A DNA stretch of 32,463 bases from assembly GCA_017483305.1 (NCBI GenBank), contig JAFULC010000033.1:1-32463 (forward strand), written 5' to 3'. The notes beneath the pieces were generated by a model. That model was given only the letters and a program-made list of their open reading frames with translations. It had not been told where the DNA came from and made no database searches. The first letter of the stretch is position 1. Each line of letters opens with the position of its first letter. Below are positions 1 to 32,463 of the stretch, one piece after another. The DNA comes from Clostridia bacterium (GTDB lineage Bacteria; Bacillota; Clostridia; Oscillospirales; CAG-272). A program made the position numbers and the translations under genes.

Positions 1-94
1 AGCTCAATCGAATTCACCGCCAAACGACACAGTCGTTTTTACAAAGGTTCGATTCTCGCGCTATTTAATTTAAACACATCAAAAAGGACACCCC
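1..94. other. Upstream non-coding segment at the window edge
   Basis: This short AT-rich stretch precedes the first gene. It holds a 7-bp perfect inverted repeat (22-28 with 32-38, loop ACA) followed by TT, which could end a transcript from the left, and an AAAGGA ribosome binding site at 83-88. I see no convincing promoter for the acetyltransferase here. Confidence 0.5.
22..40 (+). terminator. Small possible terminator hairpin
   Basis: AAACGAC at 22-28 pairs with GTCGTTT at 32-38 around a 3-nt loop and is followed by two more T residues. The stem is short and the T run is weak. It would end transcription from a gene lying left of the window, so this is a tentative call. Confidence 0.4.
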
Positions 95-610
95 ATGAAT
101 ATTCAGACAAACCGACTTATAATCACCAAATTTAACATCGACATGGCAGAATCCGTGCACCTCGGATCACTTGACGACGACAACCGCCGCTTTGTGCCCG
201 ACGAGGTCTTTGAGACCGTCGAGGATGCCGCAGAAACGCTCGAATTTCTGATCGGTTGCTATTCCTCGGGCGAAGGACCGCAGGTATATCCCGTGTTGCT
301 TCGGGATCAAACCTATATCGGCTACGTTCAGGCTATCCCATTAGATAACGACGGTTGGGAGATCGGCTATCACATCAGCGGCGCATACACGGACCAGGGC
401 TACGCTACCGAAGCCGTATCGGCATTTTTGCCTGTAATTATGAAAAAGCTCGGCATAGGCTCGATCAAGGGCGTTTGCCTTGCCGAAAATATAGCGTCTG
501 TCAAGGTAATGGAGCGTTGCGGATTTGAAAAGCTCTACGAGGGTAAGGGAAGCTATCAAGGGCAGGAGAGAAACATCTGCAAATTCATATTCAGGCTCGA
601 AAGCGCTTGA
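95..610 (+). CDS. GNAT family N-acetyltransferase (RimJ/RimL-like)
   Basis: A 171-residue protein with the fold and length of single-domain GNAT enzymes, which move an acetyl group from acetyl-CoA to an amine on a protein terminus or small molecule. It opens with the typical strand 'TNRLIITKF' and carries the acetyl-CoA loop as DQGYATEA (about residues 114-121) after the 'WEIGYHI' strand. The C-terminal 'NIASVKVMERCGFEK' segment is the usual GNAT motif B region. An AAAGGA ribosome binding site at 83-88 supports the ATG at 95. The next gene starts more than 100 bases away behind its own promoter, so this is probably a single-gene unit. The substrate cannot be told from sequence. Confidence 0.88.
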   Translation: MNIQTNRLIITKFNIDMAESVHLGSLDDDNRRFVPDEVFETVEDAAETLEFLIGCYSSGEGPQVYPVLLRDQTYIGYVQAIPLDNDGWEIGYHISGAYTDQGYATEAVSAFLPVIMKKLGIGSIKGVCLAENIASVKVMERCGFEKLYEGKGSYQGQERNICKFIFRLESA

Positions 611-654
611 AAAAAGGCGATTGCTCCATAATAGCGAAATTTTTTGACTTCATA

Positions 655-683
655 TTGAATTATCCTCAAAAAAATGCTATATT
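655..683 (+). promoter_or_regulatory. SigA-type promoter of the branching enzyme gene
   Basis: TTGAAT at 655-660 and TATATT at 678-683 are separated by exactly 17 bp, with TG just before the -10 box (extended -10). Transcription would begin near 690. That rules out the upstream in-frame TTG at 688 and leaves ATG 727 as the start. Confidence 0.75.
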
Positions 684-726
684 ATAATTGATAACACATC
701 AAATAATCTCGAAAGGATCTCGAAAA

Positions 727-2715
727 ATGTCATATAAAATATTTGAGCACGATCCCGGTCTTTTACCGTATGAGAGCGACATAAATCTCAGAATGGAGAA
801 CTATGCGAAAAAGAAGCTTGAGCTCGTCGGCGAGGACGGCAAGCTTATCGATTTCGCAAACGGTCACGAATATTTCGGATTTCATAAAACCGCTGACGGT
901 TGGTTTTACAGAGAGTGGGCACCCGCCGCAAGCGAGGTATATCTCACGGGAGATATGGTCGATTGGCACTGGCTTGACCTCAAGCTTAACCCTATCGGAA
1001 ACGGAGTTTTTGAGATCTTTTTACCCGGTGTGGATGCACTGTGGAACGGATGTCACGTGCAGACAATAGTCCGAAACGGCGACCGCCTTCTGCAAAGAAT
1101 TCCGCTTTATATCCGCCGAGTAGAGCAGGATCCCCAGAACTACTCCTGGTGCGGCGTTATCGTGGACGAGCCCGAATACAAGTGGAAAAAGAAAGCATTT
1201 ACACCTAAAAAGAATCTCTATATCTATGAATGTCATATCGGTATGGCGCAGGAAAAAGAGGGGCTCGGCTCATACCGCGAGTTTTGCGACAATATACTTC
1301 CGCGCATCCGTGATCTTGGATACAACACCATACAGATCATGGCGATAATGGAGCACCCGTATTATGGGTCGTTCGGATATCAGGTGTCGTCCTTCTTTGC
1401 GGCGTCATCGAAGTACGGCACGCCCAATGAGCTCAAGGAGCTTATCGATACCGCGCACTCGATGGGCATCGCGGTATTGCTCGACGTGGTACACTCTCAC
1501 GCAGTCAAGAACACCGCCGAGGGAATAAACGAGTTCGACGGAACTACCTACCAGTTTTTCCACGACGGCGCAAGGGGAGACCACCCCGCGTGGGGAACCA
1601 AGCTCTTTAATTACAACAAAAACGAGGTCATCCATTTTCTGCTCTCCAACCTCAAGTTCTGGATGGACGAGTATCATTTCGACGGCTTCCGCTTCGACGG
1701 TGTGACTTCAATGATATATCACGATCACGGTCTCGGAGTTGCCTTCACGGACTACTCAAAGTATTTCTCACTCAACACCGACACCGAGGCGATCACCTAT
1801 CTTCAGCTTGCCAACGAGCTGATAAGAGAGGTCAACCCCAAGGCGATCACGATTGCCGAGGATATGTCTGCTATGCCCGGAATGTGTCTTCCTATAAGTG
1901 AAGGCGGAATCGGTTTTGATTACCGACTTGCAATGGGCACGCCTGATATGTGGATAAGATTGCTCAAGAGCTGTCCCGACGAATACTGGGATATGTGGCA
2001 GATCTGGGGCGAGCTTACGGGCAGACGACCCGCAGAAAAATATATAGGATACGCCGAATCTCACGATCAGGCGCTCGTTGGAGATAAAACTATAATGTTC
2101 CGTCTGTGTGACAGCAAGATGTACACCGATATGTCGAAGGACTCGCAGGATCCTATTATCGCAAGGGGAATTGCACTTCACAAGATGATACGAATGATCA
2201 CGATGTCTCTCGGTGGCGAGGGCTATCTCAACTTTATGGGAAACGAGTTCGGTCATCCCGAATGGATCGATTTTCCGCGTGAGGGCAACGGTTGGAGCTA
2301 TTTCTACTGCCGCCGTCAGTGGCATCTTACCGATGATAAATCACTAAAATATCACTATCTGCAGGATTTCGACAAGGCAATGGTCTCGCTGACCAAGGAT
2401 AACAAAATATTCGCCAAAGCGCCCAAGTGTCTGTTCATTGACAACGAGAAAAAGGTGATCGTTTACGAGCGCGCAGGACTTATCTTTGCTCTCAACTTCC
2501 ACCCGACCAACAGCTACGAGGGATACTGGCTTACCGTATCGGGAAAGGGAAAATATAAGGTGGTTATGTCCTCTGACGACAGCACATTTGGCGGATACGA
2601 CCGAATATCCAAGGACTACGTTTATACCGCGGAAAAGCATGCCGATAAAAAGTATAAGTTCCAAATATATCTGCCTCATCGCAGCGGATTGTGCATGAAG
2701 AAGGTAAAGGAATGA
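727..2715 (+). CDS. glgB: 1,4-alpha-glucan (glycogen) branching enzyme, eukaryotic-type GH13
   Basis: This 662-residue enzyme would cut an alpha-1,4 glucan chain and rejoin it through an alpha-1,6 bond, branching cytoplasmic glycogen. An N-terminal CBM48-like region (about 40-140) precedes the GH13 barrel. Visible motifs are DVVHSHA (253-259), FRFDGV (321-326, nucleophile D324), the acid/base in TIAEDM (E378) and ESHDQ (444-448, D447). Long stretches such as 'YAESHDQALVGDK' and 'FMGNEFGHPEW' match, from memory, animal and fungal branching enzyme (GBE1) much better than Escherichia coli GlgB. The start is ATG 727, with AAAGG near 713-717 and a promoter whose start site lies beyond the longer TTG option at 688. 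Its stop overlaps the next gene (ATGA). No other glycogen gene is nearby. Confidence 0.93.
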   Translation: MSYKIFEHDPGLLPYESDINLRMENYAKKKLELVGEDGKLIDFANGHEYFGFHKTADGWFYREWAPAASEVYLTGDMVDWHWLDLKLNPIGNGVFEIFLPGVDALWNGCHVQTIVRNGDRLLQRIPLYIRRVEQDPQNYSWCGVIVDEPEYKWKKKAFTPKKNLYIYECHIGMAQEKEGLGSYREFCDNILPRIRDLGYNTIQIMAIMEHPYYGSFGYQVSSFFAASSKYGTPNELKELIDTAHSMGIAVLLDVVHSHAVKNTAEGINEFDGTTYQFFHDGARGDHPAWGTKLFNYNKNEVIHFLLSNLKFWMDEYHFDGFRFDGVTSMIYHDHGLGVAFTDYSKYFSLNTDTEAITYLQLANELIREVNPKAITIAEDMSAMPGMCLPISEGGIGFDYRLAMGTPDMWIRLLKSCPDEYWDMWQIWGELTGRRPAEKYIGYAESHDQALVGDKTIMFRLCDSKMYTDMSKDSQDPIIARGIALHKMIRMITMSLGGEGYLNFMGNEFGHPEWIDFPREGNGWSYFYCRRQWHLTDDKSLKYHYLQDFDKAMVSLTKDNKIFAKAPKCLFIDNEKKVIVYERAGLIFALNFHPTNSYEGYWLTVSGKGKYKVVMSSDDSTFGGYDRISKDYVYTAEKHADKKYKFQIYLPHRSGLCMKKVKE

Positions 2716-3428
2716 AACCAATGAAAATTACAACGATATTGTTCGATCTCGACGGTACACTCTTGCCAATGGATCAGGACATATTTATAGGAGCGTATTT
2801 CGGTGGGCTCGCAAAGAAGCTCGTGCCCCACGGATACGATAAAGAAAAGCTTTTCGGTGCGATCTGGTCGGGAACGAGCGCGATGGTGAAAAACACCGGA
2901 GACAAGGTCAACGAGGAGGCGTTCTGGGAGGAGTTTTGCAGAATATTCGGAGAAAAAGCGAGAGCTGATATTGATCTTTTCGAAGAATTCTATGCAAACG
3001 ATTTCTGCAAGGTCAAGGACGCTTGCGGCTACGATCCCAAGGCGGCAGATGCTATAAGAGCGATCAAGGCTCTCGGCTTCCGCGTAGCCCTCGCAACAAA
3101 TCCTCTCTTTCCTTCAACCGCAACCGAGCAGAGAATATCCTGGACAGGACTCAGCCACACCGACTTCGAGTATTTCACGACCTATGAAAACTCGCACTTC
3201 TGTAAGCCAAACCCCGATTATTACAGAGAGGTCATGGGAAAGCTCGGAGTTTGTGCCGAGGAATGCCTTATGGTCGGAAACGACGTCAGTGAGGATATGA
3301 TCGCAGAGACTCTCGGATCAAAGGTCTTCCTGCTCACCGACTGCCTTATAAATAAAGATAATAAGGACATATCCGCATATCCTCAGGGAAGCTTCGATGA
3401 GCTTCTCGCTTACGTAAAGCAACTGTAA
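2712..3428 (+). CDS. HAD superfamily hydrolase (phosphatase)
   Basis: A 238-residue haloacid dehalogenase-fold protein, probably a phosphatase of a small phosphorylated metabolite. Motif I is FDLDGT (11-16, nucleophile D12 and acid/base D14). Motif II lies in 'ALATNPLF', motif III is the lysine of 'CKPNPDYY', and motif IV is GNDVSEDM. An inserted helical cap lies between motifs I and II (type C1). The ATG at 2712 overlaps the branching enzyme stop as ATGA, with GAAGAAGG just upstream, which suggests translational coupling; ATG 2721 is an alternative start. The coupling hints at a sugar-phosphate or glycogen-related substrate, but this is inference only. Confidence 0.9.
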   Translation: MKPMKITTILFDLDGTLLPMDQDIFIGAYFGGLAKKLVPHGYDKEKLFGAIWSGTSAMVKNTGDKVNEEAFWEEFCRIFGEKARADIDLFEEFYANDFCKVKDACGYDPKAADAIRAIKALGFRVALATNPLFPSTATEQRISWTGLSHTDFEYFTTYENSHFCKPNPDYYREVMGKLGVCAEECLMVGNDVSEDMIAETLGSKVFLLTDCLINKDNKDISAYPQGSFDELLAYVKQL

Positions 3429-3450
3429 TATTAATCACTTGGAGAATACT

Positions 3451-3993
3451 ATGAAAAGAGACACTATAAAAAAAGCAATAAACTGGTTTGGGATTCTGAT
3501 CGCGGCCCACGTAGGCGGAATGATAATTTACGAGCTGTTTTTGTCAAACTCTCTCAGCTCGATCGTAGAGGATGAGCCGAACACCGTAAGCTTATCAATT
3601 TTTATATTTAACATCGCGTTCCAGATCTTCTTCTCGGCACTTTTCGTCAATCTTGAAACCACATTTGTCGAATACCGCCGTAAAATGAGAGAAGCTCTCA
3701 GAGAAAGCAGCTTTTCTACGGTCGAATATTTCAAGCAAAGACATCTCAATGAAGATTTAATAAAGCTCGCAATTTTCACCGTATTCCAGATTCCGTTTGT
3801 AATATTCTACGGTTCATTTAAGCTTTCACTGTTTGCTATGACAGGACTTGAAAGGTTTTACATCATGGATGCGGGCGCGTACGTAATGACAGGCTCTGCG
3901 ATCCTCGGATTTTTGCTGAACACTCTGCTCTTTGGTATCATATATTTATCGGTAAGACTTGCCTCGTTGGCGTTACTTAAAAAGAGAATATAA
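3451..3993 (+). CDS. Uncharacterised small integral membrane protein
   Basis: I do not recognise this 180-residue protein. It has four hydrophobic segments (about residues 12-30, 43-66, 100-125 and 142-175) and a basic N-terminus (KRDTIKK). A charged cytoplasmic-looking loop with many Arg and Glu ('VEYRRKMREALRESS') lies between the second and third segments. No catalytic motif is visible. The in-frame TTG at 3439 is part of the ribosome binding site (TTGGAGA at 3439-3445), so ATG 3451 is preferred. It lies 22 bases after the HAD gene and 19 bases before bioY, so it is probably in the same transcript. Confidence 0.7.
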   Translation: MKRDTIKKAINWFGILIAAHVGGMIIYELFLSNSLSSIVEDEPNTVSLSIFIFNIAFQIFFSALFVNLETTFVEYRRKMREALRESSFSTVEYFKQRHLNEDLIKLAIFTVFQIPFVIFYGSFKLSLFAMTGLERFYIMDAGAYVMTGSAILGFLLNTLLFGIIYLSVRLASLALLKKRI

Positions 3994-4012
3994 ATAATCC
4001 AAAGCGTTCAGT

Positions 4013-4570
4013 ATGAAAGAAAAGACAAACAAATCCGGGAAAAAAATATATGATCTGTGCACAGTTGCAATCGCGGCATCATTTATCACGGTCTGTGCTT
4101 GGATAAGCATACCTTTTCCAATATCAATAACAATGCAAACCTTCGCAATCTGCGCTGTATGCGGTATTTTGGGTCTTAAGCGGGGATTCCTGTCGGTTTT
4201 GGTGTACTTTTGCCTTGGTCTTGTCGGGCTACCCGTGTTTTCGGGATTCAGAGGCGGAATAAGTGCGCTAGCCGACCCATCAGGTGGATACTTACTCGGC
4301 TTTTTACTCCTCGCACTGACGGTTGGTGTTGCATCCGAACTATTTAGTAAAAAAACAATTGTTTTGGCGTGCTCAATGGGCGTGGGAATGTTGCTCTGTT
4401 ATTCGTGCGGCAGCTTGTGGTATTATTTTCTCTATGCAAGGGAAGCGACCTTTATGGTGGTCATTTCTACCTCCGTTCTTCCGTTTGTAATCCCCGATAT
4501 ACTTAAAATCATCCTTGCATCAATCATTGTAAAATATGCAAATAAAAGCACGTGGGCAAAACGCCTTTAA
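4013..4570 (+). CDS. bioY: Biotin ECF transporter substrate-binding component BioY
   Basis: A 185-residue membrane protein of the BioY family, the S component that binds biotin and works with a shared energy-coupling module (EcfA, EcfA', EcfT) in the cytoplasmic membrane. The family pattern is clear: 'PFPISITMQTFAICAVCGILG', a 'GLVGLPVFSGFRGG' loop that contributes to biotin binding, and 'DPSGGYLLGFL' before the later helices. About six hydrophobic segments are seen. The ATG at 4013 has only a weak ribosome binding site (AAAGCG), and translation may be coupled to the gene before it. No ATPase or EcfT gene lies here, as expected for group II ECF systems. A perfect hairpin follows directly. Confidence 0.9.
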   Translation: MKEKTNKSGKKIYDLCTVAIAASFITVCAWISIPFPISITMQTFAICAVCGILGLKRGFLSVLVYFCLGLVGLPVFSGFRGGISALADPSGGYLLGFLLLALTVGVASELFSKKTIVLACSMGVGMLLCYSCGSLWYYFLYAREATFMVVISTSVLPFVIPDILKIILASIIVKYANKSTWAKRL

Positions 4571-4577
4571 CAAAGCA

Positions 4578-4613
4578 AAACGGAGCTGATCCGATTCGGA
4601 TCAGCTCCGTTTT
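4578..4613. terminator. Bidirectional intrinsic terminator between bioY and the acyl-CoA ligase gene
   Basis: A perfect 14-bp inverted repeat (CGGAGCTGATCCGA at 4581-4594 with its complement at 4596-4609) has A residues on the left and T residues on the right. It can therefore end transcripts on both strands. It lies between two convergent genes. Confidence 0.9.
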
Positions 4614-4632
4614 ATCGTTTGATCTGACAAGC

Positions 4633-6351
4633 TTATTTGACAAGCTGTCTCTTGATCTTCTTTGTTGTGGTTTTTTCAAACTCGGTCTTTCTTACCTCAA
4701 CAGCCTTGATCTGCTTGTAGGAGGGAAGTCTCTTGTTTGTGGCGTTGATCGCCTTTCTGATCGCTTCCTTTACGGTAGCATCGTCAACGTCCTTGGGGAA
4801 CTTGGAATAATCGGGGTAGACTACCGCGGTAAGAACAACCTCGTCGCTATCGGCGCTCTTTCTGCCGATTACGCAGACCTCGCTGATCGTATCGATCGTG
4901 TCGAGATATTCCTCGATCTCCTCGGGGAATACGTTTTTGCCGTTTTCAAGCACGATAACGAATTTGATTCGTCCTGTAAGGTAGAGATACTGATCGTCGT
5001 CGAGGTAACCAACGTCGCCTGTACGGAACCATCCGTCGTTGGTGAATACATCGGCGTTAGCCTCGGGATTGTTGTAGTAGCCGAGCATAACGTTGTCGCC
5101 CTTTACCTGAACCTCACCCATAGGATAGCCCTCGGGGGTCTCCTCACCGTTAGGATCAATACGGATCTTACAGGAGGGAACTGTGGGACCGATCGCGCCA
5201 AGCTTTCTCGCATAGTAAGGAGTAACAGAAACGAGGGGCGAGCATTCGGTGATACCGAAGCCCTCGAATACGGAAATTCCAAACTCCTCAAAGGCAACGA
5301 TAAGATCGGGATTAAGCTTTGCGCCGCCGCAGATGATATGGTCAAGTCTGCCGCCAAATGCATCGAGAACCGACTTGAAAAGCGTCTTTCTCATATCGAT
5401 TCCGACCTTCATCAAGCCACGGGATACGCCAAGTGCGGTCTTAAGCATCTTGGCCTTGCCGGTACGCTCAGCCTCGGACCAGATCCTCTTATACATAGTA
5501 TTGAGGAACATAGGAACGAGCACGAGACCTGTAGGCTTGAAGAGCGCAAAGTTCTTCATAACGTGGCGCAAGGAATCGTTGATACAAATAGTCATACCGT
5601 AGCAGAGACCTGCAAGCAGGCACATAAGCTCGTAGGTATGGTGAACGGGAAGCACCGAAACAAGAACGTCGTCTGGGGTGAAGCAGACCGACTGAATTGC
5701 CGATCTGACTGCCGCAAAAATATTCTTCTGGCAAAGCATAACACACTTACTCGTGCCCGTTGTTCCCGAGGTGAAGAGCATCTCGCACATAACGTCTGTG
5801 TTCTGTACCTTATTTACAACGTATCCGTTCGCAAGATTTTCCTCTCCAAGCTTTACAAACTCGCCAAAGGGAATTATCTTATCAGAAGCAGCCTCGTCAG
5901 AAAACATAGGGATGAAGAGCTTGAGCGAGGGATGGGATTCCATTGCTCCCGCAAGCTTTTCGTTGAAGTTTTTGGAATAAACGATAGCCTCTGCCTCAAC
6001 CATCTCAAGAAATCTTTCAATCTCGGCGATGGCAAGCTCCTTGTCCATAGGGATTATAACAACACCCGAAGCAAGCGCGCCGATGTAGGTGCAGAGCCAC
6101 TGAGGAGAAGTATCACCGATAACGGCAACGCGCTTACCGACAAGACCGAGCTTATCGAAAGCCGCAGCAGCCTTGCAAATGTTTTCGTAAACCTGAATAT
6201 ACGACATCTCGAGAAGGGAGCCGTTTTCAAAGTACTTAAAGCAAACTCTGTCACCGTGAGATTTTATATAGTGCAATTCGTCATTGACGTCCCACACCAA
6301 CGGAACCTCACGCTCCATCTTTTTTCTGTTAGGAATTTTTACGTTACTCAT
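4633..6351 (-). CDS. AMP-dependent acyl-CoA synthetase (long-chain fatty acid-CoA ligase type)
   Basis: A 572-residue ANL-superfamily enzyme. These activate a carboxylic acid as acyl-AMP and then pass it to CoA or another thiol. Visible motifs are the P-loop FTSGTTGTSK (193-202), the adenine-binding GFGITE (364-369), the ribose-binding TGDVG (444-448), the hinge near 'TGRIKFVIVLENGKNV', and a C-terminal lysine in 'TTTKKIKR' that could be the adenylation lysine. Length and 'GKNVFPEEIE' fit FadD-type ligases. GGAAGGA precedes the ATG at a good distance. It lies 29 bases after the MarR gene on the same strand, so one transcript and MarR control are likely. The acyl substrate is not determinable. 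Confidence 0.88.
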   Translation of the reverse strand: MSNVKIPNRKKMEREVPLVWDVNDELHYIKSHGDRVCFKYFENGSLLEMSYIQVYENICKAAAAFDKLGLVGKRVAVIGDTSPQWLCTYIGALASGVVIIPMDKELAIAEIERFLEMVEAEAIVYSKNFNEKLAGAMESHPSLKLFIPMFSDEAASDKIIPFGEFVKLGEENLANGYVVNKVQNTDVMCEMLFTSGTTGTSKCVMLCQKNIFAAVRSAIQSVCFTPDDVLVSVLPVHHTYELMCLLAGLCYGMTICINDSLRHVMKNFALFKPTGLVLVPMFLNTMYKRIWSEAERTGKAKMLKTALGVSRGLMKVGIDMRKTLFKSVLDAFGGRLDHIICGGAKLNPDLIVAFEEFGISVFEGFGITECSPLVSVTPYYARKLGAIGPTVPSCKIRIDPNGEETPEGYPMGEVQVKGDNVMLGYYNNPEANADVFTNDGWFRTGDVGYLDDDQYLYLTGRIKFVIVLENGKNVFPEEIEEYLDTIDTISEVCVIGRKSADSDEVVLTAVVYPDYSKFPKDVDDATVKEAIRKAINATNKRLPSYKQIKAVEVRKTEFEKTTTKKIKRQLVK

Positions 6352-6380
6352 ATCAATATTGTTCCTTCCATAGTCAATTA

Positions 6381-6824
6381 TTATTCTTCAATCTGATTTT
6401 CGATCATACCGTTAATAGCAACGACGGTCTTCAAGAAGCTTTCGGTCTCATATTTACCCAGCTGTCCGCCAAGCTCTGAAAAATACTCCGAAAGAGCATT
6501 TTTTACATCAAGGATTACTCCTTCGCCCTTTTCGGTGAGTATGTACTTGTTGCGATATTTGCGTCCGTCGTTGAATTTTTCGTTGATGCAGATAAATCCG
6601 CCCTTGATAAGATCCGTAGTCGTGCGCGAAACGAATGCTTTATCTACGTTACAAGCCTTGGATATCTCCGTAGACGTAAGACCGTCGGGCGTGATATCGA
6701 TGTGAAGCATGCAGCTGAAATGTGCATTTTTCAGACCGAACTGAGCAGTCTTGTCTCGCTTTATTTTAGTTATCTGCTTGCAAATGTTCTCAAGACAGAT
6801 AGCAATTTCTGAAAAGCTTTCCAT
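6381..6824 (-). CDS. MarR family transcriptional regulator
   Basis: A 147-residue winged-helix regulator. The HTH is in 'LTSTEISKACNVDKAFVSRTTTDLIKGGFI' (quoted in parts: LTSTEISKACNV, then DKAFVSRTTTDLI), followed by the wing with 'DGRKYRNKYILTEKG'. MarR proteins bind as dimers to inverted repeats and often lose DNA affinity when they bind a lipid or phenolic ligand. The start is ATG 6824 with GGAG at the right distance. An in-frame ATG 12 nt upstream and a longer open frame also exist, but a 147-residue product fits the family. It lies directly upstream of the acyl-CoA ligase, so a fatty-acid-related signal is plausible. Its 5' leader holds an unusual double-hairpin element. Confidence 0.88.
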   Translation of the reverse strand: MESFSEIAICLENICKQITKIKRDKTAQFGLKNAHFSCMLHIDITPDGLTSTEISKACNVDKAFVSRTTTDLIKGGFICINEKFNDGRKYRNKYILTEKGEGVILDVKNALSEYFSELGGQLGKYETESFLKTVVAINGMIENQIEE

Positions 6825-6890
6825 ATCAATCTCCATTCCGCCGCACGCGGCGGCACTGATAATCAATGAATTTGCCGCGAAGGCAAAATT
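6824..6890 (-). repeat. Double-hairpin leader element carrying ribosome binding site and start codon (copy 1)
   Basis: Read on the minus strand, the leader has a first hairpin (TTTGCC and GGCAAA, plus-strand 6871-6876 and 6882-6887). A second perfect 7-bp GC hairpin follows (plus 838-844 and 847-853 of the 6000s). Then comes CGGCGGAATGGAGATT (plus 6828-6843), three bases and the ATG. The second hairpin and the 16-mer recur at 22486-22516 before an unrelated gene, in the same register to the start codon. Confidence 0.65.
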
Positions 6891-6938
6891 ATCGCGTGAA
6901 AAAGCACAAAAAACGACGTTTTTCCACGCTACAATTTG

Positions 6939-6967
6939 AGTATACATTAATTTGAAGATTTTGTCAA
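6939..6967 (-). promoter_or_regulatory. SigA-type promoter of the MarR-ligase operon
   Basis: On the minus strand a consensus TTGACA (complement of 6962-6967) is followed after 17 bp by TATACT (complement of 6939-6944). The transcript would have a leader of about 105 nt containing the hairpin element. No clear palindromic MarR operator was identified with confidence. Confidence 0.82.
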
Positions 6968-7020
6968 CAAAACAACTTTTCTTTAACACTTTATTTACAA
7001 ACTTATTCCAATTAATCTTA

Positions 7021-7049
7021 TTGACAATTATGGATTAATATGCTATACT
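7021..7049 (+). promoter_or_regulatory. SigA-type promoter of the Gfo/Idh/MocA gene
   Basis: TTGACA at 7021-7026 and TATACT at 7044-7049 are separated by 17 bp. This near-consensus promoter lies 42 bases before the start codon, and the MarR promoter is divergent 54 bases to the left. Confidence 0.85.
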
Positions 7050-7091
7050 GTGGTTTCAAAGATCTAAATGATTTTGGAAGGAATAAAATCT

Positions 7092-8282
7092 ATGGAAAAG
7101 GTTAGAACAGCCGTTATCGGCCTTGGCGCAAGAGGACAGTCGCTTATAAAGCCTCTGCTTCTCGGAATGGATAACTGTGAAATCGTTGCGGTATGCGATC
7201 TTTATCAGGACAGAGTTGATCTTATTATGTCTCAGATCAAGGAAGAGACAGGAAAGGACGCTTTTGGAACCACCGATTACAAGGAGATCCTCGCACTTAA
7301 GAACATTGATGCAGTCCTCGTGATGACTTCCTGGGAAACGCACGTTAAGATCGCTTGTGAAGCGATGGAGGCGGGAATACCCACGGGACTTGAGGTCGGA
7401 GGAGCTTACGATCTTGAGGAGTGCTATGATCTTGTAAAAACTCAGGTCAAAACAAAAACACCCTTTATGTTCCTTGAGAACTGCTGCTATGGCAGATATG
7501 AAATGATGGCAATGAACATCGTAAAGCAAGGACTTTTCGGTGAGATAGTTCACTGTGAGGGCGCTTATCAGCATGACCTTCGCACCGAGGTGCTTCGCGG
7601 CGAGGAATTGCGTCACTACCGTCTTAACAATTACATTAACCGCAATTGCGAAAACTATCCCACACACGAGCTCGGCCCCATAGCGCAGATACTTGATATA
7701 AACCGTGGAAACCGCATGCTTTATCTCACGTCGATGTCCTCTAAATCGGTCGGTCTGAACGATTACGCAAGACTCCACCCCGACACGATACAGGGCAAAT
7801 TCGCAGATATGAAGTTCAATCAGGGCGACATTGTAACAACCAATATTATGTGCTCCAACGGCGCTACGATCTCTCTGATGCTCGATACCTCCTGCGGTCG
7901 CCCCTACAGCCGTAACTTTACGGTTCACGGAACACGAGGAATGTACAGAGAGGACGGCAACTACATTTATTTCGACACCGATTTCGACGAGGCTTCGCAC
8001 TGGAATTGGTCGCCCAACTGGAATAATGCGCTCGACGTATACGCTGAAAAATACGACCATCCTATGTGGAAGAAATTTCTTGCAGACGGACTTCGCGGCG
8101 GACACGGCGGTATGGACTACCTCGTTTACAATGAATTTTTCAACTACGTAATAAACGGAGGCAAATCTCCTATAGACGTTTACGACGCGGCAGCGTGGAT
8201 GTGTATAACTCCTCTTTCGGACATTTCGATCCGCGAGGGAAGCAGACCCGTTGAGATCCCCGATTTTACACTAATTAAATAA
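7092..8282 (+). CDS. Gfo/Idh/MocA family NAD(P)-dependent oxidoreductase
   Basis: A 396-residue dehydrogenase-like protein. The N-terminal Rossmann domain begins 'RTAVIGLGARGQSL' with the GxGxxG pattern. 'VMTSWETHVKIACEAMEAG' and the catalytic-type 'EVGGAYDLEECYDLV' region follow, with 'LENCCYGRYEMMAMNIVKQG' where the family has its EK/EN helix. The C-terminal alpha/beta domain ends near 'GSRPVEIPDF'. Such enzymes oxidise or reduce a hydroxyl of a sugar, inositol or glycoside (for example GH109 or 3-keto-sugar chemistry). ATG 7092 follows GGAAGGAA (7076-7083); an ATG at 7068 lies ahead of that site and is less likely. It stands alone between its own promoter and terminator, so context gives no substrate. 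Confidence 0.88.
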   Translation: MEKVRTAVIGLGARGQSLIKPLLLGMDNCEIVAVCDLYQDRVDLIMSQIKEETGKDAFGTTDYKEILALKNIDAVLVMTSWETHVKIACEAMEAGIPTGLEVGGAYDLEECYDLVKTQVKTKTPFMFLENCCYGRYEMMAMNIVKQGLFGEIVHCEGAYQHDLRTEVLRGEELRHYRLNNYINRNCENYPTHELGPIAQILDINRGNRMLYLTSMSSKSVGLNDYARLHPDTIQGKFADMKFNQGDIVTTNIMCSNGATISLMLDTSCGRPYSRNFTVHGTRGMYREDGNYIYFDTDFDEASHWNWSPNWNNALDVYAEKYDHPMWKKFLADGLRGGHGGMDYLVYNEFFNYVINGGKSPIDVYDAAAWMCITPLSDISIREGSRPVEIPDFTLIK

Positions 8283-8284
8283 TG

Positions 8285-8324
8285 AAAAACGGATACTCCG
8301 ACAAAAATGGAGTATCCGTTTTTT
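8285..8324. terminator. Bidirectional intrinsic terminator
   Basis: ACGGATACTCC (8289-8299) pairs perfectly with GGAGTATCCGT (8309-8319), with A residues before and T residues after. It separates the convergent Gfo/Idh/MocA and rqcH genes and can end both. Confidence 0.9.
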
Positions 8325-8327
8325 AGT

Positions 8328-10097
8328 TTATTTCTTTCTCATTCTCTTGATCTTTTCCTCGTCGGGAGTAACGAATGCAGACCAGTTGTTATGATAGATA
8401 ACGAATCCCGGCTTTGCTCCCGAGACCTTCTTGACGCCGCGCGCAAAAAGATAGTCGACCTCAACTCCGGCAGTGCCCTTTGCCTTTGAGTAATAAGCCG
8501 CGATCTCACAAGCGTCAGTGAAATCCTCTGCAGGCGGCTCCTCGCCGTTGGTTATCAATAACACGTGCGAGCCTGCCATATTCTTGGCGTGGAACCAATA
8601 ATCGTGCCTTTCGGCAAGCTTGTGGGTAATATATTCGTTCTGATAATTATTTTTGCCGCAGAGCACTCGGTAGCCGTTCGTGGTAACAAATTCGGCTATC
8701 ACAGGCGCGGGATGCTTCTTTGGTGAGCTGTATCCCTTCATTTTGGAGGCATATCCGCTTCTGTATAGCTCGTCACGGATCTCTGCGAGGTCTGCGGTAG
8801 TCTCTGCCTTCGTCAGCGCGTCAAATACCGAATAAACGTATTCAAGCTCGCTTCTTGCAATATCAAGCTGCTTTGCAAGCTCGATCTTTGCGGTCTTTGA
8901 CTTGTTGTAAAGCTTGTAATATCTCTGCGCATTGGCGGCAGGGGAAAGTCGCTCGTCAAGCTCGATAAGTAAGGTGTCGAAATCCTGCTTCTCATCGTTC
9001 CAGCTTTCGTAATCGGTAAGCTCGACTGACTTGTCGCCGCGCTTCAGCTTGTAGATATTTGCGGTGATAAGATCACCGTATTGCTTATATTTTTCGCCCT
9101 TGGCGCAGTCGGCAAGCTCCTTTTCCTGCACGTCGATCTTTTTGATCAGGCGGCTCTCGGCATTAGTAAGCAGTCCGAGAATGTCCGCCGCGCGCTGTCT
9201 GACTCGCTGCTCGCGGTCACGACTCGCAAAATAAAGATCAAGCGCCTCGCTTGCGCTCTCAAAGGCCCTGTGCTCAAAGCCCGAGCCGTAGTAGCCAAGA
9301 TCAACAAAGGCATATTCGATCGGGGCGTTATTTTCAAGAATTACCGTGGGCGAAAATTCGCCTCTCGACATCGCCTCAAATACCAGCGAAAAAGAGGAAT
9401 AAAGCTTCTCGCAGCCCACCTCACGCGTCGCCGCGTCGAAGCGACCGCACGCGCGGTGAACGATCTCTCGTGCAACGCTCGTCGATATTCCGAGATAAGC
9501 CGACGTTATAAACTTATCCGCGCCCTTTTCTGCAGGGAAAGCGGAAAAGGCGGCAGAGAACTCGTCAAAATTTGTTTTTGTGGGATCAAGCTTATTCTGC
9601 GCGGGAGGGAGCTCGTAGGTCATGCCGGGCAGGACCTGACGGAGACTGCTCGTCGTGAAATCAATAGTCTTGAGCGCGGAGATCACCTTAAGCCTTTCGT
9701 CCGCAAAAATAAGATTACTGTATTTGCCCATAACCTCGGCAATAAGATACTTTTTGCACTCAAAGCCCATTTCGTCACGGGTGTCGAAGGTCAGTCTGAC
9801 AACACGCTCAAAGCCGAGCTGCTCGACCTCCGAAAGACAAGCACCCGTCAGATGCTTACGGAGAAGCATGCAAAACATCGGCGCTTGCATCGGGTTTTCC
9901 TTCTGAACCGAGGTAAAGCTTATTCGGGGGCAATTAGAGCCCGCGTTTATAAGCAGGCGCTTGCCTCCGCAAGTGGTTCTCATCTGCAATATTATCTCAT
10001 CCCGTTCGGGCTGATATATTTTCTCAATTCTTCCGCCACGCGCCACGCTTTTGATTTCGTGAACAACACAGGCGAGCATACCCGCATCAAATGCCAT
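8328..10097 (-). CDS. rqcH: Ribosome quality control protein RqcH (NFACT family, Rqc2 homologue)
   Basis: A 589-residue NFACT protein. In Bacillus subtilis RqcH binds stalled 50S subunits with peptidyl-tRNA and recruits tRNA-Ala, adding alanine tails that mark the chain for degradation; older names are fibronectin-binding protein or YloA. The N-terminal NFACT-N region opens 'MAFDAGMLACVVHEI' and contains 'QAPMFCMLLRKHL'. The residue pair E97-R98 sits where the functional D97-R98 pair of B. subtilis RqcH is expected (from memory), a conservative change. A charged coiled-coil region (about 290-430) and a C-terminal NFACT-R domain with 'YWFHAKNMAGSHV' follow. It is transcribed alone from a promoter overlapping that of coaW. 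Confidence 0.93.
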   Translation of the reverse strand: MAFDAGMLACVVHEIKSVARGGRIEKIYQPERDEIILQMRTTCGGKRLLINAGSNCPRISFTSVQKENPMQAPMFCMLLRKHLTGACLSEVEQLGFERVVRLTFDTRDEMGFECKKYLIAEVMGKYSNLIFADERLKVISALKTIDFTTSSLRQVLPGMTYELPPAQNKLDPTKTNFDEFSAAFSAFPAEKGADKFITSAYLGISTSVAREIVHRACGRFDAATREVGCEKLYSSFSLVFEAMSRGEFSPTVILENNAPIEYAFVDLGYYGSGFEHRAFESASEALDLYFASRDREQRVRQRAADILGLLTNAESRLIKKIDVQEKELADCAKGEKYKQYGDLITANIYKLKRGDKSVELTDYESWNDEKQDFDTLLIELDERLSPAANAQRYYKLYNKSKTAKIELAKQLDIARSELEYVYSVFDALTKAETTADLAEIRDELYRSGYASKMKGYSSPKKHPAPVIAEFVTTNGYRVLCGKNNYQNEYITHKLAERHDYWFHAKNMAGSHVLLITNGEEPPAEDFTDACEIAAYYSKAKGTAGVEVDYLFARGVKKVSGAKPGFVIYHNNWSAFVTPDEEKIKRMRKK

Positions 10098-10140
10098 TTG
10101 TCTGACCTTTCACAGTTCTTTTTCGATTTTTCCAAATAAT

Positions 10141-10169
10141 ATTATAACACCTTATTGCATTTTTTTCAA
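10141..10169 (-). promoter_or_regulatory. SigA-type promoter of rqcH
   Basis: On the minus strand TTGAAA (complement of 10164-10169) and TATAAT (complement of 10141-10146) are 17 bp apart. The site is interleaved with the divergent coaW promoter: each -35 box lies inside the other promoter. Confidence 0.75.
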
Positions 10170-10183
10170 GATGGTGATATAAT
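10155..10183 (+). promoter_or_regulatory. SigA-type promoter of coaW
   Basis: TTGCAT at 10155-10160 and a perfect TATAAT at 10178-10183 are separated by 17 bp. It overlaps the divergent rqcH promoter by 15 bp, so the two genes probably cannot fire at the same moment. Confidence 0.75.
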
Positions 10184-10248
10184 TATTTTATAGATTGACG
10201 GCAAAAAAGCCCCAATATTGTTAAATCCTTGCAGAAAGGGATCAGAAA

Positions 10249-11118
10249 ATGAGGACAAACGCAAACAAAACAAGAAACGTTATCGGTATCGACGTCGGCG
10301 GAAGCACTACGAAAATAGTCGGCTTCAAAATGGATGATAACGGCGAAAATCAGCTTATATCTCCGTTTCTCGTCAGAGCGACCGACCCTATAACCTCAAT
10401 ATACGGCGCTTTCGGTAAATTCATCGCAGAGAACAACCTCTCGCTTGAGGATATAGACCGCATTATGATCACGGGAGTCGGCTCTACCTATATGCAAAAG
10501 CCTATCTACTCCTTGGATTGCAAAACCGTCCCCGAATTTTCGGCGGCAGGCATCGGCGGACTCTATCTTTCGGGACTCGACGAGGCGATCGTGGTCAGTA
10601 TGGGCACGGGAACCGCGCTTATCCATGCAAAAAAAGAGGGAATCGAAACCAAGATAAACTACCTCGGCGGTACGGGTGTCGGCGGCGGCACGCTTCTCGG
10701 TCTTACTAAAAAAATGACGGGAATTGACACAGTCGAGCACATTGAGGAGATATGCTCGGGCGGTGACCTTGCAAATATCGACCTTCGCGTCGGAGACATC
10801 TCCAAAAACGCCAAGTTCACGGGCATAAATGAAAATCTGACCGCGTCCAACTTCGGCAAGCTTTCGGATATGGCAAGCAACAGTGATATTGCGCTCGGTG
10901 TTGCCAATATGGTAGCCGAGACCATCGCTATGATGGCGGTATTTACCGCAAGAGGTCACGGTATCAAGAACGTCGTTCTGATAGGCAATCTCACAACGAT
11001 AAAGCCCGTCCGCGACGTATTTGAAAACCTCGCATCCTTTGGAATCAACTTTATAATTCCCGAAAACGCAAGCTTCGGCACGGTCATCGGTGCGGCGCTT
11101 TACGGAAAGAGCAACTAA
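10249..11118 (+). CDS. coaW: Type II pantothenate kinase
   Basis: A 289-residue ASKHA-fold kinase that phosphorylates pantothenate with ATP, the first step of coenzyme A synthesis. Type II enzymes resemble eukaryotic PanK and the Staphylococcus CoaW and resist CoA feedback. The phosphate-binding loop is GIDVGGSTTK (13-22), the likely catalytic acid is E96 in 'CKTVPEFSAAGIGG', and nucleotide-binding loops are MGTGT (118-122) and GGTGVGGGT (140-148). 'ENASFGTVIGAALYG' closes the C-terminal domain. The ATG at 10249 follows GAAAGGG. It is 21 bases upstream of the M48 protease and probably co-transcribed with it; no other CoA gene is adjacent. Confidence 0.92.
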   Translation: MRTNANKTRNVIGIDVGGSTTKIVGFKMDDNGENQLISPFLVRATDPITSIYGAFGKFIAENNLSLEDIDRIMITGVGSTYMQKPIYSLDCKTVPEFSAAGIGGLYLSGLDEAIVVSMGTGTALIHAKKEGIETKINYLGGTGVGGGTLLGLTKKMTGIDTVEHIEEICSGGDLANIDLRVGDISKNAKFTGINENLTASNFGKLSDMASNSDIALGVANMVAETIAMMAVFTARGHGIKNVVLIGNLTTIKPVRDVFENLASFGINFIIPENASFGTVIGAALYGKSN

Positions 11119-11139
11119 CCAAGAAAACGGTGTATCGCT

Positions 11140-12366
11140 ATGACATATAAGCTTATTTTTATACTTTGCGCGCTTTTAGGCGGCGCTTATTCGATAATTC
11201 TGAATATTGTAAAATACCGCTCGGCAGATAATCCCACACCCGAGAGCGTTTCCGACATTTACGACAACGAGACCTATCTGAAATGGAAAAAATACAGTGC
11301 AGAGCATTGCAGACTCGATATTATTTCGTCCTCGCTCTCCTGTGTTCTGACGGTTGCATTGCTCGCAACCAATGCCTACTCGGCTTTTGCAAACATTTTT
11401 CCGCTTACTGTCTTTTGGCAGATTTTCGGCGTAGTTGCGCTTGAAGCGATCATCGATGCCGTAATCGGAACGGTCATCGGATACGTTAAGACTATGGTGA
11501 TAGAGCAAAAATACGGCTTCAACCGTTCCTCTATCAAAACCTTTATCTTTGATAGAATAAGATCGGTCATTCTCGGTCTGGTACTCGCTATCGCTCTCTC
11601 GGAGCTTATATATCTCGTCCATGATCTCACAGGCAACTTTATGATAATTGCTCTGGCGGGAGCGTTGCTCGCGTTCACGCTTATCTCCACTTTCCTTTTT
11701 CCGTTCTTCAGCAGAATAGGCAACAAGTTCACGCCTCTCGAGGAGGGCGAGCTCAAGGATAAGCTTATGGAGCTGCTCACAAAGCACGGATATAAAGTCA
11801 GAGCGATCGAGGTAATGGATGCGTCGCGCAGAACGACAAAGCTGAACGCCTATATCGCAGGCTTCGGCAAAACCAAAACGATCGTACTTTATGACAATCT
11901 GCTGACCGCTATGGACAACGACGAGATCTGCGCAATCTTTGCTCACGAGCTCGGACACGGACTTCATAAGCACGTTCTTAAGAGTCAGTTTCTTAATATC
12001 GGCTATCTACTGATTCTTGCAACGGCGATCTGGCTGACTGTTATTTCGCCCGTTATATATGCGGATTTCGGATTCAACACGATCAACTACGGTATGTCCT
12101 ACATACTCGCGGGAACAGCTATCGGTCTTTTGCAGCCTGCTATCAGCCTTGTGCTCAATGCGATAAGTCGCGCGCACGAATACGATGCCGACCGTCAGGC
12201 AGTGAAGGAGGGCTACGGCGAGGCTATGATCAGAGCCTTCAAGAAGCTCGCAAAGGACAATTTCGCCCACCTCGCGCCCTCGCGCATCAACGTTGTGCTT
12301 GAATATAGCCATCCTCCCATCAGCGACCGTATCGATGCGGTTAAGAAGGGAATGGAGAAAGAATAA
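11140..12366 (+). CDS. M48 family zinc metalloprotease, Ste24/CAAX protease-like
   Basis: A 408-residue membrane protease with the layout of Ste24/HtpX relatives. It has an N-terminal M48_N region with several hydrophobic segments and the family phrase 'IEQKYGFNRSSIKTFIFD' (121-138), then 'LNAYIAGFGKTKTIVLYD' and the zinc site HELGH (269-273). The third ligand region is EYDAD (347-351), and 'YSHPPISDRI' is near the end. In eukaryotes Ste24 trims prenylated proteins; bacterial members are probably membrane protein quality-control proteases, and the substrate here is unknown. It has a weak ribosome binding site and follows coaW by 21 bases. Confidence 0.9.
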   Translation: MTYKLIFILCALLGGAYSIILNIVKYRSADNPTPESVSDIYDNETYLKWKKYSAEHCRLDIISSSLSCVLTVALLATNAYSAFANIFPLTVFWQIFGVVALEAIIDAVIGTVIGYVKTMVIEQKYGFNRSSIKTFIFDRIRSVILGLVLAIALSELIYLVHDLTGNFMIIALAGALLAFTLISTFLFPFFSRIGNKFTPLEEGELKDKLMELLTKHGYKVRAIEVMDASRRTTKLNAYIAGFGKTKTIVLYDNLLTAMDNDEICAIFAHELGHGLHKHVLKSQFLNIGYLLILATAIWLTVISPVIYADFGFNTINYGMSYILAGTAIGLLQPAISLVLNAISRAHEYDADRQAVKEGYGEAMIRAFKKLAKDNFAHLAPSRINVVLEYSHPPISDRIDAVKKGMEKE

Positions 12367-12374
12367 TAATTAAG

Positions 12375-12404
12375 TAACCCCGTCAGTGTTATACGACGGG
12401 GTTA
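12375..12404 (+). terminator. Hairpin downstream of the M48 protease gene
   Basis: TAACCCCGTC (12375-12384) pairs perfectly with GACGGGGTTA (12395-12404) around a 10-nt loop. No strong T run follows, so termination may be incomplete. Confidence 0.55.
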
Positions 12405-12471
12405 TCTCAATGAAAACCCAAATTATCGACTAAAATAAGCAAAAAACTGTCTAAATATGCCCTAAAATCTC

Positions 12472-12500
12472 TTGACGAAGCAATAAAACAGTGATATAAT
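12472..12500 (+). promoter_or_regulatory. SigA-type promoter of alaS
   Basis: TTGACG at 12472-12477 and TATAAT at 12495-12500 are 17 bp apart. The leader to the ATG at 12539 would be only about 30 nt, which leaves no room for a T-box. Confidence 0.85.
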
Positions 12501-12538
12501 TATATAGTTAATGTAAAAAACGAAAGGAATCTTATCCT

Positions 12539-15169
12539 ATGAAGTGGACATCACTCAACGACTTAAGAGAGAAATATCTCTCCTTCTTTGAATCCAAGGG
12601 ACACCTCCGTCTCCCTTCGTATTCTCTCGTTCCTCATAACGACAAATCTCTTTTACTTATAAACTCCGGTATGGCACCCATGAAGAAGTTTTTCACGGGC
12701 GAGGAAGTTCCTCCTCGTAACCGTGTAACCACCTGCCAGAAGTGCATCAGAACCCCCGACCTTGAGCGCGTAGGTCACACCGCGCGCCACGGCACGTTCT
12801 TCGAGATGCTCGGTAACTTCTCCTTCGGTGACTACTTTAAAGAGGAGGCTATTCCGTGGGCGTGGGAGTTCCTCACCGAAACTCTCGAGATCCCGAAGGA
12901 TCTGCTCTGGCCCTCTATCTACGAGCACGACGAGGAGGCTTACGACATTTGGGTAAACAAGATCGGCGTAGACCCCGCACACGTCGTCCGTCTCGGTAAG
13001 GCAGACAACTTCTGGGAGCACGGAAGCGGCCCCTGCGGTCCTTGCTCGGAGATCTACTTCGACAGAGGAATCAAGTACGGCTGCGGAAGCCCTGACTGTA
13101 AGCCAGGATGCGATTGCGACAGATTTATGGAGATCTGGAACAACGTTTTCTCGCAGTTCAATAACGACGGTCACGGCAACTACACCGAGCTCGCGCAGAA
13201 GAACATCGATACAGGTATGGGACTTGAGCGTCTCGCTTGCGTAATGCAGGGCGTTGACAATATGTTCGAGGTCGACTCTATCCGCAAGGTCATCGACAAG
13301 ACCTGCGAGATCGCAAATAAGACCTACGGCGACAACGCAGAGAACGATATTTCTATCCGCGTTATCACCGACCACTCCAGAAGCGCAATGTTTATGATAT
13401 CCGACGGCGTAATTCCTTCCAACGAGGGAAGAGGCTACGTCCTTCGCCGTATAATCCGTCGCGCATGCCGTCACGGCAAGCTTCTCGGCATCAACCACGC
13501 GTTCCTTGTTGATACCGTTACCGTTGCTATCAACGAAAGCTGCCGCGCATACCCCGAGCTTGAGGAAAAGCGCGACTATATACTCAAGGTCATCTCTATG
13601 GAGGAGGAGCGCTTTGACGCGACCGTTGACGCGGGTCTTTCGATCCTCTCCGACCTCATCCGCGGCGCTATTGCCGACCACGCCGATACAATCTCGGGCG
13701 AGGAGGTATTCAAGCTCTACGATACGTTTGGATTCCCGATCGATCTTACCCGTGAGATCGCGGCAGAGAGCAACCTCAAGATCGACGAGGAAAAATTCGT
13801 TGCACTCATGCAACAGCAGAAGATCCGCGCAAGAGAAGCAAGAGCAAATATCGGCGGATGGGACGAGTCCTCCAAGTCTCTCCTTTCCGATCTTCCCAAG
13901 ACCGAATTTACAGGCTACACGGATTTCAAGAGCGAAGCTAAGGTAATTGCAATACTTACCGACGAGGGAAGTGTTGACAGCGTTTCCGAGGGCGATTGCA
14001 CCGTTATTCTTGACCGCACCCCCTTCTACGGAGAGGGCGGCGGACAGGTTGGTGACACGGGTACGATTTATTCCGACACCTTCCTCGGCACAGTTTATGA
14101 TACCAAGAAGACCGACGGCGTATATCTCCATCTTTGCACCGTAGCAAACGGCGAGCTTAAGGTTGGCGATGCTGTCACCGCAGATATCAACGATTCCAAG
14201 CGTATGGCTACCTGCCGCAATCACTCCGCGGCTCACTTGCTTCAGGCGGCGCTCCGCGCAGTCCTCGGCAACCACGTAGAGCAGGCAGGCTCTTACGTCA
14301 ATGAAGACGTATGCCGTTTCGACTTCACTCATTTCGCGGCACTAACCGCCGACGAGATCAAGAGAGTTGAAGCTCTTGTGAACGTCAATATTCTCGCGGC
14401 AAATGACATTGTCACTATGGAGACCGACATCGAGACCGCAAAGAAGAACGGTGCTATGGCGCTCTTCGGTGAAAAATACGGCAACGTTGTACGTATGGTC
14501 AAGATGGGTAACTTCTCCACCGAGCTTTGCGGTGGAACACACTGTAACAACACCGGCAAGATCGGTCTGTTCAAGATAACCTCCGAATCGAGCGTAGCCG
14601 CAGGCGTGCGCCGTATCGAAGCGGTGACCGGAACAGGTGTCCTCGCGCTTATCGCGTCTAAGGACAAGCTTATAGTTGATACCGCGGCAGAGCTTAAGGT
14701 TCAGAATCCCGCTGACATCACCAAGAGGGCGGCTCAGCTTCAGAGCGAGATCGCAGCTATGAAGAAGGAGATTGAGGCTCTCAACTCCAAGCTTGCAGGC
14801 AGCAAGCTCAACGACGTTCTTGCGGGTGCCGTTTCGGTTGGCTCTGTCAAGCTCGTCACCTACCTTGCAGACGGTATGGAGATCGACGCGGCAAGAAGCC
14901 TTTCCGATAAGATCAAGGCAGATCACGCCGATACAGTAGCTGTTATCGCAGTTAAGTCGGGCGAAAAGCTCAACTTCATCGCGGTTGCAGGTAAGGATGC
15001 GGTTTCCGCAGGCGCACATGCAGGCAAGCTCGTCGGAGCAGTTGCGGCAGTAACCGGTGGAAAGGGCGGCGGTCGTCCCGACTCGGCTATGGCTGGCGGA
15101 CGTGACGTCTCTAAGATCGCAGAAGCTCTTGAGGCTGCAAAGACTGCCCTTGAGGGTATGTTAAAGTAA
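12539..15169 (+). CDS. alaS: Alanyl-tRNA synthetase
   Basis: A full-length 876-residue class II synthetase that charges tRNA-Ala. The catalytic domain opens with 'LREKYLSFFESKGHLRLPSYSL', followed by 'FTGEEVPPRNRVTTCQKCIR' and 'WEHGSGPCGPCSEIY'. The tRNA-recognition helices, editing domain and C-Ala/DHHA1 domain come in order. Editing zinc ligands are seen as HSAAH (about 561-565) and CGGTH (about 664-668). The DHHA1 end shows 'VTGGKGGGRPDSAMAGG'. A cysteine-rich insert ('CGSPDCKPGCDCDRF') in the catalytic domain is common in Bacillota AlaS. AAAGGA at 12523-12528 precedes the ATG. Own promoter and terminator indicate a single-gene unit without T-box control. Confidence 0.97.
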   Translation: MKWTSLNDLREKYLSFFESKGHLRLPSYSLVPHNDKSLLLINSGMAPMKKFFTGEEVPPRNRVTTCQKCIRTPDLERVGHTARHGTFFEMLGNFSFGDYFKEEAIPWAWEFLTETLEIPKDLLWPSIYEHDEEAYDIWVNKIGVDPAHVVRLGKADNFWEHGSGPCGPCSEIYFDRGIKYGCGSPDCKPGCDCDRFMEIWNNVFSQFNNDGHGNYTELAQKNIDTGMGLERLACVMQGVDNMFEVDSIRKVIDKTCEIANKTYGDNAENDISIRVITDHSRSAMFMISDGVIPSNEGRGYVLRRIIRRACRHGKLLGINHAFLVDTVTVAINESCRAYPELEEKRDYILKVISMEEERFDATVDAGLSILSDLIRGAIADHADTISGEEVFKLYDTFGFPIDLTREIAAESNLKIDEEKFVALMQQQKIRAREARANIGGWDESSKSLLSDLPKTEFTGYTDFKSEAKVIAILTDEGSVDSVSEGDCTVILDRTPFYGEGGGQVGDTGTIYSDTFLGTVYDTKKTDGVYLHLCTVANGELKVGDAVTADINDSKRMATCRNHSAAHLLQAALRAVLGNHVEQAGSYVNEDVCRFDFTHFAALTADEIKRVEALVNVNILAANDIVTMETDIETAKKNGAMALFGEKYGNVVRMVKMGNFSTELCGGTHCNNTGKIGLFKITSESSVAAGVRRIEAVTGTGVLALIASKDKLIVDTAAELKVQNPADITKRAAQLQSEIAAMKKEIEALNSKLAGSKLNDVLAGAVSVGSVKLVTYLADGMEIDAARSLSDKIKADHADTVAVIAVKSGEKLNFIAVAGKDAVSAGAHAGKLVGAVAAVTGGKGGGRPDSAMAGGRDVSKIAEALEAAKTALEGMLK

Positions 15170-15174
15170 AAAAT

Positions 15175-15203
15175 AACGAGGGAGATTTTTCTCCCTCGTT
15201 TTT
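15175..15203 (+). terminator. Intrinsic terminator of alaS
   Basis: AACGAGGGAGA (15175-15185) pairs perfectly with TCTCCCTCGTT (15190-15200) around a TTTT loop, followed by more T residues. It starts 6 bases after the alaS stop. Confidence 0.92.
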
Positions 15204-15208
15204 GTTAT

Positions 15209-15243
15209 AAAACTCTCGTCCACTTATTGCGGACGAGGGTTTT
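15209..15243 (-). terminator. Intrinsic terminator of the rpe operon
   Basis: On the minus strand AAAACCCTCGTCC pairs with GGACGAGAGTTTT (one G-T wobble) and ends in a T run. It lies 6 bases beyond the rpe stop and is separate from the alaS terminator next to it. Confidence 0.85.
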
Positions 15244-15248
15244 GGGGT

Positions 15249-15920
15249 TTATCCCTTAAAGGTATTTTCAGCTGCAACATCCTTCATCTGACGGATTACC
15301 GCGCGCGGTTTTTTCGACTTAAAAATTGCCGAGCCTGCTACGATGATATTAGCACCCGCCGAGGTCAGAAGTCCGACGTTCTCGGCATTGATACCGCCGT
15401 CAACCTCGATATCGAGATTGATTCCACGCTCGGAGGCGTATCTGCGGAGAGTTGAGATCTTTTCAAGAGTTTCGGGAATGAGCGACTGACCGCCAAACCC
15501 GGGCTCAACCGTCATAATAAGTGCCATATCGATGTGATTGATCAGAGGGAAGAGATGCTCGACAGGAGTTTTCGGAGAGACTGCAATACCCGCCTTCATT
15601 TCATAAGAATGAATAAGGTGGATCACAGACATAGGATTCTCGCAAGCCTCGTAGTGCACGGTAATGATGTCCGCGCCCGCCTTGACGAATCTGTCTATAT
15701 ATCTCTCGGGACGCTTTATCATGAGATGAACGTCAAAAATCATATCAGTGCATTTTCTGATGCCCGAAATAAGCTCGGGGCCAAAGCTGATATTGGGAAC
15801 GAACGCGCCGTCCATTATATCGAGATGCAGGTACTGAGCTCCCGCTTCTTCAACTCGCTTTATGTCTGCGGCAAGGTTAGAATAATCTGCCGCAAGCAGA
15901 GAAGGGGCAATATATATCAT
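15249..15920 (-). CDS. rpe: Ribulose-phosphate 3-epimerase
   Basis: A 223-residue TIM-barrel enzyme that interconverts ribulose 5-phosphate and xylulose 5-phosphate in the pentose phosphate pathway. The start 'MIYIAPSLLAADY' is the family's usual N-terminus. Metal and catalytic residues are visible in HLDIMDG (H32, D34, D37), 'FDVHLMI' and 'VDGGIN', with the phosphate loop 'VEPGFGGQ'. The reading frame stays open for 68 codons upstream, but those residues do not resemble the family and ATG 15920 has AGGT 8 bases ahead. It is the last gene of a seven-gene minus-strand run that also holds rpiB, linking both pentose phosphate isomerisations. Confidence 0.95.
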   Translation of the reverse strand: MIYIAPSLLAADYSNLAADIKRVEEAGAQYLHLDIMDGAFVPNISFGPELISGIRKCTDMIFDVHLMIKRPERYIDRFVKAGADIITVHYEACENPMSVIHLIHSYEMKAGIAVSPKTPVEHLFPLINHIDMALIMTVEPGFGGQSLIPETLEKISTLRRYASERGINLDIEVDGGINAENVGLLTSAGANIIVAGSAIFKSKKPRAVIRQMKDVAAENTFKG

Positions 15921-16120
15921 AAAAACACCTGACCTTTCGTGATAAAATTTGTGTGTCAATTTTTGTGGAATAATATCTCCAAAGCTCATAAAATGTCGTA
16001 AGGCAACGCTTCGGGGATAGCCTTTTTCGTCGTTAAAGCAACGGATGTACAGAGAATTCAGGGCATTTCCGTGGCGATCATATAGGGATCGTTGCAAAAG
16101 CGGCGATCCCAACCGCAAAA
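15921..16120 (-). other. 200-base leader between ispF and rpe
   Basis: This is by far the widest gap inside an otherwise tight operon. It contains a perfect 7-bp inverted repeat (16085-16091 with 16104-16110, 12-nt loop) just after ispF, with no T run. The rpe frame is open throughout but its translation does not look like part of the enzyme. I see no good internal promoter. Confidence 0.5.
16085..16110. repeat. Inverted repeat downstream of ispF
   Basis: GGGATCG (16085-16091) is exactly complementary to CGATCCC (16104-16110). In RNA of the minus-strand operon it forms a 7-bp hairpin with a 12-nt loop between ispF and rpe. Without a T run it is more likely an mRNA-stability or attenuation element than a full terminator. 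Confidence 0.55.
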
Positions 16121-16594
16121 TCACTTTTTTTGAAGCAAGCAGACCGCGTGAGCCGAAATTCCAAGACCCTCGCCCGTAAATCCGAGCTTTTCCTCGGTGG
16201 TTGCCTTAACGCTGATATTTTCCACCTCGGTATTCAGTACAGAAGCGATATTTTCGCGCATTTGATCAATATACGGAGCCATTTTAGGAGCCTGCGCTAT
16301 GACGGTAGCATCAATATTGCCGACCATGTAGCCTTTTTCTTTCATTATTTCCGCAACGCGCGCACACAAGGCAAGACTGTCCGCACCCTCGTATGCGGGA
16401 TCGTTATCGGGAAACAGATGACCTATATCGCCAAGTGCAAGAGCACCTATGATCGCGTCCATAACGGCGTGGACAAGCACATCGGCATCGGAATGTCCGA
16501 GCAGACCCTTTGAAAAGGGAATATCAACGCCGCCGATAATACATTTTCTGCCCTCCACGAGCTTGTGAACGTCATATCCGTGTCCGATCCTCAT
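16121..16594 (-). CDS. ispF: 2-C-methyl-D-erythritol 2,4-cyclodiphosphate synthase
   Basis: A 157-residue enzyme of the MEP isoprenoid pathway that cyclises CDP-methylerythritol 2-phosphate with loss of CMP. The zinc site is in '[11 protein letters not shown]' (D8, H10) with the third ligand in '[18 protein letters not shown]'. 'LFPDND' and the C-terminal '[23 protein letters not shown]' are signature stretches. Length is normal for the family. Its ATG overlaps the ispD stop by 4 bases (16591-16594), so the two are translationally coupled. Confidence 0.96.
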
Positions 16595-17385
16595 GCCTTT
16601 TCACCGTCATCCTTCTTTTCAGCCTCGGCTCTCGCCTTTAAGATCGCCTCAGCAAAATAAATATCCATAGGCTCTGTTACCTTAATATTTTCGCGCGAGC
16701 CCTCGATAAGCTTTACGGGAATTCTTATGTGTTCAAGCAGAGAAGCATCGTCCGTGCCCTCGAAATTTTCGTCACGGGCAACGTAAGTAGCAGCGCGAAA
16801 AGCGTTGGTCTTGAAGACCTGAGGTGTCTGCGCCTGCCAGGTCAGCTTTCTGTCGGGGGTACTGTCAATGAATGCACTCTTATCTCCAAGCTTGACCGTA
16901 TCGACCGCCTTAACGGCAAGTATCGCGCCTCCGTGCAGATACGCACTGTGGCAAACTCTCGCGATCATCTCCTGCGTAACGAGACATCTCGCCGCATCGT
17001 GAATCGCGATGAACTTCGATTTGCTATTAACCGCATCCGAGCCAAATCTCGCCGATTCCTGTCTCGTCTGACCGCCCCCGATCACCTTAAAAGGCTTAGT
17101 AATGCCGTATTTTTCGGCAAAGCCGTCATATTTGCTTATCTCATCCGCCTTTGCAACGAGAACTATCTCGTCGATGAAGGGGGATCTTTCAAATTCTATC
17201 AAAGTACGCGCAACGACGGGAAGTCCGCCAACCTCACAGAACTGCTTGGTCAAGTCTCCGCCCATACGAGAGGATGCACCTGCCGCAAGAATAACCGCAG
17301 AGGTATAGTACTTTTTCTCGGTCTTTCCGATTATCGCGCGAAGAACCTCCGCGACCTTATGAGGCTTATCCTGTCTTTCAGCCAT
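16591..17385 (-). CDS. ispD: 2-C-methyl-D-erythritol 4-phosphate cytidylyltransferase
   Basis: A 264-residue nucleotidyltransferase that joins CTP and methylerythritol 4-phosphate in the MEP pathway. The core shows '[20 protein letters not shown]' (the usual PKQ is TKQ here), '[12 protein letters not shown]', 'IHDAARCLV' and 'WQAQTPQVF'. The protein is longer than the usual 225-235 residues, with about 28 extra charged residues before the first strand and a charged Lys/Glu/Asp tail. AAAGGG 11 bases before ATG 17385 supports the long start. It overlaps ispF by 4 bases. Confidence 0.95.
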
Positions 17386-17408
17386 TGTAAAACACGCCCT
17401 TTCTTAAA

Positions 17409-17855
17409 TCAGTTTTCCTTTTCTATCTCGGCAAGCATATTAACTCTGTCAGTATGTCTGCCGCCCTCAAATTCGGTATCAACAAAGAGGTCTACCATAT
17501 CGCAGGCAAGTCCCGCGCCTACAACGCGTCCGCCAAAGCAGAGAACGTTTGCATCGTTGTGCATTCTGGTCATTCTTGCCGAAAAGGTGTCGGAGCAGCA
17601 AGCCGCACGGATCCCGTTATGCTTGTTAGCCGCGATCGATATACCGATACCCGTTCCGCAAACGAGAATACCGCGCTCGAATTCGCCCGACTGTATTCTC
17701 TTACAAAGCGCACGGGCGTAATCGGGATAATTGCAGGATTCGGTAGAGTAGGTACCTACGTCCGTAACCTCGATGCCTCTTTTTTCAAGATGCGCGATAA
17801 CCTCTTTTTTAAGCTCAAAGCCTCCGTGGTCGGAGCCAATAATAATCTTTTTCAT
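17409..17855 (-). CDS. rpiB: Ribose 5-phosphate isomerase B
   Basis: A 148-residue RpiB/LacA/LacB family isomerase that interconverts ribose 5-phosphate and ribulose 5-phosphate. Motifs are 'IIIGSDHGGFELKKE', the active-site cysteine in 'GILVCGTGIGISIAANK', 'RAACCSD' and 'RMHNDANVLCFGGRVVG'. The C-terminal 'FEGGRHTDRVNML' is typical. LacAB or allose isomerase activity cannot be excluded, but position in one operon with rpe favours pentose phosphate metabolism. Gaps to its neighbours are 28 and 23 bases. Confidence 0.94.
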   Translation of the reverse strand: MKKIIIGSDHGGFELKKEVIAHLEKRGIEVTDVGTYSTESCNYPDYARALCKRIQSGEFERGILVCGTGIGISIAANKHNGIRAACCSDTFSARMTRMHNDANVLCFGGRVVGAGLACDMVDLFVDTEFEGGRHTDRVNMLAEIEKEN

Positions 17856-17883
17856 AGTAAAACACCGTTCCGTTTTTTATTTT

Positions 17884-18582
17884 TCAGTTGAGTCCGAGTC
17901 GCTCGTTTCTTTCGCGCTCTGCCTGAGAGGGACGAAGATAGATCGGCACGATCTGCGCGTCTGTGAGCACCTCTCCCAGCTTGTATTTTTCAAACGCACA
18001 GCAAGCAACGCTATACGCGCTCTGTAGCCTCGATCTTTCGGGAACGAAGCCGATTCTTGTCTTCTTAAAGCCCCTTTCGGTGATAGAATAGCCGTCTCCG
18101 CAAAGGAATATCGGCTTATCAAGCATGCAAAGCTCCTCATCAAGCTCCTCGATTGAGAGAGCTCTGTCTGGACAGATCCGCTTTATTGTCGAGCCGTCAG
18201 ACTCAAACAAGGCGTTGTAAACTTGATTTCTTCGGGCATTCATAACAGGGCACAGTATGCCGCTATAGCCCTTTAAATTATACGCGAGCGCATCAAATGT
18301 TGAGACCGACACGCAGGGCTTGTTTTTTCCGTAAGCGAGACCCTTAATCGTTGCAACGCCTATTCTGACTCCGGTAAACGAGCCGGGACCGGTGCTGCAT
18401 GCAAAGAGCTCGATCTCGTCAAGCTCGGTCTCGGATATCTTCAATATTTGTTCAACGACGGGCAGAAGCGTTTTCGAATGGGTGTTACCCGTATTCACCG
18501 TCATTTCGGCGATCAGGCGCGTATCCTCACAGATCGCGGCAGAGCAAACGTCGGCAGTCGTATCAAGAGAAAGTATCTTCAT
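17884..18582 (-). CDS. tsaB: tRNA threonylcarbamoyladenosine synthesis protein TsaB
   Basis: A 232-residue ASKHA-fold scaffold protein. With TsaD and TsaE it makes t6A at position 37 of ANN-decoding tRNAs. The N-terminus 'MKILSLDTTADVCSAAI' and 'CSTGPGSFTGVRIGVATIKGLAY' are characteristic, as is 'VMNARRNQVYNALF'. A TTG at 18600 would add six residues, but ATG 18582 begins the conserved strand and has GGAG about 10 bases ahead. It begins 7 bases beyond the tsaE stop. tsaD is not in the window. Confidence 0.94.
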   Translation of the reverse strand: MKILSLDTTADVCSAAICEDTRLIAEMTVNTGNTHSKTLLPVVEQILKISETELDEIELFACSTGPGSFTGVRIGVATIKGLAYGKNKPCVSVSTFDALAYNLKGYSGILCPVMNARRNQVYNALFESDGSTIKRICPDRALSIEELDEELCMLDKPIFLCGDGYSITERGFKKTRIGFVPERSRLQSAYSVACCAFEKYKLGEVLTDAQIVPIYLRPSQAERERNERLGLN

Positions 18583-18589
18583 TTTCAAT

Positions 18590-19054
18590 TCAAGCTCCAA
18601 TGTAACTTATAACGATATTTCGTTTATCGCCAAGATCAGCCTTCTCGATCTCCACCTTGATATAGGAGTCGGGAAGCGCATAGGGGATCATCTCGCACCA
18701 TTCGGCAATACAGACCGCATCGGCGCGCAGATAATCGTAAAATCCTATCGAATACAGATCGTCCTCGTCGGCAATGCGGTACATATCAAAGTGATAAACT
18801 CTTTTGATGCCGCCAGTGCAAGCGGGGCATTTGTATTCATTGACAAGAGCGAAGGTGGGAGATTTGACCGTGGATGAGGGACAGAGCTCCGAGCAAAAGC
18901 CTCGTACAAATGCGGTCTTTCCTACTCCGAGATCTCCGTACATAGCAACAAATCTCGGCAGAGAAGCATCGCTTGACATCGACCGTGCAAGCGAGCGACC
19001 GACCGCCTCGGTCATATCCGTGCTTTCTGTAAATTCTTTAATGGGAAAATTCAT
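18590..19054 (-). CDS. tsaE: tRNA threonylcarbamoyladenosine synthesis ATPase TsaE
   Basis: A 154-residue P-loop ATPase (YjeE) that binds the TsaB-TsaD complex and resets it after each t6A cycle. The Walker A motif is GDLGVGKT (about 41-48), followed by 'KSPTFALVNEY' and 'VYHFDMYRI'; 'CIAEWCEMIP' supplies the conserved glutamate near Walker B. The CPACTGG insert before the third strand is unusual and could hold a metal or be neutral. The ribosome binding site is weak. It follows the Xre-TPR regulator by 15 bases. Confidence 0.95.
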   Translation of the reverse strand: MNFPIKEFTESTDMTEAVGRSLARSMSSDASLPRFVAMYGDLGVGKTAFVRGFCSELCPSSTVKSPTFALVNEYKCPACTGGIKRVYHFDMYRIADEDDLYSIGFYDYLRADAVCIAEWCEMIPYALPDSYIKVEIEKADLGDKRNIVISYIGA

Positions 19055-19069
19055 AACGTAAAACCCGTC

Positions 19070-20173
19070 TTAGCGAAGTGTTTTTTCCATAGACTCTATT
19101 GCCGCAACGAATCTTGCATCGGTTCTTATATCAGACCAGATGCGGTTAGAGAATCGACCGCGCAAAAGCTTTTCACAGAGCGTAAGAGCCTCAAAGCCCT
19201 CGGGCTTCTCGTTCTTATATTCAATGGTATTAAGCAGAACCGAGGCATATCTCGCACTATCAGGCAAAGAATCGAAATCGATCGCATACTTTGCCATCTT
19301 CTCAACGCATTTTATAGCGGTGGCACGGTCGCCCTTGAGCAGATAAAGCATTGCTAACTGACGGTAGGAATTTGCAAGCCTGTCGTTATAATAGAGATAT
19401 TCGCCGCCAAATACGACCTCGAAAAGTGCCACGCCCTTTTCCATGATCTCTATCTTTTCGTCTATCGAGTAATGATCCTCGGATATGTCGGGAACACAAG
19501 CGATATTGTACATGTGCCACCACATATTGTCGGCAAACTCCATGATATTGACCTGCGCCTGCTTGAACGCGATCTCGCCCGTAAGCACGGTGGCCTTGAC
19601 TATCTCCTTACTGTAATCCATACCGTGAAGCTTGTCGGCAATGTCGAGAGCAAGTCTGTCGTTTCCAAGCTGATGGGAATATATGTCGCAAAGGGTCTTT
19701 TTAGTCTCGTCGCGAAGCTCGTCATCGGTACAGAATTCAAGAATATGATTGCACAGAGACACAGCCTCCATAAGATCGTTCTTTCTCGGCTTACCGCTTG
19801 CGGAAATTGCGGAAAGAACCTTTGCAAGATGAAGCTGGATCTCATAAGAGGAGGGAATTTCGGCGTAGGCCTCACGCAAAAGCGCAAGACACGCACCCAG
19901 CTTTTCGCTCTCGGCAAGAAGCTCGGCATTTTCGATATATTCCTTTATTTTCGATTCCTTCTGAACGCTGTCATAGCAAAGAAGCTCGTCCATGCCGATT
20001 CCGAAGAAATCGGCGATCAGAGGAAGAGTCTCAATATCGGGATAGCAGATCTCGGATTCCCAACGGGAAACCGCCTGCGGAGTAACGCCAAGATAGGCGG
20101 CAAGCTTGTCCTGAGTAACGTCGTTATTCTTTCTGAGAAGACGAATTTTCTTACCAATTTTGATCTCGATCAT
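19070..20173 (-). CDS. Xre-type HTH regulator with C-terminal TPR-like helices
   Basis: A 367-residue protein. An N-terminal Cro/Xre HTH (about 5-60: 'GKKIRLLRKNNDVTQDKLAAY', quoted here in part, and 'TPQAVSRWESEICYPDIETL') is followed by about 300 helical residues rich in paired helices of TPR type ('RQLAMLYLLKGDRATAIKCV'). The HTH binds DNA, and the TPR part could bind a peptide or partner, as in Rgg/PlcR-like regulators. It lacks an obvious peptide gene next to it. ATG 20173 follows AGAGG; the longer frame starts inside the promoter and is rejected. It heads the tsaE-tsaB-rpiB-ispD-ispF-rpe run. Confidence 0.85.
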   Translation of the reverse strand: MIEIKIGKKIRLLRKNNDVTQDKLAAYLGVTPQAVSRWESEICYPDIETLPLIADFFGIGMDELLCYDSVQKESKIKEYIENAELLAESEKLGACLALLREAYAEIPSSYEIQLHLAKVLSAISASGKPRKNDLMEAVSLCNHILEFCTDDELRDETKKTLCDIYSHQLGNDRLALDIADKLHGMDYSKEIVKATVLTGEIAFKQAQVNIMEFADNMWWHMYNIACVPDISEDHYSIDEKIEIMEKGVALFEVVFGGEYLYYNDRLANSYRQLAMLYLLKGDRATAIKCVEKMAKYAIDFDSLPDSARYASVLLNTIEYKNEKPEGFEALTLCEKLLRGRFSNRIWSDIRTDARFVAAIESMEKTLR

Positions 20174-20218
20174 TTTAAAAAACCTCTCGTAAACGGTGTA
20201 GAAATAATATACAATTAC

Positions 20219-20247
20219 ATTATATATCAATTCGGACTAAATGTCAA
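20219..20247 (-). promoter_or_regulatory. Consensus SigA promoter of the regulator-tsaE-rpe operon
   Basis: On the minus strand TTGACA (complement of 20242-20247) and TATAAT (complement of 20219-20224) are separated by exactly 17 bp, a perfect consensus pair. It is the only strong promoter seen for the seven-gene run. Confidence 0.88.
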
Positions 20248-20314
20248 TAATTAATTTACAAGAACAAACGAATTGTTGAAAAAAATATTTTTTCAAAAAA
20301 ATGAAAAAATCCTC

Positions 20315-20343
20315 TTTACTTTCGGCTAATAAAGTGATAAAAT
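20315..20343 (+). promoter_or_regulatory. SigA-type promoter of yerC
   Basis: TTTACT at 20315-20320 and TAAAAT at 20338-20343 are 17 bp apart, 75 bases before the yerC start. The divergent operon promoter is about 70 bases to the left. Confidence 0.65.
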
Positions 20344-20417
20344 AATTATAGTGAGCAAATAGTCTAATACAGCCTTGATATTTCGTTCCCAAAAACAAAA
20401 ATTTCAAAGAGGTATCT

Positions 20418-20723
20418 ATGAAAAACAATCACGACGAAAACATTGAATTTCTCTACAAGTGTATCGCATCTCTCGAGACCGCGGAGGAGTGCAGAAATTT
20501 CTTTGAGGACATCTGTACAAGATCTGAGCTTCAGGAAATTTCCAGACGACTCAAAGCCGCAAGAATGCTCAGCGAGGGTGTAATATATGCAGAGATCGCC
20601 GCGCAAACAGGACTCAGCACCGCTACCATAAGCCGTGTTAATCACTGCATCAAGTATGGCAACGAGGGATATCTTACTGCACTTGAAAAAATGAAATTAG
20701 AGGAAAAAAAGCACTCTAAATAG
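20418..20723 (+). CDS. yerC: YerC/YecD family TrpR-like DNA-binding protein
   Basis: A 101-residue helical protein of the TrpR superfamily. 'CTRSELQEISRRLKAARML' and the HTH 'TYAEIAAQTGLSTATISRV' (here IYAEIAAQTGLSTATISRV) identify the YerC group, found across Bacillota. The last helix contains 'KYGNEGYLTAL'. It lacks the known tryptophan-binding context of TrpR, and its ligand and targets are not established. AGAGG sits just before ATG 20418. A methyltransferase gene follows after 27 bases. Confidence 0.9.
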   Translation: MKNNHDENIEFLYKCIASLETAEECRNFFEDICTRSELQEISRRLKAARMLSEGVIYAEIAAQTGLSTATISRVNHCIKYGNEGYLTALEKMKLEEKKHSK

Positions 20724-20750
20724 TCTCTATCCTGCAAGAAAGGTAGCAAA

Positions 20751-21521
20751 ATGCCCGCTTACGATTCCATAGCCTCGGTTTACGATAACATAAATTCCGA
20801 GATCGATTATTCCGCCTGGGCGGATTTTATTGAAAAATGCTTTAACAAATTTTTGCCCTCGAAGCCCGAGCTTGTGCTTGATCTCGCGTGCGGCACGGGA
20901 AGCATGACGCTCGAGCTCGCCGCCAGAGGATACGATATGATCGGCGCGGATCTCAGCGAGGATATGCTCGCCGAGGCGTATGAAAAAGCCTACGACAAAG
21001 AAATGTCGGGAATACTGTTTTTAAAGCAAGATATGCGCGCATTCGAGCTTTACGGCACGGTGGGCGCTATCTGTTGTTGTCTGGATAGCTTAAATTATCT
21101 CACGGCGGATGGCGATCTTGAAAAATGCCTTTCCTGCGTGCATAACTATCTCGATCCCGACGGACTTTTCATTTTCGACGTCAACACGCCGCACAAATTC
21201 AAGAACATATACGGCAATAATCACTATATTTTCGAGGACAACGATTCGTACGGAAACGTCGCGTTCTGCGGCTGGCAGAATGAATACGACGAGAAAACAA
21301 AGCTCTGTAATTTCTATCTTTCGGTCTTTACCGAGGACGAAAACGGAAAATATACACGTGCTGATGAGGTTCAGACCGAGCGCTGCTACTCAAGAGACGA
21401 GCTTGCCGTCGCACTTGAACGGTTGGGCTTTGAGCTTGTCGGATTTTTCGGCGATTGGGAATTCGGAGAGCCGAATGAGAGCTGCGAGCGCTGGTATATC
21501 GTCGCGCGAGCAAGGAAATAA
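20751..21521 (+). CDS. Class I SAM-dependent methyltransferase
   Basis: A 256-residue Rossmann-fold methyltransferase. The SAM-binding motif I is 'VLDLACGTGSMTLELA' (about 42-57), the acidic motif II is 'MIGADLSEDML', and 'FLKQDMRAFEL' and 'DPDGLFIFDVNT' are motifs III and post-III. The N-terminal 'YDSIASVYDNIN' is common in ubiquinone/menaquinone-type and small-molecule methyltransferases. The C-terminal part is beta-rich with no recognised substrate domain. It has an AGAAAGG ribosome binding site and follows yerC closely, so co-transcription is likely. The substrate is unknown. Confidence 0.9.
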   Translation: MPAYDSIASVYDNINSEIDYSAWADFIEKCFNKFLPSKPELVLDLACGTGSMTLELAARGYDMIGADLSEDMLAEAYEKAYDKEMSGILFLKQDMRAFELYGTVGAICCCLDSLNYLTADGDLEKCLSCVHNYLDPDGLFIFDVNTPHKFKNIYGNNHYIFEDNDSYGNVAFCGWQNEYDEKTKLCNFYLSVFTEDENGKYTRADEVQTERCYSRDELAVALERLGFELVGFFGDWEFGEPNESCERWYIVARARK

Positions 21522-21536
21522 CCTGAAAATTCAAAT

Positions 21537-21561
21537 AATTGCGCTCTTAACGGGCGCAATT
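21537..21561 (+). terminator. Weak hairpin between the methyltransferase gene and hslO
   Basis: AATTGCGC (21537-21544) pairs perfectly with GCGCAATT (21554-21561), followed by only TT. It could be a leaky terminator 15 bases after the methyltransferase stop. Confidence 0.5.
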
Positions 21562-21596
21562 TTGCAGATCAACACTTAAATTGAAAGGACGTAAAA

Positions 21597-22475
21597 ATGG
21601 GACAGTCTAAAATATTGCGCGCCATGACAAGTGACGGAAGCGCAAGGATCCACGTAATCAATTCAACCGAGATAGTAAACAAGGCGATCGGATATCACAA
21701 TACCTCCGCCACCTCAACGGCAACCCTCGGCAGACTTCTGACCGTCACCTCAATGATGGGATGTATGCTCGGAGATAAGGATGACACGATAACCGTCTCC
21801 CTCAACGGCGACGGACCTGCGGGCAGAGTCCTCGCTATCGGCGACTATATCGGTAACGTACGCGGATATATTCAGAATCCCGGCGTTGAGATCCCACTCA
21901 AATCCAACGGCAAGCTTGACGTCGGCGGAGCAGTGGGCAGAGGATTTCTCAACATAATCAAGGATATGGGCTCGTCGGAGTCCTATAACGGCTCGATAGA
22001 TCTCGTTTCAGGCGAGATCGCTGAGGATATCACCGCATATTACGCGCAGAGCGAGCAGATTCCTACTGTTTGCGCGCTCGGAGTCCTCGTCGATACCGAT
22101 CTTTCGTGCAGGGCGGCAGGAGGCGTCATCATTCAGCTTTTGCCCTTCGCAGATGACGAGACCGTAACAAAGATCGAAAACAACGTTCCTTTCCTTTCAA
22201 ACGTATCCCGCCTTTTCGATAGCGGAATGTCAAACGAGGAGATCGCGGCGCTTGCGCTTCAGGGAATAGAATACGACCTCTTCGACTCAATAGACGTAGA
22301 CTATCTCTGCACCTGCTCGAGAGAAAGAATGGAAAAGGCGCTAAAATCACTCGGCGAAAATGACCTCCGCAAGCTCTTTGAGGAGCAGGTATCCGAGGGC
22401 AAGCCCGAGGAGCTCGAGGTCGAATGCCGCTTCTGTAATTCAAAATATACCTTTACCCCCAAAGACGTTTTATAA
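21597..22475 (+). CDS. hslO: Redox-regulated chaperone Hsp33
   Basis: A 292-residue holdase chaperone activated by oxidative unfolding. The core begins '[20 protein letters not shown]', and the C-terminal zinc switch is 'CTCSRERM' followed by 'CRFCNSKY', giving the four cysteine ligands. The spacer between the second and third cysteines is 36 residues by my count, somewhat longer than the 27-32 I recall for the family; the Lys/Glu-rich insert '[12 protein letters not shown]' explains it. GAAAGGA lies before ATG 21597. It acts in the cytoplasm, binding unfolding proteins until reductants return. Confidence 0.95.
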
Positions 22476-22485
22476 ACTATTTGTG

Positions 22486-22516
22486 CGCCGCAAACGGCGG
22501 AATGGAGATTATTATG
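22486..22516 (+). repeat. Hairpin plus ribosome binding site plus start codon element (copy 2)
   Basis: CGCCG (22486-22490) pairs with CGGCG (22495-22499). It is followed by G, AATGGAGATT (to 22510), three bases and ATG at 22514. The 16-mer CGGCGGAATGGAGATT is identical to the one before the MarR gene, with the same distance to the start. Only the 3' half of that longer element is present here. Confidence 0.65.
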
Positions 22517-23386
22517 ATTTATTCAACAACCTTGGACATTCTGGCAATAAACTTCGGCAGAGAAAAGGGAATCGACATAATTGCCGACGCGGGCTTTCCC
22601 GCCATTGATTTTTCCTTGTTCAGAGACCTCGACTTCGCATTCGCGCCCGATTGGAAGGAGAATACCAAAAGGTTCAAAGAGATAGCAGACCGTCGCGGTG
22701 TTATCTTCAATCAGTCGCACGCGCCCTTTGGCGGCGGTTGGGAGAAATACACCAAAGAGACCGTGCCTATGCTCCCTCGGCTTTTCGAGGTCGTTGCAAT
22801 GCTTGGAGCAAAGCAGATAGTCGTTCACCCCGTTCAGAAGGTGCCTTATCTTGGACGTGAGGAAGAAATGTTCGAGATAAATATGGAGTTTTACAGCTCC
22901 TTAGCCCCCTATGCAAAAAATTGCGGAATCAAGATAGCCCTTGAAAACATGTGGCAGGACAGACCGGTTACAAGATATATCTGCGACGACGTATGTGCCG
23001 ATCCTCGCGAGATGAACCGCTATTACGACACGCTCAACGATCCCGAGGCGTTTACCGTCTGTCTCGACATCGGTCATGTTGCCTTGTGCGGACGTGAGCC
23101 GCAGGACGCTATAAGAGCTATCGGTCACGACCGTCTCGGCGCTCTGCACGTTCACGACGTCGACTACGTTCGCGATCTCCACACCCTCCCGGGCATCGCA
23201 AGGATCAACTGGGACGAGGTATGCCGTGCTCTCGCCGATATTGGTTACAGCGGAGATTTCACGCTTGAGGCAGATAATTTCCTTCAAAATTACGACGTTG
23301 AATTCCGTCCCACCGCAACGAAATTTATGGCGGACGTATGTAAGCATCTTACAGGCAAAATCGAAGCATATAAAGCTCAGAAATAA
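22514..23386 (+). CDS. TIM-barrel sugar phosphate isomerase/epimerase (AP endonuclease 2 family)
   Basis: A 290-residue xylose-isomerase-like TIM barrel. Likely metal ligands are the glutamate of 'IALENMW', the aspartate and histidine of 'CLDIGHVALCG', the histidines of 'ALHVHDVDY' and the glutamate of 'TLEADNF'. Members interconvert keto-sugars, inosose or related polyols. ATG 22514 follows GGAG; an in-frame ATG at 22502 would place the ribosome binding site inside the gene and is less likely. It follows hslO by only 38 bases, which hold the hairpin element. The sugar island begins just to the right, on the far side of a strong terminator, so a shared pathway is possible but unproved. Confidence 0.87.
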   Translation: MIYSTTLDILAINFGREKGIDIIADAGFPAIDFSLFRDLDFAFAPDWKENTKRFKEIADRRGVIFNQSHAPFGGGWEKYTKETVPMLPRLFEVVAMLGAKQIVVHPVQKVPYLGREEEMFEINMEFYSSLAPYAKNCGIKIALENMWQDRPVTRYICDDVCADPREMNRYYDTLNDPEAFTVCLDIGHVALCGREPQDAIRAIGHDRLGALHVHDVDYVRDLHTLPGIARINWDEVCRALADIGYSGDFTLEADNFLQNYDVEFRPTATKFMADVCKHLTGKIEAYKAQK

Positions 23387-23390
23387 AGGT

Positions 23391-23422
23391 AAAAAAGCTG
23401 AGGCGTCCGCCTCAGCTTTTTT
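23391..23422. terminator. Bidirectional intrinsic terminator
   Basis: A perfect 15-bp stem including the A/T flanks (AAAAAAGCTGAGGCG at 23391-23405 with its complement at 23408-23422). It separates the convergent isomerase/epimerase and AraC genes. Confidence 0.93.
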
Positions 23423-23470
23423 GTATATTGTTTTTCAAAACTGATTTTAAGGTTTATCCTGCGTTGGTCC

Positions 23471-24358
23471 TCACTTTCCTCTACGCCGCATTTTTCTGTA
23501 GACCGACGGCGTAAATCCCGTGATCTTCTTGAAGGTCTTGGAAAAATAGTTGGGATTGTCAAAGGAAAGAGCATCTGATATTCCCGCAACGGACATTTCG
23601 CTCTCGCGGAGCATCTCCTTTGCCTTCTGTATCTTCAGTTTTGTAAAATATGCCATCAGAGAACTTCCCGAAGTCTTTTTAAACTGCCTGAAAATATAGG
23701 ATTTATTATAGTGCAGAATGTCACATATATCCGACACCGAAAGTCGCTCGGTGATATGCTCTTTCATATATTCGATAACTCTGTCGCTTATTCTTTCGTC
23801 AAACTGCTCGCGGGGCAGAAAGACCGCCTCGGAACTGTCACGCTCGGTCTCATTGCGCATAAGAAGTATGAGCAACAGCTCAAGATAGTTTTTTATAAGC
23901 TGCTGACCGCCGAGAGAGGGGTTTTCAAGCAGCTTCATTTTTTTCAAATCGGGGTCGGAGTAGGGAAGGTCAAAGGTGCGCTTGCTTTCCTCTATAATGG
24001 CGAAAATAATATGCAAAAGACTTTTGTCCACACTCATGTGGCGGTCTTCAAAATAGCGGATAGCCTCATTTTTGCATTCAAACGAAATGATAAAGACGTT
24101 GGGCGCGCGCTTTCCGTCGGCTCTGTGGGCGTGGGTCACTCCGGGCTTGTAAAAAATAACCTCTCCTTCCTTTAATATCACCTCGTTTCCGTTCGAGGAG
24201 CAGATCAGATCTCCCTTGTAAGCATAGACCAGCTCCCAGAAGTCGTGAGATTCCACATGGCTGACGAAATTTTTGTCAAATTCAAAGTAGTGAATGGTGA
24301 CTATTTTGCTTATCACCAATAAGTTTTCGATTTTATGCTTGTAATATTTCTTTTCCAT
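23471..24358 (-). CDS. AraC family transcriptional regulator with N-terminal cupin
   Basis: A 295-residue regulator. The N-terminal cupin-like sensing domain (about 20-110) has 'SHDFWELVYAYKG', 'LKEGEVIFYKPGVTHAH' and a candidate sugar or metal pocket. The C-terminal pair of HTH motifs (about 195-290) has 'LSVSDICDILHYNKSYIFRQF' in the first part and 'MSVAGISDALSFDNPNYFSKTFKKI' in the second (both fit AraC/XylS). It is divergent from the deacetylase operon and is the obvious candidate regulator of it, responding to a sugar or its derivative. ATG 24358 has no visible ribosome binding site, and the best promoter would place the transcript start at or next to the ATG (possible leaderless mRNA). 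Confidence 0.88.
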   Translation of the reverse strand: MEKKYYKHKIENLLVISKIVTIHYFEFDKNFVSHVESHDFWELVYAYKGDLICSSNGNEVILKEGEVIFYKPGVTHAHRADGKRAPNVFIISFECKNEAIRYFEDRHMSVDKSLLHIIFAIIEESKRTFDLPYSDPDLKKMKLLENPSLGGQQLIKNYLELLLILLMRNETERDSSEAVFLPREQFDERISDRVIEYMKEHITERLSVSDICDILHYNKSYIFRQFKKTSGSSLMAYFTKLKIQKAKEMLRESEMSVAGISDALSFDNPNYFSKTFKKITGFTPSVYRKMRRRGK

Positions 24359-24364
24359 AGCTTT

Positions 24365-24393
24365 ATGGTAGCACACTTTTTTTCGTTTGTCAA
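24365..24393 (-). promoter_or_regulatory. Possible promoter of the AraC gene
   Basis: On the minus strand a consensus TTGACA (complement of 24388-24393) is followed after 17 bp by TACCAT (complement of 24365-24370), which matches the -10 consensus at four of six positions. The start site would fall at about 24358, on the start codon. Confidence 0.5.
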
Positions 24394-24464
24394 CAGATTA
24401 GGAATAATATTATCCTTAAAAAATTACAGTAGATTATTTTACTCATTTGGTGGATACATATGCA

Positions 24465-24493
24465 TTGATTTTTTCGCTAAATCAATGTAAAAT
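24465..24493 (+). promoter_or_regulatory. SigA-type promoter of the amino-sugar operon
   Basis: TTGATT at 24465-24470 and TAAAAT at 24488-24493 are 17 bp apart, 36 bases before the deacetylase start. Both boxes are weak, fitting activation by the divergent AraC protein. No clear operator repeat was identified. Confidence 0.6.
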
Positions 24494-24529
24494 ATAAAAT
24501 GTAAGAAATTTCACTTTCAGGAGGATGAT

Positions 24530-25231
24530 ATGAGAGTATTGGCGATAGGGGCTCACCCCGACGATATTGAGATTGCTTGCGCGGGCACGCTTCTCAAATG
24601 TAAGGAGAGAGGGGACGAGGTATTCGTTTGCCATCTTTCCAACGGCGACTTAGGTCACGAGATAATAGAACCCGACGAGCTGGGTGTTATGCGTCAAAAA
24701 GAGGCAAAGAATGCCGGAAGCCTGGGCGGATTTACCGTTATCTGGGGCGGATTTACCGATCTTTGCATTTTTGATAACAAAGAGGCGGTGGATAAGGTAG
24801 TCAAGGTCATCCGCGATGTTGATCCCGACTTTATCATCACCCACAATCCCGACGACTATATGCCCGACCACACGGCGACCAGCAAGCTGGTATTCAGTGC
24901 CTGCTTCTCGGCGACCGTCCCTCATTACAGTGCGGAGAGTGATAAACCTGCAAAGCTGGTTCCCATTTTCTATATGGACACCCTTTGCGGCGTCAACTTT
25001 AATCCCACCGAGTACGTCGACGTTACATCCTTTATCGAAAAGAAGCTTCAGATGCTCAACTGTCACGAATCTCAAATCGTATGGATGCGCGATCACGATA
25101 ACATCGACTTTCCCGATATGGTAAAGACCTGTAGCCGTTACCGCGGCTTCCAGTGCGGAGCGGAGTACGCCGAGGGATTCCGTCAGTGCCTTGTTTACTT
25201 AAAGGGAACTACAAAGAGATATTTGCCTTGA
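24530..25231 (+). CDS. PIG-L/LmbE family deacetylase
   Basis: A 233-residue zinc N-deacetylase of the family of MshB, BshB and GlcNAc-PI or diacetylchitobiose deacetylases, which remove acetyl from N-acetylglucosaminyl groups. Zinc and catalytic motifs are AHPDD (8-12; H9, D12) and HNPDDYMPDH (105-114; H114). AGGAGG is ideally placed before ATG 24530. It has no signal peptide and would act in the cytoplasm. It opens a four-gene run whose other products fit sugar amine deamination, phosphorylation and aldol cleavage, so a free or phosphorylated N-acetyl amino sugar or an N-acetylglucosamine conjugate is the expected substrate. Confidence 0.92.
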   Translation: MRVLAIGAHPDDIEIACAGTLLKCKERGDEVFVCHLSNGDLGHEIIEPDELGVMRQKEAKNAGSLGGFTVIWGGFTDLCIFDNKEAVDKVVKVIRDVDPDFIITHNPDDYMPDHTATSKLVFSACFSATVPHYSAESDKPAKLVPIFYMDTLCGVNFNPTEYVDVTSFIEKKLQMLNCHESQIVWMRDHDNIDFPDMVKTCSRYRGFQCGAEYAEGFRQCLVYLKGTTKRYLP

Positions 25232-25317
25232 TTTTGTCAAGTTTCATACATCTGTTTGCACATTTGGACAACATCCTACAAACAACGATTTTAATTGCTA
25301 TATAAAGGAGAATTATC

Positions 25318-26265
25318 ATGGATTTTTTGTCAACAGTTAAGGACTCTGCCCTCGAAGGATTTTACCCCGCAGGTTGGGATTTCGCAAAGATAGACGCTTG
25401 CGTCGGCGAGCCCGAGACGGTTTGCGACCGTCAGGATTTCTGGAATCCCGATTTCACCCCAATAAAGTGCTCTAACCTCAACGAATTTGAAACCTATATG
25501 GGTCACGAAATAGCCCTCAAGATCAAGGCGGCAAAGGATAAGGGGCAGAAGATCGCGTTTATCCTCCCCGTAGGCCCAATGGGTATGTATAAGTGGGTCG
25601 TTTACTTCCTCAAGGCTTGGAATATTTCCTGCAAGCACGTTTATACCTTCAATATGGACGAGTGGGCGGACGGCGAGGGCAATACGCTCTCCAGCGACAA
25701 CCCCGGGTCCTTTCAGTACGCTATGGAGCAAGCACTCTTCAATCCTCTCGGCGAGCTGACCGTTCCCAAGGATCAGAGAAACTTTGCAACAAAAACAAAT
25801 CTTCCCACCTACCCCGAGAAGATTGCGGCTCTTAAGGCAGAGGGCGCTGAGCTCGTTCTCGTCTACGGCATTGGCAGAATGTGCCATATTGCGTTCTGGG
25901 AGCCCACCTTCGCAGCTGATTATGAGACCGTTGCTGAGTGGGAGAAGGCGCCCTATAGAATCGGCGCGAAGATCCACCCCCTTACAGTTGAGCAAAACGC
26001 ACTGACCAGCTTCAAGTCGAGAACCACCCTGGTTCCTTGCAGAGCGAATACCATAGGCCCCGGCATCTTCCTTCAGGCTGACTATGCTATCGGCGGCGCT
26101 GACGGTACACTTGGACGCGGCATGCAGTGGCAGGGCTTGTCTCTCTGGATGACTCTCCGTCACGGCAAGACCCCTTGGATCACCAGCTCCTACATCCCCA
26201 CCCTCAAGGGTAAGCTCTTCTTCCTTGACGAGCTGGCAGGCCCCCTTGTTGCGGAGTGCAACTGA
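25318..26265 (+). CDS. Glucosamine-6-phosphate deaminase/isomerase-like protein
   Basis: A 315-residue NagB-fold protein, longer than the usual 240-265 residues of NagB, with about 45 extra N-terminal residues. Conserved family parts are '[10 protein letters not shown]' (phosphate loop position), 'TFNMDEW' (111-116 region, with D114 matching the NagB D72 base) and the loop [13 protein letters not shown] (184-196). In classical NagB that loop is GxGxDGHIAFNEP: the histidine and glutamate are kept but the aspartate is Met and the Asn is Trp. It would isomerise and perhaps deaminate an amino sugar phosphate, but the changed loop makes substrate and even deamination uncertain. AAAGGAG precedes the ATG. 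It is 86 bases after the deacetylase. Confidence 0.8.
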
Positions 26266-26270
26266 TTTAT

Positions 26271-27236
26271 ATGGCAAATAAAACAGGAATCGCCGTGGCA
26301 GGAACCATTCTGGTGGACAAGATCAATCAGATAGCGGCTTATCCTGCCTCGGGCGAATTGACGAAAATTTTGTCGTTGTCACGTGCGGTCGGCGGCGCAG
26401 TCCCCAACGTGGGTATTGATATCAAGCGAGTCGATCCCACTATACCCGTAAAAGTCGTTGGAAAGATAGGAAATGACGGTGATGGCGATTTTTTGGTGAA
26501 AACGCTTGAAGAAAACGATGTTGACACATCTTTTATAGTACGCGGCAAGCTGCCGACCAGTTTTACTGATGTGATGAGCATCGTGGGAGGGCAGAGAACC
26601 TTCTTCACCTACCCCGGAGCTTGCGCAGATTTCGGATTCAAGGACATTGATTTTGAAAATCTGGACGTAAAAATGCTTCATCTTGGATATTTTTTGCTTC
26701 TTGACAAGGTTGACAGCGGTGATGGCACAAAAATTCTCAAAAAAGCTCGGGAAATGGGCATAAAGACCTCCATCGACCTCGTCAGCGAGAACGGCGACCG
26801 TTATCATGTCGTTAAAGATTGCCTAAAATACGTTGATAACGTAATTATCAACGAGCTTGAAGCCGGAATGATCGCGGAGATTGAACCAAAACGCGAAAAT
26901 CTTGAAAAAATTGCCCGGGCTATTAAGGACATGGGCGTTTCCGAGCGAATTATCATCCATATGCCCGAGATTTGCATTTGTCTCTCCGATAACGGTTTTT
27001 TCGAGTTTCCCTCATGGGATCTGCCTAATGGATTCATCAAGGGCAAGACCGGTGCGGGTGACGCGTTTTGCGCAGGCGCACTTATCGGCATCTATCGCGG
27101 ACTTGAGGAGATGGAAATACTTACGCTTGCCTCCAAGGCGGCAACGGTTTCGCTGTCTGCCCCCGATTCTATCGGTGGAATGATGACTGAAGCGGAGATT
27201 GATGCTCTCCTCACCGAAATGAATATTACATTTTAA
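26271..27236 (+). CDS. PfkB family carbohydrate kinase
   Basis: A 321-residue ribokinase-fold kinase. The N-terminal substrate strand begins 'GIAVAGTILVDKI', 'GGAVPN' (41-46) matches the GG sugar-binding turn, and the signature GAGDAFCAG (261-269, base D264) binds ATP and activates the sugar hydroxyl. Close relatives phosphorylate fructose, tagatose phosphates, inosose or nucleosides. Since an aldolase gene follows, a hexose 6-phosphate to 1,6-bisphosphate step (as with PfkZ/LacC) is the likeliest. ATG 26271 lies 5 bases after the previous stop; a GGAG at 26253-26256 is rather distant, so coupled translation is likely. Confidence 0.9.
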   Translation: MANKTGIAVAGTILVDKINQIAAYPASGELTKILSLSRAVGGAVPNVGIDIKRVDPTIPVKVVGKIGNDGDGDFLVKTLEENDVDTSFIVRGKLPTSFTDVMSIVGGQRTFFTYPGACADFGFKDIDFENLDVKMLHLGYFLLLDKVDSGDGTKILKKAREMGIKTSIDLVSENGDRYHVVKDCLKYVDNVIINELEAGMIAEIEPKRENLEKIARAIKDMGVSERIIIHMPEICICLSDNGFFEFPSWDLPNGFIKGKTGAGDAFCAGALIGIYRGLEEMEILTLASKAATVSLSAPDSIGGMMTEAEIDALLTEMNITF

Positions 27237-27250
27237 AAAGGAACAAATAT

Positions 27251-28087
27251 ATGCTTGTAAATTTAAATGACGTATTAAAAAAAGCCCAAGAGGGCAAATA
27301 TGCGGTCGGTCTTTTCAATACCACCGACAGCGATATGCTTCAGGCGGTCATTGATGCATCAGAGGAACTGAATTCCCCCGTAGTCATCGGTACTGCCGAG
27401 GTTCTTTTGCCGTATGGCGAGCTTCAGTTGATCGCGCCTTCGGTCATTGCGGCGGCGAAGAGGGCAAAGGTGCCCGTAGTTGTCCACTACGACCACGGTC
27501 TGACCTTTGACAGATGTATGGAGGCGTTGAAACTTGGTTTCTCCTCGGTTATGTTTGACGGCTCGGTAAAGGATTATGAAACCAACCTTGCGGAGACTCG
27601 TGAGATTGTTAAGATTGCTCACTCCTTCGGTGCATCTGTAGAAGGAGAGATCGGTCACGTCGGCAACGCTATTGACGGTGACGAGGATCTTACAGACATG
27701 TATACCACTCCCGAGGAGGCGAAGGCATACATCGAGGCTACCGGTGTTGATGCCCTTGCTATCGCTATCGGCTCGGCTCACGGCGTTTATAAGAAAAAGC
27801 CTATGCTTAATATCGAGCGACTCAAGGAGATCCGCGCGGCAGTTGACACTCCTCTGGTTCTTCACGGCGGAAGTGGTCTTTCTGACGACGATTTCCGTAA
27901 CACCATCCGCGAGGGAATTGCCAAGATCAACATCTTCACCGACCTCTGTCTCGCCGGCGACAGAGCTACGGCCGACGGCAACGCCAAGAATATAGGCTAC
28001 TTGGATACTCGCAACCTCAAGGTTCAGTACATCAAGGAAGCAGTTAAAGAAAAAATCCGCCTCTTCGGTTCGGAGGGAAAGGCGTAA
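27251..28087 (+). CDS. Class II (zinc) ketose-bisphosphate aldolase
   Basis: A 278-residue enzyme of the FbaA/GatY/KbaY/IolJ family, which cleaves fructose-, tagatose- or 5-keto-deoxyglucuronate-type phosphates into dihydroxyacetone phosphate and an aldehyde. Visible motifs are HYDHG (79-83; usually HLDHG, with D81 catalytic and H82 a zinc ligand), 'SVMFDGSVKDYETN', 'VEGEIGHVG', 'GSAHGVYK' (H177) and 'LHGGSGL' (H205). AAAAGGAAC precedes the ATG and it follows the kinase by 14 bases. It closes the four-gene run and would feed triose phosphates to glycolysis. Which bisphosphate epimer it uses cannot be read from sequence. Confidence 0.92.
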   Translation: MLVNLNDVLKKAQEGKYAVGLFNTTDSDMLQAVIDASEELNSPVVIGTAEVLLPYGELQLIAPSVIAAAKRAKVPVVVHYDHGLTFDRCMEALKLGFSSVMFDGSVKDYETNLAETREIVKIAHSFGASVEGEIGHVGNAIDGDEDLTDMYTTPEEAKAYIEATGVDALAIAIGSAHGVYKKKPMLNIERLKEIRAAVDTPLVLHGGSGLSDDDFRNTIREGIAKINIFTDLCLAGDRATADGNAKNIGYLDTRNLKVQYIKEAVKEKIRLFGSEGKA

Positions 28088-28098
28088 GGTAATATTCA

Positions 28099-28139
28099 GG
28101 GAGGAGGAAACTGTTTTTCAAAATATGTTTCCTCCCCCC
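28099..28139. repeat. Long-loop inverted repeat after the aldolase gene
   Basis: GGGAGGAGGAAAC (28099-28111) pairs with GTTTCCTCCCCCC (28127-28139) with one mismatch and a 15-nt loop. No T run follows. It lies 11 bases after the aldolase stop and may protect the 3' end or be a weak terminator. Confidence 0.55.
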
Positions 28140-28201
28140 TCCGTCGCTCGCAACGGCGTAATAAGTTTTACCGGCAAAGCTCGCGCACATATTGTCTGTG
28201 C

Positions 28202-28246
28202 GGCTATCTCAAATGCTCTAAAATTGCATTTGAGATAGCCCTTATT
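28202..28246. terminator. Bidirectional hairpin terminator
   Basis: GGCTATCTCAAATGC (28202-28216) pairs perfectly with its complement at 28226-28240 (9-nt loop), followed by CTTATTT. It separates the convergent aldolase operon and the B12 uptake operon. Confidence 0.85.
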
Positions 28247-28798
28247 TCATATGTTATATTGTTTTTTCAGCTTTTTTATCAGCTCGGTAAAGGGGACTAT
28301 TAATAAACCCACAATGAAATTGCTTATGCCGTGAGTCACGTCAAAAGCGACACCTGCCGCCATCCACGTGAGTATCCCGTTCCAATCCAATCCGAAAAAC
28401 AAAGCCTGTCCCGGAGCATACAGTATGCCAAACGCGAATCCGAACAGAGAGCAAACCACGGGATAGACCACGCAGCAAAGCCACCTCGGCATTTTCTTCG
28501 GCAGGATCATCGTTATCGCCCACAGGATAGTCCAGATATACAGATATGGCATCCACCACAGAGCAAATCCCGCATAGAGTCCTTCGATCATCACGTAAAT
28601 ATAGATCGATATCAATGCGTACCCTCTGAACGATAGCGTGAGCACCATGATCAGCATCCCGAGCAGGTGGATGTTAGGCAAAACCGCCATGATAACTCTT
28701 GAACAGAACATCAAAGAGCCCATCACAGCGCAGATCACCATCATCAGTATGCGCCTCCGCCAGATATCCTTTGGGCCTTTTTTACTTTGTGTAGACAA
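28247..28798 (-). CDS. ECF transporter S component, probable cobalamin type
   Basis: About 183 residues with five to six hydrophobic segments. The first helix region 'FCSRVIMAVLPNIHLLGMLIM' and the aromatic 'LWWMPYLYIWTILWAI' resemble S components of group II ECF transporters, and a basic 'KKGPKDIWRRR' precedes helix 1. The start is uncertain: TTG 28798 with GGGGAG about 10 bases ahead keeps the basic N-terminus, while ATG 28744 has a stronger GGAGG. A longer GTG 28819 also exists. It overlaps or touches the DUF4430 gene, so they are coupled. The upstream cobalamin riboswitch implies B12 or a precursor as ligand. The ATPase and EcfT partners must be encoded elsewhere. Confidence 0.8.
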   Translation of the reverse strand: MSTQSKKGPKDIWRRRILMMVICAVMGSLMFCSRVIMAVLPNIHLLGMLIMVLTLSFRGYALISIYIYVMIEGLYAGFALWWMPYLYIWTILWAITMILPKKMPRWLCCVVYPVVCSLFGFAFGILYAPGQALFFGLDWNGILTWMAAGVAFDVTHGISNFIVGLLIVPFTELIKKLKKQYNI

Positions 28799-29195
28799 AT
28801 CTGAAGCTCTCCCCACCACTTATTTTTTGGTCGTTTACACCGTAGGGCATCATAGTCTCACCCTGATAAAATCCCCAATACGCCTTATCGTTATCCCAGC
28901 TTGCAAGGATTCCGTTTAGCGTATCAAAAAAGCTCGGATCATTGATGAGCTCGTGCTCGTACATGGCTTCTCCAAGGGTCTCCTTGTCGGTTTTAAGTGT
29001 GACAGTGATCATCTTATCACCTGCCTCAATCTCAAGGGTAACTGTCTTGGCACCCTCGCCGAGCGTTACGTCAGAGGTATATGTTGCATTGTCCCAAAGA
29101 GACGGATCCACTTCGGTGTTGTTGCAGCCAACGAAGCAGAGAAGTGAAATAACGACCAGAATAACCGACGTTACCGATAAAAATGTTTTTTTCAT
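28782..29195 (-). CDS. DUF4430 lipoprotein (transcobalamin-like domain), probable cobalamin-binding
   Basis: A 137-residue exported lipoprotein. The signal peptide 'MKKTFLSVTSVILVVISLL' is followed by the lipobox FVGC (about 22-25), then a short linker and a DUF4430-type domain with 'GDKMITVTLKT', 'YWGFYQGETMMPYGVNDQKI' and the closing 'FRFVYTK'. DUF4430 is related to the C-terminal beta domain of eukaryotic transcobalamin/intrinsic factor, so surface capture of corrinoids is likely. AAAGGA stands before ATG 29195; the open frame upstream runs through the leader and is not coding. It follows the riboswitch and precedes the S component. Confidence 0.88.
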   Translation of the reverse strand: MKKTFLSVTSVILVVISLLCFVGCNNTEVDPSLWDNATYTSDVTLGEGAKTVTLEIEAGDKMITVTLKTDKETLGEAMYEHELINDPSFFDTLNGILASWDNDKAYWGFYQGETMMPYGVNDQKISGGESFRFVYTK

Positions 29196-29270
29196 AAAAA
29201 AATAAATCCTTTCTTTTTTCACAAAAAGGATAAAATAAAAGCGCTCTCTCCGTGAGGACGAAGCGAACGC

Positions 29271-29295
29271 AAAAAAAGATACCCTGCCCGTATCT
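29271..29295 (-). terminator. Riboswitch expression-platform terminator
   Basis: On the minus strand AGATAC (complement of 29290-29295) pairs with GTATCT (complement of 29277-29282) around a 7-nt loop and is followed by seven T residues (29271-29277). The left arm is also part of the antiterminator, so it forms only when that pairing is blocked. Confidence 0.85.
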
Positions 29296-29531
29296 GCAAA
29301 AACGATCGCGCCTCTCACTCTGCCCAGAGACCTTTATCGAGCACAGAACGGTAAGCATTCCGACTTGATCGTTTGCAGATAGCAAACGAAGATACGGTAA
29401 TGGCTGTTGCCGCGGATTCCCACCGCAGTTTCCTTACCCCCGAGCAGTACCGTCATACAGGAATGAACCTCCGCAGTACGCCCGACAACAGATCACTTTC
29501 GCGACCCGATGAGCTGTGTTATTCTTTTGTG
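29282..29531 (-). promoter_or_regulatory. Cobalamin riboswitch with antiterminator
   Basis: The minus-strand leader contains GCGGTGGGAATCCGCGGC (complement of 29409-29426), matching the conserved core of cobalamin aptamers, then a CCATTACCGT stretch where CCGCTACTGT is usual. AAGTCGGAATGCTTACC (complement of about 29350-29366) resembles the B12 box. Downstream, TATCTGCAAACGATC (complement of 29367-29381) can pair with GATCGTTTTTGCAGATA (complement of 29291-29307) as an antiterminator. B12 binding should favour the terminator and switch off the DUF4430 and S-component genes. Confidence 0.87.
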
Positions 29532-29538
29532 TGACTTA

Positions 29539-29567
29539 ATTCTATCACAAATCCCGACATATTTCAA
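29539..29567 (-). promoter_or_regulatory. SigA-type promoter of the B12 uptake operon
   Basis: On the minus strand TTGAAA (complement of 29562-29567) and TAGAAT (complement of 29539-29544) are 17 bp apart. Transcription would start near 29532, giving a leader of about 335 nt that carries the riboswitch. Confidence 0.75.
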
Positions 29568-29698
29568 TAGCAAAACAAAAAACATCACAAATTTTTTAAA
29601 AATTTACCGATAAACCCAACCTTTCTCTGATTTGAACTGTCTATAAGGTGAAGCAGCTTCAAAAGATAATCCACAAACCCAACGAAACAGGAGAACAA
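29568..29698. other. Divergent intergenic region upstream of the sigma factor gene
   Basis: About 130 AT-rich bases lie between the B12 operon promoter and the sigma gene. I find no SigA promoter with good boxes for the plus strand. An AAC (618-620 of the 29000s) and a GTC (639-641) 18 bases apart faintly resemble an ECF-type promoter, which would mean self-regulation, but the match is weak. AGGAGA lies 6 bases before ATG 29699. Confidence 0.4.
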
Positions 29699-32257
29699 AT
29701 GAATTATAAGGATCAAAACGACGCCTCCTTGGTCGAGCTCACACTTCTCGGAAATGAAAGGGCATTCGAGGAGCTTGTTAAAAGATGGCAGAGCGCGGCT
29801 ATGAAAAGCGCAGTCTCGATAACCAGCAATCATTATACCGCAGAGGATGCGGTCCAGGATGCCTTTGTCACGGCTTGGCAAAGGCTTGATACTCTGCGCG
29901 ACCGCGAAAAATTCGGCGCATGGATCTGCCGCATAGCGCGTTATCGCGCAATAAATCTCGCCATACGCTACCGTGAGCATATCCCGTTCGATCTCATTGA
30001 AAACACCGAGCACGAAGCGTTCGACGATCTTATCGGATATTATGATAACGAGCTTGAGAGCAAGGAGCTCATGTATCACGTTGAAAACCTGTCCGAAAAG
30101 GTAAAATCCGTGATAAAAATGTTCTATTTCGAGGGTCTTTCCGTGGAGACTATTTCAAAGAAAATGGATCTTGCAGTCGGAACAGTAAAAAGTCGACTTC
30201 ATGACGGCAGGATCAAGCTGAGAAAGGAAATGGGCCTTATGGATAAGAATAATGAAAAGGAAACCTTGCTTGAAGCGGTCATGAGACGCGTCAATGAGCT
30301 GAAAAAATGGAAATTAAGAAAAAACAAAAAGGGATTTGAAAAAGAATATAACGATTGTCTTACAGAGGTCGAGGATCTTCCCGAATCCGAGCAGAAATAC
30401 CACGCTCTCGCAGACGTGCTCAATCTCGGATATTGGTATCTGTCCAATGAGAAGAAGGAGGAGCTTGAAAAAAGGATCAAGGAAGCCGCGATAAAAGGAA
30501 ATAACAGAGAAGTGCTTGGATATTCGATCACGCGCGCCTCGGATAATCTGTCGGGCAAGGCAAAGATCGAATTTGATCTCAACGAGATCATTCCCGAGCT
30601 TGAGTCTTACGGCTTGACCGAGGCGATCGGCTCCGTCTATTTCTGGATAGGATACGAATACTTCTCGTCACTGCACGACGTTCAGTCAGCCAAGGAATAC
30701 TTCGAAAAAGCAATAAATATATTGCCACCCGACGATGTTCATTATGCAACCTCAAAGGCAGCGATCGAAATCTTTGAAAAACTTGGAGAGGTACTGAACG
30801 ACAAAATGAAATATGTAATAAGCTGCGTAGGTGAGGAATACAGACTTGATGGCTCTAAGCTTCTGTTCTGGTCGCAGCCGGGCTTCAGTCCGGGTTGGCT
30901 TCAAGGATTTTCTAAAAGATCCTGCGACCATCCCACCTATTACATTTCTCTTACTGACGGCTTGATGTACGACGAGGAAATGAAGGTCGGTGAGACTGTT
31001 AAAAGCTTTGACGGCACGGCAACCCTGAAGCTCATTTCCGACAATGAGGAGATCGACACGCCCTGCGGAGCCTTTCACAATTGCCACGTGTTCGTATGTA
31101 AGGATATCCGATTCGAGACCACGGTATATTACAAGCGCAACATCGGTATCGTAGCTTATAAACACACCTCCGTAATTCCTCAGAACTCCGCAGAACATGC
31201 GCACGCCTTCTTCAAGCTTGCATCCTACAAAATAAACGGTGGCACGGGTCTTATTCCGTTTGCTGAGGGAAATACTTGGACGTATACGAGCGAAAGTGTA
31301 GATGGGCTCTGCGATTACGAGATCAAATACGAGGTCACTTACTTCGACGGTAAAAAGGTCATAGTATCTCATCCGTCTTATAAGTTCAAGGATAGCTATA
31401 ATAAAAAAAGCTGGGACGACGTTATTCACTATCTCCGTAGCTTCTACGTTAAGGAGATCGACGAAAACAAAGAATGTCTCAATGACGTCTCCAAGGAAAT
31501 GATCTTGGCAGAGCAATTGGCAAAAACGCCTTGGCAAAAGGCACATACCGCCGTTGCAAATGGTGTTATGAGAAGAATTTTTGCGACAGACCTCGATTAC
31601 GATCCAAATGCAAAAGAGAAGGGATACCGAAATTTCTTCAATCTCCTCGACGTTTCCAAGGAAGACGGAAAAACCTATATTTTCGATAATCGCGATTACG
31701 GATTTGAGTGGAAGGAATACGTGCACGAGGCTCGGCCTCTGCTCTATAACGACCTATACTGCATCTTGTCGGAAAATATCGGTTGTCTCTGGAACGACAA
31801 TATCAAGGCAGGATATGAATTCACCTACACCTGTCCCGTATTCCGCAAGGACACGGAGTTTGTCTGTAACGCTAAGGTCGAGACCTGCGAGCCTATAGAA
31901 ACCAAAGCGGGAAGGTTCGAAAACTGCATAAAGCTCTCGTATAGCAGCAACCACGAGACCTGGACTAACGGAGTTTTGTTCAGAGTTGTAGATGCCGATT
32001 GGTACTTTGCCGAGGGCATTGGACTTGTAAAGACAGTTTTCAAGCTCGACAATTTCACCAGGGAGATCATATACGAGCTTTCCTCCTACAAGGGCGAGGG
32101 AAGCGGCTATATGCCGATCATCCCCGATACCGAAAGATTTTACGAGCTTGTCGGCGAGGATCCCAAGCTTCACGGCTCTGTACGATACGTTTATGCAATC
32201 GACGACGAGGGCGAACTCAAAATTCTCACAGACCAAAAGGGAACTATTGACATATAA
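29699..32257 (+). CDS. ECF-type RNA polymerase sigma factor fused to a large TPR-like and repeated beta-domain sensor region
   Basis: An 852-residue protein whose first 180 residues are a normal ECF sigma factor: sigma2 (about 20-90, 'AEDAVQDAFVTAWQRL' binds core polymerase) and sigma4 (about 122-178, 'GLSVETISKKMDLAVGTVKSR', -35 recognition). A helical TPR-like segment follows (about 186-365, 'VQSAKEYFEKAINILPPDD'). Then come two related beta-rich domains (about 368-516 and 690-806), each with GxFxNC (CGAFHNC 456-462, AGRFENC 737-743), a later GIGxV and a closing 'L-S/A-SYK'. A third, unlike segment (517-690) lies between. No membrane segment or signal peptide is seen, so it is cytoplasmic. 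AGGAGA supports ATG 29699; an upstream in-frame ATG at 29648 lacks one. No anti-sigma gene follows, and a terminator comes directly after. Confidence 0.87.
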   Translation: MNYKDQNDASLVELTLLGNERAFEELVKRWQSAAMKSAVSITSNHYTAEDAVQDAFVTAWQRLDTLRDREKFGAWICRIARYRAINLAIRYREHIPFDLIENTEHEAFDDLIGYYDNELESKELMYHVENLSEKVKSVIKMFYFEGLSVETISKKMDLAVGTVKSRLHDGRIKLRKEMGLMDKNNEKETLLEAVMRRVNELKKWKLRKNKKGFEKEYNDCLTEVEDLPESEQKYHALADVLNLGYWYLSNEKKEELEKRIKEAAIKGNNREVLGYSITRASDNLSGKAKIEFDLNEIIPELESYGLTEAIGSVYFWIGYEYFSSLHDVQSAKEYFEKAINILPPDDVHYATSKAAIEIFEKLGEVLNDKMKYVISCVGEEYRLDGSKLLFWSQPGFSPGWLQGFSKRSCDHPTYYISLTDGLMYDEEMKVGETVKSFDGTATLKLISDNEEIDTPCGAFHNCHVFVCKDIRFETTVYYKRNIGIVAYKHTSVIPQNSAEHAHAFFKLASYKINGGTGLIPFAEGNTWTYTSESVDGLCDYEIKYEVTYFDGKKVIVSHPSYKFKDSYNKKSWDDVIHYLRSFYVKEIDENKECLNDVSKEMILAEQLAKTPWQKAHTAVANGVMRRIFATDLDYDPNAKEKGYRNFFNLLDVSKEDGKTYIFDNRDYGFEWKEYVHEARPLLYNDLYCILSENIGCLWNDNIKAGYEFTYTCPVFRKDTEFVCNAKVETCEPIETKAGRFENCIKLSYSSNHETWTNGVLFRVVDADWYFAEGIGLVKTVFKLDNFTREIIYELSSYKGEGSGYMPIIPDTERFYELVGEDPKLHGSVRYVYAIDDEGELKILTDQKGTIDI

Positions 32258-32266
32258 CATAAAGAA

Positions 32267-32298
32267 TGCCTCACGGGCTTACCCGTGAGGCAGTTTTT
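32267..32298 (+). terminator. Strong intrinsic terminator of the sigma factor gene
   Basis: TGCCTCACGGG (32267-32277) pairs perfectly with CCCGTGAGGCA (32282-32292) around a CTTA loop, followed by GTTTTT. It starts 9 bases after the stop codon. Confidence 0.93.
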
Positions 32299-32463
32299 GT
32301 ACGAAGAATTCAAATAAAAAGCTTACGTATCTGTTTGCCCGAAAGCGCACTTTCAAGCGTTTGTGGCAAAAGTGAAAAATCCGCCACAAGCGAATGTGGC
32401 TTCTTTATCGGTTCGTCCTGCTTCATCGGGACGAAATATACGTTTTTTCTTGACAGGAGAGTC
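32299..32463. other. Edge segment with hairpins and an undecided reading frame
   Basis: A GCCACA/TGTGGC hairpin at about 32383-32400 and a TTCGTCC/GGACGAA hairpin at about 32412-32434 are visible. On the minus strand a frame ending at 32310 is open to the window edge; its ATG at 32426 would give 38 residues beginning MKQDEPIKKPHSLVADFSLL. It might be the end of a gene to the right or a non-coding repeat. A TTGACA at 32450-32455 (plus strand) may be a -35 box cut off by the edge. Confidence 0.35.

Follow-up and report, generated by a model that had tools for sequence, protein, structure and literature searches.

A clostridial ECF sigma factor fused to a long GxFxNC-domain tail, a candidate one-protein signalling system

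A gene of a Clostridia bacterium (GenBank assembly GCA_017483305.1) encodes an 852-residue protein that combines, in a single frame, the core of an ECF sigma factor (residues 1–180) with a tail of 667 residues. The reading that we favour, with moderate confidence, is that of a one-protein signalling system from a group of fused ECF sigma factors that appears to be undescribed, in which the sigma factor would act on its own promoter in a positive feedback and the tail would take the place of an anti-sigma factor. This reading starts from what the computations establish: the fusion is conserved and apparently arose once, the family genes have a promoter in common, the proteins are devoid of membrane helices and no partner gene is conserved.

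Findings

The gene lies in the window, the 32,463-nucleotide stretch of DNA that was analysed, which is a contig (C24) from a 2.0-Mb genome, 97% complete. Its open frame, recognized by the Pfam matches and by homologues with the same frame, runs on the plus strand from an ATG at 29699 to a stop at 32257 (29699..32257); the frame is also open from a GTG at 29648, a codon that sits within the promoter described below, and the ATG was therefore taken as the start. In the Pfam scan of the window protein, sigma region 2 (PF04542, Sigma70_r2) is matched at residues 26–87 (29774..29959, plus strand; E = 5e-12) and sigma region 4 (PF08281, Sigma70_r4_2) at residues 128–174 (30080..30220, plus strand; E = 1e-10), both above cut-off and with no other sigma-70 regions in the protein, which is the make-up of an ECF sigma factor; the TIGR02937 sigma70-ECF model scores 71.2 bits against a cut-off of 42.9.

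The tail, encoded on the same strand, begins with a sigma4-proximal segment (residues 186–250, 30254..30448) that looks helical when read by eye and is conserved on a par with the sigma core. It is followed by a TPR-like segment (residues 291–345, 30569..30733), where the window protein has a weak match to TPR_8 at residues 313–341 (E = 0.006, below cut-off). Beyond it are two domains with a GxFxNC motif. The first (residues 366–517, 30794..31249, motif at 457–462) was delineated by profile matches to the second and to small Bacillota proteins; the second, which carries an insert (residues 518–800, 31250..32098, motif at 738–743), matches DUF3108_like (PF21347) at residues 722–779 with E = 5e-9 and 36.8 bits against a gathering cut-off of 27. 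The two domains are homologous (hhalign of residues 366–518 against 640–805: probability 97.9%, E = 3e-13), and the C-terminal 50 or so residues (801–852, 32099..32254) form a partial repeat resembling the start of the second domain (hhalign probability 79%). In an alignment of 18 proteins including that of the window (A1), the sigma families are matched in all 18, DUF3108_like in 17 (E <= 0.01) and TPR_2 in nine. An intrinsic-terminator-like hairpin (32267..32292, plus strand; 11 pairs, eight of them GC, then GTTTTTG) directly follows the stop, and the window contains no Rfam match at gathering scores. A preliminary description of this DNA had already read a sigma core and a GxFxNC tail of about 670 residues in one frame, with a terminator straight after the stop; each of these elements holds, the TPR-like part of the tail being weak.

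Conservation differs along the protein. Over 28 aligned proteins the mean pairwise identity is 0.61 for sigma2, 0.56 for sigma4 and 0.61 for residues 186–250, and mostly 0.32–0.47 in the rest of the tail, with 0.22 for residues 346–365; within the core, conservation is lowest in the sigma2–sigma4 linker (0.26, no invariant residue), and the cysteine of both GxFxNC motifs is invariant. The core-like constraint on the sigma4-proximal segment fits a coupling of the kind known from ECF42 better than the linker contact of ECF41.

Genes of the same construction are widespread among relatives. A search of 146 genomes from the same family with the tail alone gave matches (E <= 1e-5) in 60 of them, which represent 42 of the 71 genera. 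Within the order, a full-length profile matched 43 of 295 genomes at E <= 1e-30; five of these hold the sigma core only and two only an extra C-terminal module, so that, as assigned from the match table, 36 of the 295, in eight families, carry the fusion in full or in large part. Orthologues with the same fusion, for which the preliminary description had suggested a search, are thus found both in the family and across the order Oscillospirales. In a sample of 398 genomes from the phylum the whole GxFxNC region was matched only in the window's own genome (E <= 1e-6), and 32 other genomes match over about one domain. Among the best 80 of 187 loci from a scan of named genomes, 30 are family members and 50 are sigma core or little more; all 30 members are in assemblies labelled Clostridia or families within, and most of the titles name animal gut or rumen. 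An alignment (A2) was made from 27 of these 30 loci, with L057 and two contig-cut loci, L059 and L060, excluded. The full protein matched nothing in the viral contigs scanned, and no plasmid or phage record covered 80% of the query, the matches listed being sigma core or little more.

Of 59 members, 13 have about 850 residues, as does the window protein, 44 have about 1060 and carry the extra C-terminal module, and two are cut; the tails range from 667 to about 870 residues. Two members of about 570 residues appear to hold a single GxFxNC domain. In a tree of 171 sigma cores, 80 tail-bearing genes fall into one clade (support 0.88), the only other members of which are one stop-interrupted and one contig-cut gene, and the sequences are most simply read as descending from one fusion event. 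Core identity and distal-tail identity are correlated (r = 0.87, 378 pairs). The preliminary description had left room for two genes having been joined by the assembly. Such an artefact, or one of annotation, is next to impossible: the identical continuous frame, with the same order of parts, recurs in many independent genomes, which in practice excludes chance or misassembly, the sigma cores of the tail-bearing genes form one clade, and the shared promoter sits upstream of the fused genes.

The preliminary description had also noted that no anti-sigma gene lies downstream. As the contig ends at 32463, 206 bases past the stop, this absence was judged in relatives alone, and there the statement stands: 162 ORFs situated no more than 3 kb from one of 31 members, the window gene among them, include none with both a membrane helix and the zinc-finger signature of anti-sigma factors. 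By contrast, three of the five core-only matches in the order (L281, L282, L283) adjoin a gene for a zinc-finger/membrane anti-sigma factor; of the other two, L284 has a neighbour with a membrane helix but of a different kind and L285 is itself a long fusion. Nor was a conserved partner of another type recognized. Among 412 ORFs from 31 loci the sole neighbour cluster present in at least four loci is a generic ABC ATPase (six loci), and no Pfam family occurs in more than two of 55 adjacent ORFs, as judged from the 25 of 80 families listed when ranked by count. The 59 members, a few of them cut by contig ends, show no membrane helix, the mean hydropathy over 19 residues reaching 1.54 at most, and the Pfam scans of the window protein and of the 18 proteins list no zinc finger.

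The family genes have an ECF-type promoter in common, CCAACCTTTT-N12-TGTCTATAAG. In the window it was located with a profile of upstream regions at 29616..29650 (plus strand), with the -35 box CCAACCTTTC at 29616–29625 and the -10 box TGTCTAT at 29638–29644, and scores 31.6 bits in a leave-one-out comparison against a family median of 29.3. The preliminary description had proposed to look for a conserved promoter motif, and one is indeed present: AACC-N17-[GA]TC precedes 53 of 59 family genes at one spacing, and AACC-N17-[GA]TCT is found in 46 of the 59 upstream regions (window included) against 0.27 expected from shuffles. The other six regions have a spacer of 16 (four) or 15 (one) or a CTCT -10 box (one). 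AACC and TC were fixed by the search pattern; at neighbouring positions, which were free, the four T residues after AACC occur in 52, 51, 50 and 47 of the 53 genes, and near the -10 box a T precedes GTC in 49 and the G is present in 47. The 59 regions came from a motif-based finder, with repeats removed, and genes missed by it (e.g. L007, L009, L034) are excluded from these counts. The -35 box is of the AAC type found in ECF promoters (PMC3426412), a usual though not obligatory feature, and the -10 box is GTCT or ATCT, unlike the usual CGT.

With at most one mismatch to CCAACCTTTT-N12-TGTCTWT, the site of the gene itself is the only one in the window's genome. In the 146 family genomes the strict form of the promoter pattern gives 49 sites, against four for a reversed control pattern. 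Family tail matches follow 32 of the 49, in an assignment that omitted two weak tail-match rows, and one more precedes a contig-cut family gene (L233). A further one is a scar in G104, which belongs to the same genus but lacks the gene: its upstream flank is 96% identical to that of the window and still has the promoter, ribosome site and ATG, after which the entire frame is absent and the terminator comes directly next. The scar argues that the promoter belongs to the gene and that the fused gene is dispensable; judged from this genome sequence, it is not essential. The loss of the gene within the genus is in itself an observation against the signalling reading.

The conservation of an ECF-type promoter upstream of the own gene implies autoregulation, and positive autoregulation is likely the core of the circuit, the promoter being putatively recognized by the gene's own sigma. 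Another sigma factor could, however, make use of the promoter, and a closely similar one, its spacer shorter by two bases, belongs to a second family of fused ECF genes; both points count against the main reading. The other long sigma factor of the window's genome (L002/L333, contig C17) has no such promoter in the 220 bases upstream.

Beyond the family genes, targets appear to be few. In 34 gene-holding genomes 28 of the 33 sites with at most one mismatch precede family genes, as assigned by coordinates; with at most two mismatches the sites number 101 and those of the reversed-pattern control 88, and hence no general excess beyond family genes. The window's genome gives 20 sites against 18 in the control at up to three mismatches, and two further sites on contig C37 with a shorter promoter pattern. 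After the family genes and the scar are set aside, 15 strict sites are left, of which 12 were examined (the other three are in G049, G054 and G098). The L270 site is outside any frame of at least 120 codons and has a gene for a 148-residue lipoprotein downstream; the L269 site overlaps only an opposite-strand frame of 142 codons and has a gene for a 162-residue membrane protein downstream; those of L271 (a 249-residue membrane protein) and L230 overlap frames yet precede plausible genes. The remaining eight are inside long frames and look like chance. Two other candidates are L232, a solute-binding protein encoded divergently from a family gene, and L231, a protein with a MutS domain. When whole loci were scanned, no site of at least 12 bits was present in any of eight loci with homologues of L269 or four with close homologues of L231, the best site scoring 6.5 bits. 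Targets other than the own gene therefore look few and, for the homologues of L269 and L231, not conserved in the sequences compared. A regulator reporting a signal would be expected to have more targets than the almost none found beyond the family genes, a point against the main reading.

Around the predicted transcription start the family genes tend to carry palindromes. Perfect palindromes of at least eight bases just past the -10 box are present in 36 of 53 genes, against 5.3 expected and a maximum of 12 in 300 shuffles, many of the 53 genes being related, so that independent cases are fewer. Centred 12–13 bases after GTC in 29 of the 36, they comprise 16 different strings, among them AAGCGCTT, GAGCGCTC, TGAAAGCTTTCA, CAGATGCATCTG and GCAGCTGC, with eight different central hexamers. 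A weaker second excess lies 21–50 bases after GTC (16 of 53, against 4.5 expected and at most 11). The test covered even-length palindromes; the inverted repeat of the window, GAAGC-A-GCTTC (29650..29660, plus strand), is odd-centred and not among the 36, and L059, placed at a wrong site, was scored negative. The preservation of symmetry while the sequence changes points to an operator bound by a dimeric regulator, which would differ between species.

The tail domains are found in other proteins as well. A DUF3108_like-type motif, TPAGxFxNC...YYKxGVG, is common to the tail domains and Bacillota proteins (profile A3, E down to 1e-15). Of 17 sequences read among 29 matching small proteins, 12 have a lipobox-like N-terminus as judged by eye, three a membrane anchor, and two are of the M56/BlaR1 type, both ending in the DUF3108-like domain (PF21347 at E = 4e-5, below cut-off, in L153 and at E = 1.8e-6, above it, in L154); the lipoprotein L139 matches PF21347 at E = 0.0075 only. 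The solved structures 4fvs and 3fzx match the tail domain weakly (E = 2e-5 and 7e-5). XRE-type regulators end in the module that the long members carry in addition (hmmsearch E = 2e-49, 1e-42 and 9e-39); one such regulator is the convergent neighbour of a 570-residue family gene (L289). As the tail modules are common to other regulators, the tail is likely regulatory and would be the part that receives the signal. A non-regulatory role of the tail domains is conceivable too, which speaks against the main reading.

Discussion

In the circuit that we propose, the sigma core would bind RNA polymerase and direct it to CCAACCTTTT-N12-TGTCTA promoters, the first target being the promoter of its own gene, with positive feedback as the outcome. 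The tail would stand in for an anti-sigma factor, the segment adjoining sigma4 would couple the TPR-like part and the two DUF3108-like domains to the core, and a ligand or partner protein bound by the distal domains would switch sigma activity. From the sequence data we infer that the protein recognizes this promoter, that the tail controls the core and that the signal enters via the distal domains.

The same data can be read differently. The sigma core could merely control expression of the tail, with the tail as the working part (e.g. a cytoplasmic binding or scaffold protein) that is self-amplified. The site distribution is what this would predict, as the own site stands alone in the window's genome, 28 of the 33 sites with at most one mismatch in gene-holding genomes precede family genes, and the homologue loci of L269 and L231 are without a site; set against it are the few other strong sites (L269, L270, L232, L231), the fact that weaker target promoters would escape strict patterns, and the case of ECF41, which according to PMC3426412 is tail-regulated despite a single detectable target transcript. 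We regard this alternative as rather unlikely. Autoinhibition of the ECF41 type, in which the tail folds onto the sigma2–sigma4 linker and keeps the sigma factor closed until a small molecule binds, would account for the large fused tail and, as in ECF41, for the missing anti-sigma factor and the narrow predicted target set. It is quite unlikely, since conservation in the core is at its lowest in the linker, no SnoaL domain is listed in the Pfam scans and the -35 box differs from the TGTCACA given in PMC3426412.

To the signalling reading a more specific idea may be added, tentatively. The gene could be a self-amplifying one-gene switch with itself as the only conserved target, its sigma core joined to domains of a mostly extracellular kind, and a co-evolving dimeric repressor at the start-site palindrome, perhaps a module-sharing XRE protein, might hold the loop off. 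If the target set is truly limited to the gene itself, this would be an unusual regulatory design. The shared promoter makes the system directly testable. Tail domains of the family recur in other signalling proteins, and the family, found widely within one clostridial order, has a tail that exceeds the extension lengths stated in the accessible parts of PMC8999054 and PMC9023288.

Comparison with known fused ECF groups

Several ECF groups with fused tails invite comparison. The family resembles ECF42 in its fused tail, the lack of an anti-sigma gene, TPR-type repeats and a sigma4-proximal part, here the best-conserved stretch of the tail, which in ECF42 contacts sigma4 and is needed for activity (PMC9023288). 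It differs in that ECF42 tails have about 200 residues (PMC8999054), whereas those of the family have 667 to about 870, with two DUF3108-like domains and only a weak TPR signal; a YCII neighbour of the ECF42 type does not recur in more than two of the 55 adjacent ORFs (25 of 80 families listed) and forms no neighbour cluster. Like ECF41, which PMC3426412 describes as having a very narrow target set and a conserved promoter, the family combines a fused tail with a conserved promoter and few predicted targets. Unlike ECF41, whose promoter has TGTCACA at -35 and CGTC at -10 (same source), it has CCAACCTTTT and TGTCTA, with a -35 box of the AACC type, its loci lack a conserved neighbour, and SnoaL is absent from the Pfam matches of the window protein (E up to 1) and of the 18 proteins (E up to 0.01). 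In ECF48, ECF52 and ECF53, too, a long C-terminal extension replaces the separate anti-sigma factor; the family differs from them in having no zinc finger in the Pfam scans and no membrane helix in 59 members, and WD40-like repeats of the ECF57 type were absent from the Pfam scans of the window protein and the 18 proteins. By the features tested, membership in ECF41, ECF42, ECF48/52/53 and ECF57 is ruled out.

The family might instead belong to a listed group with an extension, such as ECF262 of Ruminococcus albus, ECF264, ECF288 or the unclassified remainder. PMC8999054 does tabulate extension groups of which some have clostridial model proteins, the clostridial ECF262 and ECF288 among them, and for which the mechanism is unknown; the extensions are, however, 50–200 residues for 19 groups in PMC9023288 and up to 400 residues in PMC8999054, against 667 to about 870 here, a length gap that is still compatible with membership. 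On these grounds we hold such an assignment to be unlikely. In the literature searched, which includes the accessible parts of PMC8999054, PMC8103513, PMC9023288 and PMC3426412, we found no description of an ECF sigma factor fused to a DUF3108_like tail, and the family is probably an undescribed group, as judged by comparison with ECF41, ECF42, ECF48/52/53 and ECF57. The preliminary description had proposed an undescribed one-protein signalling system; the fusion, the lack of a partner anti-sigma gene near relatives and the conserved promoter support this in part, and the tail domain itself is already known as Pfam PF21347. Whereas most of the DUF3108_like lipoproteins and M56/BlaR1-type proteins that were read look secreted or membrane-bound, in this family the domain is part of a sigma fusion with no membrane helix, which probably works like the other ECF groups with fused tails.

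A second family of fused ECF sigma factors

The genomes also encode a second family of fused ECF sigma factors, of about 550 residues, comprising the loci L218-L228 and one copy in the window's own genome (L002, contig C17:92920). Pfam matches in the tail of these proteins are weak and of helix-turn-helix type only. Upstream of 11 members from other genomes lies the promoter AACC-N15-GTCT, close to that of the main family, with a spacer two bases shorter, and in most of these 11 it is directly followed by the palindrome GAAAGCTTTC or a near-match. This promoter was not found in the 220 bases examined upstream of L002.

Gene loss and copies with in-frame stops

At L268 in a sister genome (G104:C6:138000-146000), the main-family frame is wholly absent, with the promoter, ribosome site and terminator retained, and about 3 kb of other DNA, including a 945-residue frame, lies between the terminator and the downstream flank. 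One or two in-frame stops are present in each of three main-family genes (G145:C175; L024 on G062:C11; G068:C37:68623-70602), which are possibly pseudogenes or assembly errors.

Neighboring genes

A MutS domain V protein is encoded downstream of L231, one of the few strong promoter sites outside the main-family genes, and such proteins also adjoin two main-family genes (2 of 55 adjacent ORFs, alignment A4); this may be a coincidence. Within the window, a divergent gene pair on the reverse strand (28247-29437), encoding a membrane protein and a lipoprotein-like protein, is preceded by a weak match to the AdoCbl-II riboswitch, which scores 19.7 bits against a gathering score of 36.5. The consecutive genes at 23471-28087, for an AraC regulator, a PIG-L deacetylase, a glucosamine-6-phosphate-deaminase-like protein, a PfkB kinase and a class II aldolase, look like an amino-sugar degradation cluster.

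Tail domains in other proteins

The C-terminal module of the long main-family members is also found in three XRE-type regulators (L286, L287 and L289) and a fragment (L013:3-746); in two of the regulators a palindrome follows a -10-like box (CAGATGGCCATCTG at L289, AGGTGCGCACCT at L286). The TPAGxFxNC...YYKxGVG domain occurs in small proteins of roughly 200-300 residues from other Bacillota (L136-L164), many of them lipoprotein-like, and the same domain forms the C-terminal end of two M56/BlaR1-type proteins (L153 and L154).
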